Shown here: positions 1 through 64,000 of the stretch, piece after piece
Layout of the letters: every line of letters starts with the position of its first letter
How positions within the stretch are numbered: the stretch's first letter is position 1
NCBI RefSeq assembly: GCF_950066645.1
Contig: NZ_CATMFB010000017.1
Location: forward strand, 1-64,000
Direction: 5' to 3'
DNA: 64,000 nucleotides
Source: an uncultured Thalassolituus sp.
GTDB lineage: Bacteria > Pseudomonadota > Gammaproteobacteria > Pseudomonadales > Oceanobacteraceae
The notes under the pieces: model-generated
What the model saw: the letters and a program-made list of their open reading frames with translations, nothing else
Databases searched by the model: none
Told to the model about the DNA's origin: nothing
Program-made: the position numbers and the translations under genes

Positions 1-109
1 CATTGCCATTACCTGCACTCACGATAACCGCTGTTTCAGCGACCGCGGGGACGGCAACGATCAGTGCTGCGGAGATCAGGGTATTTCTGAGTAAATTGAC
101 TAATTTCAT
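1..109 (-). CDS. N-terminus of a secreted/periplasmic protein (partial, continues past window start); possibly a PstS-like substrate-binding protein
   Basis: Reverse-strand ATG at 109 gives MKLVNLLRNTLISAALIVAVPAVAETAVIVSAGNGN, a typical signal peptide; truncated by window edge. Confidence 0.55.
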   Translation of the reverse strand, partial: MKLVNLLRNTLISAALIVAVPAVAETAVIVSAGNGN

Positions 110-121
110 ACGGCCTTCTCC

Positions 122-1234
122 TTAAAACACCAGTGCCATACCAACGCGGTAAACCATGCCGGACTCACCTTCTGCGCCACCGACGAGTTCTTCATCGTTA
201 CGCTCTGCTTCAATCTTGAAGGCGGTTGCGCTGTCATAGTCGTAGCGGACACCCAGAATTATGCTGTTTTCTTTTGATTCCGCATTTTTCTGGAGTACTC
301 CTACCACGCCGCTTTCCAGCTCATCTTCAGTGGCTACGTAAGTCAGATGGACGGTCGCCATGCCAAAGCGTTGAGCACCTCCGATCATGTAAGACACGCT
401 GTCGTTGAAAATCGCGGTTTCGTGGTCGAGGCTGGTCCACTCAGCAATCGCGGAGGTGGAGCCGTTGTCATAAGAGAACGATGCCTGATAATACTTGGTA
501 TCGGACTCATCGGCAGTAAATTCATCGCCGACGCCAGCCAGAGTTGCTCCCGCGAGGAAGTTATCGAGGGCGCGGCCGGCGGTCGGGTCCAGATCCATTG
601 AGAGCTTGGCGTTGTGATAACTGATGCGCCCGGTGATATCGCCTGATGTCAGGCTGAAGATAGCACCCCGGTTCGGATTCAGATCGAGATAGTATGTGTC
701 ACCGCCTGTTTCAAGGTCGCCACCAAAACGCCCGGTGTAAAGCTGAACATAACCATCCATGCCACCCAGAGTGAAGCGATGGGTCAGATCAATACCATTG
801 AACGAAGACAGAGCGCTCGGCAGGTAAATCAGTGAGGAAGGTGTGATCCAGTTGTAGGCGTATCCAACTTCCAGGAAATCAGAGTAATGGTACGTTGGAG
901 TGCGCAGGCGCCCCATGCGGATATCGGTATTCTCGTTCACTGAGTACGTGAAATATACCCACGAGGCCTCTGTTTTATAGTCATCGGCGCCACGGGATAC
1001 CAGCTGCACAGTTGCAGAGGTTGAATCATTCACCTGCTTAACCAATTGCAGGCCTGCGATGGTCTGGTTCGCAAATGAGAGATCGCTGTCATAGCCGTCA
1101 GACGAGATGTCATCGGTGGACGTTATGCCGGCATTAACGTTCATAAAGCCATTGATCATCAGGTCACCCGCGAGGGCACCTGAACTGATGCCAGCCAGAG
1201 CGACGGCAAGTGCAGCGGATTTAAGTCTGAGCAT
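122..1234 (-). CDS. Outer-membrane porin-like protein
   Basis: Signal peptide MLRLKSAALAVALAGISSGALA, beta-strand-rich sequence, terminal aromatic residue (VGMALVF). Confidence 0.7.
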   Translation of the reverse strand: MLRLKSAALAVALAGISSGALAGDLMINGFMNVNAGITSTDDISSDGYDSDLSFANQTIAGLQLVKQVNDSTSATVQLVSRGADDYKTEASWVYFTYSVNENTDIRMGRLRTPTYHYSDFLEVGYAYNWITPSSLIYLPSALSSFNGIDLTHRFTLGGMDGYVQLYTGRFGGDLETGGDTYYLDLNPNRGAIFSLTSGDITGRISYHNAKLSMDLDPTAGRALDNFLAGATLAGVGDEFTADESDTKYYQASFSYDNGSTSAIAEWTSLDHETAIFNDSVSYMIGGAQRFGMATVHLTYVATEDELESGVVGVLQKNAESKENSIILGVRYDYDSATAFKIEAERNDEELVGGAEGESGMVYRVGMALVF

Positions 1235-1345
1235 ATTAATGATTCCTTACAGGTAAGACTCACTAATAACCCTAGATTAACTTCCTCAGATGGCCTGTCG
1301 GGAGTGTTGCACCAAACCTGACATTCCTGTCAGCTTATATAATCA

Positions 1346-2686
1346 TCAGACTTTTTCGGTCATCGATGTGATGTGCTTGATCTGGCGTGCAATCAGAGAT
1401 TCTGTTTTTTCTGGCAGGCTGTCGAGCCAGTAGGCCGTCTGGCTGCTGCCATGGAAATCGCGGATGGCCGGGCCTTCGGTCCAGATCACGTCGTGTCCAT
1501 GTTCCATCATTTCGATCATGGTCTGGCTGACCAGTATGCGACGCTCTTCGCTCTGAGTTGCAAGGTGTGCCGCCCAGTGCACTGTGTCACCGATGAGGCT
1601 GTACTGAGTAGAAACATCGTCCTGTAAGGGTGCCATCAGGACGGGGCCCCAATGTGCGGCGATGTTAAATTCCAGCGGCAGGATCCCCGCGTTATTTTCT
1701 CGCAGGTAATCTACCAGCCCGGTAAACAGGCGGGCAGCATAAAGGCAGTGCATGGCAGCGTTGCGATCTTTATTCGGAATACCGAACAGCATCACCACGC
1801 CATCGCCCAGAAAGCGGTCGACTTTGCCGTTGTATAGCTTTGCTGCCTGAGTCAGTAAACGGTGGTACTGATTGAGCGTACGCGTTAGCTCTTCTGCAGA
1901 GAGGCGTTGCTGTAGCAGCTCGAGATCCTGGATCTCGATAAACAGCATGGCACAGTCGTAATATTTCATCGGCTCCGGAAACGGACTCTCAGAATTGCCG
2001 ATAAACTGCCCCAGGGCTTCATCCACCGCCTTTTTCTGTTCTTCACGGCGGGCAATTTCTTTCAGGGTATCGTGCAGAGAGCTGAGCTCCGGGTTATCTG
2101 GTCCCATCGGCAGACGCAGGGAGTCACCATCACGCCATTGGTTCAGGCGCAGCTGCAGTTGTCGCAGATAACGGATGTAGCGCTCGCTCAGCAGCCAGCC
2201 TGCAACTCCGCAGATCAGTGTCATCATGGCTGTCACTAGCAATGCGAGTGCGGCGAAACGTCCCGCCGAGGCGGTCGCAGGTGCGGTACTGGTATAGCCT
2301 TCAATCTGCCCGTAGAGGACGCCGTCCTGGCGGATTTCAACGGTAAGAGGCACAAGCCCTTCCTGATTTCTGCCTTTGGTCGCCAGGGGTTTGCCTTCGC
2401 GGTCGAGCAGTCGCAGTGCCGGAATACTGGCACCGGACTGCCACTCATCGAGGGTCAGATTCAGGGTGATTCTGTCGTCGCGAACGAGGCCGGGGGTCAG
2501 CAGGGCACCAAGGTGCTGTAGCTGACGTCTGTCATTGTCATTCTGTTCGCTGACGAGTTGCGTATAGAGGTGATTGTAGGTCACAGCGCTGATGATCACG
2601 CCGGAAAAGAGCACCATGACCGCTGCAAGCAGTCCCGCCCGTTGACTTGTGTTCAGTGTTTCACTGATTGAGCGGAGAATACTCAT
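1346..2686 (-). CDS. Membrane-anchored HAMP + class III adenylate/guanylate cyclase domain protein
   Basis: N-terminal TM/periplasmic region and cyclase motifs (CAMLFIEIQDLE, VDRFLGDGVVMLFG, GDTVHWAAHLA). Confidence 0.75.
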   Translation of the reverse strand: MSILRSISETLNTSQRAGLLAAVMVLFSGVIISAVTYNHLYTQLVSEQNDNDRRQLQHLGALLTPGLVRDDRITLNLTLDEWQSGASIPALRLLDREGKPLATKGRNQEGLVPLTVEIRQDGVLYGQIEGYTSTAPATASAGRFAALALLVTAMMTLICGVAGWLLSERYIRYLRQLQLRLNQWRDGDSLRLPMGPDNPELSSLHDTLKEIARREEQKKAVDEALGQFIGNSESPFPEPMKYYDCAMLFIEIQDLELLQQRLSAEELTRTLNQYHRLLTQAAKLYNGKVDRFLGDGVVMLFGIPNKDRNAAMHCLYAARLFTGLVDYLRENNAGILPLEFNIAAHWGPVLMAPLQDDVSTQYSLIGDTVHWAAHLATQSEERRILVSQTMIEMMEHGHDVIWTEGPAIRDFHGSSQTAYWLDSLPEKTESLIARQIKHITSMTEKV

Positions 2687-2864
2687 GTCACAACCTGAAA
2701 TTTCGAAATTTTCCTTAACTTTAGTGATATTATATGCCGCCCCTGCCGTAACACCAGTGAAGTGTCCCGAATGGGTGAACGAATCGACAATCCGGTCGCG
2801 TGCTGAGCGGCCGGAAAACAGAATCCGATAGATTGAATAACCGAATTAGCTACGAGGAAAGATC

Positions 2865-3035
2865 ATGAGTGATGTGAAACAGTCTCTGCAGGAAAAGCTG
2901 GAAAAGTTGGAAAAAGGCCTGTTCCTGATGAGTGTCGACCGTGTTCGCGCTCTGTCTGTTCACGAAACCGTTGAACTGATCGAAGAACTGCGCGCTGTTG
3001 TCGCCGCAGCAAAATCTGACGCAGACAAGCTCTGA
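2865..3035 (+). CDS. Small 56-aa coiled-coil-like protein upstream of serB
   Basis: ATG at 2865 with upstream GAGGAAAG; MSDVKQSLQEKLEKLEKGLFLMSVDRVRALSVHETVELIEELRAVVAAAKSDADKL; below the size cut-off of the ORF track. Confidence 0.6.
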   Translation: MSDVKQSLQEKLEKLEKGLFLMSVDRVRALSVHETVELIEELRAVVAAAKSDADKL

Positions 3036-3064
3036 GATTCTGCCAGCGATAACAGGAAGCGTCT

Positions 3065-4273
3065 GTGACTGAATTGGTATTGATCCGGGTAACTGGTGCT
3101 GACAGGCCCGGAGTCACTGCAACCATCAGCAGTATTCTCGCTCAGTACGATGTCACCATCATGGACATCGGGCAGGCGGAAATACATGACACCCTGTCTC
3201 TGGGGATTCTGGCGGCGATTCCTTCGCGTGCTGAGTCCGCACCGGTGCTCAAGGATGTGCTGTTTAAAGTGCATGAACTTGGGCTGTCGGTCAGTTTCAC
3301 ACCGGTTACCCCTGAGAGTTACGACCACTGGGTGGCTCAGCAGGGTAAGCCCCGCCATATCATTACCCTGTTGGCCCGCACGATCGAAGCCGGTGCCATT
3401 GCGCGGGTGACCACGATTGCAGCCGAGCACGGCCTGAATATTGACCAGATCAATCGTTTGTCTGGCCGGGTGCCGTTAGATAACGTCGCAGACACTACCC
3501 GCGCGTGCGTCGAGTTTTCGGTACGCGGTGCCGCAGATCAGGCGACCATGCGTGCCCAGTTCCTCGAAGCCGCCAATGAATTGGGCGTCGATATCGCCTT
3601 CCAGGAAGACGACATGTTCCGTCGTACCCGTCGGCTGGTGTGTTTTGATATGGATTCGACCCTGATCGAAACCGAGGTCATCGATGAGCTGGCCCACGCG
3701 GCAGGCGTGGGTGAACAGGTCGCGGAAATCACTGAGCGTGCAATGCAGGGCGAACTCGACTTTACCCAGAGCTTCGAGCAACGGGTGGCCTTGCTGAAAG
3801 GTCTGAGCGGTGATGTTCTGGAAGGCATTGCGGAGCGTCTGCCAGTGACTGAGGGGGCAGAGCGCCTTATCAGCAATCTGCGCGCACTGGGCTATAAAAC
3901 GGCCATTCTCTCAGGTGGATTCAACTACTTTGGCCGCTATCTGCAGAAACGACTGGGTATTGATTACGTTTTCGCCAACGAGCTGGAAATGGAAGATAAC
4001 CTGGTGACCGGCCGTGTGACCGGACGTGTGGTAGATGGTCAGCGTAAGGCTGAACTGCTGCGCGAGCTGGCTGATCAGGAAGGCATTCGTCTGGAGCAGA
4101 CGATAGCCGTCGGCGATGGCGCCAATGACCTGCCGATGCTGTCGATTGCCGGTCTGGGTATTGCGTTCCGGGCGAAGCCTCTGGTCCGCGAAAATGCCAA
4201 GCACTCCATCTCAACGCTGGGACTGGATGGCATTCTCTACCTTCTCGGGTATCACGACCGCGATATCCACTGA
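3065..4273 (+). CDS. serB: Phosphoserine phosphatase with N-terminal ACT domains
   Basis: ACT-like N-terminus, HAD motifs CFDMDSTLIETE, AILSGGFNYF, VGDGANDLPML. Confidence 0.93.
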   Translation: MTELVLIRVTGADRPGVTATISSILAQYDVTIMDIGQAEIHDTLSLGILAAIPSRAESAPVLKDVLFKVHELGLSVSFTPVTPESYDHWVAQQGKPRHIITLLARTIEAGAIARVTTIAAEHGLNIDQINRLSGRVPLDNVADTTRACVEFSVRGAADQATMRAQFLEAANELGVDIAFQEDDMFRRTRRLVCFDMDSTLIETEVIDELAHAAGVGEQVAEITERAMQGELDFTQSFEQRVALLKGLSGDVLEGIAERLPVTEGAERLISNLRALGYKTAILSGGFNYFGRYLQKRLGIDYVFANELEMEDNLVTGRVTGRVVDGQRKAELLRELADQEGIRLEQTIAVGDGANDLPMLSIAGLGIAFRAKPLVRENAKHSISTLGLDGILYLLGYHDRDIH

Positions 4274-4288
4274 CAGGTTGCCGGAGGT

Positions 4289-6388
4289 TCAGCCTCCGGC
4301 GTCTTCGTCCGAGAAATCATACGTCATACCGGCCTGTGGGCCCTGGACGTAATAGCCCTGAATAAAGTGCACGCCATATTGCCAGATGCTGGACACAGCT
4401 GAAGCGCTTTCAACGAAGGGCGCGATACTCTTCTTGCCGCGTTCATGGATGTCGCCCAACAGCTGCTTGAGTACTTTTCCGCTCTGGGGATTATTCTCAA
4501 GCTCCTGAGTAAACGAACCATCGATCTTAACGTAATCCAGGTCCACCTTCTCGAGCAGATCCATCGGTGACAGTTCACAGCCAAAGCGGCTGACAGCTGT
4601 GCGGATACCGACGGCATGCATCTGATAACAGAAACGTTTCGCCGGAGCGATATGCCGTACGGCGTCCTCTTCTGTCATCTGGAAAATCACTGAGTCATGC
4701 TTCAGCTCCGCCGCTTTCAGAGCAACCTGCACCCAACCAGCCAGGCCATCATCACGTAGCGAGGCACCGGTCAGGTTAATAAAAATCCGGGTCTGGTTGC
4801 CTTTGCGCTGATGAACAGAAAGCAATTTGGTGGCGTGAAGAATCACCCAGCGATCTACTTTGCGTTTCAGTTCATCACTGATATCTGCGCTCAGCAGGAA
4901 GTCACCTGCGGAAATCTCGCTACCGTCTTTGTCGGGCATACGCAGCAGAACTTCGTAGTGCTCGGCATCTTCGCCACGCAGATTGATCAGAGGCTGGAAC
5001 AGCAGTTTCAGGCGATTAGTTCTGACAGCTTCTGCCAGTTCGTCTTCCGCTTTGCGGAGTTCCTGTTCCTGATGCTCGTCTTCCGGCATGTAGAGATGGA
5101 TGCCGTTGCCGGTTCTGTCGCCTTCGCTGACCGCTTCGGCCGCATTATGGGCCTGCTGCAATGCTTCGGCAGCGGCAGGGCTGTTGTCTGTGATTAGGGT
5201 AATACCGACACTGATGGTTGGTCTGATGGTCTGCTGTTCGAGATCAACCAGCAGGCCTGCAATGGCATCGACCAGCGCCTGTGCTCGCTGCTGAGCTTCT
5301 TCTGGCTGACGCCCTGGCATCATCCAGGCAAACGCTTCATCACTGATACGGGCGGTAATATCATACTGAATGGCATGTTCACTGAGGCACGCAGCAACCG
5401 CGCGTATGACTTCATCCGACTGCTGAATACCAACCGCACGTTTGATGTTGTCAAAGCCATCGACAGAAATGTACATCAGGGTGCTGTAACTTTTCTCAAG
5501 AACGGCCTGGTCAATCGCCCGGGTCAGGCGCTCCACGAAATAGTTCTTGTTATAAAGGTTGGTAGTGGCGTCACGTATACGCAGCTCATCCAGCTCAGCC
5601 TCAAGTACCTGAGTGCTTTCTTCACGCTTGATCTGCAGTTGCGTACAGGTTTCGTCGGCATACATCGCTTCACTGAACGACATCTGCATTGGGAAGTGAG
5701 AGCCATCAGGCAGGGCTCCGGTCAGGTGCAGAACGCGCCCCTCCGGTACCACGCCCTGATATTCTTTCAGGAAGGCTTTGAAGTCGCCCTGACTTTCAGC
5801 AGCGACCATATCCATGACCGGCATTCCTTCAAGTTCTTCGACCGAGTCATAGCCAAACATTTCCAGATACGCCTGGTTTGCGTAAACGTGCATGCCATCG
5901 TGTACGTAGGCAATGGGGTCACGCGAGCTTTCAAGCAGCAGACGGCAGCGTTTTTCTGCTTCGCGCAAACGGATCTGCAGAACCCGGATATCCTGACGTA
6001 CACGCAACTGCTGAACTTCGCGTTGAATCATCAGCACCAGTGTATTGCTTTCTTCAAACGCCACCATGCCGGCGACACCCCGCAACAGGGCAGTCTCGTG
6101 CAGCATAGGTTCAACTTTACGGGGGGCGAGAATCAGTGGGATGTCGAGGTTCAGGCGATTAACCTGGTTTATCAACTCGCTGAAATCGATGCCATCCAGT
6201 TCGGGGTCGGCAACGATGACATCCCAGCGCGTAGCGCGGATGCTGTCTTCAAACTGTTGATGAGATGTGACCGTCTGTGCCCGGGTGGCCGAGCCGGAAT
6301 TGCGGATCAGGCTGATCAGCTGTTCGGCATCGTTCTGGGTTTGCGTCAGCAGCAGCAAGTGCAGCGTATCGCGGGTGGAGACGGACAT
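4289..6388 (-). CDS. fimX: FimX-like REC/PAS/degenerate GGDEF-EAL protein
   Basis: PAS, GGDEF-position ISDEAF, EAL-position EVLLRM, adjacent to serB as in Pseudomonas fimX; start placed at MSVSTRD. Confidence 0.75.
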   Translation of the reverse strand: MSVSTRDTLHLLLLTQTQNDAEQLISLIRNSGSATRAQTVTSHQQFEDSIRATRWDVIVADPELDGIDFSELINQVNRLNLDIPLILAPRKVEPMLHETALLRGVAGMVAFEESNTLVLMIQREVQQLRVRQDIRVLQIRLREAEKRCRLLLESSRDPIAYVHDGMHVYANQAYLEMFGYDSVEELEGMPVMDMVAAESQGDFKAFLKEYQGVVPEGRVLHLTGALPDGSHFPMQMSFSEAMYADETCTQLQIKREESTQVLEAELDELRIRDATTNLYNKNYFVERLTRAIDQAVLEKSYSTLMYISVDGFDNIKRAVGIQQSDEVIRAVAACLSEHAIQYDITARISDEAFAWMMPGRQPEEAQQRAQALVDAIAGLLVDLEQQTIRPTISVGITLITDNSPAAAEALQQAHNAAEAVSEGDRTGNGIHLYMPEDEHQEQELRKAEDELAEAVRTNRLKLLFQPLINLRGEDAEHYEVLLRMPDKDGSEISAGDFLLSADISDELKRKVDRWVILHATKLLSVHQRKGNQTRIFINLTGASLRDDGLAGWVQVALKAAELKHDSVIFQMTEEDAVRHIAPAKRFCYQMHAVGIRTAVSRFGCELSPMDLLEKVDLDYVKIDGSFTQELENNPQSGKVLKQLLGDIHERGKKSIAPFVESASAVSSIWQYGVHFIQGYYVQGPQAGMTYDFSDEDAGG

Positions 6389-6485
6389 AGTGACCTCAGT
6401 GACGGAAAACCTAGGATTATAAAATGGCTGGCGCGCGTAAAAAACGCCAGAAAGTGACAAAGCTTGTCACTTTGTGTTCAAGGTC

Positions 6486-8312
6486 TCAGAGTTTGTTCCA
6501 GAGAGAGTCGAAATCGTCTTCGATCAGACTTGAGCCGGCCCGAGAGACTGGCTGCTGCGTGGCTGGCGTCATGCCTGCGGCGCGGAACTGGAACTGACCA
6601 AAACTGCTGGTAGAGGTCAGGCTGCGGCTCAACTGATAGCGTCCCTGCAGCTCATTATGCTGAAGCTCTATCTTGTTGCCGGTACGGAATGGAATACGTG
6701 GCAGAAGTACCGTTGCGGGCTGGGCAATGGCCTTGATGGCTGGCAGTACCAGCGCGCGCATCTGTGGTCCGTTACTGCCGGTTTTCTGCAGTAAACGGGC
6801 GGCAGCAACCTCGGCTTTGGGTGCCAGAAGCTCGACCCCCAGTTGTGTTCCCTGATCACGCAGATGACGGATCCAGCGGATGACACCGACAGACCAGTGG
6901 CGGACACCGGATTCCTGAATACCTATCAGCTCACCGGCCTGAATCGACGAAGGAACTTCGCCTTCCCAGTGCAGGCAGTAGCCGCCGGGGCTGGTATTGA
7001 TCAGAACGACCGGATAGTTACTGTAGCGGACATCACTTTCACGGGCCGGGGAATTCTGGCCTTTGTGTTTGTTGATGAACTCGATGGCATCCAGATTCAT
7101 GCTTGAGTTTTCTGGCATACGTGCGCTGCCACCGGCATCAAAGGCGTCGGCCCAGATGTCATCGGAGGCGACCCGGCCGGTATCAACTGAGCGGCCGGTA
7201 TTCTGATCGCCCTCATAGGCACTCGGTTTGAAACCGAGCATGACCTGTTCGAAATCGCGGCGACCCGCCGTAAAGTAATGCAGTGCAGACAATCCCACAC
7301 ACACGGTCAGCTTGCCTTCGGTAGGCTGGCGCCGGAATGAACGCTGCCAGTGGATTCCCCAGGCCTGTACGGCGTGTGACACCAGGGTGTCGCTCATTTT
7401 GTCGGGAACCACGACGTCAGCATTGTCATCTGCTGCTGAGCGGTTCCAGCTCTTAAGACCATTCACCAGCTTGTTGGCGTTCAGGCTGCGGAAACTGGCT
7501 TTCTGTGCATCGCGGAGGTGGTGACGGTACTGGCCGGCACGGTCACGGTGCAGGTTAATGATGAAGAGCGCGCTTTCGTCGTCGGCAGGCGTCAGCTCAA
7601 CCTGTTCAGACCAGAGTTCGCAGGCTTCATAAATCATGGCCAGATCCTGCTGGCGCAGGTTGCTGGGCTTAACAGTGCCGAGCAGATGAATGCGTACAAA
7701 CACATCTTTGATACTGGTCGCAGTGCAGAGTCTGTTCTGCTGATCTTCGATCTCCAGCTTCTGCAGACGACGTGCCTCAGCCATCAGATACATCTGGTTG
7801 ATATCAAGCCAGGATCGCTCTGGTGGCTGACAATAGAGCTGGAATGCCCGCAGGATGGTCTGTGAGCTGTCGGAGATTGCCCGGTGAAGTGCCGTTGGCA
7901 GATGGCGTGGCGTTTTCTCGCCAGAGGCCATATGTTGCAGGGTATGCGCAACGACCAGCTTGTAGCCAGTGGCCAGATGTCCCTGCAGAGCCTGACTCAG
8001 ATTAGCAATTTTGAGCTGCTTATCATTCAGTGAGATTGATGATTGCAGGAAATGCTTATTCAGAACGGTACAGACTGAATAGATATACGGCCGGATAATC
8101 TCCAAGAACTCAAATCGGGTTGCCGCATGAGTTTTCCAGTTGTTCAGCTCGCGGATTGCCTGGTACAGGCGTCGTGACGCTTCCCCGGTGTTGGCCATGG
8201 GTAATGACTTGGCCCATTCGGAAAAGCTCTGTGCATTGGGTGCACAGAAAGACAGCTCTGTCTGACTGACCGTAGGGATATGTAATCTGATCGGTGAGTG
8301 TTGGCTGTCCAT
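6486..8312 (-). CDS. PilZ-domain-containing protein
   Basis: C-terminal PilZ-like segment (DVRYSNYPVVLINTSPGGYCLHW...IGIQESGVRHWSVGVIRWIR); start placed at MDSQHSP. Confidence 0.6.
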   Translation of the reverse strand: MDSQHSPIRLHIPTVSQTELSFCAPNAQSFSEWAKSLPMANTGEASRRLYQAIRELNNWKTHAATRFEFLEIIRPYIYSVCTVLNKHFLQSSISLNDKQLKIANLSQALQGHLATGYKLVVAHTLQHMASGEKTPRHLPTALHRAISDSSQTILRAFQLYCQPPERSWLDINQMYLMAEARRLQKLEIEDQQNRLCTATSIKDVFVRIHLLGTVKPSNLRQQDLAMIYEACELWSEQVELTPADDESALFIINLHRDRAGQYRHHLRDAQKASFRSLNANKLVNGLKSWNRSAADDNADVVVPDKMSDTLVSHAVQAWGIHWQRSFRRQPTEGKLTVCVGLSALHYFTAGRRDFEQVMLGFKPSAYEGDQNTGRSVDTGRVASDDIWADAFDAGGSARMPENSSMNLDAIEFINKHKGQNSPARESDVRYSNYPVVLINTSPGGYCLHWEGEVPSSIQAGELIGIQESGVRHWSVGVIRWIRHLRDQGTQLGVELLAPKAEVAAARLLQKTGSNGPQMRALVLPAIKAIAQPATVLLPRIPFRTGNKIELQHNELQGRYQLSRSLTSTSSFGQFQFRAAGMTPATQQPVSRAGSSLIEDDFDSLWNKL

Positions 8313-8452
8313 GCAATCCTGCTGATTATTTTGTACCTGAGAAAAAGTATATAGCCCTGATGGCGTGTTTTTTCCAGCTCTAACCTGCAATTAAATCGTT
8401 TAACGCGAAGAATGTGAATTGTGTTTACATTCGGTCGCTGCCAAATAGTGCG

Positions 8453-9520
8453 TTATTGGCCCGAAGTGAGTGATATATAAGGAACTTTATATGGCTCACC
8501 GGCAATTTCTCTGACCAGTTGCGGAACAAGATAACCGGGCAGGGTACTGCGTAATTGATGGTGCAGTCGCAATGCCGTGTCGTCGCCACTATCAAAGTGG
8601 TGAGTTCCCGTCACCGGATCGGGGAGGTGAAGGTAATAGGGTGTGATGCCAAAAGCAAACAAACGTTCGCTTAAATCAGAAAGAATCATTAGATCATCAT
8701 TTACGCCTTTCAGAAGCACTGCTTGATTTAATAGCCATGTCCCTGAATTTCTTAATAATTTTAATGGTTCTTTGTGCGCTGGGGTCAGTTCGTCCGGGTG
8801 ATTAATATGTAATACCACCACAGTGTTCAGGCGCGATATTTCCAGGCGACGGATAAGGGCGTCGGTAATACGTTCAGGGATAACGACGGGTAACCGGCTG
8901 TGAATACGCAGGCGGGTCAGATGTGGAATCGCCTCCGCCAGGCTGATCAGTTCCGACAATGCATCATCCTGCAGCATCAGAGGATCGCCACCACTGAGAA
9001 TCAGCTCGCTGATGCTGCTGTCTGCGGCAATGTACTCCAGCGCCTGCTGCCAGTCGCGGCGGCCAAGGCGGTTAGCTGAATAATCAAAGTGGCGCCGGAA
9101 ACAATAGCGACAGTTGATCGCGCAGCCTCCGGTCGCCAGCATCAGTGCGCGGCCCTGATACTTGTGAATAATGCCCTGGCGGGCATTACTGTGCTTTTCC
9201 GCCAGTGGGTCGGGCACGTAAGCCTCCACCTGCTGATTTTCGTCGGCGCGGGGTAGTACTTGCAACAACAGCGGATCGCGCGGGTCTCCGGGCTTCATCA
9301 GTGCGGCGTAACCGGGCGGCACCAGAACCGGAAACTGCTTAACGGCGGCTTTAATGGCGTCGCCTGCAATCAGTTCCGGTGAGAGTTGCAGGTACTCAAG
9401 CAGAGATCCGGCATCACGGAATGAAGCAGCAAGAATACTCTGCCAGTCGGCATGATCGGATGCCGGGACAGAGGAGCCGGATCGGGTTATGATACGCACC
9501 TGATTCAGTGTTCCTGACAA
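8453..9520 (-). CDS. epmB: EF-P beta-lysylation protein, radical SAM lysine 2,3-aminomutase family
   Basis: CAINCRYCFRRHF radical SAM motif, divergent from efp. Confidence 0.92.
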   Translation of the reverse strand: MSGTLNQVRIITRSGSSVPASDHADWQSILAASFRDAGSLLEYLQLSPELIAGDAIKAAVKQFPVLVPPGYAALMKPGDPRDPLLLQVLPRADENQQVEAYVPDPLAEKHSNARQGIIHKYQGRALMLATGGCAINCRYCFRRHFDYSANRLGRRDWQQALEYIAADSSISELILSGGDPLMLQDDALSELISLAEAIPHLTRLRIHSRLPVVIPERITDALIRRLEISRLNTVVVLHINHPDELTPAHKEPLKLLRNSGTWLLNQAVLLKGVNDDLMILSDLSERLFAFGITPYYLHLPDPVTGTHHFDSGDDTALRLHHQLRSTLPGYLVPQLVREIAGEPYKVPYISLTSGQ

Positions 9521-9538
9521 TATTAAGTGGAAGTCGAA

Positions 9539-10105
9539 ATGGCTAACTATTCTACCAACGAATTTAAATCAGGTCTCAAAGTGATGCTCGACAACGAGCC
9601 TTGCTCCATTATTGAGAACGAGTACGTCAAGCCGGGCAAAGGCCAGGCATTCAACCGCGTGAAGCTGCGCAACCTGCGCAACGGTCGTGTTGTTGAAAAA
9701 ACCTTCAAGTCCGGCGACAGCCTCGAAGGCGCGGATGTGATGGAAATCGATATGGAGTATCTCTATACCGATGGTGAGTTCTGGCACTTCATGGCAACCG
9801 ATGGTTCTTTCGAGCAGCACGGTGCTTCTGCTGAAGCGGTCGGTGAAACTGTGAAATGGCTGAAAGAGCAGGACGTCTACGCGGTTACTCTGTTCAATGG
9901 CGCGGTTCTGACCGTGGCGCCACCGAATTTTGTTGAACTTGAAGTCGTTGAGACTGATCCCGGTGTGAAGGGTGACACAGCCAACGGTGGCAGCAAGCCA
10001 GCGACACTGAGCACCGGTGCTGTGGTTAAAGTGCCACTATTCATCAACATTGGTGAAGTTCTGAAAATTGACACCCGCACAGGCGATTACGTCAGCCGTG
10101 CCTGA
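9539..10105 (+). CDS. efp: Elongation factor P
   Basis: [46 protein letters not shown]; context with epmB/epmA. Confidence 0.97.
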
Positions 10106-11033
10106 TCAGAACCTCTGGAAACCTTCCTGTACCCGGGCTGCACTTGCAGCCCGGGCTGCGTTTTACCGCAGCATAAGGACGTTTTTTGCAGAACGGGACG
10201 TGCTGGAGGTTGAGACTCCATTGCTAAGCAGCGCCCCGGTGTCTGACCCCAATATTGAGCCCATGCAGACTGTTGAAGGTCGTTGGCTGCATACCTCTCC
10301 CGAATACGCGATGAAGCGTCTGCTCTGTGCTGGTAGCGGCGATATCTGGCAGCTCTGCAAAGTGTTCCGCGCCGGTGAGGCTGGCCGTCGCCACAATCCT
10401 GAATTTTCCATGCTGGAATGGTACCGGCTGGGCTGGACGCTGGATCAGCTGATGGACGAAGTCCGCGATCTGGTGCGAACCCTGTTTCAGCCCCGCTGGG
10501 CCGAGCTGCCGGAGCTGCGCATCAGCTATGACACAGCGCTGAGACAGTACGCCGGATTGGATGTCCACAATGCGTCTCCGGAAGAGGTTGCCGCATTGGG
10601 TATTCAGACCGCAGGCCAGGATTTGCAGCTCGGTCGTGACGGCTGGCTGGATGTCATTATGTCGCACCTGGTTGAACCGGCACTGCCGCAGGATACTCTG
10701 GTCTTTATTTCCGGGTTCCCTGCCTCTCAGGCCGCACTTGCCCGGGTAGCGAGAGCGCCAGATGGGCATCTTGTCGCGCAGCGTTTCGAGTTATTTTTTA
10801 ATGGCACCGAGCTGGCGAACGGTTATCACGAACTGACGGATCCCGAAGAGCAGCGCCGCCGCTTTGACAATGAATCCCGGGGCCGGCCAGTTGATGAACG
10901 ACTGCTGGCGGCCATGGTGTCCGGACTGCCCGACTGCTCTGGGGTCGCCATGGGCGCAGACCGCCTGTTGATGCACCTGACAGGCAGCCCGGCGATTGCC
11001 GATGTTATCAGCTTTGACTGGCACAGGGCCTGA
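10068..11033 (+). CDS. epmA: EF-P lysine lysyltransferase (LysRS paralog); true start may be the GTG near 10098
   Basis: Class II aaRS motifs ([56 protein letters not shown]). Confidence 0.92.
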
Positions 11034-11035
11034 TC

Positions 11036-12463
11036 ATGAAGTTGCGCACTCAGCTGTTTCTGTTGATTGCGGTGCTCTGTGTGATGATGGCTTTCAGTGC
11101 CATCGTTTTCTTCCGTCTGAGTGTTGAGACCGGCTTTTCCCAGTACCTCGAAGAGCGCGAGCCGCCGTTTCTGAAGACCCTGCAGCGACAGCTGGAAACC
11201 TATTACAGCCAGCACGGGAGCTGGCAGGCTCTGCTCCCGCAATGGTGGGAGTTCGTTGACCAGCACACGGCGCCGCCCGGGCCTCCGCCGGGTGACAGAC
11301 CGGCGGCTGAGCATAAACCGGATGACCGGCCGCCCCCTCAGGCGAATGATGGCCCGGATATGCGCGAGGGCGGACCACCTCGTCTGCCGCTGTTTCTGCT
11401 GGATGCCGACCGTAGTCTGCTCGCCGGTACTGAGCGCGCCGAACCCGGCACTCTGCTGTCGCCACTGACGGTTGATGATCAGGTTGTGGGGTGGCTGGGA
11501 CTGGCGCCGCGTCCAGAGGACACCGATCGCCGCAATCAGGGGTTTCTGGATGAGCAGTTATCGAACCTGCTGATAATTACTCTGGTGCTATTGGTTGCAG
11601 CACTGCTGGCTGCCTGGCGAATGTCCCGGCTCTGGCTGCGGCGTGTTGACGATATCATGCTGGGCATGAAGCACTACAGTCAGGGCGACTACGATTTCCG
11701 GGCGTCTGTAGCGGGGCGTGATGAGCTGGCATTGCTGGCGTATCGTCTGAATGAGTTAGGGCATACCCTCGCTGCAGGCCGCAGCGCCCGTGAGCGCTGG
11801 ATGGCCGATCTGTCGCACGAGCTGCGCACGCCACTGTCGGTGTTACAGAGCCAGCTTGAAGCACTGCAGGACGGCATCCGCCCTCTGACCACTGAAGCGG
11901 TCGATACCCTCCATCTGCAGGTCACGCGGCTCAATGCGTTGGTCAGTGACCTTCAGCAGCTGACACTGTCCGATCTCGGGGCACTCAGTTATCAAAAAGT
12001 CTCCGTGGATATGGAACAGTGGCTCCGGGATCAGACATCACTCTGGCAGCCACTGGCAGATAAACAGGGGCTGAACCTGACGCTCGGGCAGGTCGCCGCG
12101 GTGAAGGTGCTGGCAGATACCAGTCGCCTCGGGCAACTTCTGGCTAACCTCCTGACGAACGCCATTAAATACACCAACGCCCCCGGAAGTATCTCCCTTT
12201 CATCGGTGAAAGATCGGGATTCGGTGCGTCTGGTGGTCGAGGACAGTGCTCCCGGATTATCGGACGAGGCACTGCAGCGTATGTTTGAGCCCTTGTTCCG
12301 GGGGGACAGCTCCCGCTCAGAAACTGCAGGCTCAGGCCTGGGCCTGAGTATCGCGCAGCGAATTGCAGAGGCTCACGATGGGGTGCTCAGTGCCGATGCT
12401 TCTCCCCTCGGAGGCATACGGATGACCCTCGTTCTGCCGGTATTGCAGAGGGAGGTGACGTGA
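11036..12463 (+). CDS. Two-component sensor histidine kinase (HAMP, HisKA, HATPase; BaeS-like)
   Basis: DLSHELRTPLSVLQSQLEAL, NLLTNAIKYT, GSGLGLSIAQRIAEAH. Confidence 0.85.
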   Translation: MKLRTQLFLLIAVLCVMMAFSAIVFFRLSVETGFSQYLEEREPPFLKTLQRQLETYYSQHGSWQALLPQWWEFVDQHTAPPGPPPGDRPAAEHKPDDRPPPQANDGPDMREGGPPRLPLFLLDADRSLLAGTERAEPGTLLSPLTVDDQVVGWLGLAPRPEDTDRRNQGFLDEQLSNLLIITLVLLVAALLAAWRMSRLWLRRVDDIMLGMKHYSQGDYDFRASVAGRDELALLAYRLNELGHTLAAGRSARERWMADLSHELRTPLSVLQSQLEALQDGIRPLTTEAVDTLHLQVTRLNALVSDLQQLTLSDLGALSYQKVSVDMEQWLRDQTSLWQPLADKQGLNLTLGQVAAVKVLADTSRLGQLLANLLTNAIKYTNAPGSISLSSVKDRDSVRLVVEDSAPGLSDEALQRMFEPLFRGDSSRSETAGSGLGLSIAQRIAEAHDGVLSADASPLGGIRMTLVLPVLQREVT

Positions 12464-13146
12464 CCGGAATTCTGATCATTGAAGATGAAGTCGCCCTGGC
12501 AGAATTGCTGCGGGATTACCTTCTGCATGAGGGCTACCAGGTCACGCTGGCACATGATGGGGTGAGCGGCGCACAGCTGGCGCTCTCGAAGGCGTGGTCA
12601 CTGATCCTGCTGGATGTCATGCTGCCGGGCAAAGATGGTGTGACACTGTGCAGAGAGTTGCGGGGTGTGTCAGCGGTGCCTGTGATCATGCTCAGTGCCC
12701 GGGTTGAAGAAGTGGATCGCCTGATTGGTCTTGAGTGCGGGGCCGATGATTACGTCTGTAAACCCTACAGCCCGCGGGAAGTCGTGGCTCGGGTGAAGGC
12801 GCAGTTGCGGCGCACTCAGATGTTAACGACGCCAGGGCGGGTGCGTGGACTGGTTGCCGACGAATCCCGCCTGGAAGTGGTGTTCGGTGATCAGCGGGTG
12901 ATGCTCAGCACGGTTGAGTTCCGCATCCTGCATACTCTGATGGCCCGACCGGGACAGATCTTCAGTCGCGATCAGCTGATTGACCGCATCTATGATGACC
13001 GCCGGGTAGTGAACACCCGTACGATGGATTCTCACATCAATAAGCTGCGTCGCAAGCTCGCGACGATTGAGGCAGAGGGCGCGGTAGGGGCCGTTTATGG
13101 CGCCGGTTATCGCTATCAGCCCGACGTGTTATTGGGGGATGGCTGA
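12460..13146 (+). CDS. OmpR-family response regulator
   Basis: REC domain (IIEDEV, LILLDVMLPGKDG) and winged-helix C-terminus; overlaps the kinase by 4 bp. Confidence 0.88.
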   Translation: MTGILIIEDEVALAELLRDYLLHEGYQVTLAHDGVSGAQLALSKAWSLILLDVMLPGKDGVTLCRELRGVSAVPVIMLSARVEEVDRLIGLECGADDYVCKPYSPREVVARVKAQLRRTQMLTTPGRVRGLVADESRLEVVFGDQRVMLSTVEFRILHTLMARPGQIFSRDQLIDRIYDDRRVVNTRTMDSHINKLRRKLATIEAEGAVGAVYGAGYRYQPDVLLGDG

Positions 13147-13177
13147 ACCGCAGGCGGATGACCTGCGGTTCGTTGTG

Positions 13178-14035
13178 TCAGGCGAGATCGGCGATGGCTT
13201 CGCCCATGCGTAAAGGCGAGCCCGCTGTCAGAGTTTCTTTCCAGTTCACGACGCCTTTCGGATGACACAGAATAACGGTGGAACCAAGCTTGAATCGTCC
13301 CATTTCTGCGCCCTTTTCCAGGGTAACGTCGACCGGTACGCCGTATTCACTGACTTTCAGTTCGCGCCGTGGCGGAGCAATATGTCCCGCCCAGACGGTT
13401 TCGACGGCGGCGACAATCATAGCGCCGACCAGAACCATGGCCATAGGCCCTTTGTCGGTGTCAAAAATACACACCACGCGCTCGTTACGGGCAAACAGGC
13501 GCGGCACATTTTCAGCGGTGGTCTGGTTAACTGAAAACAAGTCGCCAGGAACGTAAATCATCTCACGCAGCTTACCGGTCATCGGCATATGCACGCGGTG
13601 GTAGTCTTTTGGTGAGAGGTAAATCGTTGCGAATTCACCCCCCATAAAAGGTTCTGCGCGGGCAGTATCGCCGCCAAGCAATTCTGTCAGGCAGTAGTCC
13701 TGCCCTTTGGCCTGAAAAACCCGGCCATCAACAATTTCACCCAGTTGCGATACAGCACCATCCGCCGGTGAGGAAAGAACGGAGGCATCGCCTTCGATCG
13801 TGCGCGCGCCGTCTTCGAGTTCGCGCGTAAAGAAGTCGTTAAAGCAACGGAATTCAGCCGGTGTCTTACGCTTAGCTTCGTTCATATCGACGCCGAACTG
13901 TTTAATAAACAGGCTGATCAGTGGGTTTTTCACCCATTCCATCTCGGCGTCTGCCAGACAACCTACTGCGCGGGACAACAGGTGCTGAGGCACCAGATAC
14001 TGGCTGGCAATAAATACTTTATCTTTGAAACTCAT
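13178..14035 (-). CDS. psd: Phosphatidylserine decarboxylase
   Basis: Fe/His motifs and KLGSTVILC containing the self-cleavage GST. Confidence 0.93.
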   Translation of the reverse strand: MSFKDKVFIASQYLVPQHLLSRAVGCLADAEMEWVKNPLISLFIKQFGVDMNEAKRKTPAEFRCFNDFFTRELEDGARTIEGDASVLSSPADGAVSQLGEIVDGRVFQAKGQDYCLTELLGGDTARAEPFMGGEFATIYLSPKDYHRVHMPMTGKLREMIYVPGDLFSVNQTTAENVPRLFARNERVVCIFDTDKGPMAMVLVGAMIVAAVETVWAGHIAPPRRELKVSEYGVPVDVTLEKGAEMGRFKLGSTVILCHPKGVVNWKETLTAGSPLRMGEAIADLA

Positions 14036-14868
14036 CAGGGTTTGTCTCCGGTTGTCACAGGTGTCGATTCGTCGTTGCCCCACTCAGACCATGAGCCCGC
14101 GTAGCCACGGATATCGAGGCCAAGAATTTTACCGACCAGATAGGTGAAGCCTGAGCGGTGATGGGTCTGGCAGTGAGTTGCGATGCGCTTGGTGCTGTCG
14201 ATGCCGAGGCCGGCAAGTAGCTGGCGGAAACCTTCCAGCTCGTTGATCCGCAGGCCACGGCTTTTGTCCATGCCGAGGGTCCACTCGTAATTGACCGCGC
14301 CCGGAATATGACCGCCGCGCTTCGAGATGGCTTTCTCGCCTGTGTATTCAGCCGCCGAACGGGCATCCCAGACGGCAAAATCGGGTTGACCGATATTTTC
14401 CAGTATCTGCTCTTTCGTGAATGAGCAGTCGTGATGAATGGCACCGATCTGATAGTTGCTGGCGACAGGCGTCACTTCACCGGATTCGGTGGGGAGCCCC
14501 TCGTCCAGCCACGCAACCAGACCGCCATTCAGGTACGAGTACTTCTTGTGGCCGATGCAGTCGAGAACCCAGATCAGGCGACCTGCCCAGCCACCACCTT
14601 CGTCGTCCGAGCAGATGACGTGAGTGTCTGGCGTCAGGCCCAGCTCACTGAATACGGTTTCCAGTGCCTCTGCAGAAGGCAGCTTGCCCGGCGCAGGCGT
14701 GCCCGGCAGTTGCAGGCGTTTGAAGTCCAGATGAACAGAACCCGGAATGTGGTTCTGGACGAAGGTTTCGCCTTTGCACTGTTCGATAATCAGCAGATGG
14801 TCAGCTGGCAGTAGCCCGGCAAGTTGTGCGGGCTCAAGCAGCAGGGGAAGATCGGCCATAGAGATCAC
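14035..14868 (-). CDS. Sulfurtransferase with two rhodanese domains
   Basis: IATHCQTHHRSGFTYLVGKILG, WDARSAAEYTGEK. Confidence 0.85.
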   Translation of the reverse strand: MISMADLPLLLEPAQLAGLLPADHLLIIEQCKGETFVQNHIPGSVHLDFKRLQLPGTPAPGKLPSAEALETVFSELGLTPDTHVICSDDEGGGWAGRLIWVLDCIGHKKYSYLNGGLVAWLDEGLPTESGEVTPVASNYQIGAIHHDCSFTKEQILENIGQPDFAVWDARSAAEYTGEKAISKRGGHIPGAVNYEWTLGMDKSRGLRINELEGFRQLLAGLGIDSTKRIATHCQTHHRSGFTYLVGKILGLDIRGYAGSWSEWGNDESTPVTTGDKP

Positions 14869-14919
14869 TCAGATAATTGCATCGATTGCCGCGCAGTGTA
14901 TCCGAGTGATCTGCGTATG

Positions 14920-16572
14920 TCAGGCCTGCGAGGAGCGTCGCGGGCCTGCTTTCTGTTGAACAGTCAGTCTGCGTAGCGAGGTTAATCCTTTGCTGGTCAC
15001 ACTGCAGAGCTTTTTGAAGGCCTGATACTGTTCCGCTGTCAGGGCGCGCCCATCCGACCCTGGCGTCGCAATTACTATCCCCATGGGAGTCGTCCCCGCG
15101 GTGATGGACATCAGCAGCAGGTCGTCAGGCAGGCGCTCGACGTAGCTGCCGTGCATGCCCCGCAGGTAGGTCGCCTGATTGCTCTTATTCAGGTGAACGG
15201 CGGCGGTCTGCTTCATCAGCTGACGTAACAAGGGTGCTGCTTTCAGCTGAAACCGGGTTTGTGTCAGAGGTTCAATGCCCTCAGCGTTTTCGCTGTAGAC
15301 CACACGCAGACACTCGCGACTCTTATCGGGCAATAACACGCAGGCGTGCTGGATGCCGATGCCGGTGGTGATGCCTCGCAACACCCCGCGCATCAGATAG
15401 TGCCAGTCGCCGAAGCTCGCGGGTTCTGTGGTTAACTGATCAAGCAGTTTTTTAAGGTATTCATTGCCTTGCTGGACCGGTGCGTCGGGCAGGTTATCCC
15501 GTGGTGGCGTCAGCGGTGTCACATTCGAAGGGGCGGATGCTTTTGTCTCCGCGACCGGTCCGGTGTCAGCAGCTGGCGCCGGTGATGCGGCTTTTTCTGT
15601 CGGTGATATGTATTCGGGGTAGCTCTGCTGTGCGGGCTCCGGGCTTGCCAGCAGTGACAGACCCGATGAGGTTCCGCTACGGCGCAGTCTTGCCTCATCA
15701 AGCTGAACTATCCGGCATTCCTGCACGATCTGATGCACTTGTCTGCCCTGGGCGTGGCTGGTCAGTGCCAGCCAGCGATCGCAGCGGCGACCTTCGGGAG
15801 CCAGATGCAGTTGCCAGGCGGTTCCTGCGGCGGTCACTGCCAGCATCGCTGGGGTCTGGCTCTGGTGTATCAGGCGACGTCCTTCATCCAGCATTCGTGG
15901 ATCTTCGCGACGCAGGGTTTTCCAGCCCTGAGAATCCGGGAGGATGTTTTCTTTGAAGACATCCAGCACGGCTTCTGGCAAGTGGTGACGACGTGCAAGT
16001 CGCAGCCAGTTCTGACGGTTATCTCCGAAAACCCGCACAGAGGCAGTCATCAGATCATCGCCTTCGCTGAGTCGGTGCAGCCAGTTACGACTGCTGTCGG
16101 AGACCAGCAGCCAGGGCCAGATCACCGAATGCGTCAGCATGGCGGTCCAGTAAGCGCTGGCGGCGACCTGTCCGCGGGCTGCAGCCCATTGAGCGGCCAG
16201 GCATCCCGCCATGTGAGCCGTAATGATGGCCTGGCGGTAATGACGGGCGCTTTCGCCGTCGTCATCGGTGACCACCGGGAGTTGTTTGACCAGTTTCACC
16301 AGTTCCTGCATGCCCAGTAGCGACAGACAGCTGTACGCCCCGGTCAGTTGCTCGCGGCAATCCGGATTCTGATTGACGGCAGCCTGCAGCAGATGCCAGC
16401 ACAGCGCCGGATCGGCCTCTGTCACAGGCACCAGGGTGTCGAAGCTGACCTGTGGATCACGCAATGCGCGGCGCAGGGCTTCCCGGGTTTCTGCCATGAT
16501 CGGCAGATCACGGAACGTCAGCACTTCTTCCCACTGAGCAGCGCTCGGCGGGTTATAAGACGGAGTAGGCAT
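14920..16572 (-). CDS. HDOD-domain signalling protein
   Basis: HDOD-type N-terminus and a GAF-like C-terminal region. Confidence 0.6.
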   Translation of the reverse strand: MPTPSYNPPSAAQWEEVLTFRDLPIMAETREALRRALRDPQVSFDTLVPVTEADPALCWHLLQAAVNQNPDCREQLTGAYSCLSLLGMQELVKLVKQLPVVTDDDGESARHYRQAIITAHMAGCLAAQWAAARGQVAASAYWTAMLTHSVIWPWLLVSDSSRNWLHRLSEGDDLMTASVRVFGDNRQNWLRLARRHHLPEAVLDVFKENILPDSQGWKTLRREDPRMLDEGRRLIHQSQTPAMLAVTAAGTAWQLHLAPEGRRCDRWLALTSHAQGRQVHQIVQECRIVQLDEARLRRSGTSSGLSLLASPEPAQQSYPEYISPTEKAASPAPAADTGPVAETKASAPSNVTPLTPPRDNLPDAPVQQGNEYLKKLLDQLTTEPASFGDWHYLMRGVLRGITTGIGIQHACVLLPDKSRECLRVVYSENAEGIEPLTQTRFQLKAAPLLRQLMKQTAAVHLNKSNQATYLRGMHGSYVERLPDDLLLMSITAGTTPMGIVIATPGSDGRALTAEQYQAFKKLCSVTSKGLTSLRRLTVQQKAGPRRSSQA

Positions 16573-16706
16573 AGAGTGGTTTGTTAAACAGTGATTTGTG
16601 ACCTTTACTTACTATAGTCGTAACCCACTCAATGCCACGCTGCTTCTCTGTGTCATTTTGTCACGGGTTGCAAACGACCTTTAATCTTCGTGAGGGACGA
16701 AGCTGG

Positions 16707-17558
16707 ATGCTTTTTATATTGGGAGTTGTCGTTGTCTTCGGCAGTGTCGGTGTCGGCTATGTAATGTCGCACGGGCAGCTGCTTGCGTTGTGGCAGCCCT
16801 TTGAAATCCTCATTATCTGCGGCGCTGCCTTTGGTGCCTTCCTGTTATCGAACCCGTGGCACGTGGTCTGGTCGTCGTTCCGCATGGTGCCTCAGGTCAT
16901 TATGGGCAGTCGCATTAACAAGGCCATGTACATGGATGTCCTTGGGTTGCTCTACGACATTCTTAATAAGGCCAGACGCGAAGGCATCATGGCCATTGAG
17001 AGTGACGTCGAAAACCCGGAGACCAGTGCGATTTTCTCCCGCTACCCGGTGATTCAGGCGAACACTGAGCTGTCGTTTTTTATCGCTGATTATTTCCGCA
17101 TTATCGCGGCGGGTAACCTGACCTCGTTTGAACTTGAGTCGCTGATGGATCAGGAAATCGAGGCTCGTCTGCATGAGCTGGAACAGCCCGGCATGGCCGT
17201 TGGCAAAGTCGCTGATGCGTTACCGGGGTTCGGTATTGTCGCAGCGGTGCTGGGCATCGTGATCACTATGGGTGCCATTGGTGGCGAGATAGAAGAGATT
17301 GGTGCCCACGTTGCCGCAGCCCTTGTAGGTACGTTCAGCGGGGTGTTGCTGGCGTACGGTCTGGTCGGGCCGATGGCTTCCGTGATGCGTCATCTTGCAG
17401 AAGAAGAAATCAAACTTTACGAAGCCACGAAAGCCTGTGTGATTGCCTCTCTCAATGGCCTGCCTCCGCAGCTGGCGGTAGAGTTCGGGCGTAAATCACT
17501 GTTCACCCATGGACGCCCAAGCTTCGACGAAGTCGAGAGCAAGGTACGCAGTCGTTGA
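16707..17558 (+). CDS. motA: Flagellar motor stator protein MotA/PomA
   Basis: MLFILGVVVVFGSVGVGYVMSHGQLLALWQPFEILIICGAAFGAF; GFGIVAAVLGIVITMGAIGG. Confidence 0.9.
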   Translation: MLFILGVVVVFGSVGVGYVMSHGQLLALWQPFEILIICGAAFGAFLLSNPWHVVWSSFRMVPQVIMGSRINKAMYMDVLGLLYDILNKARREGIMAIESDVENPETSAIFSRYPVIQANTELSFFIADYFRIIAAGNLTSFELESLMDQEIEARLHELEQPGMAVGKVADALPGFGIVAAVLGIVITMGAIGGEIEEIGAHVAAALVGTFSGVLLAYGLVGPMASVMRHLAEEEIKLYEATKACVIASLNGLPPQLAVEFGRKSLFTHGRPSFDEVESKVRSR

Positions 17559-17571
17559 TGGATAGCCGCTG

Positions 17572-18591
17572 ATGGAAAAGCTCAGTCCTCATCAGAACAT
17601 CATTGTCCGCCGCTACAAAAAGGGCAAACACGAAGATCACGGGGGTGCCTGGAAAGTCGCCATGGCAGACTTCGCCCTGGCGATGATGGCGCTGTTTCTG
17701 GTGTTGTGGGTAATCAATTCATCGAATGAACAACAGCGAGCTGCCATCTCTGGCTATTTTCAGGACCCGAAAGCCTTCGAAGAGGGTAAACGGGTACCCT
17801 CTAAATACGTGATTGATCTGGGCGGTTCGCCGACGACATCCAATAACATTGCGGTCAGTGAAAATATTGATCCGGACAATGTGCTGCAGGCCGACGAAAT
17901 CGAGAGCATGGCTGAAGCCATCGAACAACGCCGGATGCAGGATATGATGGCGAAAATTCAGGCGCAGATTAATGCCAGCCCGACGTTGAGTCCGTTCAAA
18001 AATCAGCTCCTGCTGGATATCACCACCGAGGGCCTGAGGCTGCAGATTGTAGATCAGACCAATCGTCCGATGTTTGATCCGGGCAGTGCCAAGCTCAAAT
18101 ATTATTCAGAAGATATTCTCTGGGAAATGGCTCCGATGCTTGCCGGGCTTGATCATCGCCTGTCGATCACCGGACATACCGACGCTTCCCGTTTGTCCGG
18201 TCAACGTGATGAGGATGACCTGAACTGGGGGCTTTCATCGATGCGCGCGGATTCAGCGCGGCGGGCACTGATGGAAGCCGGAGTGCCGAAAGAGCAGATC
18301 GCTCAGGTGATCGGCATGGGAGATACGGCACCTCTGGATACTGATAACCCGGACGCTTCTGTTAACCGGCGGATTGCCATTACATTGCTGAATAAAAAAT
18401 CGGAAGAAACCGTCGAAGGGCGCGGCAGCGCCGAGTACAACTTCGTGAATGGCGAAGAGGTGCCGGCCGACGACAACCGTACCCCTGTCATCAATGAAGC
18501 GGGTTCATTGCTTGAGCAGTTGCGCAAAAAGCGCGAACGTCAGGACAACAGCTACGATAATCCACCGAATAAACAGGAAGTGTTCTGGTAA
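17572..18591 (+). CDS. motB: Flagellar motor stator protein MotB
   Basis: WKVAMADFALAMMALFLVLWV and OmpA-like peptidoglycan-binding domain (ITGHTDASRLSG). Confidence 0.92.
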   Translation: MEKLSPHQNIIVRRYKKGKHEDHGGAWKVAMADFALAMMALFLVLWVINSSNEQQRAAISGYFQDPKAFEEGKRVPSKYVIDLGGSPTTSNNIAVSENIDPDNVLQADEIESMAEAIEQRRMQDMMAKIQAQINASPTLSPFKNQLLLDITTEGLRLQIVDQTNRPMFDPGSAKLKYYSEDILWEMAPMLAGLDHRLSITGHTDASRLSGQRDEDDLNWGLSSMRADSARRALMEAGVPKEQIAQVIGMGDTAPLDTDNPDASVNRRIAITLLNKKSEETVEGRGSAEYNFVNGEEVPADDNRTPVINEAGSLLEQLRKKRERQDNSYDNPPNKQEVFW

Positions 18592-18594
18592 TCC

Positions 18595-19614
18595 TCAGGT
18601 GAGGGTCTGCAGTATCCGCCGGTAACTGTCGAAGCGCGACTGGCTCAGTTCGCCAGCCTCCAGAGCAGCGCGGATCGCGCAGCCAGGCTCTTTCTCGTGA
18701 GCGCAATCGCGGAAGCGGCATTCGCCGGCGGTGGTTCTCAGTTCCCGGAAACCGTACAGGACTTCTTCAGGCGTCATATGCCAGAGCCCGAATTCACGGA
18801 TTCCCGGAGAGTCAATCAGATCGCCACCGGCCGGAAAGTGATACAGGCGTGCAGTCGTTGTGGTGTGACGGCCCTTACGGGTGTTCTCAGACAGTGCACC
18901 AATGCGCAGATCTTCGCCGGGCAACAGCGTGCTGATCAGTGACGACTTACCCACCCCTGACTGCCCGACAAAAACACTGACCTTATCGTTCAGAAATTCT
19001 TTCAGCCCGGTCAGGCTGCTTTCATCCCGGCTGCACAGTTGCATGGTGCGATACCCCAATGCTTCATAGGCACTCAGCAGGGCATCGAAATGTGGCCGGG
19101 TCGTGTCGTCAATCAGGTCGGTTTTGTTGAGCAGCAGGATGGGCTCGATATCGCAGTTTTCAGCGGCAACCAGATAGCGGTCGATCAGGTTCGGATGTGC
19201 TTCGGGTTCCGGGGCAATCACCAGCAGAATATGATCAATGTTGGCCGCGACCGGCTTAATTTCATTGTAAGGATTCGGGCGCGACAGTTCAGACTGCCGC
19301 TTGAGTACGGTTTCTACGACGCCGGTGAGTACGCCGTTAGTCTCTGGTCCGGGACGGAAGACGATGTGGTCGCCTGTGACCAGTGATCCGAGGTTAGCGC
19401 GCAGAAAGCAGCGGAAGCGCTGGCGCTGATTATCTTCTACTTCGACCTGCGTACCGAAATGCGCAATCACCAGCCCATGGACTTCTTCACCGAGTTCTCC
19501 GGCGCTGAGCTGATCCGTGATCTGAGCTTCTTTGCGTTTTGCCCGCGAAGCTTTTTCCTGCTGGATCTTTTCTACCCGCCAGGCCTGGCGACGATTGAGT
19601 TTGCGTTTCGACAT
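18595..19614 (-). CDS. rsgA: Small-subunit biogenesis GTPase RsgA
   Basis: Circularly permuted GTPase: NKTDL, GQSGVGKSSLI, DSPGIREFGL. Confidence 0.94.
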   Translation of the reverse strand: MSKRKLNRRQAWRVEKIQQEKASRAKRKEAQITDQLSAGELGEEVHGLVIAHFGTQVEVEDNQRQRFRCFLRANLGSLVTGDHIVFRPGPETNGVLTGVVETVLKRQSELSRPNPYNEIKPVAANIDHILLVIAPEPEAHPNLIDRYLVAAENCDIEPILLLNKTDLIDDTTRPHFDALLSAYEALGYRTMQLCSRDESSLTGLKEFLNDKVSVFVGQSGVGKSSLISTLLPGEDLRIGALSENTRKGRHTTTTARLYHFPAGGDLIDSPGIREFGLWHMTPEEVLYGFRELRTTAGECRFRDCAHEKEPGCAIRAALEAGELSQSRFDSYRRILQTLT

Positions 19615-19709
19615 AGTGCTACAGAATAAGATAAGGCGGTCATTGTCCTTGTTGGCTGAGTCTGGTGCAAGTTGCTATCCTTCGGGTTCAGTTTATGCGG
19701 AATGCAGCT

Positions 19710-20252
19710 ATGAGTCAGAAAGATAATCTGGTCTGGATGGACCTTGAAATGACCGGCCTGGAGCCGGAGCAGGACGTTATCATCGAAATCGCCACCATAG
19801 TGACGGATGGCGACCTGAATGTGATCGCCGAAGGCCCTGTGATTGCGGTTCATCAGCCCGATATCCTGCTTGATGCTATGGACGAGTGGAATACCCGGAC
19901 TCACGGAAACTCTGGCCTGACTCAGCGGGTACGCGAGAGCCAGCAGGACACCCGCGCCGCCGAGCTGGCGACACTGGCGTTCCTGCGTGAGCATGTGAAA
20001 GAAGGTACCTCGCCTCTGTGCGGCAACAGCATTCATCAGGACCGTCGTTTTCTGGTGAAGTACATGCCCGAGCTGGAGCGCTATTTCCACTACCGGAATA
20101 TTGATGTATCGACGCTCAAAGAACTTGCCAAACGCTGGAAGCCGTCAGCGGTGTCTTCATTTCAGAAGCAGGGCAGCCATCAGGCGCTCGATGATATCCG
20201 CGAGTCTATCGCCGAGATGCAGCATTACCGCGAACATTTTCTCGCGCTCTGA
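19710..20252 (+). CDS. orn: Oligoribonuclease
   Basis: [37 protein letters not shown]. Confidence 0.96.
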
Positions 20253-20265
20253 GTGGTGCAGGCAT

Positions 20266-20297
20266 AAAAAAAAGAGGGCTCAGCCCTCTTTTTTTAT
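20266..20297. terminator. Bidirectional intrinsic terminator between orn and the SDR gene
   Basis: AAAAAAAAGAGGGCTCAGCCCTCTTTTTTT perfect hairpin between convergent genes. Confidence 0.88.
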
Positions 20298-20328
20298 TGC
20301 CGGAGTACCGGATTATTCAGGGTGCTCT

Positions 20329-21135
20329 TCAGGTCAGCGCCATTTTGCGCACCATGCGATACACCACACCCGGGAACAAACGCTTCAGAACAGGGCCCAT
20401 TCCCTCTTTCCCTTCTGCGATCACTACCTGCTCTTTTTCTGCAGCCACGGCATCCAGAATACGGGCGACAGCGGTATCGACCGGCATACCATTTTTAATC
20501 ACAGTATCTTCGACTTTTTCCTGTGCTGTACCTTCCCGGCGTGCTGTATCAATAATATTGGTACGCACAAATCCAGGGCAGATGGTGGTCACCCGCAGGC
20601 CTTTGTCATGAACTTCTGAACGCAGTGAATCCATAAAACCGATAATCGCGTGCTTAGAAGAGCAGTATGCCGAGCGATAAGGAATACCGATCAGACCGGC
20701 AATACTGGAGGTCGTCACTATGTGGCCGGAACCTCGGGCGAGCATGCCCGGCAAAACCTTACGGGTAATCGCGACCTGAGAAAAATAATTCAGCTCCATC
20801 ACCTTACGGTAAATATCGGCGTCTGTTTCTGCGATCAGAGAACGTTGCGTAATCCCGGCATTATTGAACAGGTAATCGACGGCGCCCATTTCGGTAAACA
20901 CCGTATCCGCTGCGGCAAGCACATCGGCTTCTTTCAGCATATCGAGCGGCAGTACCCGGTGCTGCTCCGGGTTGGCGCAGGCCTGGCGAACACGCTCAAG
21001 TTCTTCCGGGCGACGTGCCGACAGAATCAGCCGGGCGCCGAGTTTGCTCAGGTCATAACAGAGTTGTTCGCCGATACCGGATGATGCGCCAGTAATCCAC
21101 ACCAGTTTGTTTTTGAAAACGGCTTCCTTATTCAC
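20329..21135 (-). CDS. Short-chain dehydrogenase/reductase
   Basis: TGASSGIGEQL, NNAGI, YCSSKHA. Confidence 0.88.
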   Translation of the reverse strand: MNKEAVFKNKLVWITGASSGIGEQLCYDLSKLGARLILSARRPEELERVRQACANPEQHRVLPLDMLKEADVLAAADTVFTEMGAVDYLFNNAGITQRSLIAETDADIYRKVMELNYFSQVAITRKVLPGMLARGSGHIVTTSSIAGLIGIPYRSAYCSSKHAIIGFMDSLRSEVHDKGLRVTTICPGFVRTNIIDTARREGTAQEKVEDTVIKNGMPVDTAVARILDAVAAEKEQVVIAEGKEGMGPVLKRLFPGVVYRMVRKMALT

Positions 21136-21227
21136 GGGTTTTCCTCTGTTATTCGTAGTAAAAGAAACCGAACAGTGGCAGAGGGGCGGGGATGGGTCAA
21201 CATCCTGAAAAGACAGAAAAGAAGCTT

Positions 21228-22307
21228 TTAATGCCGGGTCTGTTGTTGCAGCGCCCAGTCGATGTGCTCATCGACCAGAGCAGAAATCTGGCCGCGACGT
21301 TGAGTCAGTATTGCCTGAATATCGAGACTTGAAGGTGCATTTCCCAGCGCGACAGCAATATTGCGCATCCAGTTTTCATAGCCCGTGCGGCGGATGGGCA
21401 TCCCTTCGGTTTTTTTCAGGAAGGTGGGTTCATCCCAGGCAAACAGCTCCAGCAGCGTTGCTTTATCCAGCTGGTGGCGGGGGCTGAAGTCTGACTCTCC
21501 GGTTGTACCGCTGAAGCGATTCCAGGGACATCCGATCTGACAGTCGTCACAGCCAAAAATCCGGTTGCCGATGCCTGACCTGAGATCTTCCGGAATCGGG
21601 CCGTTCAGTTCTATTGTCAGGTAGGAAATGCAGCGTCGCGCATCAAGCACATACGGGCCAGCAAAGGCCTGTGTCGGACAGATATCGAGGCACGATGTGC
21701 AGCGTCCGCAATGGTTCGTTTCCTGGGATTCGCTGGGCGGTAACGGCAGGTCAGTAAGGATTTCACCGAGAAAAAAATACGAACCGGCACGGCGGTTAAT
21801 CAGCATCGTATTTTTGCCAATCCAGCCCAGGCCAGCCTGCTGTGCCAGTGCGCGTTCAAGCAGGGGCGCGCTGTCGACAAATGCGCGGAAACCGAAAGGG
21901 CCGATTTCTGCCTGAATTCGCTTGCCCAGATCGGTCAGGCGCTTACGGATCAGCTTGTGATAGTCACGGCCGAGTGCGTAGCGCGATATATAGGCATTGT
22001 CGGGGTCGCTGAGGTGCTTGAGCAGCTCAATACCCGGCGCGAGGTAATCCATGCGGACACTGATCACACTCAGGGTGCCGGGGTGCAGCTCGTCGGGTAG
22101 GGCACGCATCGGACCGCGCTCAGTAACGTGATCGGCCATGTAGGTCATTTCGCCGTGATAACCGGCTTCCAGCCAGCGCTCCAGGGCGGCTTTATGATTG
22201 CCTGTGTCGGTGCTGCTGATACCCGCCTGCTGAAAGCCGGCCTCCTCGCTGAGCTGCAGGATGCGCTGTCGCAGTTGACTGAGCTGTTCTGGAGAAAGGT
22301 CTGGCAT
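21228..22307 (-). CDS. queG: Epoxyqueuosine reductase
   Basis: Two 4Fe-4S clusters (CGRCTSCLDICPTQAF, CDDCQIGCPWN). Confidence 0.94.
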   Translation of the reverse strand: MPDLSPEQLSQLRQRILQLSEEAGFQQAGISSTDTGNHKAALERWLEAGYHGEMTYMADHVTERGPMRALPDELHPGTLSVISVRMDYLAPGIELLKHLSDPDNAYISRYALGRDYHKLIRKRLTDLGKRIQAEIGPFGFRAFVDSAPLLERALAQQAGLGWIGKNTMLINRRAGSYFFLGEILTDLPLPPSESQETNHCGRCTSCLDICPTQAFAGPYVLDARRCISYLTIELNGPIPEDLRSGIGNRIFGCDDCQIGCPWNRFSGTTGESDFSPRHQLDKATLLELFAWDEPTFLKKTEGMPIRRTGYENWMRNIAVALGNAPSSLDIQAILTQRRGQISALVDEHIDWALQQQTRH

Positions 22308-22372
22308 GAGGCTAACGGACGCGGCTTCCTATATAATCCCGGCAATCTATCACAAACACAGGTTTCACCGCG

Positions 22373-23893
22373 ATGAAACGCCCATTTTCTGCCCGAGATC
22401 ACCTGCCCGGCCGGATCGACAGTGTCGCTGGGGTGCGTGAACTTGATCGCCTGATTATTCAACGCATGGGCGACGATGGCTCTGAGTTAATGAATCATGC
22501 AGGCGAGGCAGCTTTTGCGCTGCTGCTGTCGCGTTGGCCAGACGTCAGTCACATCGCCCTGATTGCCGGTGCAGGTAACAACGGCGGTGATGCGTTTGTT
22601 GTGGCCGGTTTGGCCCGCCTCCATGGTATTGATGTGTCGCTCTACACTCTGGGTGATCTGAGTCGCCAGAGCAGTTCTGCCAGAGCGGCCCGCGAGGGGG
22701 CTCTTGAAGCCGGTGTGACAGAGACTGAGTTTGCCGGAGAAATCACGGGATCGGCAGAACTCATCGTCGATGGCCTGCTGGGTACGGGACTGAATGCTCT
22801 GGTGCAGGGGGATTTTGCCGAAGCGATTACGGCGATGAATGAGCATCCTGCGCCGGTGCTGGCCCTTGATGTGCCCTCAGGACTGAATGCCGCAACGGGC
22901 CAGCAGATGGGGCTGGCAGTGCAGGCTGATCTGACGGTGACTTTTATCGGGGTGAAACCGGGGTTGCTGACCTGTGATGGCCCGGATGTCTGTGGTGATC
23001 TGTCATTTGCACCGCTGGACCTTGGTGCCGCTGAAAAAGTGCGCGTCGAGCCATTGGCCGAGCGTATCAGCTGGCACCTGCTTGACCAGCAGGATCGCCG
23101 TCTGCCACAACGGCGGGGTAATTCCAATAAAGGCCAGCATGGTCACGCTCTGCTGATCGGAGGGGAGCTGGGCTATGGCGGAGCCATCCGTATGGCCGCT
23201 GAAGCCTGTGCGCGCTCGGGGGCGGGGCTGATTTCCTGTGCGACCCGGCCTGAGCATATGCCCGTGATTCTGGCGGCCCGTCCCGAATGTATGGTGGCTG
23301 GCGTTACCTCCGGCCTCGAGTTGCAACCACTTCTGGAACGCGCCACCGTGATTGGTTGTGGTCCGGGACTTGGGCGCAGTAGCTGGTCGGAACTCCTGCT
23401 GCAGCAGGTACTCTTATCGGATCTTCCTGTGGTCTTAGATGCCGATGCCCTGAATATTATTGCCTCTCCGGGCTGGCAGACTGCGTTTGAAGAGCGCGAC
23501 GCGGTGATGACGCCGCATCCGGGAGAAGCGGCGCGACTGCTTAACTGCACCGTGGCGGATATTCAGGCCGACAGGACCGGCAGTGCGCAGGCTCTGGCGA
23601 AACGCTATCATGCCGTGGTCCTGCTGAAAGGGCAGGGAACTGTCCTTGCTCACCCGGATGGGCGTCTTGCTGTCTGTACCGATGGTAATCCCGGGATGGC
23701 CACGGGCGGCATGGGCGACGTGCTGACTGGTGTGATAACGGCATTACTGGCGCAGGGGCAATCTCCGTGGGAAGCAGCATTGTATGGCTGTGCTCTGCAC
23801 AGTGCGGCTGCAGACCTGGCGGTGTCTGAGAGTGGCGTCCGCGGTCTGCTGGCCACGGATCTGATGCCTTATCTGAGAGAACTGGTGAACTGA
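22373..23893 (+). CDS. nnr: Bifunctional NAD(P)H-hydrate epimerase / dehydratase
   Basis: AGAGNNGGDAFVVAG and C-terminal GNPGMATGGMGDVLTG. Confidence 0.93.
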   Translation: MKRPFSARDHLPGRIDSVAGVRELDRLIIQRMGDDGSELMNHAGEAAFALLLSRWPDVSHIALIAGAGNNGGDAFVVAGLARLHGIDVSLYTLGDLSRQSSSARAAREGALEAGVTETEFAGEITGSAELIVDGLLGTGLNALVQGDFAEAITAMNEHPAPVLALDVPSGLNAATGQQMGLAVQADLTVTFIGVKPGLLTCDGPDVCGDLSFAPLDLGAAEKVRVEPLAERISWHLLDQQDRRLPQRRGNSNKGQHGHALLIGGELGYGGAIRMAAEACARSGAGLISCATRPEHMPVILAARPECMVAGVTSGLELQPLLERATVIGCGPGLGRSSWSELLLQQVLLSDLPVVLDADALNIIASPGWQTAFEERDAVMTPHPGEAARLLNCTVADIQADRTGSAQALAKRYHAVVLLKGQGTVLAHPDGRLAVCTDGNPGMATGGMGDVLTGVITALLAQGQSPWEAALYGCALHSAAADLAVSESGVRGLLATDLMPYLRELVN

Positions 23894-24357
23894 TGACGAC
23901 GAGTATCCGCCTGACAGGTGAAACCGCGATGCTGGCATTCGCAGCCCGGATGGCTCCACTGTTGCGTGAAGGTGGGCTGATCTTTCTGGAAGGTACGCTG
24001 GGGGCAGGTAAGACGACGCTCAGCCGTGGCCTGATCCAGGCCTTTGGTCATGAGGGGGCGGTGAAGTCGCCAACCTACACTCTGGTTGAAGAATATTCGG
24101 TGGCCGGCCTGCGTGTCTGTCACTTTGACCTCTATCGTCTGGGGGACCCTGAAGAACTTGAATATATGGGTATCCGGGAGTACCTCGACGAAGGTACGCT
24201 GTGTCTGGTCGAATGGCCGGACAAAGGCGCAGGGGTGTTACCTGACCCTGATCTGGTGATTGCTATTGACGATGCCGGTGACTCGCGGATACTGAACTGG
24301 CAGGCACACACGCCCCGAGGGCAACGCTGGAGTGAAGGACTGGCAGGACTCGTATAA
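23893..24357 (+). CDS. tsaE: tRNA threonylcarbamoyladenosine biosynthesis ATPase TsaE
   Basis: LEGTLGAGKTTLSRGLIQAFG; HFDLYRL. Confidence 0.94.
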   Translation: MTTSIRLTGETAMLAFAARMAPLLREGGLIFLEGTLGAGKTTLSRGLIQAFGHEGAVKSPTYTLVEEYSVAGLRVCHFDLYRLGDPEELEYMGIREYLDEGTLCLVEWPDKGAGVLPDPDLVIAIDDAGDSRILNWQAHTPRGQRWSEGLAGLV

Positions 24358-24359
24358 GA

Positions 24360-25688
24360 ATGAAGTGGAAGATACGTCAACTGGCCGGACTGCTGATGCT
24401 GCTGATGGCGGCGGCCAGCACGAATGCCGATGTGAATGACATCCGGATCTGGCAATCGCCAGAGAGCGTTCGTCTGGTGCTGGACCTCAGCCGGGCGCAC
24501 GAGCACAAAATATTTCAGTTGAAAAATCCTGACCGCATCGTGGTCGATCTTGCAGACGCCGATCTGAAGATGGATATGAGCAAGGTGGAAAACAATTCCA
24601 CCGAGATTATTCGTCTGCGCCACGGCCGTCGTAATAAAAATGATCTGCGTCTGGTGATCGAGACACGTTCGACGATGGCCTACAGCAGCTTTCCCGTGGC
24701 TCCCAACGAAGAAATACGCCATGACCGTCTGGTGATTGACCTGGACCGGCCGGTGACCGGTGCGACCGCACGGCCAGCCGTGGTCAAAAAAGCGGACAGT
24801 TATGAAGCCTCAAGCCGCGACATCATTATTGCTATAGACGCCGGACACGGGGGCGAAGACCCGGGAGCAATCGGCCCGGGCAAAGTAAAAGAAAAGCACG
24901 TTGTCCTGGCCATTGCCCGGGAATTGCAACGACTGCTCAATAATGAAAGCGGGTTTGCTCCTTATATGGTGCGCACCGGTGATTATTATGTCGGTCTGCG
25001 TGATCGTTCCGAAAAGGCACGAAAAGCCAACGCAGATTTCTTTGTCTCCATTCATGCAGATGCCTTTAAGCACCCGAGTGCCAAGGGCAGCTCAGTGTTT
25101 GTCCTGTCGGATCGTGGCGCAACCAGTGAAACAGCGCGTTATCTGGCCGATAAAGAAAATGCCTCCGATCTGATCGGGGGGGTGACGCTGGGGGATCGGG
25201 ATGACCATCTGGCCCTGACCCTGCTTGACCTGTCGATGACTCATAAGCGGACGGCCAGCGTTCAGATTGGTGAAGAAATCCTGGGTGAAATGGGAAAAAT
25301 CAGCAAGCTGCACAAGCGTGATGTTGAAGAAGCCGCGTTTGTGGTTCTGAAATCGCCCGACATGCCAGCGCTGCTGGTCGAAACCGGATTTATTTCGAAC
25401 CCTTCAGAAGCCCGTCAGCTTCAGACAGAGAGTTATCAGAAAAAAATGGCGCGGGCGATTTTTAACGGCATCCGTGATTATTTTTATCGACACCCGCCAG
25501 CGGGTACTATGGTGGCTGCGCGACAGAAAGCCGCCAATACGTTTGTTGAATACGTTGTCCGTAAAGGCGATACCCTTTCTGAACTGGCGGTTCAGAATGG
25601 GATGGACGTTAAAGCACTGCGGGATCTGAATGGTCTGAACAGTGACTCATTGAGAGTCGGTCAGCGCCTACGGATTCCAAATTCATAA
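24360..25688 (+). CDS. amiB: N-acetylmuramoyl-L-alanine amidase with AMIN and LysM domains
   Basis: [16 protein letters not shown] amidase_3 motif, C-terminal LysM. Confidence 0.9.
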
Positions 25689-25701
25689 TGCCGGAAACAG
25701 C

Positions 25702-27555
25702 ATGAGCCGAATTCATTTATTATCTCCCCGGCTGGCGAACCAGATTGCCGCCGGAGAGGTGGTCGAACGTCCGGCCAATATCATTAAAGAACTGGTCGAA
25801 AACTCCATGGATGCCGGCGCTACTCAGGTTGATGTCGAAGCTGAGCAGGGTGGAGTTAAGTTACTGCGTGTCCGCGATAATGGACACGGAATCGATAAAG
25901 ACGATCTTTCGCTGGCGCTCAGTCGTCATGCCACCAGTAAAATCACCACGCTCGATGATCTTGAAGCCGTTGGCACTATGGGCTTTCGTGGTGAGGCCCT
26001 AGCGAGTATTTCATCGGTGTCGCGGCTGACACTGACGTCGCGGGCAGAAGGCGGAGACGAAGCATGGCAGGTCTCAGCTGAAGGTCGGGATATGCAGGCT
26101 GAAATTCGTCCGGCTGCGCACCCGACGGGCACTACGGTCGAAGCCCGCGATCTGTTTTTTAATACGCCCGCGCGGCGGAAGTTTCTGCGCACAGAAAAAA
26201 CCGAATTTTCGCATCTCGAAGAAACACTGAAAAAACTCGCCCTGAGTCGTTACGACGTCGCTTTTTCTCTGCGACACAATAACCGTACCATTCATGCACT
26301 GCGCCCGGCGCCCCGTACGATTGATCGCGAAAAGCGCATCGCCACGCTGCTGAGCCCTCAGTTTATTGATAATTCGGTGCACATCGATGTTGAAGCTGCT
26401 GGCCTGCATATCGAAGGCTGGGTCGGTTTGCCGACCTTCTCCCGTTCGCAGGCGGACATGCAGTACTTTTTTGTTAATGGGCGTGCCGTACGGGACAAAC
26501 TGGTTGTTCATGCGATTAAGCAGGCGTACCGGGATGTGCTCTATCACGGTCGCCACCCAGCCTTTGTACTCTACTTATGGTTAGACCCCCGGTTGGTAGA
26601 CGTTAACGTGCACCCGACTAAACACGAGGTCCGTTTCCGTGATGGACGCCTGGTGCACGATTTTATTTTCCGGTCACTGCACCGCGCCCTTGGGGACGTG
26701 CGTCCTGACCAGTCGACCGCCGCGTTAACTCCCGCCCCCTCACAGGTTGTCAGTGGTACCGAAGCCGGCGAGTTTCAGGGTCAGTCACGCCTCGACTGGC
26801 AACCTTCGGCGGTGGCATCACCTGCGTCGTTCCAGCCGGGAGGCTACGCCAGTGGTGTTGCTGAAAGCCGCCCGACCGGCGCGGAGGTAGCCAGTCAGCT
26901 GCGTTCTTTTGAACAGATGACGCAGCCACTGCGCGAGCCGGTCCCTCTTCCGGAAAGTAATGAACAGGACATGCCCCCGCTGGGCTTCGCTGTGGCGCAG
27001 CTGCACGGTATTTATATCCTTGCCCAGAACGCTCAGGGGCTGGTGGTGGTAGATATGCACGCGGCTCATGAACGCATCACTTACGAGCGTCTGAAAGTTG
27101 CCGTAGATGATCAGGGAGTACAGAGTCAGCCGTTGCTGGTGCCAGTGACGCTGAGTGTCAGCGAGCGTGAGGCTGACGCAGCCGAGCAGTACGCCGAAGA
27201 CTTCCGGCAGCTGGGCGTTGAGCTGGCCCGCGTCGGGCCGGAGAATATTATGATCCGCCAGATTCCCGTTCTGCTACAGCAGGCGGAGGTGCCTCAGCTG
27301 ATCACCGATATGCTCGGTGACCTGATGGAGCATGGGGCGTCAGACCGTATCCTGGCTCATCGCAATGAACTGCTGTCGACCATGGCCTGCCATGGCTCCG
27401 TGCGGGCGAACCGTCGACTGACGATCCCTGAGATGAACGCACTGTTGCGTGATATGGAGGCGACAGAGCGCTCGGGTCAGTGCAATCATGGCCGCCCGAC
27501 CTGGACACAGATGAGCATGTCCGAGCTTGATAAGCTGTTTCTGCGGGGACGTTGA
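25702..27555 (+). CDS. mutL: DNA mismatch repair protein MutL
   Basis: [34 protein letters not shown]. Confidence 0.97.
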
Positions 27556-28520
27556 TGTCAGAACCTGTGACTAATGAGCTGCCGCCGGCAATTTTTCTGA
27601 TGGGGCCGACCGCCTCCGGAAAAACCGCACTCGCACTGGAGCTGGTAAAACGTTATCCCTGCGAGATCATCAGCGTGGATTCGGCGCTCATATACAAAGG
27701 CATGGACATAGGCACGGCGAAGCCGGATACCGCCATGCTGGCCGAGGCACCGCATCGTCTGATTGATCTGATTGATCCGGCAGAGGCGTATTCTGCGGCA
27801 ACATTCCGCAATGATGCGCTGCGGGAAATGGCAGACATCACCGCGGCCGGAAAGGTACCGCTGCTGGTGGGTGGCACCATGATGTACTTTAAGTTTCTGC
27901 GCGATGGCTCAGCCGAGCTGCCGACCGCCGATGAGGCGATCCGGGCGCAGTTACTGGAAGATGGACTCAAATATGGCTGGCCGGAGATGCACCGGCGGCT
28001 TGCCGAGGTGGACCCCGAGTCGGCCAGACGACTGAAACCCATGGACTCCCAGCGCATTCAGCGTGCACTGGAGGTCTGGATGGTGTCAGGAAAAAACCTG
28101 AGCGATCACTGGGCGGAGCAGAATTCCGAACCTTTGCCCTATCACGTGGTCAATCTTGCTGTCTGTCCACCGGACAGAAAGCGACTTCATGACAGGATTG
28201 CCGAGCGCTATCGTATTATGATGTCGCAGGGGTTTGTTGAGGAAGTCCGGGGGCTCTGGCAACGGGGGGATCTGCATGAAAATATGCCGTCCGTCCGTTG
28301 TGTTGGTTATCGTCAGGTCTGGGACTACCTGGAAGGGCGGACCGACTATGATGAAATGGTGGAACGCGGCATTATTGCGACCCGCCAACTGGCGAAAAGA
28401 CAGATTACCTGGCTGCGCAGCTGGCCCGATCTTCACTGGTTAGATACCGATGATCCGGATATTCTGCGAAATGCCTTGAAAATACTTAACGCCAACGCCA
28501 TATTTAGCGCATCGACCTGA
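27555..28520 (+). CDS. miaA: tRNA dimethylallyltransferase
   Basis: [31 protein letters not shown]. Confidence 0.95.
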
Positions 28521-28656
28521 TTCCTTAGCATATTACTCAGATTTACGGCCTGGGTGTGGCCGCTGAGTAGCAGATTCTGGTTGACCCCGGGGCTTTATAA
28601 ATTATATTCCGCTGTCCCCACATTGGACGGCACCTTCTCACATTAGGAGAATAACT

Positions 28657-28905
28657 ATGTCAAAAGGGCACTCTCTACAAGACCCTTACCTGAATCAGCT
28701 GCGCAAGGAACGTATTCCTGTGTCCATCTTCCTGGTTAACGGGATCAAGCTGCAGGGACAGATCGAATCATTTGACCAGTTTGTGATCCTGTTGAAAAAC
28801 ACGGTATCTCAGATGGTTTATAAGCACGCAATTTCTACCGTTGTACCGTCTCGCAACGTTCGTCTGGCGCCAGCCGATCAGGTCGAAGGTGCAGACGCCG
28901 AGTAA
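28657..28905 (+). CDS. hfq: RNA chaperone Hfq
   Basis: [48 protein letters not shown]. Confidence 0.98.
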
Positions 28906-28925
28906 TATCAGCAGGAGCCACTGCC

Positions 28926-30236
28926 TTGTTCTTTGAACGTCCGGATAGTGGTGGCGAAACCGCAGTACTGGTTCACGTGGATTTCCCGGAAGGGGCAAAT
29001 CGCGAAGATCTGAATGAATTCCGTGAACTGGTCATTTCGGCCGGGGCCGACCCAGTCGGCCTTGTGACCACCAAACGTCCTACCCCTGACGTTAAAACCT
29101 TTGTTGGTAAGGGGAAAGTTGAAGAAATCGGAGACCTGGTGCGTATGAATGACGCCCAGATCGTTATCTTTAATCACGCCCTGTCCCCCAGTCAGCAGCG
29201 AAACCTCGAACGCGAACTCAAGTGTCGTGTGCTCGACCGTACCGGTCTGATTCTCGATATATTTGCGCAACGTGCCCGTACCCATGAAGGTAAACTTCAG
29301 GTTGAACTGGCGCAGCTGCAGTATCAGGCGACCCGGCTTGTACGGGGCTGGACCCACCTTGAGCGTCAGAAGGGTGGTATCGGTATGCGCGGCCCGGGGG
29401 AAACCCAGCTCGAGACCGACCGTCGACTGCTGCGGGAAAGGGTTAAAAGCATCAATGCCCGTCTGGAGAAAGTGCGTGCACAACGCGACCAGAACCGGCG
29501 GGCTCGTCAGCGCTCGGCGGTGCCGACCGTTGCCATCGTGGGTTACACCAACGCAGGCAAATCGACCCTGTTCAATGCGCTCACAGAGTCAGACGTCTAT
29601 GCCGCTGACCAGCTGTTTGCAACACTTGACCCGACACTGCGCCGCTTTGATATCGACGATGTGGGCGAAATTGTTCTGGCTGATACGGTAGGGTTTATCC
29701 GCCATCTGCCACACAAGTTAGTGGAAGCGTTCCGTGCGACTCTGCAGGAAGCCGCAGAAGCTGACCTGCTGATGCACGTTATCGACTGTGCAGCACCCGA
29801 ACGTGAGATGAATATCGAACAGGTGGAGCTGGTATTAGGCGAAATCGGCGCGGATGAATTGCCAGAGCTGCGGGTCTACAACAAAATAGATCTTCTGGAG
29901 CATGGCGAGGCCCGGATTGACCGCGATGACACCGGACAGCCTGTGGCTGTGTGGTTATCAGCACGTGAACGTAAAGGCTTTGATCTGCTGCAGCAGGCGA
30001 TGGGTGAACTGTTGGGCGAAGAGCTGTTCAGTGACGATATTGAACTGCGCCCGGAAGAAGCGCGGCTGCGTGCAATTCTTTACGAATTGGGCGGCATCCG
30101 CACTGAAGAGTTCGCCGATAATGGCAACATGTTGCTTGGCGTAAGAATGCAGTTGCAGGATTTCCGTCGGGCATTGTCCCGTGCGGGCATACGTGAAGAG
30201 CGATTTATCGCGCCGCCAGAAGAACCCTGGCACTGA
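28926..30236 (+). CDS. hflX: Ribosome-associated GTPase HflX
   Basis: GYTNAGKSTLFNALT, DTVGFIRHLP; hfq-hflX-hflK-hflC order. Confidence 0.96.
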   Translation: MFFERPDSGGETAVLVHVDFPEGANREDLNEFRELVISAGADPVGLVTTKRPTPDVKTFVGKGKVEEIGDLVRMNDAQIVIFNHALSPSQQRNLERELKCRVLDRTGLILDIFAQRARTHEGKLQVELAQLQYQATRLVRGWTHLERQKGGIGMRGPGETQLETDRRLLRERVKSINARLEKVRAQRDQNRRARQRSAVPTVAIVGYTNAGKSTLFNALTESDVYAADQLFATLDPTLRRFDIDDVGEIVLADTVGFIRHLPHKLVEAFRATLQEAAEADLLMHVIDCAAPEREMNIEQVELVLGEIGADELPELRVYNKIDLLEHGEARIDRDDTGQPVAVWLSARERKGFDLLQQAMGELLGEELFSDDIELRPEEARLRAILYELGGIRTEEFADNGNMLLGVRMQLQDFRRALSRAGIREERFIAPPEEPWH

Positions 30237-30322
30237 AGAAGCCCCGGAAAGTGGCCGGGGCGCAGAAATCCGTTATCATTACTATTCTGACTAAACCCGG
30301 CACACACTGACTGGAGTGAACT

Positions 30323-31486
30323 ATGGCCTGGAACGAGCCTGGTGGCAAAGGCAATCCCAAAGATCCCTGGGGCAACAGGGGCAACAATAATGGTGGGAAT
30401 CAGCCGCCGGATCTGGATGAAGTCATCCGTAAACTGACCGACAAATTTAACCGTCTGTTGGGTGGAAAGCCCGGCAATGGCAATAACGGTGGTGACGAGG
30501 GAAGCATCGTTGGCTTCCTGATTGTTGCTGCAGTGATTGCTGTCGTCCTCTTTGTGATGAACGCTTTCTATACCCTGGATACCCAGGAACGCGGTGTTGT
30601 ATTACAGACCGGTAAGTTCGACCGTATTGAAGGCGAAGGTCTGCACATGAAAATTCCGGTGATTGAAGAAGTCATCATCGTGAATACTACCCGTGTCCGT
30701 GAAGCAGAAATCCGCGAAAGCATGCTGACCGAAGACGAGAATATCGTCGACGTAAAACTGAACGTTCAGTACCGGGTAACTGACCCTGCGGCGTTTGCGC
30801 TGCGTGTCGAAAACCCTGAACTGACACTGATGGATGCCGCTGAAAGTGCGCTTCGTCATGAAGTCGGTTCGACCGCAATGGACCCGATTCTGACGACTGG
30901 CCGTGCTGTTCTGGCGGATGCCGTGAAGATCCGTTTGCAGGATTACCTCGACCGTTACGAAACCGGTATCACTCTGACAAACGTCAACATTAAAGACGCA
31001 ACACCGCCAGCGGCAGTGAAAGAAGCGTTCGATGACGTTCAGCGTGCCAAACAGGATAAAGAGCGCACTATTAACGATGCTGAAGCCTACGCCAACTCGG
31101 TCGTGCCGGAAGCTCGTGGTCGTGCACAACGTCAGCTTGAAGAAGCCCGCGCTTACAAAGAGCGTGTGATCGCCCGCGCACAGGGTGAAGCAGACCGCTT
31201 CTCAGCACTCCTGTCTGAATACAAAAAGGCACCACTGGTCACCCGTGAACGTCTTTATATTGACGCCGTTACCCAGGTATACACCACGAGCAGTAAAGTT
31301 CTGGTGGATGTTGAAGGGGGTAACAACATGATGTACCTGCCACTGGATAAACTGATGCAGCCTGTGCAGGCCGCTGCCCGTGAATCAGGTATGACTAACT
31401 CTGATATTTCCCGTCTGACAGATCAGGTTGTTAATGAGCTGCGTGCCCGTCAGAACAGCACAAGCGTCCGCAGGGAGGGTCGTTAA
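30323..31486 (+). CDS. hflK: FtsH modulator HflK
   Basis: Gly/Asn-rich N-terminus, TM helix, SPFH domain. Confidence 0.96.
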   Translation: MAWNEPGGKGNPKDPWGNRGNNNGGNQPPDLDEVIRKLTDKFNRLLGGKPGNGNNGGDEGSIVGFLIVAAVIAVVLFVMNAFYTLDTQERGVVLQTGKFDRIEGEGLHMKIPVIEEVIIVNTTRVREAEIRESMLTEDENIVDVKLNVQYRVTDPAAFALRVENPELTLMDAAESALRHEVGSTAMDPILTTGRAVLADAVKIRLQDYLDRYETGITLTNVNIKDATPPAAVKEAFDDVQRAKQDKERTINDAEAYANSVVPEARGRAQRQLEEARAYKERVIARAQGEADRFSALLSEYKKAPLVTRERLYIDAVTQVYTTSSKVLVDVEGGNNMMYLPLDKLMQPVQAAARESGMTNSDISRLTDQVVNELRARQNSTSVRREGR

Positions 31487-32355
31487 TGTCTACGAAAGCT
31501 TTTTCATCGTTGATTGTCATCGCCCTGGTGGTGCTGATTGGTAGTCAGAGTTTCTACATCGTTAAAGAAACTGAACGTGCGATCAAACTCCAGTTTGGTG
31601 AACTGATCGATGCCGACGTTGAACCCGGTATCGACTTTAAAGTCCCGTTTGTGGATGTGATCAAACGCTTTGATGCCCGCGTTCTGACGCTGGATACTCA
31701 GCCTTCGCGATTCCTGACATCGGGTAAAAAATACGTGATTGTTGATTCGTATGCGAAGTGGCGCATTAAAGATGTGCGTGCTTACTACGAAGCGTCATCC
31801 GGTGACCGTACCCGCGCAACCGCACTTCTGGAAAACCTTGTGAACAAAGGACTGCGTGACGAGATTGCCGCGCGTACTCTGCACGAAGTGGTTTCTGGTG
31901 AGCGTGACCAGCTGATGACTCAGCTGACGGCGTCACTTAACCTCGAAACTCAGAAAGAGCTGGGTATCGAAGTTCTGGACGTGCGCGTAAAAGCGATCGA
32001 CCTGCCAGACGAACTCAGTCAGTCGGTGTACAACCGTATGTCTGCAGAGCGTAGCCGGGAAGCCCGTGAACACCGCTCACAGGGTAAAGAGCTGGCTGAA
32101 GGTATCGAAGCAGATGCTGAGCGTCAGCGCACGGTGATCGAGGCAGAAGCTTACCGCGAAGCTGAGCAGATCAAGGGTGAAGGGGATGCAGAGTCGTCAC
32201 GCATTTACGCAAAAGCGTACAGTGCTGACCCTGAGTTCTACTCATTTACCCGTAGCCTCAAGGCCTACACCGAAACCTTCCAGGGCAATGATGTCCTGCT
32301 GCTTGATCCTAAAAGCGACTTCTTCCGTTATCTGAACGACGCTAAGGGCAAGTAA
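31486..32355 (+). CDS. hflC: FtsH modulator HflC
   Basis: SPFH domain, adjacent to hflK. Confidence 0.96.
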   Translation: MSTKAFSSLIVIALVVLIGSQSFYIVKETERAIKLQFGELIDADVEPGIDFKVPFVDVIKRFDARVLTLDTQPSRFLTSGKKYVIVDSYAKWRIKDVRAYYEASSGDRTRATALLENLVNKGLRDEIAARTLHEVVSGERDQLMTQLTASLNLETQKELGIEVLDVRVKAIDLPDELSQSVYNRMSAERSREAREHRSQGKELAEGIEADAERQRTVIEAEAYREAEQIKGEGDAESSRIYAKAYSADPEFYSFTRSLKAYTETFQGNDVLLLDPKSDFFRYLNDAKGK

Positions 32356-32382
32356 TTACCTGACTGGCCGGTCAGGCAGGGG

Positions 32383-32405
32383 AGAACGCAGGCAATGAGC
32401 CTGCG
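32383..32405 (+). terminator. Hairpin downstream of hflC (possible weak terminator)
   Basis: AACGCAGGCAATGAGCCTGCGTT inverted repeat with no strong U-tract. Confidence 0.45.
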
Positions 32406-32447
32406 TTAAACCATGTTCATCGCCGGCCAGCTTTGGTAGAATCCCGC

Positions 32448-32473
32448 AACCGGGCCGGTCGCCCGGTTTTTTT
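32448..32473 (+). terminator. Intrinsic terminator upstream of the DUF2065 gene
   Basis: AACCGGGCCGGTCGCCCGGTTTTTTT. Confidence 0.65.
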
Positions 32474-32499
32474 GTGCAGTTTTTCGACAGGAACATACC

Positions 32500-32700
32500 T
32501 TGTCTCAGGACCTCTGGACCGAGCTGGCGCTGGCTGTTGCTCTGGTTTTTATCATTGAGGGGATACTTCCTTTCCTGAACCCCGGACGCTGGCGGCGACT
32601 GGTGGGACAACTGGCACGCACAGACGACCGGACTATGAGACTCACCGGCTTGGCCAGCATGTTGTTCGGCCTCGCCCTGTTATATCTGATCAAACACTGA
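32500..32700 (+). CDS. DUF2065 small membrane protein
   Basis: 66 aa, two TM segments, typical position between hflC and hisZ. Confidence 0.85.
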   Translation: MSQDLWTELALAVALVFIIEGILPFLNPGRWRRLVGQLARTDDRTMRLTGLASMLFGLALLYLIKH

Positions 32701-32710
32701 AGGCTGGAAT

Positions 32711-33877
32711 ATGACTGGAGCTGACCGCTGGCTGTTGCCTGATGGTATTGACGAAATTCTGCCGCCGCAGGCGCGCCGTATTGAGCAACTGCGCCGTCAT
32801 CTTCTCGATTATCTGGATGCCTGTGGCTATGACTTCGTCATTCCACCTGCACTGGAATATCTTGATTCACTGCTTACCGGCACAGGCAAAGATCTGAACC
32901 TGCGTACCTTCAAGGTCACTGACCAGCTTTCAGGCCGCATGATGGGTCTGAGTGCTGATACAACGCCGCAGGTTGCCCGCATTGATGCACACAGCCTGGC
33001 ACCGGAAGGCATCAGCCGTCTGAGCTACTGCCGCACTGTGTTCCACGCCAAGTCTGGCTCTCTGCTGGCGAGTCGTACCCCGACTCAGATTGGCGCAGAG
33101 CTGTATGGTGAAGCCGGCATCGAAGCCGACGTCGAAATCATCAGTGTGATGCTCAGCCTGCTGCAACAGGCAGGTCTTGAGAACGTTCACCTTGATCTCG
33201 GTAACGTAGGCGTTTTCCGTGCATTGGCCAGGGTCGCTGGTCTGACCGATGCTCAGCAGACAGAATTGTTTGATCTGCTGAAACTGAAATGCGCTACCGA
33301 CACTCAGGCCTGGGTGGCGCGTGAACTGAATGATGCCCGTCTGGTAGAAGCCTTTTCTGTGCTGGCCGGGCTTCAGGGCAGTGCAGAGTCGCTGGCGGGT
33401 GCGTTTGATCGCCTGCAGGCTCTGGTGCCGGAAACTGCGGAAGAAATTGGTCACATCCGCAGCGTTGCTGAGCGACTTGCAAAGCGCTTCCCGGCGACCT
33501 CTATGATGTGTGATCTGACTGAGCTGCGTGGTTACGACTACCACACAGGTCTGGTCTTTGCTGCCTATGTACCCGGCTATGGAGATGCTGTGGCACAGGG
33601 TGGTCGTTACGATGAAACCGGTGCAGACTTCGGACGTGCGCGTCCTGCGACCGGTTTCAGTGCCGATCTGAAAGTACTGGCGCGCCTGGGAAGGCGGACG
33701 GAGTCAGTCAAGCAGACGGTCGCTGCTCCCAGCTCCGATGACCCGGCGCTGTGGCAGGCTATCCAGCAGTGCAGAAGTCAGGGAATGCGCGTGCTGGTGC
33801 AACTGAATGGCGATGCGGTCGAATGCGACCAGCGCCTGCAACTTCTGGACGGCAAGTGGCAACTGGTTAACGCCTGA
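32711..33877 (+). CDS. hisZ: ATP phosphoribosyltransferase regulatory subunit
   Basis: HisRS-like paralog, located between hflC and purA. Confidence 0.92.
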   Translation: MTGADRWLLPDGIDEILPPQARRIEQLRRHLLDYLDACGYDFVIPPALEYLDSLLTGTGKDLNLRTFKVTDQLSGRMMGLSADTTPQVARIDAHSLAPEGISRLSYCRTVFHAKSGSLLASRTPTQIGAELYGEAGIEADVEIISVMLSLLQQAGLENVHLDLGNVGVFRALARVAGLTDAQQTELFDLLKLKCATDTQAWVARELNDARLVEAFSVLAGLQGSAESLAGAFDRLQALVPETAEEIGHIRSVAERLAKRFPATSMMCDLTELRGYDYHTGLVFAAYVPGYGDAVAQGGRYDETGADFGRARPATGFSADLKVLARLGRRTESVKQTVAAPSSDDPALWQAIQQCRSQGMRVLVQLNGDAVECDQRLQLLDGKWQLVNA

Positions 33878-33932
33878 AGAACTAAAGCCGATAACAGGCC
33901 TTGTTTGCTCAGAGTGAACTGGCCTTAACTAA

Positions 33933-35246
<1,314 letters not shown>

Positions 35247-35264
35247 TTATTCAGAAGTGTCAGA

Positions 35265-35290
35265 AAACCCGCTCCGGCGGGTTTTTTTAT
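35265..35290 (+). terminator. Intrinsic terminator of purA
   Basis: AACCCGCTCCGGCGGGTTTTTTTA. Confidence 0.85.
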
Positions 35291-35658
35291 GCCTGTCATT
35301 AATGACGATAAATTGACCATTGGCTATTTCATGGCCTTAATGAAAAAGTATTCCGGACGCTCTGCGTCAGTGCTTTGGCAAGCTTTTGCCACCTTTTCTG
35401 AGTGGCGTAAAACCTCTTATCTCTTTCTGAATTTTAATTAATAACAAAGTACCAGTTGTTGAGGATAAATTCGGTCATTTGTCCTATTTATCTGGTACTT
35501 ATTTATTATATTTGCCTGATTATTCCTCACTGGTGGTGTTTGGGCACACTCGTTGCTCCTATACATGTGTCAGCGACTGGCTGGCAAAGCGTTGGGCGTA
35601 TGGCAGTCGGGGCTTACTGGCCACTGCCTGAATTTATGAACAGTAGAGGAATGAAATC

Positions 35659-36117
35659 ATGCTGGATCTGTATGACTACCCTGTTGTCGTTGAGTTGCCT
35701 GTCTCCTGGGGCGAGATGGATTCATTTCAACATGTGAATAACGCGGTGTATTTCCGCTATTTCGAGAGTGCCCGGGTGAAATATGTGGAGAGCATCCGCA
35801 TCGAGGAGTTTATGAAGTCCACAGGAATGGGACCGATTCTCTCAGGTACATCGGCTAAGTTTTATGCTCCTCTGAAATATCCTGACACCATCAGTGTTGG
35901 CATCAAGAGTGTGAAGCTGGAATCCGGTCGTATTCATCAGGAATACGGCGTCTGGAGCCACGAGACCTCCCGCCTGGTGGCGAAAGGTGAAAGCACTATG
36001 GTGTTCTTCGATTATAAGAAAGGTTGCCCTTGCGATATCCCTGAAGGGTTGCGCGAGAATATCCTGAAGCTGGAGCCCTATCTGGCCGAGGATAATAAAG
36101 TCACCGAGCAGGCCTGA
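35659..36117 (+). CDS. Acyl-CoA thioesterase, 4HBT hot-dog fold family
   Basis: VSWGEMDSFQHVNNAVYFRYFESARVKY. Confidence 0.88.
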   Translation: MLDLYDYPVVVELPVSWGEMDSFQHVNNAVYFRYFESARVKYVESIRIEEFMKSTGMGPILSGTSAKFYAPLKYPDTISVGIKSVKLESGRIHQEYGVWSHETSRLVAKGESTMVFFDYKKGCPCDIPEGLRENILKLEPYLAEDNKVTEQA

Positions 36118-36185
36118 AGGCGCAGGGGTGATGTATCAGCCGGATAACCGCAGCCCTTTCTCTCTGAAAAGGCTGCGGTATCCGG

Positions 36186-37709
36186 TTATTTTTTCACGAT
36201 GATGTCGTAAAGATCTTTGCGACGGTCTTTCAGGTTGCGGACAGAGCCTTCGTTGTGAAGAATCCGCAGTTTGTCCATATCCAGATCTGAAAACAGCAGC
36301 ATTTCGGTATTGGCTGTCGCCTCTGACAGTACGGCATCGTGTGGGAACGGGAAGTCAGATGGTGTCAGCACGGCTGACTGGCTGTACTGAACATCCAGGC
36401 TTTCCACCTCTGGCAGGTTACCCACACTGCCGGCGATGACGACATAGCACTCATTCTCAATGGCTCTGGCCTGGGCGCAGTGGCGGACACGCAGGTAACT
36501 GTTCTTAGTGTCTGTCCAGAAGGGTACAAACAGAATTTCCATACCCTGCTCCGACATGATGCGGCCCAGCTCCGGGAATTCAACGTCGTAGCAGATCAGA
36601 ATGCCGACACGACCCGCGTCGGTTTCGAATACCTGAAGCTGGTTTCCGCCACGGATTACCCAGTCGTTTTTCTCGTGAGGGGTAATGTGAATCTTGCGCT
36701 GTTCGTCGACTTTACCACTGCGATGACAGAGATAAGATACGTTATAGATCGTCCCGTCTTCGTTGATCGGCATCGAACCGGTAATAATATTGGCGTTGTA
36801 TTCGACCGCCATACGGGACATGGCATCGCGGATTTCGTCGGTAAAACCAGCCAGAAAACGAATTGCTTCAGTCTGAGATGTTTCCGGGCAGAGGCCCATC
36901 AGAGGCGCGTTAAAGAATTCGGGAAAGACGATAAAGTCACACTGATAATCGGACACAGTATCAACGAAATATTCGACCTGCTTGAGCAGTTCTTCCAGTG
37001 AGCTTACCAGACGCATCTGCCACTGTACGGCGCCGACACGTACCGTAGTTTTACGGGACAGAAGCACGGTATCTGTCGGCTCATACAGAATGTTGCTCCA
37101 TTCGAGCAGCGTTGCGTAACCCACCGACGCAGAATCTTCAGGCAGGTACTTACGTAACAGACGCTTTACCTGAAAATCGTTGGAAAGCTGGAACGACAGA
37201 ATGGGGTCATAAATTTCTTTCGTATCCACTTTCTGGATGTAGTCCATGGGGGACATTTCATCCTGATAGTTGTGGTAACTGGGAATACGACCACCGGCCA
37301 GAATGGCCTGAAAATTATACTGACGGCAGAGTTCTTTACGGGCATCGTAAAGACGGCGGCCGATACGCATACCGCGGTGTGATTTTTTAATAACGACATC
37401 AAGCCCGTAGAGCGCATCGCCCTCGGGGTCGTTCGATACTACGTCGTTACTGTCGACAATGTCTTCGTAAGTATGCGGATTGGAAAAACGCTGGTAATCG
37501 ACCTGAACAGACAGGGCGATCCCGACCAGCGCGTCGCCATCAATGACACCGATCTGACCTTCCGGAAACTCATCAATAAGACGCTGAATAGTATGCTGTG
37601 GCCAGGCGCCGCCGAGTTCAGGGTAGGCCTCATCCATCAGTATCTTGATCTGGTCGTACTGAACCAGTGAGAGATTACATAATTCAAGGTGAAGGCGTTC
37701 GGATGCCAT
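36186..37709 (-). CDS. GNAT N-acetyltransferase fused to carbon-nitrogen hydrolase (nitrilase superfamily)
   Basis: GNAT-like N-terminus (KKSHRGMRIGRRLYDARKEL); nitrilase triad context (FPEFFNAPL, GILICYDVEFPELGR). Confidence 0.85.
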   Translation of the reverse strand: MASERLHLELCNLSLVQYDQIKILMDEAYPELGGAWPQHTIQRLIDEFPEGQIGVIDGDALVGIALSVQVDYQRFSNPHTYEDIVDSNDVVSNDPEGDALYGLDVVIKKSHRGMRIGRRLYDARKELCRQYNFQAILAGGRIPSYHNYQDEMSPMDYIQKVDTKEIYDPILSFQLSNDFQVKRLLRKYLPEDSASVGYATLLEWSNILYEPTDTVLLSRKTTVRVGAVQWQMRLVSSLEELLKQVEYFVDTVSDYQCDFIVFPEFFNAPLMGLCPETSQTEAIRFLAGFTDEIRDAMSRMAVEYNANIITGSMPINEDGTIYNVSYLCHRSGKVDEQRKIHITPHEKNDWVIRGGNQLQVFETDAGRVGILICYDVEFPELGRIMSEQGMEILFVPFWTDTKNSYLRVRHCAQARAIENECYVVIAGSVGNLPEVESLDVQYSQSAVLTPSDFPFPHDAVLSEATANTEMLLFSDLDMDKLRILHNEGSVRNLKDRRKDLYDIIVKK

Positions 37710-37822
37710 GTGATTACTTCTCTGTCTGCTAAGGCGGGTAAGACCGCTAATTTAGCAGGAATATCCGCCTGTTGAACAGACAGGAAGCCGGAGCCCGGCG
37801 GCGGGCTCCTCAGGCACAGGAG

Positions 37823-39262
37823 TTACTCAGGGCGCGGGCCGCGTGGTGGACGGTCGTCGTCACTGCGGAACTGCCACCATGAACGTTCAGCACGAGGGCC
37901 ACGTCCGGCTTTACCATGACGTGTGATCTCAGATTCCAGTGTCAGTTGAGCGATTTCTTTTCCGCCTACGCTGACGGTATAACTACCGTCTTTTTTCAGC
38001 AGCGCAGAAGAATACGTCAGCGACTGGAAATCACGAGGCGCAACGTAATCCAGAAGAAGTTCACCTTGTGCATCTCTGATGGTGAAGTGATCGCCTGTGG
38101 ACAGAGGGCTGTCCAGGTTGACCTGAATGATCGGTTGGGTTGAGGTGTCTGACGGTGTCTGTGCCATGCCGCTGCTGCCATGGGCGATCAGCGTACCACC
38201 TGTCAGGTTGAAGGTGCCGTCGACATCGATATAACCATCACGCTGGCTGAGTGGCCCGTTGACGATGAGTGTGCCACCGGACATTTCGGCGTGACCGTTG
38301 GAGTCGAATCCGTCACCGCCTGAATGAACAATGGTGTAGCCGCCGCGGATACTCAGCAGGCCATCGATGGCTTTTCCGTGCCCGCGACCGCCGCGTTCTT
38401 CTTCCGCGGCTGCTTTCTGCTCTGCTGTTTTCTTCAGCGTGACATTGAGGCCGTCATCCTTTGCATTTACTTCGATGTTGCCACTGTGGATCGTGATATA
38501 ACGGCTCTCGATGGCTTCATACGACTGGGTGATTTTCAGGTTTCCGCCCGCAATGTCGACCTTATTCGCCCCCATGATGCCGTCGTCTCCGGCACTGATG
38601 GTGATATCGCTGTCTTCGAGATTCACGAATCCTTTGTCTTCACGCTCAAGGTTATCCGATTTAATCGCATCACCACCGGCGACAATCTGTACGTTTGAGC
38701 GACGGATGTCGACACTGTCTTTACCCCGGATGCCTTCGTCTTTGGCATCAACAACCAGAGTGACATCGCGCAGGTCGAGATCATCTTTACCCACAACGGC
38801 ATCTTCCCGCAGACCCTTCACTGTAAGAGAGGCACCAGTGCCGCCTTCAATCCGAAGGTCTGCGCGGGAGAACAAAGCGCCCTGTGGCTCGTCGTTACTC
38901 ACACTGCCATCACTATCAGAAATCAGGTTGTCAGACTTCTCCGCAAGACGGACAGTGACATCCCCGGATTTCTGAATATACAGCGCGGCGCTCTGATGAC
39001 TGATGACGCGGGCACCATCGAGAATCAGTGTGACTTCTTCATCGCCCGCATTGACGATCAGAGAACGTCCGGCGCTGTCTCCCGAGAGGCGGTAGTCGCC
39101 TCCCTTTGCAATGGTAATGCTGTTTTCGTCAACTGACACCGCGCCGTTAACCGCTTCGGGCTGAGCGAGATTAATGGTCTGTGTTGCGGCGTGCGATGCG
39201 CCGGAGGCGATCGCCAGGCCGGTAAATAAAGCGCTGTAGCTGAATCGTGAAAAGGTACTCAT
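37823..39262 (-). CDS. Secreted carbohydrate-binding-domain (Cthe_2159-like) beta-helix protein
   Basis: Signal peptide plus repeated D/G-rich beta-helical motifs (KSDNLERED, GIRGKDSVDIRRSN, AKDDGLNV). Confidence 0.65.
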   Translation of the reverse strand: MSTFSRFSYSALFTGLAIASGASHAATQTINLAQPEAVNGAVSVDENSITIAKGGDYRLSGDSAGRSLIVNAGDEEVTLILDGARVISHQSAALYIQKSGDVTVRLAEKSDNLISDSDGSVSNDEPQGALFSRADLRIEGGTGASLTVKGLREDAVVGKDDLDLRDVTLVVDAKDEGIRGKDSVDIRRSNVQIVAGGDAIKSDNLEREDKGFVNLEDSDITISAGDDGIMGANKVDIAGGNLKITQSYEAIESRYITIHSGNIEVNAKDDGLNVTLKKTAEQKAAAEEERGGRGHGKAIDGLLSIRGGYTIVHSGGDGFDSNGHAEMSGGTLIVNGPLSQRDGYIDVDGTFNLTGGTLIAHGSSGMAQTPSDTSTQPIIQVNLDSPLSTGDHFTIRDAQGELLLDYVAPRDFQSLTYSSALLKKDGSYTVSVGGKEIAQLTLESEITRHGKAGRGPRAERSWWQFRSDDDRPPRGPRPE

Positions 39263-39959
39263 TCTGCGAACTCTCCGTGGCTAGATAATAAAGTGCAGGT
39301 GTCACACCCGTGCAGGAACGTAATTCATCGAGCAGTGGCTCGTGTTGATCGGCTTTTAATCTGACTTCAATGACTTTCTCAATCAGTTTTCCGCCCTGAT
39401 TATTTTTGATCGTATCTGAGCGGATAAAGTAACTCTGAACACGGGATTTGTTTTCCAGATGAGCTTTGATATCTGCCCACTGGCGACTCTCACTGTATTT
39501 GAGGATCAGCATATACGAGGGCTCGAAACTGACAGACCGTGACAGGCCCCAGAGAACGACGGAAATAAACAGGCTGGCGATGATAGAAAGCTGGTAATAC
39601 TCCACGCCGTTGGCAATGCCGACGGTAATTGACCAGAAAATAAATGCAGTATCCCGCGGGTCTTTCACAGCCGTCCGGAAACGGATAATAGAAAGCGCAC
39701 CGATCATCCCTAATGACAGCATCAGATTGCCACTGATACCGATCACGATCGCGTTGATCGCAATCGCAACCATGACCAGTGTGATATTAAAATTCTTGGA
39801 ATAAAGAACGCCGTTGTAAGTCTGCCGGTATACCCAATATATAAACATCGCCATTACAAACGTGGCAGATAACGAAATAAATATCTGTAATGATCCAAGG
39901 GTTGAATCCAGCATCAGCTGGCTTGAATTAAACAGAGAACTGAGATCAGTGGGGGTCAT
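39171..39959 (-). CDS. DUF4956 multi-TM protein
   Basis: Several TM helices, SLGMIGALSIIRFRTAVKDPRDTAFIFWSI; start placed at MTPTDLSS. Confidence 0.8.
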   Translation of the reverse strand: MTPTDLSSLFNSSQLMLDSTLGSLQIFISLSATFVMAMFIYWVYRQTYNGVLYSKNFNITLVMVAIAINAIVIGISGNLMLSLGMIGALSIIRFRTAVKDPRDTAFIFWSITVGIANGVEYYQLSIIASLFISVVLWGLSRSVSFEPSYMLILKYSESRQWADIKAHLENKSRVQSYFIRSDTIKNNQGGKLIEKVIEVRLKADQHEPLLDELRSCTGVTPALYYLATESSQNEYLFTIQLQRFIYRPGDRLRRIARRNTDH

Positions 39960-39982
39960 AATAATCAGTCGTGGTCGATGAA

Positions 39983-40705
39983 TTAAGCGCTGTAAAACTC
40001 GCGCATGTGCATACGCCCAAGGCAATATTTACTGATTGCCTGAGCGGTCGTCCCGTTGAGACGGAAAATCTGTGGAAACCACCCAGGGAGACAGTGATTG
40101 AATTTCACTTCCATAATGATGGTGTCACCCCGTTGAATCTGCTCCATTTCCAGTGAGTCGCAGAACAGATCGGTTTCCTCTGTGCTGATCCGGAGATTCA
40201 TATCGAACGTCACCCGGATGTCGTTGTAGTCCATGAGATACACTTCACGGTCATAATCGATCATCGCGGTAGGGCGGAAATAGCGGCGCTTGAGATCAAA
40301 AAAGATAGAGCGAGCACTGTTGGAATCTATGTCCAGTAACCAGTCGTAATCGCCCTCAATCATCTGATAGGCCTGCTCGCGGGAAATCGTTACCGAACTT
40401 TTATCCACAAACTGATTATGTTTCCGTTTGCGTTCGAGCTTTGCCCAGTTCTGATCGGGTGAATAGACGCGGATCCGGTATTTATCGCGCTCTTCGATAC
40501 CATCAAGCTTGTCTTCGACCGAGGTATTCAGAATGTCGTCAAAGTAGAGGCTGCGGATAAAATAACCGCGTTCACTTTTCTGATTCGGATCGCGCTCCAT
40601 CAGCTCACTCAGCAGGGCGCGTGCGTATTCGTAATCTGCATGACTGATAAAGAACTTTACTTCGTGACGTTTGACCGACAGGGCCTGCGTTCTGAGGGCC
40701 TTCAT
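39983..40705 (-). CDS. VTC-domain (polyphosphate polymerase-like) protein
   Basis: KRHEVKFFIS, YFIRSLYFDD, KYRIRVY, KLERKRKHNQFVDKSS, EVKFNHCLPGW. Confidence 0.85.
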   Translation of the reverse strand: MKALRTQALSVKRHEVKFFISHADYEYARALLSELMERDPNQKSERGYFIRSLYFDDILNTSVEDKLDGIEERDKYRIRVYSPDQNWAKLERKRKHNQFVDKSSVTISREQAYQMIEGDYDWLLDIDSNSARSIFFDLKRRYFRPTAMIDYDREVYLMDYNDIRVTFDMNLRISTEETDLFCDSLEMEQIQRGDTIIMEVKFNHCLPGWFPQIFRLNGTTAQAISKYCLGRMHMREFYSA

Positions 40706-40706
40706 A

Positions 40707-41210
40707 TCAGCGTCCTGTCCCGGATGTTTCCTGGTAGAAAACTTCAGTGATACTCAGGTCATTGCCCGGGCGGCCCATAGTGAAGGAGCCTTCGTAATTT
40801 GGCGGTGCGAGCAGGGTCATCCTGTCGATCTGTGATTTACCGTCGCGCGCCGTCAGCACCAGGGTTTCACCGTTCCCCAGATTAAAATTCAGCCTGGCAC
40901 TGCCATAGGGCGCTGAATCGGATGCTTTTCCATACACCCTGAGCGTCTGATGTGAGCCGATCACCCAGTCGCTGGTGAACTGCCACTTAGTAGGATCATC
41001 AAGATTATCGGACAGAAAATAGCCCTTCATACTGATGCTGTTCAGTGTCGGGTTGTAGAGATCCAGCCAGTCTTCTTTTGCGTTGTTCGTGAAGGACGCT
41101 TCTTTCAGATAGACCGTACTGGCGCTCTGGCTCTGGCTCAGCCAGAACAGCGCCGGAGTCAGAAGCGTGAACAGTAAGACCAGAATGTGAAGAGGTTGAA
41201 ATCTCGGCAT
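40707..41210 (-). CDS. Lamin-tail-domain (LTD) secreted/anchored protein
   Basis: LKEASFTNNAKEDWLDLYNPTLNSISMKGYFLSDN. Confidence 0.7.
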   Translation of the reverse strand: MPRFQPLHILVLLFTLLTPALFWLSQSQSASTVYLKEASFTNNAKEDWLDLYNPTLNSISMKGYFLSDNLDDPTKWQFTSDWVIGSHQTLRVYGKASDSAPYGSARLNFNLGNGETLVLTARDGKSQIDRMTLLAPPNYEGSFTMGRPGNDLSITEVFYQETSGTGR

Positions 41211-41604
41211 AGCTCTGTGGCTGCAATATGACAGAATTGCTGCATTTTAATGCAATTAAGATGTATTCGTATTTATTTTTGTATAGAAGTGTGGGACGCA
41301 CGGAACCCTCGCAGATCACCATAGTGAGCCGGCTGTTCGGGATGTGAGATTCTGAAATGCGTTCTGGAAGAGAATGGTAGGCAGTAGCTGTCATCGGCGT
41401 TGTGATACGCGCGGGGTACGCCCCTTGTATGTCAGTGATATGACAGCAACAGCCTGTCCCAGCAGTTTCAGCGTATTGTATGCGGATAATTTCATTGAAC
41501 TCCGTTGGCCGTATTGGACAGCAACGCCATGGTGCCAGCATAGCTGTCACAGAACGGACACGTCCCGTCTCCTTACTGAGCGCTCCAAAAATGGGGGACG
41601 AACA

Positions 41605-43614
41605 ATGAACAATACGAAATTAATAGCGCAGCTTACGTTGCTCGCTGCGGCAGTTACGCTGACGGCGTGTGGTGGAGACAGCAATAACTCCGATTCAGAT
41701 GATGTCGCTACAGAGCTGCCTGTGGTGGAAACACCTCAGAATGAGGCATCACCGGGTGATGACGACAGTCGCCACTCTGTCTTTACACTTGGGGTTTTGC
41801 CGGACACCCAGGGTGGCTCAGATGCTACCGGACAGGCGCATGTTGCCATACACCCAATGGATGAGGTTCTGAAGCACCAGTTAGCCGCTGGTGTGAATCT
41901 GGTCATCCCGGTTGGCGATCTGACCGATAAAGGTTCTGCTGTGGAATGGGAAGAGTGGACCAGCGTTGCTCGCCCATACAAAGAGCAGGGTATGGAGTTT
42001 CTCCCGGTAATGGGTAATCACGAGCTGAATTATTCATATACCACGGGTTGGATAAACGCGATGCGGGAATTTATTCCTGAAGATGCAGTGCATATGCCGG
42101 GCTACGAGTGGATAAATTATTACGTTATCCGTGAAAACGTTCTGATGATCGGCCTTGCATACTACAACCTTCCTCTGGCAATTAATTGGATAGAAGACGT
42201 TGTCGCAACGCACCGCGCTGACGTAGATCACATTGTGGTTGCGAGTCACGATGGTCTGATTGGCGCCAAGTATGGTCAGACTCGTGAGCAGATTGTTGAA
42301 GGCACAAAAGATGACGACTGGGTGTACAGCGTTGCGGATGAAATTCGCGCATTTTTTGCAGAGCATGATGTCATTTATGTACAGGGGCACGAGCACCAGT
42401 ACCAGCGATCTCTTATTGCGCGTGATACCGCTCAGACGTCTTTCCCATCAGGTTCAACACCCGAAGGCGGAAACTACCGTATGAACGTCTATACCCAGAT
42501 TCTGTCCGGTAATGCCTCTTATAAGGGGTATGAATTCCGTTATGGTGAGCGTGAACTGGTGCAGATGATCGTCGCTCAGAAAAACGCGACCATGAGCGGG
42601 GGATCTGATCACTTTGATGTGAATTCCAGCTGGTTGCGGTTTGATAATGATCGGGTGGATTACGCCTCTTACTACGCAGAGCATACCGCTCAGAATAACA
42701 ACAGTGATCAGGATTTTGATGCAGACTGGCACCTGATGGATAAATTCAGTCGCACAATTAATCGCTGTGAAACCGTGATTTATCCTAACAATATTCCTGA
42801 AGGTACGCGGGCAGTTATGGTCTTTCAGCCAGAGTACCTGACGGATTACTGTCTGGCTGACGATGGTTCTATGGCGCGTCTGGTCGGTGGAAGTAACGAT
42901 ACGTTTAACCGTACCGACAGCCGTACTCGCGATATGGGCTATACCCCAGGGTTCAGCCGTGCAGAAACCCTGACAGACCTGACCCGCCTTGCCTATCAGT
43001 GGTTGTACCAGTACCACGAAAGCTGGACTCCGAATCTGAATTCTGGAGTACGGGTGATTCCAGACGGCGAGGCCGGCGAACTGGTCATTCCTGAAGTCAC
43101 GGTCGATCTGAAAGAGCACGTTACTCTCAGTTGGACGCCAGCGACGGAAACTACGGTATCTGACATTCTGATTGTATCGGGCACTCAGAATCAGACAGGC
43201 GTGTATCAGGGAGATTACGGTGAACCTAAAGATATGCAGGCAGATACCGGACTGACGGTGAAAGACGGCGATGGTGATGATATGGCGAAGCCAGCCGTTG
43301 TTCTGCCGGCCAGCGCAACTGGCTCGTGGGATATTTCAGACGCAGTGGCTGATCCCTATGCCGTCGCCTTCACGGCTTCTGAAAATGTCACAGGAGACGG
43401 CGTGATACTGGCCCGTCGTGCCGGCGATAGCTGGCAGCCATTGGCAGATACTGGCTGCATTATTGAAGGCATCTGGCTCGAAAGCTATATCACCAGTCCG
43501 CCAGCCCGAAGTGCAGCGTGCGAAGGTAGTGCTGTGTTGGGTTATGACGCGGACGACAACATCTGGTGGTCGATTCTCACCGAGGATACAGAGCTGGCAC
43601 TGATCAGCCGCTAA
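41605..43614 (+). CDS. Lipoprotein metallophosphoesterase (calcineurin-like)
   Basis: Lipobox LTACGG; GVLPDTQGG, MGNHELN, QGHEHQYQR; start placed at MNNTKLIA. Confidence 0.82.
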   Translation: MNNTKLIAQLTLLAAAVTLTACGGDSNNSDSDDVATELPVVETPQNEASPGDDDSRHSVFTLGVLPDTQGGSDATGQAHVAIHPMDEVLKHQLAAGVNLVIPVGDLTDKGSAVEWEEWTSVARPYKEQGMEFLPVMGNHELNYSYTTGWINAMREFIPEDAVHMPGYEWINYYVIRENVLMIGLAYYNLPLAINWIEDVVATHRADVDHIVVASHDGLIGAKYGQTREQIVEGTKDDDWVYSVADEIRAFFAEHDVIYVQGHEHQYQRSLIARDTAQTSFPSGSTPEGGNYRMNVYTQILSGNASYKGYEFRYGERELVQMIVAQKNATMSGGSDHFDVNSSWLRFDNDRVDYASYYAEHTAQNNNSDQDFDADWHLMDKFSRTINRCETVIYPNNIPEGTRAVMVFQPEYLTDYCLADDGSMARLVGGSNDTFNRTDSRTRDMGYTPGFSRAETLTDLTRLAYQWLYQYHESWTPNLNSGVRVIPDGEAGELVIPEVTVDLKEHVTLSWTPATETTVSDILIVSGTQNQTGVYQGDYGEPKDMQADTGLTVKDGDGDDMAKPAVVLPASATGSWDISDAVADPYAVAFTASENVTGDGVILARRAGDSWQPLADTGCIIEGIWLESYITSPPARSAACEGSAVLGYDADDNIWWSILTEDTELALISR

Positions 43615-43628
43615 TTCCTACTCACATA

Positions 43629-43650
43629 AGCCCCGGCCAGTCCGGGGCTT
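43629..43650. terminator. Hairpin between convergent genes
   Basis: AGCCCCGGCCAGTCCGGGGCTT. Confidence 0.6.
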
Positions 43651-44527
43651 ATTCCGGATTCAGATGTTCTGACAGATAATCCAGCAGCATACTGACCTTC
43701 AACGACAGCTGTCGCCCGGGTGGATACAACGCCCAGATACCATCATCAGGCGGGGCAAACTTTTCCAGTACTTCCACAAGTTCGCCACTCTGAAGTGCGG
43801 GTTCAACGTAGTAATCCGGCAGCTGAATAATGCCCAGTCCGCGTCGTGCCGCATCGAGCAGAGCATCGCCACTGTTACAGCGCAGGCGGCCATCGACCTT
43901 CATCATGCGTTCGCCACCGGCATCATGAAATCGCCAGTAATCCAGAGTTCCAGGCATACAGGTATGAGAATGCAGCGCGTCGGGTGTTTCGGGTTTGCCG
44001 TGGCGTCGCAGATAGTCCGGTGATGCGCAGGTGAACAGACGGCGGTTGCCCAGACGTCTGGCGACCAGATCCTGACTCTCAATGCGTCCCAGCCTGACGG
44101 CCAGGTCGTAATTTCCCGCAATGATATCGAGTGTCTTATTCGTGAGTTCGCAGTAGAGACTGATCTCGGGGTACAGGGTGAGAAACTGATTCAGAAGGGG
44201 AGCCAGATGGCGCTCTCCGTAGGTCACGGGTGCGGTTATCCGGATCAGTCCCTGAGGCACACTCTGCAGCTGATTTACCGCTCTTTCTGCGTTGCTCAGG
44301 GCATCCAGTAAGGGGCGGCAGGACTGATAGTAAATCTGACCCGCCTCCGTCAGACTGACACGACGGGTCGTGCGATAAAACAGATCAATGCCCAGGCGTT
44401 TTTCCAGCATACGTATCTGTCGGCTGACCTGTGCTGTGGATATTCCGAGGTCTTCAGCAGCGCGTGTGAAATTGCCGCTGTCGGCCACCGCCAGGAACTC
44501 ACTGACGCCCTGCCACTGTTGAATCAT
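43649..44527 (-). CDS. LysR-family transcriptional regulator
   Basis: N-terminal HTH (FLAVADSGNFTRAAEDLGISTAQVSRQIRMLE), divergent from frmA. Confidence 0.92.
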   Translation of the reverse strand: MIQQWQGVSEFLAVADSGNFTRAAEDLGISTAQVSRQIRMLEKRLGIDLFYRTTRRVSLTEAGQIYYQSCRPLLDALSNAERAVNQLQSVPQGLIRITAPVTYGERHLAPLLNQFLTLYPEISLYCELTNKTLDIIAGNYDLAVRLGRIESQDLVARRLGNRRLFTCASPDYLRRHGKPETPDALHSHTCMPGTLDYWRFHDAGGERMMKVDGRLRCNSGDALLDAARRGLGIIQLPDYYVEPALQSGELVEVLEKFAPPDDGIWALYPPGRQLSLKVSMLLDYLSEHLNPE

Positions 44528-44604
44528 TATTACCTGTGTGTAAAAGTGATTTTATAAAAACCCGGATTATCCATATCTGGTAACGAACTACAATCGGAAG
44601 CTGA

Positions 44605-45750
<1,146 letters not shown>

Positions 45751-45764
45751 TCCGGAGTGCAGGG

Positions 45765-46598
45765 ATGAAAAAAGTCAGCGAATATCTTTGCTTTAACGGA
45801 CGTCAGCTTCAGTACAGTCACACCTCGGCCGTACTGAACTGCGAGATGCGTTTCGGAATATTTCTTCCGCCGCAGGCAGAAAAGAAAAAGGTACCAGTGC
45901 TTTACTGGCTGTCAGGGCTGACCTGCACCGACGAAAATTTTACCCAGAAAGCCGGGGCTCAGAGAATCGCGGCCGAACTGGGTATCGCGTTGGTGATGCC
46001 TGACACGTCACCACGCGGTGAAGACGTGCCTGATGACGAAAATGGTGCATACGATTTTGGGCTTGGCGCAGGCTTTTATCTTAATGCGACTCAGGCTCCG
46101 TGGTCGAAGCACTACCGCATGTACGACTATATCGTCAGCGAACTGCCTGAGTTGATCGAAGCAGAGTTCTCTGTGAACGGCATGCGCAGCATCAGCGGGC
46201 ACTCGATGGGGGGGCATGGTGCCATCACGATTGGCCTGAAAAACCCCGACAAGTACCGCAGTATTTCGGCATTCAGCCCCATCAGTAACCCAGTGAACTG
46301 CCCATGGGGGCAGAAAGCGCTTGGTCTTTACCTGGGCGACGATCAGGAAGCCTGGGCGGCGTATGACTCAAGCGAGCTGCTCCGCCGGGCCACCGAACAG
46401 CTGCCACTGCTTGTCGATCAGGGCCTGGCGGACAACTTCCTCACCGAGCAACTGCGCCCCGAAACCCTCGACGACGCAGCAACGGAATCGGGCTACAGAA
46501 TGACCCTGCGCCGCCAGCCGGGGTATGACCACAGTTATTTCTTTATCTCGACCTTTATCGAAGATCATCTGCGTTTTCATGCGCAACACCTTATCTGA
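45765..46598 (+). CDS. fghA: S-formylglutathione hydrolase
   Basis: [23 protein letters not shown]. Confidence 0.95.
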
Positions 46599-46617
46599 GG
46601 GAGACTCAGGTGTCTTT

Positions 46618-46642
46618 TGCCCGGCTATGCCGGGCTTTTTTT
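46618..46642 (+). terminator. Intrinsic terminator of frmA-fghA
   Basis: GCCCGGCTATGCCGGGCTTTTTTTT. Confidence 0.88.
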
Positions 46643-46720
46643 TATCGCATTACTGTGACACCGGATGAAAGTGTCGGGCACAGTGTCTGTGTCAGGCTGT
46701 GAAGGAGTCGTAACAGGGCC

Positions 46721-48409
46721 ATGGATGAGAAAACCGGGAAGTTTTACAGCGATCACGTCAGTGATGTATTTGCGCGTTACGATGCTGTTGATAGCCCCGT
46801 CGCTAAGTATTTCTCGCAAGCCTTTCCTCAGCTGGGCAGCAGAATACTCGATATTGGATGTGGCACAGGGCGTGACCTGCGGGCCTTAATCGCAGCAGGC
46901 TACAAGGCCTGCGGAATTGAGCCCGTCGACGAATTAAGAAAACGGGCAATTCAGAACCATCCAGAGCTGAGTGATTGTCTGAAGCCGGGAGTTCTTCCCG
47001 GATATAAAGAAGAAAAAAAGTACGACGGTATTCTCTGTAGCGCTGTGTTAATGCACATTCCTCAAGGCCAGCAGCTCGAGGCCTTTCTTGATATCCGCAA
47101 CTTACTGAGGGTAGGCGGGCACCTGTTACTGTCAGTTCCAGAAAACCGTAATGATCTCGACGAAGAATTAAGAGATCCCAATGGTCGATTGTTTATTCCG
47201 ACTGATCCACAAAGAATCCGCCTGATAGCCGAGCAGATCGGATTTACTTTTCTTAGTTTAAGTACTGACGACGATGCTCTGGGAAGGGCGGGACATTCCT
47301 GGAATACGCTGATATTCGAGAAATCCAGTGAGGCAAACCGGCCGCTGGATCGTATCGAGTCTGTATTGAGAATCGACAAAAAAGTCGCTACCTACAAGCT
47401 CGCGCTGCTACGGGCTTTCTGTGACATCGCAGAACGTGATGAGAACGCCGTAACATGGTTCGCCGATGGTTACGTAGGAATGCCGATAGAAGCGCTGGCA
47501 GAGTGTTGGTTAGCGTATTACTGGCCGCTCGTTGCTGCTCCTGTGCATATTCCGCAGAGTCAGACAGACTTCGAGTATTCAAAAAAGCGTCTTTTAATCA
47601 GAGAAAGTTTGAAAAAATTAATCGAGCTGGCCTCGTATGGAGAGGAAATTACCCCTGAAACTGCCTATGCAATCCTACTGGCTTCATGGAAGAAAGGAAC
47701 TTATTCGAAAGATATTAAAGCGCAATTAAACCTAGTTCTTAAGACATTCACCAAGGCGATCATTACAGGCCCCGTACGTTACTCAGAGGGTGGAGGCATG
47801 TATCACTATGACGCCTCTGCATCACTTGTAATGATTGAGTCTGATTTATGGCGGGAGTTCTGTTTATCCAGTCACTGGATCAGAGACTCAATTATTCTCA
47901 GGTGGGCAGAATTGTCTGAAAAGTTCGCAAGGAAGAATTGTCCTGAGATAAACAAAGGAATAGCTCTTCCGTTCCTATTGCCGAACGTTGACTTAAAGCG
48001 AGAGCAGTCTATTGCCCGTCAGATGTATGAGGAGCATCCGAACCTTACCTGCGTATGGACGGATAAAAAGATTACTCTTGCTTCGATGGATGTCGATCAT
48101 GCGTTGCCGTTTTCTCTCTGGCGAAATAATGATTTATGGAATCTCCTGCCTGCAGCACGAAAGGTGAATAACGAGAAGCGGGATAAAATCCCAACACCTG
48201 AATTATTACGTCGCCGCAAGGAAGCGATTGTCGAAACCTGGCGCTTTGCTAATGATAAGCAACCGCTCGTTTTTGAGTTCGAAATATATCGAACGTTAGG
48301 AAGATTCCGTGAGGAGTCCTGGGAGCAGGAGCTTTTTCAATATATGTCTGAGCGAGCAGCAGTGGCGATTTATCGGCGGGGCGAGACTGCGTGGGATTTT
48401 GGTGCTTAA
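46721..48409 (+). CDS. Class I SAM methyltransferase fused to a C-terminal HNH-nuclease-like domain
   Basis: ILDIGCGTGRDLRALIAAGYKACGIEP (SAM motif I); DVDHALPFSLWRNNDLWNLLPAARKVNNEKRDKIP (HNH-like). Confidence 0.75.
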   Translation: MDEKTGKFYSDHVSDVFARYDAVDSPVAKYFSQAFPQLGSRILDIGCGTGRDLRALIAAGYKACGIEPVDELRKRAIQNHPELSDCLKPGVLPGYKEEKKYDGILCSAVLMHIPQGQQLEAFLDIRNLLRVGGHLLLSVPENRNDLDEELRDPNGRLFIPTDPQRIRLIAEQIGFTFLSLSTDDDALGRAGHSWNTLIFEKSSEANRPLDRIESVLRIDKKVATYKLALLRAFCDIAERDENAVTWFADGYVGMPIEALAECWLAYYWPLVAAPVHIPQSQTDFEYSKKRLLIRESLKKLIELASYGEEITPETAYAILLASWKKGTYSKDIKAQLNLVLKTFTKAIITGPVRYSEGGGMYHYDASASLVMIESDLWREFCLSSHWIRDSIILRWAELSEKFARKNCPEINKGIALPFLLPNVDLKREQSIARQMYEEHPNLTCVWTDKKITLASMDVDHALPFSLWRNNDLWNLLPAARKVNNEKRDKIPTPELLRRRKEAIVETWRFANDKQPLVFEFEIYRTLGRFREESWEQELFQYMSERAAVAIYRRGETAWDFGA

Positions 48410-48466
48410 CCGTTACATTGCTGGCTGTAGGGTGCGCACTGCGCACCTTCAGCCGGTAGTGCGATC

Positions 48467-49174
48467 TCAGATATCCGCAAAATCAGACACGGCTTTATGC
48501 GCCGCATCCGTCGGTAATTCTGTATCGCGGATAACCCAGCAGGTCTGCATTCCTGCTTCTTTGGCTGCGTCCAGTTCTTCTTTGATATCGGATAAAAACA
48601 GGACGTCGCTGGCCTGCAGGCCTTCGTGGGTTTTCTGTAGCTCGGCGAGGATGTTCAGGTACGATTGAGCTTCGCGTTTGTGGCCCATCAGGGTGTCGAA
48701 GTGTCCGCTGAACAGTGACAGGAGGTCGCCGTCCTGTGAGTAGCCAAAAAACAGCTTCTGCGCTTTTACTGAACCTGATGAATATACGTAGACCGGAAGC
48801 TCTTCGTCGTACCATTTTTCAAGGTGTTGGGTGGCGTCAGGGTACATGTGTGCTGCGTAGTCCCCGTTCTGGTATCCCGCCTCCCAGATTAATCCCTGCA
48901 GCGTTTTTAACGGTGTCGCTTTGCTGTCTTTTGCGATCCAGGTCTGCAGCTGATCAATCAGCTGGCTGACGTCGGCCGGGTCTATGTCGTTGCCTTCGGC
49001 AGCGGCCAGTTCTGCGGTCTGCTTCAGGGCGCTCTGCACGATGTCGTCGTCGAGGTGCTCGCGCACGTAGTCTGGCAGGTGCTCTGCAGCGTAGGGGAAC
49101 AGCACATCTTTCACAAAACTAATGGAAGAGGTGGTGCCTTCGATGTCGGTCAGTATCAGTTTGACGTTCTGCAT
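48467..49174 (-). CDS. mtnC: Enolase-phosphatase E1 (acireductone synthase)
   Basis: LTDIEGTTSSISFVKDVLFPYA. Confidence 0.95.
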   Translation of the reverse strand: MQNVKLILTDIEGTTSSISFVKDVLFPYAAEHLPDYVREHLDDDIVQSALKQTAELAAAEGNDIDPADVSQLIDQLQTWIAKDSKATPLKTLQGLIWEAGYQNGDYAAHMYPDATQHLEKWYDEELPVYVYSSGSVKAQKLFFGYSQDGDLLSLFSGHFDTLMGHKREAQSYLNILAELQKTHEGLQASDVLFLSDIKEELDAAKEAGMQTCWVIRDTELPTDAAHKAVSDFADI

Positions 49175-49191
49175 CAGTATTTTACTTACCT

Positions 49192-49737
49192 TCAGTTCTC
49201 TAGGCGGTTAAAGCGGGTAGCAATGTCGCTGCCGGTGAAGTTCGCGACCCAGCCTTCCGGGTTGTTGAACAGGCGGATGGCGATAAAGTTCGGGTTAGGC
49301 CCCATATCAAACCAGTGGGTCGTGTTCGCGGGTACGCTGATCAGGTCGCCCTGAGTGCAGAGCACTTCGTAGACTTTTTCACCGATATGCAGAGTAAACA
49401 GCCCCTGACCGCCAACAAAGAAGCGTACTTCGTCTTCGCTGTGGGTGTGCTCGCTGAGGAATTTCTGACGGAATTCATCTTTCTGCGGGTGATCGGCCGC
49501 GAGGCTGACGACGTCCACGGTCTGGTAGCCGTCTTCCTGCATCAGACGGTCGATGTCTTTGCGGTAAGCGGCGATCACATCTTCCTGAGAGGCACCCGGC
49601 TCCAGTTCAGCGTCGGTCTGCCACTGTTCGTAACGTACACCGGCTTCAGCCAGGTGAGCGGCCATTTTTTCTTTGCTGTCGGTGGTGAACAGCAGGTTGG
49701 TGACGTCGTGGTCTGTGTATACGCGGAGTACGCTCAT
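49192..49737 (-). CDS. mtnD: Acireductone dioxygenase
   Basis: EHTHSEDEVRFFVGGQGLF cupin motif. Confidence 0.95.
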   Translation of the reverse strand: MSVLRVYTDHDVTNLLFTTDSKEKMAAHLAEAGVRYEQWQTDAELEPGASQEDVIAAYRKDIDRLMQEDGYQTVDVVSLAADHPQKDEFRQKFLSEHTHSEDEVRFFVGGQGLFTLHIGEKVYEVLCTQGDLISVPANTTHWFDMGPNPNFIAIRLFNNPEGWVANFTGSDIATRFNRLEN

Positions 49738-49744
49738 AATGGCC

Positions 49745-50374
49745 TCACGGTTGGCGTATTTTTAATAATTCGAGTTGGTAGCCTAACAGGTGTTCGATCG
49801 CCTCCAAGTGGCGGTAACACTCGGTCAGGTCTTTGCCCCAGGTATATACCCCGTGGCCACGGATCAGATAGGCATGGCCCTGACCGTGTTGCTGCATGTG
49901 CGTTTCTACCTGCGCTGACAGGCGGTCGATGTCCTGATCATTAGGAAAGATCGGGAAGGTCACTGTGCCTTCGTGCGTGGTCTCACCGGCGAAAGCTTTC
50001 TGAAGCTCCCAGCCAGTCATGCTCAGGCTGTCTTCAGGCCAGATCTGCGACAGTAATACGACCGTGGGCGAGTGGGTATGGAGGACCGCGCCAATGCCGC
50101 CGTCGCGACGATACAACTGGGTATGCAGTCCTGTTTCAGCCGAGGGTTTTCCCGGCGACAGCGGGTTGCCTTCCATATCGACGGCGAGAATATCTGCCGG
50201 GGTCAGTTCGCCTTTGTGTTTGCCCGAGCTGGTCAGGGCACAGACGTTTTCATTCAGGCGCACCGAATAGTTAGAGCTGGTCGCCGGAGACCAGTTGTTA
50301 CCGTACAGGATACGGCCATAGCGGCACAGGTCTTCAGCGGCGCGCTGAAATTCGACTTTGCTGTATGCGCTCAT
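49745..50374 (-). CDS. mtnB: Methylthioribulose-1-phosphate dehydratase
   Basis: Class II aldolase-like, AVLHTHSPTVVLL, YLIRGHGVYTWG. Confidence 0.94.
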   Translation of the reverse strand: MSAYSKVEFQRAAEDLCRYGRILYGNNWSPATSSNYSVRLNENVCALTSSGKHKGELTPADILAVDMEGNPLSPGKPSAETGLHTQLYRRDGGIGAVLHTHSPTVVLLSQIWPEDSLSMTGWELQKAFAGETTHEGTVTFPIFPNDQDIDRLSAQVETHMQQHGQGHAYLIRGHGVYTWGKDLTECYRHLEAIEHLLGYQLELLKIRQP

Positions 50375-50381
50375 CGGCGGT

Positions 50382-51386
50382 TTACCCTTCTACCATCGCG
50401 GTGATTTTTTCGATCGTTGGTTCCAGCACCACCCCTTTTTCGGTCACGATGGCATCAATCAGTTCTGCCGGGGTGACATCAAACGATGGGTTAATGGCTT
50501 CGCAGCCCTGCGGCGCAATCTGCTGACCATTCAGTGACGTTACTTCTGACATCGGGCGCTGTTCAATCGGAATTGCTGCGCCGTTATCGAGGGTCAGGTC
50601 AAAGGTGGTGGTTGGTGCGGCGACCATGACCTTCATTCCGTGATGTTTCGCCAGCACGGCCAGGCTGTAGGTACCAATCTTGTTGGCAACGTCGCCGTTG
50701 GCTGTAATGCGGTCGGCGCCGACGATCACCCAGTCAGCACCACCGGCGCGGAACAACTGCGCTGCAGCACCGTCGCACACCAGTTTCACCGGAATATTAT
50801 CCTGCATCAGTTCCCACGCGGTCAGGCGCGCGCCTTGCAGCCATGGGCGGGTTTCACCAGCATAAACCTGTGTGACTTTACCATCGGCAAACGCGGTGCG
50901 GATGATTCCCAGTGCGGTACCGTGGCCCCCGGTGGCCAGTGCGCCGGTATTGCAGTGGGTATAGATACGGCTGCCTTCATGAATCAGAGACGCACCGAAC
51001 TGACCCATCGCCAGGTTTGCGGCGATGTCTTCTTCGTGAATCTTCTTGGCTTCGGCGACCAGAGCATGTGGGTCGTCCGTGCCCAGACCCGCCATGCGCT
51101 CCAGTGCCCAGAACAGATTAACGGCCGTTGGGCGGGATTCCGCCAGCACCTTGTAGGTGGCCTGCAGATCACGACCGTTAAGGGCATCCAGTGCATAACC
51201 ATAAGCTGCGGCAATTCCGATGGCTGGCGCGCCCCGTACCACCATGTCGCGGATAGCATCTGCTACTGCCGCTGCGGTGGTGTAGTCGTGCACTGTGTGC
51301 GTGTGCGGTAACACTCGCTGATCCAGCAGGTGCAGTGACTGGCCCCGCCATTCGATGGCATGGAAGGAAGAGGAATGCGCTGTCAT
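50382..51386 (-). CDS. mtnA: Methylthioribose-1-phosphate isomerase
   Basis: [34 protein letters not shown]. Confidence 0.95.
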
Positions 51387-51493
51387 AAGATGGATGGCCC
51401 GGGTGTTCAAAGGGCCGCATTCTATCACTAGCTATCCGGTGAGTGGGAAGAAAGCAGGCATCGCGTGATCCATCCTTGTGGATGAAATATTGT

Positions 51494-51513
51494 ATTGATA
51501 ATCATTGTTATTT
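51494..51513 (+). promoter_or_regulatory. Putative Fur box
   Basis: ATTGATAATCATTGTTATTT resembles GATAATGATAATCATTATC; lies just upstream of the ABC-like ORF. Confidence 0.45.
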
Positions 51514-51544
51514 AGCATGATCGAAATAACATCAGGGATGATTT

Positions 51545-52861
51545 ATGAAACGGCTGGCGATGGCGGCAGTGACGCTGGTAGTTGCGCGACAGGCGGGTAT
51601 GGCGGTCTCTCTTTATCTGCTGGGTATGGCAGGCGCTTCAGTCGCTGCTGGGGATGCACAGGACGCTATTCATTGTCTGTCAGGTTTTTTCGCCTTTGCT
51701 GTGCTTGCCTACCTGAGCAGTGCACTGACGGAGGTGGTTCAGGCACCTCTGCAGGCTGGACTCTGGCGGCAATACTGTCTTCGCACTCTGGATGAGTTCA
51801 GGGCCAGTCGACTTCTGAGTACCCGACACAATCGGGAGAAGCTCGGCCAATGGCTGATGTCTGAAGCGGGTGTGACACTGCACGACGTTGTACCGGCGGC
51901 GATAAATCTGCTGTCGGCGGCTCTCAATATTGGGCTGACCCTTCTGGTTTTCTCTCTTCTGCTCGGTTTTGAATTTCTTGCGGCGATTGCGATTGCGTCG
52001 TTTCTCTCATTGATGCTGGTGGTGATATTTCGTCGGCACACCGGGCGTCTGGCGAATCAGTTGCAGCAGGATCGGACACGGCTGAACGGCTGTCTCAGTC
52101 TGGCGGTGACGGGCAGTTCAGTGATTTCGGGCTCATCCGGGTTGTTCGCAGAGCAGGAGAGGCGTCTGTCGCAGAATTTTCGCGAGTTTGGCAGGACCTC
52201 GCTGAAGCATGTCATTCTTGAGCAGTCGCTTTCCACAGTACCCGTCGTGCTCTCGGTTGTGTGCGTGATGGTCTATGTTCATGGTCAGGCAAATGCACTG
52301 ACACATACCGGCGAGATGATTGCAGTGCTTCCGAGGGTGCTGCAGTTTTTTGGCATAGTGCACGAGTTAAGCCTCGTCAGCAGCAGGAGCTTTTTCTTAG
52401 CTCGGAAGGCCTCGAACCTGCGCAGCTTTATCAGCACGCTCGTCCCTCTGAATATTGAAGGGGAGATGGATCTCCGGGTTCACAATCTTACGCACAATCT
52501 ATGGATAACACCTCAACAGCTTTGTGATCTTGTCAGTAGCCGCCAATGTGCGAGTGGTCGGGTTCTGATTACTGGCAGTAACGGCGCGGGAAAAAGCACC
52601 TTATTAATCAGACTGACCAACCTCCAGGATTGCTTACTGCTTCCGGCTGGCGAGCAGATTTTCGCGGAAGAGGCGGGCCTGTCTTCCGGAGAAGCAGCGA
52701 AATTCAGACTGGATCGGATTCTTGATGTGAGTACAAACTTACCGCCGGTGCTGTTGCTAGACGAGTGGGACGCAAATCTGAGTAAAGAAGCGACAGCGGA
52801 ATACAGCGCCAGACTGGATGATCTGGCTGCGGATCATCTGGTGATTGAGGTCAGGCACTGA
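51545..52861 (+). CDS. ABC-transporter-like membrane protein with shortened nucleotide-binding domain
   Basis: Multi-TM N-terminus; Walker A ITGSNGAGKST, signature-like LSSGE, Walker B VLLLDEWDANLS. Confidence 0.65.
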   Translation: MKRLAMAAVTLVVARQAGMAVSLYLLGMAGASVAAGDAQDAIHCLSGFFAFAVLAYLSSALTEVVQAPLQAGLWRQYCLRTLDEFRASRLLSTRHNREKLGQWLMSEAGVTLHDVVPAAINLLSAALNIGLTLLVFSLLLGFEFLAAIAIASFLSLMLVVIFRRHTGRLANQLQQDRTRLNGCLSLAVTGSSVISGSSGLFAEQERRLSQNFREFGRTSLKHVILEQSLSTVPVVLSVVCVMVYVHGQANALTHTGEMIAVLPRVLQFFGIVHELSLVSSRSFFLARKASNLRSFISTLVPLNIEGEMDLRVHNLTHNLWITPQQLCDLVSSRQCASGRVLITGSNGAGKSTLLIRLTNLQDCLLLPAGEQIFAEEAGLSSGEAAKFRLDRILDVSTNLPPVLLLDEWDANLSKEATAEYSARLDDLAADHLVIEVRH

Positions 52862-52903
52862 ACTGCCTCTGCCCGGTACGGATATCGGGCAGAGACCACA
52901 GAA

Positions 52904-54562
<1,659 letters not shown>

Positions 54563-54682
54563 TGGTTTCCCTTAAATTTTTCCAGGAGGGTAATGACAGA
54601 AGTATACGGGCTGGCTGCATACTGGGCAAAGGCGGTGGCGCACAATGGCCGAACGTTCGCTTTGTAAGGCTGAATGCCGGGC

Positions 54683-54709
54683 AATAAAAAGGCCACCCGG
54701 AGGTGGCCT
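54683..54709 (-). terminator. Intrinsic terminator downstream of panD
   Basis: Minus strand CCAGGCCACCTCCGGGTGGCCTTTTTATT. Confidence 0.85.
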
Positions 54710-54732
54710 GGCTGTTCGGTGACGCTGACGGA

Positions 54733-55113
54733 TCAGGCAACCTGAACAGGAATGTCGAAGCTGGTGTGGCTGACGGTGTTGTCCGCATTCATGTACACCA
54801 TCTTTGGTTTGAACTCAGCCAGTTCTTCTTCGCTGTAGTTCGCGTATGCGCAGATGATGATGCGGTCACCAACGCTAGCGTGATGAGCTGCCGCGCCGTT
54901 GACAGAGATAATGCCGGAGTCGTCTTCGCCACGGATGATGTATGTGGTGAAACGCTGACCATTATCAATGTTATAAATCTGGATTTGTTCAAACTCACGC
55001 ATACCCGCGAGGTCCAGGAGCTTGCCGTCAATGGCACAAGAGCCTTCGTAATTCAGCACAGAGTGAGTCACACGTGCCTGATGCAGCTTGGCTTTCAGCA
55101 TGATGGTTTGCAT
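54733..55113 (-). CDS. panD: Aspartate 1-decarboxylase
   Basis: [10 protein letters not shown] self-processing site. Confidence 0.96.
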
Positions 55114-55219
55114 GGGTAAACCCTTTAGTTCTCTGTTCGGACAATTCGACGCCGTTAATCGCGCGGCTGTCTGAACTGTTCATTTCTTGGCCTATAGGCG
55201 TAAGGCGCGCAAGTATGCC

Positions 55220-56080
55220 TTAAACGATTCCGCGATTCAATGTTACGACCAGATTATCAATAAGGCGCGCATTGCCGAGGAACGCAGCCCCCAGAATGAC
55301 CAGCCTGCGATCACCGCTAGCCGCTTCTGCCAGCGACTCTGCTGAGCGTACTTCGAGGTAATCGGTCCGGAAACCCCGTTGATTAAGACGCTCTGTTGCG
55401 TTCTCCAGCACGCTGTCTGGCCCTGAGCCTGCTTCCAGCTCGGCTGCAATTTCGCGCAGCGTCTGAAAGAGTCCCGGCGCCAGAGCCCGCTCTTCTGCGG
55501 TCAGGTAACCATTGCGTGAACTCAGTGCCAGCCCGTCTTCTGCACGCGCTGTCGGAACCGTGACGACCTCAACTGGCATGCACAGGTCATCGACCATCTT
55601 GCGGATCACAGCAACCTGCTGGAAGTCTTTTTCACCGAAAAAGGCCTTATCCGGCAGTACCTGATTGAAGAGTTTAGTCACTACTGTGGAAACGCCATCA
55701 AAATGCCCCGGGCGACTGCCGCCGCACAGGCCTTCGGAGACAACGGGCACGTGAACGATGCTCTGTTCGTCCTGACCGTTCGGGTACATTTCGTCCACGT
55801 CCGGAGCAAACAGCAGGTCGCAGCCCGCAGCATCCAGCTGAGCCTGATCTTCGGGCAGGGTGCGTGGATAACGCTGCAGATCGCTCTTGTCGTTGAACTG
55901 CAGCGGATTCACAAACACACTGCTGACAACAAAATCGCACTCTTCACGGGCGCGGGTGATCAGGCTGATATGACCGGCATGGAGATTACCCATGGTCGGC
56001 ACAAAGCCGATGGTCTTACCTGCCATGCGGGCAGCCTTCACCTGGCTGCGGAGTTCGGCGATGGTGTGCAGGGTAATCAT
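55220..56080 (-). CDS. panC: Pantothenate synthetase
   Basis: [26 protein letters not shown]. Confidence 0.96.
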
Positions 56081-56886
56081 GCGTCGAATCCGTGTTCTGG
56101 CCCAGGGAAGGTACCTGCGCGGACGTCGTCAGCGTAGGTCTTAAGAGCCTCAGGGACGGTACGGCCGTCAGTCATGTAGTTTTTCACGAACTTCGGAATG
56201 TGCCCGGTGTTCAGCCCCAGCATGTCGTAGCAGACCAGTACCTGAGCGTCGGTATCTGCGCCCGCACCGATCCCCACGACGGGCACGGTCACGGCTTCGG
56301 TAATGCGCTTTGCCAATGGGCTTGGCACGCATTCCAGCAGAATGATGTCAGCGCCGGCGTCGGCCAGTGCTACCGCGTGAGCCACCATGGCGTCGGCTTT
56401 CTCTTCTTCACGTCCCTGTACCCGGTAGCCGCCGAACTTATTGACAGACTGTGGGGTCAGGCCCAGGTGTGCACATACGGGGACGCCCTGGCGCGAGAGG
56501 CTTTCGACCAGAGGTACAAGCCAGTCATCGCCTTCAACTTTGACCATATGTGCGCCGGCCTGCATAACGGCTCTGGCGCTGGCGACACCTGTCTCGATAT
56601 CACCATAAGTCATAAATGGCAGGTCGGTCATGATCAGTGCCGGACGTGCTGCCCGGGCGTTGCCACGGGCTACCGCTGCGGTGTGATACACCATCTCTTC
56701 GAGAGTGACAGGCAGGGTGGAGTCACGGCCCTGCAGGACCATACCCAGGGAATCACCGACCAGCAGTGCTTCAATACCTGCGTCAGCGGCTAGCTGAGCG
56801 AAGGTCGCGTCGTAGGCGGTAAGAACAGAAAACTTCTCACCTTTATCTTTCAGGGTCTGCAGTGTGCGGATACTGATTGAGCTCAT
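56077..56886 (-). CDS. panB: 3-methyl-2-oxobutanoate hydroxymethyltransferase
   Basis: [31 protein letters not shown]; start placed at MSSISIRT. Confidence 0.96.
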
Positions 56887-56941
56887 GATCTCTCTCCGTT
56901 TACACCCGGTTCGGGTCTGGGCGTATGGTGCGGATTGTGCG

Positions 56942-57436
56942 TTATAAGTCAATAACGGGGTGATGGAGTTGGTGCAGATCGCCGTCAAATTCCGGCTCTG
57001 CGTCAGCCAGCTTCTGGCCATCCGGGAGCTGCAGGTCCGGGGCGATCTCAAGTAACGGGCGGACGACGAAACTGCGTCGCGTCATTTCTTTATGAGGAAT
57101 CGTCAGGCGTTCATCGGCGTACGTCAGGTCGCCATAAAGAAGGATATCCAGATCGATGCAACGCTCTCCCCAGTGGCGCAGCTTCTCGCGTCCCTGGTCT
57201 CTTTCCTGTTGTTGCAAGGCATCCAGTAAGTCGAGAGGTACCAGCGTTGTGGTGACCTCAGCGACGGCATTCAGGTAGTCCGGCTGGTCCAGCGGGCCCA
57301 GAGGTTTACTACCGTACAGGGATGACCAGCAGATCAGCTGTGTGTCAGGAAGAGCGCGCAGGGCACGCAGCGCGGTAATAATCTGATCTTCAGGGCCATT
57401 CAGGTTGGCCCCGAGAGCAATGTACGCCCGGCTCAT
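56942..57436 (-). CDS. folK: 6-hydroxymethyl-dihydropterin pyrophosphokinase
   Basis: ALGANLNGPEDQI; RCIDLDILLYGD. Confidence 0.94.
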   Translation of the reverse strand: MSRAYIALGANLNGPEDQIITALRALRALPDTQLICWSSLYGSKPLGPLDQPDYLNAVAEVTTTLVPLDLLDALQQQERDQGREKLRHWGERCIDLDILLYGDLTYADERLTIPHKEMTRRSFVVRPLLEIAPDLQLPDGQKLADAEPEFDGDLHQLHHPVIDL

Positions 57437-57442
57437 GGGAAA

Positions 57443-58789
57443 TTACTGCCGGGAAGACGGATTACGGCGACGGCGCGGACGGCGGCGTTTCTTGTTCGCG
57501 CTGTCGTCTTCCGGCACGTACTTGACCGGTTCTGGGGTAATGTCTTTCTGAGCCTGAGTCCAGAAATCACACAGCTCACCCAGGTTTTCGCCCGACTGAT
57601 GACGCAGCAGCAGGAAGTCATATGCTGCGCGGAAGCGAGGATGCCCAAGAAACTCAGCAATCTTCTTGCTGCGGGTTTTCGGCAAACGTAACTGCATTTC
57701 CCAGATTTCGCGCATAGGAATAGAGAAGCGCTTAGGAATCGCTGTCGCCTTGATCTGTTGTGCCAGCACCCGGTCTGCCGCTTTCTGCATGGCTGGGTGT
57801 GGTGGCAGGCCCTGTTCTTCGTATTCACGGCGCACGCGTTCAACCTGAGGCCAGAGCAGAGCAGCAAGGAAGAAGTAAGGTGTTACCGACTTACCCGCTT
57901 TGATGCGATCGTCGGTATTTGCCATGGTGTTCTCAACCAGGCGTACTGCTGCGTCATCGTCCTGGAGGCAATGCTCTGTCGCCGGGAACAGGGTAGCGAA
58001 GAGGTGATATTCGCGCAGCAGACGCAGCGTCTCGAGTGCATTGCCGGCCAGAAACAGCTTCAGCACTTCCTCAAACAGGCGTGCAGCGGGGATCTGCTCC
58101 AGCAGGGGAGCCATGTCGCGGATCGGCGCGGCCGTGTGTTGTTCAATACTGAATCCCAGCTTTACCGCAAAACGGATTGCCCGCAGCATACGGACCGGAT
58201 CTTCGCGATAGCGGGTCTCTGGGTCACCAATCAGACGCAGGCGTTTCAGCTGCATGTCTTCCCAACCACCGGCATAGGCATGAACGCTGAAATCATCAAT
58301 GTTGTAGTACAGCGCGTTAACCGTGAAGTCACGGCGCATGGCGTCTTCGTCTTTGTTTCCGTAAACATTATCGCGCAGGATCATGCCCTGATCGTCCTGA
58401 CGTGACACTTTGTCAGAATGATCCTCAGAGGGCGGTGCCCGGAACGTGGCTACTTCAATCACTTCGCGGCCAAACACCACGTGAACCAGCTTGAAGCGGC
58501 GACCGATCAGGCGGGAGTTGCGGAACAACTGATTCACCTGCTCAGGAGTGGCATCCGTCGCCACATCAAAATCTTTGGGGTTCAGGCCGAGCAGGTTGTC
58601 CCTGACGCCGCCACCAACCAGATACGCTCCATAGCCTGCCTTACGTAAGCGATACAGCACCTTCAGCGCGGGTTCGCTGATGTTATTGCGGGAAATGCTG
58701 TGCTCGTCACGGGGAATGACTTTCAGTGGGATTTCTTCGGCTTCCTGCTTCTGTCCGAAGAGGCGTTTCACACGGTTAATGAGGGTCAC
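57443..58789 (-). CDS. pcnB: Poly(A) polymerase I
   Basis: YLVGGGVRDNLLGLNPKDFDVATDATPEQV; basic C-terminal tail. Confidence 0.95.
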   Translation of the reverse strand: MTLINRVKRLFGQKQEAEEIPLKVIPRDEHSISRNNISEPALKVLYRLRKAGYGAYLVGGGVRDNLLGLNPKDFDVATDATPEQVNQLFRNSRLIGRRFKLVHVVFGREVIEVATFRAPPSEDHSDKVSRQDDQGMILRDNVYGNKDEDAMRRDFTVNALYYNIDDFSVHAYAGGWEDMQLKRLRLIGDPETRYREDPVRMLRAIRFAVKLGFSIEQHTAAPIRDMAPLLEQIPAARLFEEVLKLFLAGNALETLRLLREYHLFATLFPATEHCLQDDDAAVRLVENTMANTDDRIKAGKSVTPYFFLAALLWPQVERVRREYEEQGLPPHPAMQKAADRVLAQQIKATAIPKRFSIPMREIWEMQLRLPKTRSKKIAEFLGHPRFRAAYDFLLLRHQSGENLGELCDFWTQAQKDITPEPVKYVPEDDSANKKRRRPRRRRNPSSRQ

Positions 58790-58847
58790 AGGTAACGCTT
58801 ATCTCTGGCTTGCTTTGGCTGGCGAGTGTAACGTTTAGTGATCGCCA

Positions 58848-58879
58848 AATAAACAAAAAGCCGCAGTTGCGGCTTCTTT
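58848..58879 (-). terminator. Intrinsic terminator of crc-like sRNA copy 1
   Basis: Minus strand AAAGAAGCCGCAACTGCGGCTTTTTGTTTATTT. Confidence 0.85.
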
Positions 58880-59138
58880 GGGTTCCGGCTGTTGTTGTTA
58901 TTGTTGCCGGTAACACTGCTCAGTCTGTCGACAGAGGTTCTGAATGGGCATTCCGCTGCCTCATTTTTTATTTTTGTTTTCAGCGCACAGACTGCGCATT
59001 CAGAACCTTTGTCTCTGCAGGCCTTTGTTATTGTTATGAGTGGCTCTGCGGTCTTACCGGCACTTTATTATTGTTATTGGTGTGCCGTCTTTCGTGAGGC
59101 TTAGCATTTGTTATTTTTATCAGTTGCCGTGCCATCTG
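58853..59138 (-). ncRNA. CrcZ-like Hfq-titrating sRNA, copy 1
   Basis: Predicted start 12 nt past the -12 element of TGGCACGACCTTCGCT (59164-59149); five CA-rich motifs on the minus strand (CTGATAAAAATAACAAATGC, CCAATAACAATAATAAAG, CATAACAATAACAAAGG, GAAAACAAAAATAAAAAATG, GGCAACAATAACAACAACAG); terminator GCCGCAACTGCGGCTTTTTGTTT; same locus as Pseudomonas crcZ. Confidence 0.8.
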
Positions 59139-59148
59139 ATAGTAATAA

Positions 59149-59164
59149 AGCGAAGGTCGTGCCA
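59149..59164 (-). promoter_or_regulatory. Sigma54 -24/-12 promoter of copy 1
   Basis: TGGCACGACCTTCGCT vs consensus TGGCACGNNNNTTGCW. Confidence 0.78.
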
Positions 59165-59207
59165 ACTTTAGAAAATCTAGTAAAAACAAGCACTTAAGAA
59201 AATACAG

Positions 59208-59227
59208 GTGTCTATAAAAATAGACAC
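59208..59227. promoter_or_regulatory. Perfect 8-4-8 palindrome upstream of promoter copy 1
   Basis: GTGTCTATAAAAATAGACAC. Confidence 0.7.
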
Positions 59228-59238
59228 ATCTCAAAATG

Positions 59239-59297
59239 TGTTACGAAACATTACGTGAAGTGTAACCCTTGGGTAACAAACGTCATGAAACGTAACA
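59239..59297 (-). promoter_or_regulatory. Putative CbrB upstream activating sites, copy 1
   Basis: TGTTAC (59239), GTAACC at N17, GTAACA at N28, further GTAACA at 59292. Confidence 0.6.
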
Positions 59298-59388
59298 GTG
59301 TGACGCAGTCGGTCTTCGACCTGGGTAGCAGATCCTGGAATGGCGCAGAGATAGCGTATGGATGAGGGGTGCGGCTGAACGCCGGGCA

Positions 59389-59416
59389 ATAAAAAAGCCG
59401 CAGTAGCGGCTTCTTT
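59389..59416 (-). terminator. Intrinsic terminator of crc-like sRNA copy 2
   Basis: Minus strand AAGAAGCCGCTACTGCGGCTTTTTTATT. Confidence 0.85.
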
Positions 59417-59675
59417 GAGTTCCGGCTGTTGTTGTTATTGTTGCCGGTAACACTGCTCAGTCTGTCGACAGAGGTTCTGAATGGGCATTCCGCTGCCTCA
59501 TTTTTTATTTTTGTTTTCAGCGCACAGACTGCGCATTCAGAACCTTTGTCTCTGCAGGCCTTTGTTATTGTTATGAGTGGCTCTGCGGTCTTACCGGCAC
59601 TTTATTATTGTTATTGGTGTGCCGTCTTTCGTGAGGCTTAGCATTTGTTATTTTTATCAGTTGCCGTGCCATCTG
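59390..59675 (-). ncRNA. CrcZ-like Hfq-titrating sRNA, copy 2 (near-identical to copy 1)
   Basis: 537-bp-offset duplicate of copy 1 with its own promoter, CA motifs and terminator. Confidence 0.8.
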
Positions 59676-59685
59676 ATAGTAATAA

Positions 59686-59701
59686 AGCGAAGGTCGTGCC
59701 A
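59686..59701 (-). promoter_or_regulatory. Sigma54 -24/-12 promoter of copy 2
   Basis: TGGCACGACCTTCGCT. Confidence 0.78.
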
Positions 59702-59744
59702 ACTTTAGAAAATCTAGTAAAAACAAGCACTTAAGAAAATACAG

Positions 59745-59764
59745 GTGTCTATAAAAATAGACAC
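59745..59764. promoter_or_regulatory. Perfect 8-4-8 palindrome upstream of promoter copy 2
   Basis: GTGTCTATAAAAATAGACAC. Confidence 0.7.
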
Positions 59765-59775
59765 ATCTCAAAATG

Positions 59776-59834
59776 TGTTACGAAACATTACGTGAAGTGT
59801 AACCCTTGGGTAACAAACGTCATGAAACGTAACA
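59776..59834 (-). promoter_or_regulatory. Putative CbrB upstream activating sites, copy 2
   Basis: Same TGTTAC / GTAACC / GTAACA set as copy 1. Confidence 0.6.
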
Positions 59835-59925
59835 GTGTGACGCAGTCGGTCTTCGACCTGGGTAGCAGATCCTGGAATGGCGCAGAGATAGCGTATGGAT
59901 GAGGGGTGTGGCTGAACGCCGGGCA

Positions 59926-59951
59926 ATAAAAAAGCCGCGATAGCGGCTTTT
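59926..59951 (-). terminator. Intrinsic terminator of crc-like sRNA copy 3
   Basis: Minus strand AAAAGCCGCTATCGCGGCTTTTTTAT. Confidence 0.85.
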
Positions 59952-60155
59952 CGGGATTCTGGTGCGTCATCTCTGTTTCACTGGCTGATGTCCCGTAACT
60001 CTTGTTGTTGTTCTTACGGGAGTCAGTTCTGTGGAATGACACTGATTATTCGCTTTTCTTCCCCGGTGGTCCTGCAGGCCTTTGTTATTGTTAGAAGTGG
60101 CCGGTTCCGGTGCAGCGATGCGTTTTATTTTTATTGTCTGCGTCGCTTCATAGTA
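59927..60155 (-). ncRNA. CrcZ-like sRNA, copy 3 (shorter, divergent)
   Basis: CA motifs on minus strand (GAACAACAACAAGAG, CTAACAATAACAAAGG, GACAATAAAAATAAAACG), terminator GCCGCTATCGCGGCTTTTTTATT, -24/-12 element upstream. Confidence 0.7.
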
Positions 60156-60165
60156 CTTAAGTATT

Positions 60166-60181
60166 AGCCAGAATTGTGCCA
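60166..60181 (-). promoter_or_regulatory. Sigma54-like -24/-12 promoter of copy 3 (weaker -12)
   Basis: TGGCACAATTCTGGCT; same spacing as the other copies. Confidence 0.65.
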
Positions 60182-60230
60182 TGTTTAAAAATATTGTATA
60201 AATCAATAAGTTAGTGTTTTCTCGGGCGAG

Positions 60231-60305
60231 TGTTACTGAGAAAGTGTTACCTTTCCTTACGCATTTTGACCTGCCGGAGTAACAGCATCTGTTACTCAGG
60301 TAACA
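60231..60305 (-). promoter_or_regulatory. Putative CbrB upstream activating sites, copy 3
   Basis: TGTTAC at 60231, 60245 and 60290; GTAACA at 60279 (N28 from 60245) and 60300. Confidence 0.6.
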
Positions 60306-60390
60306 TGAGGTGCCCTTGCGAAAATGGAATCGTTGAAAATATGGCTGATGAGGTCTCATCCCGAAAGGCCCAAGACAGTATGAAAGGCAG

Positions 60391-60422
60391 AAAATAAAAA
60401 AGCCGCTGGGGTGGGCGGCTTC
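60391..60422 (-). terminator. Intrinsic terminator of crc-like sRNA copy 4
   Basis: Minus strand GAAGCCGCCCACCCCAGCGGCTTTTTTATTTT. Confidence 0.82.
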
Positions 60423-60674
60423 TCAGGGCTTTATTGTTATTGTTCTGTGCTCTGCCACAGGTGTCATCGTCGTTTTGAATGAACAGTCAGACCGTATCTT
60501 ATTGTTTTTATTGGTCTTTCATGGCCGCTCATTCGAAACAATCAATGGTGGCGATTGTCGTTCTTGTTATGAGTGAAGGAACCACAGGCGCTTTGTTATT
60601 GTTGTTGGTGCGCCTTCCCTAAACTCTCAAGCTTTGCCTCTTTGTTATTTTTGTTTATGGACACATGCTTGATA
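60394..60674 (-). ncRNA. CrcZ-like sRNA, copy 4 (proximal to cbrB)
   Basis: CA motifs on minus strand (CATAAACAAAAATAACAAAGAG, CACCAACAACAATAACAAAGC, CATAACAAGAACG, CCAATAAAAACAATAAG, GAACAATAACAATAAAGCC), terminator and -24/-12 promoter. Confidence 0.8.
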
Positions 60675-60684
60675 TTGTTTATTT

Positions 60685-60700
60685 AGCTAATACCGTGCCA
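60685..60700 (-). promoter_or_regulatory. Sigma54 -24/-12 promoter of copy 4
   Basis: TGGCACGGTATTAGCT. Confidence 0.75.
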
Positions 60701-60743
60701 GAAATACAAAATACATATAAATCAATGGGTTATGAAATTACAG

Positions 60744-60763
60744 GTGTCTATAATTATAGACAC
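60744..60763. promoter_or_regulatory. Perfect palindrome upstream of promoter copy 4
   Basis: GTGTCTATAATTATAGACAC; same distance from the -24 element as in copies 1 and 2. Confidence 0.72.
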
Positions 60764-60774
60764 TTCGACTAAAG

Positions 60775-60823
60775 TGTTACGAGATCTGAGCCATTCGGTA
60801 ACAGTTCTGTATGTTAGGTAACA
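60775..60823 (-). promoter_or_regulatory. Putative CbrB upstream activating sites, copy 4
   Basis: TGTTAC-N17-GTAACA and a second GTAACA at 60818. Confidence 0.62.
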
Positions 60824-60925
60824 CTGTGTAATTTGATGAGTCACAATCCGCCAGCAGGCGAAGGCCTGTTGGCAGAGGAGCAGCGAAGAAGACTGCGTCG
60901 GGGGCAGGCGCCGGAAGAAGGAGGG

Positions 60926-62329
60926 TTACTTGCCTTTTTTGCGGGGAATGCCCAGGCGCTGGCGACGTTCCCAGAGGGACTTACGGGAGATGCCCAGTTT
61001 TTTGGCCAGTTCGGTTTCAGTCATCGAGGCTTCGTTTTCGAGAACGAAGTGGACGAAGTAATCATCGAGAGACAGATCCCCCTGATTTCCATTCGCCGGA
61101 TCGTCCGCCTGGTAAGGGTTACTGGTATCAACGAGGTTGTTACGCATGGTTTCACTGAGGTAACGGTCAGCTGAGACCTCAATACCGAGCAGCGAGGCTT
61201 CGATGCTGTTGTCGTCGGCCAGAATGACTGCCCGTTCTACTGCGTTTTCGAGTTCGCGGACATTGCCCGGCCAGTGATAGGTGCGGATGGCGTGCAAGGC
61301 CTCGTCACTGAACTGCATTGCGGGCTGCTGCATCCGCTCACAGGCGCGTGTCAGCATGGCTGTGGCAATCTCAACGACGTCTTCACCACGTTCACGCAGC
61401 GGTGGCAGATGCAGCTCAACGACATTCAGGCGGTAATACAGGTCTTCCCGGAACTCGCCCATAGAGGCCAGCTCTTTCAGGTGTCGGTGAGTGGCCGCGA
61501 CGAGGCGCACATTGACCTTACGGCTCTGCACTGAGCCCACGCGGCGTATTTCCCCTTCCTGCAGCACCCTGAGTAGCCGGGCCTGAGCTTCCAGCGGTAA
61601 TTCGCCAATTTCGTCCAGGAAGAGAGTGCCACCGTCTGCGGCTTCGACCAGACCCTGGCGTTGTGCAGTTGCGCCGGTAAACGCGCCTTTCTCATGCCCG
61701 AACAGTTCGGACTCAATCAGGGTTTCCGGGATGGCAGCACAGTTGACTGAGATCAGCGGGTTGTTGGCGCGACGACTCTGACTGTGCAGGGCACGGGCGA
61801 CCAGCTCTTTACCGGTACCGGATTCACCCTGAATCAGTACGGTCGCATCGGTCGGTGCCACTTTAGAAATTTTACGGAAGAGTAACTGCATGGGCTCGCA
61901 GCTGCCGATAATGCCAGTGCTGCTGCCTTCCGGGTCCGGTGAGGCGTCACCTGCTACCGCAACCGGCGTTTCGGAGGACATTTTCCCCTTGCTGAGGATA
62001 CGGGTAACGGCCTGAAGCATTTCATCGTGGTCAAACGGTTTGGCGATGTAGTCGACCGCGCCTAACTTCATGGCGTCCACAGCAGAGCGCAGGCTGGCGT
62101 AGCTGGTCATGATTAACACGGGAGTGTTACCGGCCAGAGTGATCAGTTCGGTGCCGTTGCCACCCGGCAGACGCAGATCGCTGATGATCATGTCGAACTG
62201 GGAAAAATCCTGCTCTTTGGCGGCATCCAGTGAGTCCACATCCGTCACTTCGTGGTCGTGACGCTGCAACAGGCGTCGAACGGCCTGGCGGATAATGGCT
62301 TCGTCTTCAACGACTAAGATGTGACTCAT
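60926..62329 (-). CDS. cbrB: CbrB-like NtrC-family sigma54-dependent response regulator
   Basis: REC domain, [22 protein letters not shown]-terminal Fis-type HTH; upstream of pcnB and downstream of a CbrA-like kinase. Confidence 0.9.
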
Positions 62330-64000
62330 TAATGGGGTTCCGTAACTTCAGTTTGTTCAGCCCGTGGCAGGCTGACTTTAACACAGGTTCCACGTCCGTT
62401 CGCCAGTGGACTGTCGATCGTGATGTGGCCATAGTGTTCTTCAATAATACTGTAGACAAGGGACAGGCCCAGACCTGTCCCTTTACCCACATCTTTTGTT
62501 GTGAAGAAGGGCTCGAAAATTCGGTCGAGCGTTTCGGTCGGAATGCCGTGCCCTTCGTCGAGTACCATAACATGGATCTGCTCTTCGTCGGCTTCTCCCT
62601 GAACCCAGACACTGCTGCCCGGCTCTGACGCATCGCGGGCATTGCCCAGCAGGTTGACGAACACCTGTACGAGACGCTGAGCATCGCCGAGGGTCGCCAG
62701 TGCCGGCGGGCAGTCGTTCACGAAGGTGATATCCTGACTACGTTTGCTGAGACGCAGAAGCTGCATGGCTTCGTCGACGCAGTACGAGACGTCGACCAGC
62801 TCGTGTTCTGTGGAGTGATGCCCTGCGTGAGAGAAATTCATCAGCGACTGCACGATACGGGTGACCCGCTTAGTCTGCTCCTGAATCTGGTCTGCCATCT
62901 GCAGCAGTTCGGGGTTGTCGGTCTCATACCTCATGCTCTGCGCCAGGCAGTCGATCCCGGTGATGGGGTTGCCGATTTCATGCGCAACACCCGCAGCGAG
63001 CCGGCCAATGGAGGCCAGTCGTTCGTTGTGGATCAGTTCTTCTTCGAGCAGCTGAGTCTCGGTCTGATCTTCCATCAGAATGACGGTGCCACCGGGCTGA
63101 CCATTGCTGCCTTCGATCAGCGCTTTGTGCAGACTGAACCAGTGTGGCCGGCCCCGGTGTTCCACCCGGTGTTTGTATTTGTGCATGGCTTTGCTGACCA
63201 GAAACTCCTGCAGCAAAGGCCCCCATGGTGACGCCAGGCGGCTGATGTGTGATCCGGTAACATCGCTGGCAGCGGTATTCGTAAGATCAGACATTGCCTG
63301 GTTCCACATCATGATTTCCCCGTCGGCTGCCAGTGAGCAGACGCCCATAGGCAGACGTTCGAGTGTCTGGCGGTGATAGCGGCGAAGGCTGTCGAGCTCG
63401 CTGGCCAGACCACCGAGACGGCTGTGGAAGCCCTCCAGGCGCTGTTCGATCTGGTAGATGTCTTCGGTCAGTTCAACGTCATCACGGAACGGCAGGTAAC
63501 GGCTGACGAGGTCGTGAGCAACGGTCGGGCCCATCAGACCTGACAGGTTGGCTTCCAGACGTCCGCGCAGGCGGCGCAGGGCGTATGGCCGGTCTTCGTA
63601 CGATGGTAATTCGAGATCCTCTAACGCCTGATAGACCTCCCGCTCGGCAACATAGCGTCCCAGTGGGCGGGTCAGGGCATTGATGATTTCGTTGGTGTTG
63701 TTCGCTACCAGTGGCTGGCGCGATGGACGGGACACCGTATCAATTGAACAGGCATCGGCGGCGGCGGCCTCTGCGGCATTCTGGCGAGTGGCAAAGCTGA
63801 TGATGACGAACAGCGTGAAGTTCACACTGATGGCCGAAATCGCGGCCAGGTGCCAGTTGCTCTCATCGGTGGCCGGTAGCCAGAAAGGTACGTTCCAGCC
63901 GAGGGCCAGTTCGCAGAACGGCAGAAGCAGGGCGTAGATCCAGGTGAAGGTCCCGGTGACGACACCGGCTATAAAGCCCTTGCGGTTCGATTTTGGCCAG
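62329..64000 (-). CDS. cbrA: CbrA-like sensor histidine kinase (partial; frame stays open to window end through TM segments of the transporter-like domain)
   Basis: PAS, HisKA ([15 protein letters not shown]), HATPase ([18 protein letters not shown]); upstream in-frame ...[32 protein letters not shown]... continues past the ORF-track start. Confidence 0.88.

Follow-up and report, generated by a model that had tools for sequence, protein, structure and literature searches.

Organization of the cbrB-pcnB locus

The window analysed here is a stretch of 64,000 nucleotides from an uncultured member of Thalassolituus, a marine oil-degrading genus. The interval between cbrB and pcnB holds four tandem transcription units, all on the minus strand and numbered c1 to c4 starting from cbrB (Table 1). 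Each unit combines TGTTAC/GTAACA subsites, an IHF consensus site and a sigma54 promoter of the form TGGCAC-N5-TNGC with a CA-rich body that contains AAYAAYAA-type motifs and ends in a GC-rich intrinsic terminator. The order CbrA-CbrB-sRNA-PcnB is shared with loci of Pseudomonas, Halomonas and Gilvimarinus. Given the sigma54 promoter with CbrB-type subsites, the cbrB-pcnB synteny and the repeated AANAAYAA motifs, c1 to c4 are predicted to be CrcZ-like sRNAs; the Rfam CrcZ model (RF01675) scores 16.9 bits, below its gathering threshold of 95. A suspected truncation of CbrA was rejected, as its reading frame continues open on the upstream side of the listed start, in the direction of the window edge. 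Past the cbrB stop lies a GC-rich hairpin, CTGCCAACAGGCCTTCGCCTGCTGGCGG (minus strand, about 60846-60876; -19.4 kcal/mol), that has no long T-run and is possibly a 3'-end stabiliser.

Table 1. Coordinates of genes, predicted sRNAs and promoter elements in the window; offsets are counted from the first base of TGGCAC
Feature	Position	Strand	Remarks
CbrB orthologue (sigma54 activator; receiver, AAA+ and HTH)	60926-62329	-	Pfam; 65% identity to the Pseudomonas fildesensis locus; synteny
CbrB-type subsite TGTTAC (F), c1, -123	60818-60823	-	consensus from PMC6296734, PMC8871633
CbrB-type subsite TGTTAC (F), c1, -103	60798-60803	-	
CbrB-type subsite GTAACA (R), c1, -80	60775-60780	-	
Palindrome GTGTCTAT-AATT-ATAGACAC, c1 (cbrB-proximal promoter)	60744-60763	-	exact match
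TGTAWTT block directly after the palindrome	60736-60742	-	whole element TGTCTAT-N4-ATAGACA-N2-TGTAWTT
IHF consensus site TAACCCATTGATT, c1, -32 to -20	60720-60732	-	0 mismatches to YAANNNNYTGATW; conserved family-wide
Sigma54 -24/-12 promoter of sRNA c1 (TGGCACGGTATTAGCT)	60685-60700	-	-24 element starts at 60700
Predicted CrcZ-like sRNA c1, CA-rich, AAYAAYAA motifs	60400-60674	-	start about +26 from the -24 T; terminator 60421-60400
Sigma54 promoter of sRNA c2, without palindrome	60166-60181	-	-24 element starts at 60181
Predicted CrcZ-like sRNA c2	59932-60155	-	terminator 59949-59932
Palindrome GTGTCTAT-TTTT-ATAGACAC, c3	59745-59764	-	exact match
Sigma54 promoter of sRNA c3	59686-59701	-	-24 element starts at 59701
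Predicted CrcZ-like sRNA c3	59395-59675	-	terminator 59412-59395
Palindrome at the promoter of c4, the tandem duplicate of c3	59208-59227	-	exact match
Sigma54 promoter of sRNA c4	59149-59164	-	-24 element starts at 59164
Predicted CrcZ-like sRNA c4	58858-59138	-	terminator 58875-58858
pcnB	57443-58789	-	

How strongly carbon catabolite repression acts in pseudomonads is set by CrcZ-type sRNAs. According to PMC6296734 and PMC8871633, CbrB, IHF and sigma54 drive the transcription of these sRNAs. The Pseudomonas crcZ and crcY promoters and those of Thalassolituus have in common the cbrA-cbrB-sRNA-pcnB neighbourhood, a CA-rich sRNA, TGTTAC/GTAACA subsites about 20-25 bp apart, a -24/-12 promoter, and an IHF site between the activator sites and the promoter (PMC6296734, PMC8871633). 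Thalassolituus differs in having up to four tandem sRNAs, in a subsite order of F-F-R instead of F-R-R, and in an additional palindrome of 18 bp, which comes after the last CbrB subsite and before the IHF site and is not described for crcZ/crcY in the sections of these papers drawn on here (PMC6296734, PMC8871633). The locus is a known promoter type that carries a new extra element. Both papers call CbrAB exclusive to pseudomonads; contrary to this, many genomes of the family have cbrAB together with between one and four CrcZ-like sRNA promoters (58858-60823 in the window; L145-L184), and a similar synteny is seen in Gilvimarinus, Cellvibrionaceae and Halomonadaceae.

A palindrome at three of the four sRNA promoters

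A sequence-only reading of the window had reported a perfect 20-bp palindrome, GTGTCTAT-N4-ATAGACAC, at three places, each centred about 53 bp from a -24 element. All three copies were recovered as exact matches, and in c1, c3 and c4 alike the palindrome spans -63 to -44, with its centre at -53.5. That one promoter (copy 3 of that reading) is without it also holds: this is c2, at 60181, where a GTAACA subsite (60231-60236) occupies the slot. The window contains four matches to the palindrome at up to three mismatches, against 0.19 in 100 dinucleotide shuffles. Units c3 and c4 are two nearly identical CrcZ-like sRNA units that arose by a 537-bp tandem duplication (58839-59783), and the copies at 59208 and 59745 share 98 identical bp surrounding the palindrome and 97% identity over 300 bp. 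Because both stem from this one duplication, the window offers two independent cases of the palindrome, not three. Furthermore, the fixed distance alone proves little, since the last CbrB-type subsite lies at an equally fixed distance from palindrome-free promoters; the R subsites are mostly centred at -77, including at promoters that have no palindrome.

In the sequence-only reading the palindrome had not been recognised as a known CbrB, IHF or RpoN element, and that it is none of these is borne out by the presence of TGTTAC/GTAACA, the IHF site and TGGCAC-N5-TNGC as separate elements at the same promoters. Compared with the arrangement TGTTAC-N12-14-GTAACA-N15-19-GTAACA, the palindrome has neither a TGTTAC nor a GTAACA core. 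It also departs from the IHF consensus (WATCARNNNNTTR), the match to which lies beside it at -32 to -20 and not inside it, so that the palindrome is placed between the CbrB subsites and an IHF site that adjoins it downstream. Among the 77 sRNA promoters of the family, 76 have the IHF consensus YAANNNNYTGATW just upstream at no more than one mismatch (7.6 in shuffles), and 46 have it exactly (0.4 in shuffles). A sigma70 promoter overlapping the palindrome was considered and rejected, the region having two matches where 2.6 were expected.

TyrR/PhhR-type boxes have the consensus TGTAAA-N6-TTTACA. Like the palindrome, they are 18 bp long with a TGT-N12-ACA frame and a 7-4-7 layout; the frame fits, but the inner bases of the palindrome are CTAT/ATAG as opposed to AAA(T)/(A)TTT, and there are no sites elsewhere in the genome.

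Two further elements were observed upstream of sRNA promoters. In several genera, whether or not the palindrome is present, the sequence CTTTAGTC (60764-60774 in the window) stands after the last GTAACA subsite as a conserved extension of it. In another genus (g8; L151-L157), a different 20-bp palindrome, GTGTAACC-N4-GGTTACAC, lies at about -145 to -125 upstream of the first sRNA promoter; it has CbrB-like half-sites and at times UUCG or GCAA loops, and could act as a cbrB terminator or as a palindromic binding site for CbrB.

Conservation within Thalassolituus

The core TGTCTAT-N4-ATAGACA is exact in seven of nine Thalassolituus genomes, each time in the cbrB-pcnB interval and at -62 to -45 of one homologous promoter. 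Extended by the block that follows it, as TGTCTAT-N4-ATAGACA-N2-TGTAWTT, it is likewise exact in 7/9 genomes and restricted to this locus. The two genomes without the core (G003 and G008) have the most divergent CbrB of the genus (73%). In a gap-free alignment of the seven species, all 14 columns of the core arms are invariant compared with one of four in the spacer, and 4/27 columns are invariant at -27 to -1, the stretch between the IHF site and the promoter. Given a background of 22 invariant columns in 79, the chance of 14 invariant arm columns is about 2e-8, a figure that ignores relatedness; the seven species share ancestry, and their conservation does not amount to seven independent events. 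As the outermost pair of the 20-mer varies, being unpaired in three of the seven species (CTG..CAA, GTG..CAG and CTG..CAC), the conserved unit is the 18-bp core rather than the 20-mer. The earlier suggestion that the arms look selected is thus upheld by their invariance across seven species, while its argument from three copies is weakened by two of them being recent duplicates. We consider this cross-species conservation of the arms to be stronger evidence than the fixed promoter distance. Differential regulation of the copies, which had also been proposed, is compatible with the finding that in every palindrome-bearing genome only some of the sRNA copies carry the palindrome and others lack it.

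Beyond the locus, no further match was found in the same genome at up to two mismatches, nor with other spacer lengths from 0 to 30. At exactly three mismatches there are six matches, two of which (L005, L007) lie beyond a long reading frame or at its border and the remainder within reading frames of unrelated genes; a reversed control pattern matched this genome more often than the true one (19 versus 9). The seven other genera of the family had no core match at zero mismatches, and among 392 genomes of the order the exact core was limited to Thalassolituus and one isolated match (L215), which is at chance level. Neither L215 nor two matches on viral contigs have a regulator in a telling position, and extra sites in two Thalassolituus genomes (G001 and G003) fall within coding sequence. 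A candidate regulator gene was not found, with no gene for one carrying the palindrome, and literature searches for the motif brought up nothing relevant among the papers listed.

A mosaic c3 promoter

The c3 promoter of the genome under study is a mosaic. Its UAS is identical at 52 of 66 positions to that of the palindrome-free c3 promoter of another Thalassolituus genome (G001), compared with 28-32 of 66 for c1 promoters, and its RNA has most 9-mers in common with c3 RNAs, its own duplicate c4 set aside. The segment at -63 to -43, on the other hand, is c1-like at 15-18 of 20 positions and c3-like at 5-8, and that at -43 to -30 is c1-like at 10-11 of 13 and c3-like at 4-5. A c1-like stretch from -63 to -30 within a c3-like promoter indicates that a tract of about 33 bp, comprising the palindrome and the TGTAWTT block, entered c3, whether through conversion or through an independent gain, before being duplicated into c4. 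This tract behaves as a module, and the mosaic is the best argument offered by the sequence that it is a functional unit.

Alternative explanations

Two explanations chiefly compete with an operator, namely that the palindrome is a cbrB terminator, though a weak one, or an accessory site for CbrB. As a weak intrinsic terminator, the palindrome would form a hairpin with a T-rich tail on the RNA-sense strand and stop cbrB read-through into the sRNA promoter. A scan for terminator patterns picks out each of the three palindromes, the hairpin is predicted at -6.0 to -8.7 kcal/mol with 4-5 U in 8, and the T-rich tail is conserved. Moreover, six of the genomes (G000, G001 and G004-G007; in G006, 176 nt were searched) have no stem with a long T-run between cbrB and the UAS, although in the genome under study (G000) the GC-rich hairpin of -19.4 kcal/mol lies there, with a tail of 4 T in 8. 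The sRNAs at this locus end in intrinsic terminators that resemble the palindrome in being inverted repeats with a 4-nt loop and a T-rich tail, but these are stronger: their stems are GC-rich, at -9.6 to -12.0 kcal/mol, and their tails have 6-7 U in 8, whereas the palindrome has a weak AT-rich stem and a poor tail, and is kept downstream of true terminators. Thus, G002 retains it about 100 nt past a strong standard terminator (-21.0 kcal/mol, 6 T in 8), the c3 and c4 palindromes of the window lie downstream of the strong c2 and c3 terminators, where a terminator would be needless, and the tail-proximal base pair is broken in three of seven species. Overall, we regard a terminator as an unlikely explanation.

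Similarly improbable is that the palindrome serves as an accessory CbrB binding site, filling a fourth position in the series of CbrB subsites. Across the family, CbrB-type subsites form a ladder with steps of about 10-11 bp (-131, -120, -111, -100, -77, -65, -53, -42), and the palindrome centre at -53.5 falls on it; the same slot is taken by GTAACA in c2 of this genome, and likewise in a single promoter of G025 and one of G026. The CbrB of P. putida is described as binding loosely (PMC6296734). The arms, however, have no TGTTAC/GTAACA core even though the same promoters hold perfect copies, the HTH region of CbrB is essentially alike whether or not a genome has the palindrome, and in P. putida the subsites are described as non-palindromic and the protein as a monomer in solution (PMC6296734). 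CbrB is therefore a poor candidate for the binder. The on-ladder phase of the palindrome may matter for stacking with CbrB, and a single coincidence of phase is weak evidence.

It is quite improbable that the palindrome is a non-functional relic kept via common descent or gene conversion: it is confined to one genus and its copies in this genome spread by duplication, but amid scrambled neighbouring columns the TGTAWTT block and all 14 columns of the arms stay fixed. An operator of EctR, a MarR-type repressor of ectoine synthesis, which would tie osmotic stress to carbon control, was rejected as very improbable, because a site upstream of ectR/ectA (the near copy ATGTCTATTCAATTAGACAC, with one mismatch, between an ectR-like gene and ectA; L185) exists in G002 only, where it is probably due to chance, and the other palindrome-bearing species have ectR with no such site upstream, their best matches having at least 5/14 mismatches.

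A putative operator of a second regulator

Taken together, we contend that the palindrome is probably, though by no means certainly, the operator of a putative dimeric, sequence-specific regulator that acts on selected CrcZ-like sRNA promoters of Thalassolituus. The inverted repeat, the invariant arms and the variable spacer agree with a dimeric operator, and the half-site centres in the 7-4-7 layout are 11 bp, or one helical turn, apart, which is the spacing a dimer should show; from these features we infer that a protein binds here. Counting against an operator, a regulator with a single target locus would be unusual, and a hairpin with a T-rich tail is compatible with the sequence too.

The putative dimer would sit between CbrB and IHF. 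Because the right half of the palindrome and the TGTAWTT block abut the IHF core, the bound protein could block or reshape the IHF-assisted loop that joins CbrB to sigma54-RNA polymerase, and we offer such hindrance or reshaping, with less certainty than binding itself, as the simplest working model. A second signal would then tune the output of the palindrome-bearing sRNA copies, more likely by lowering it, and the palindrome-free copies would answer to CbrB alone; a role of the regulator as a co-activator instead is nearly as likely. We propose only tentatively that this regulator is genus-specific and dedicated, acting atop the control of the presumed anti-Hfq/Crc sRNAs by CbrB, sigma54 and IHF, such that some tandem copies respond to a second signal, for example one derived from hydrocarbons or fatty acids, and others only to CbrB.

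If an operator of this kind is indeed present, an extra conserved element on only some of the tandem copies would account for several sRNA copies being kept, and it would reveal a second input into the carbon preference of marine oil-degrading bacteria.
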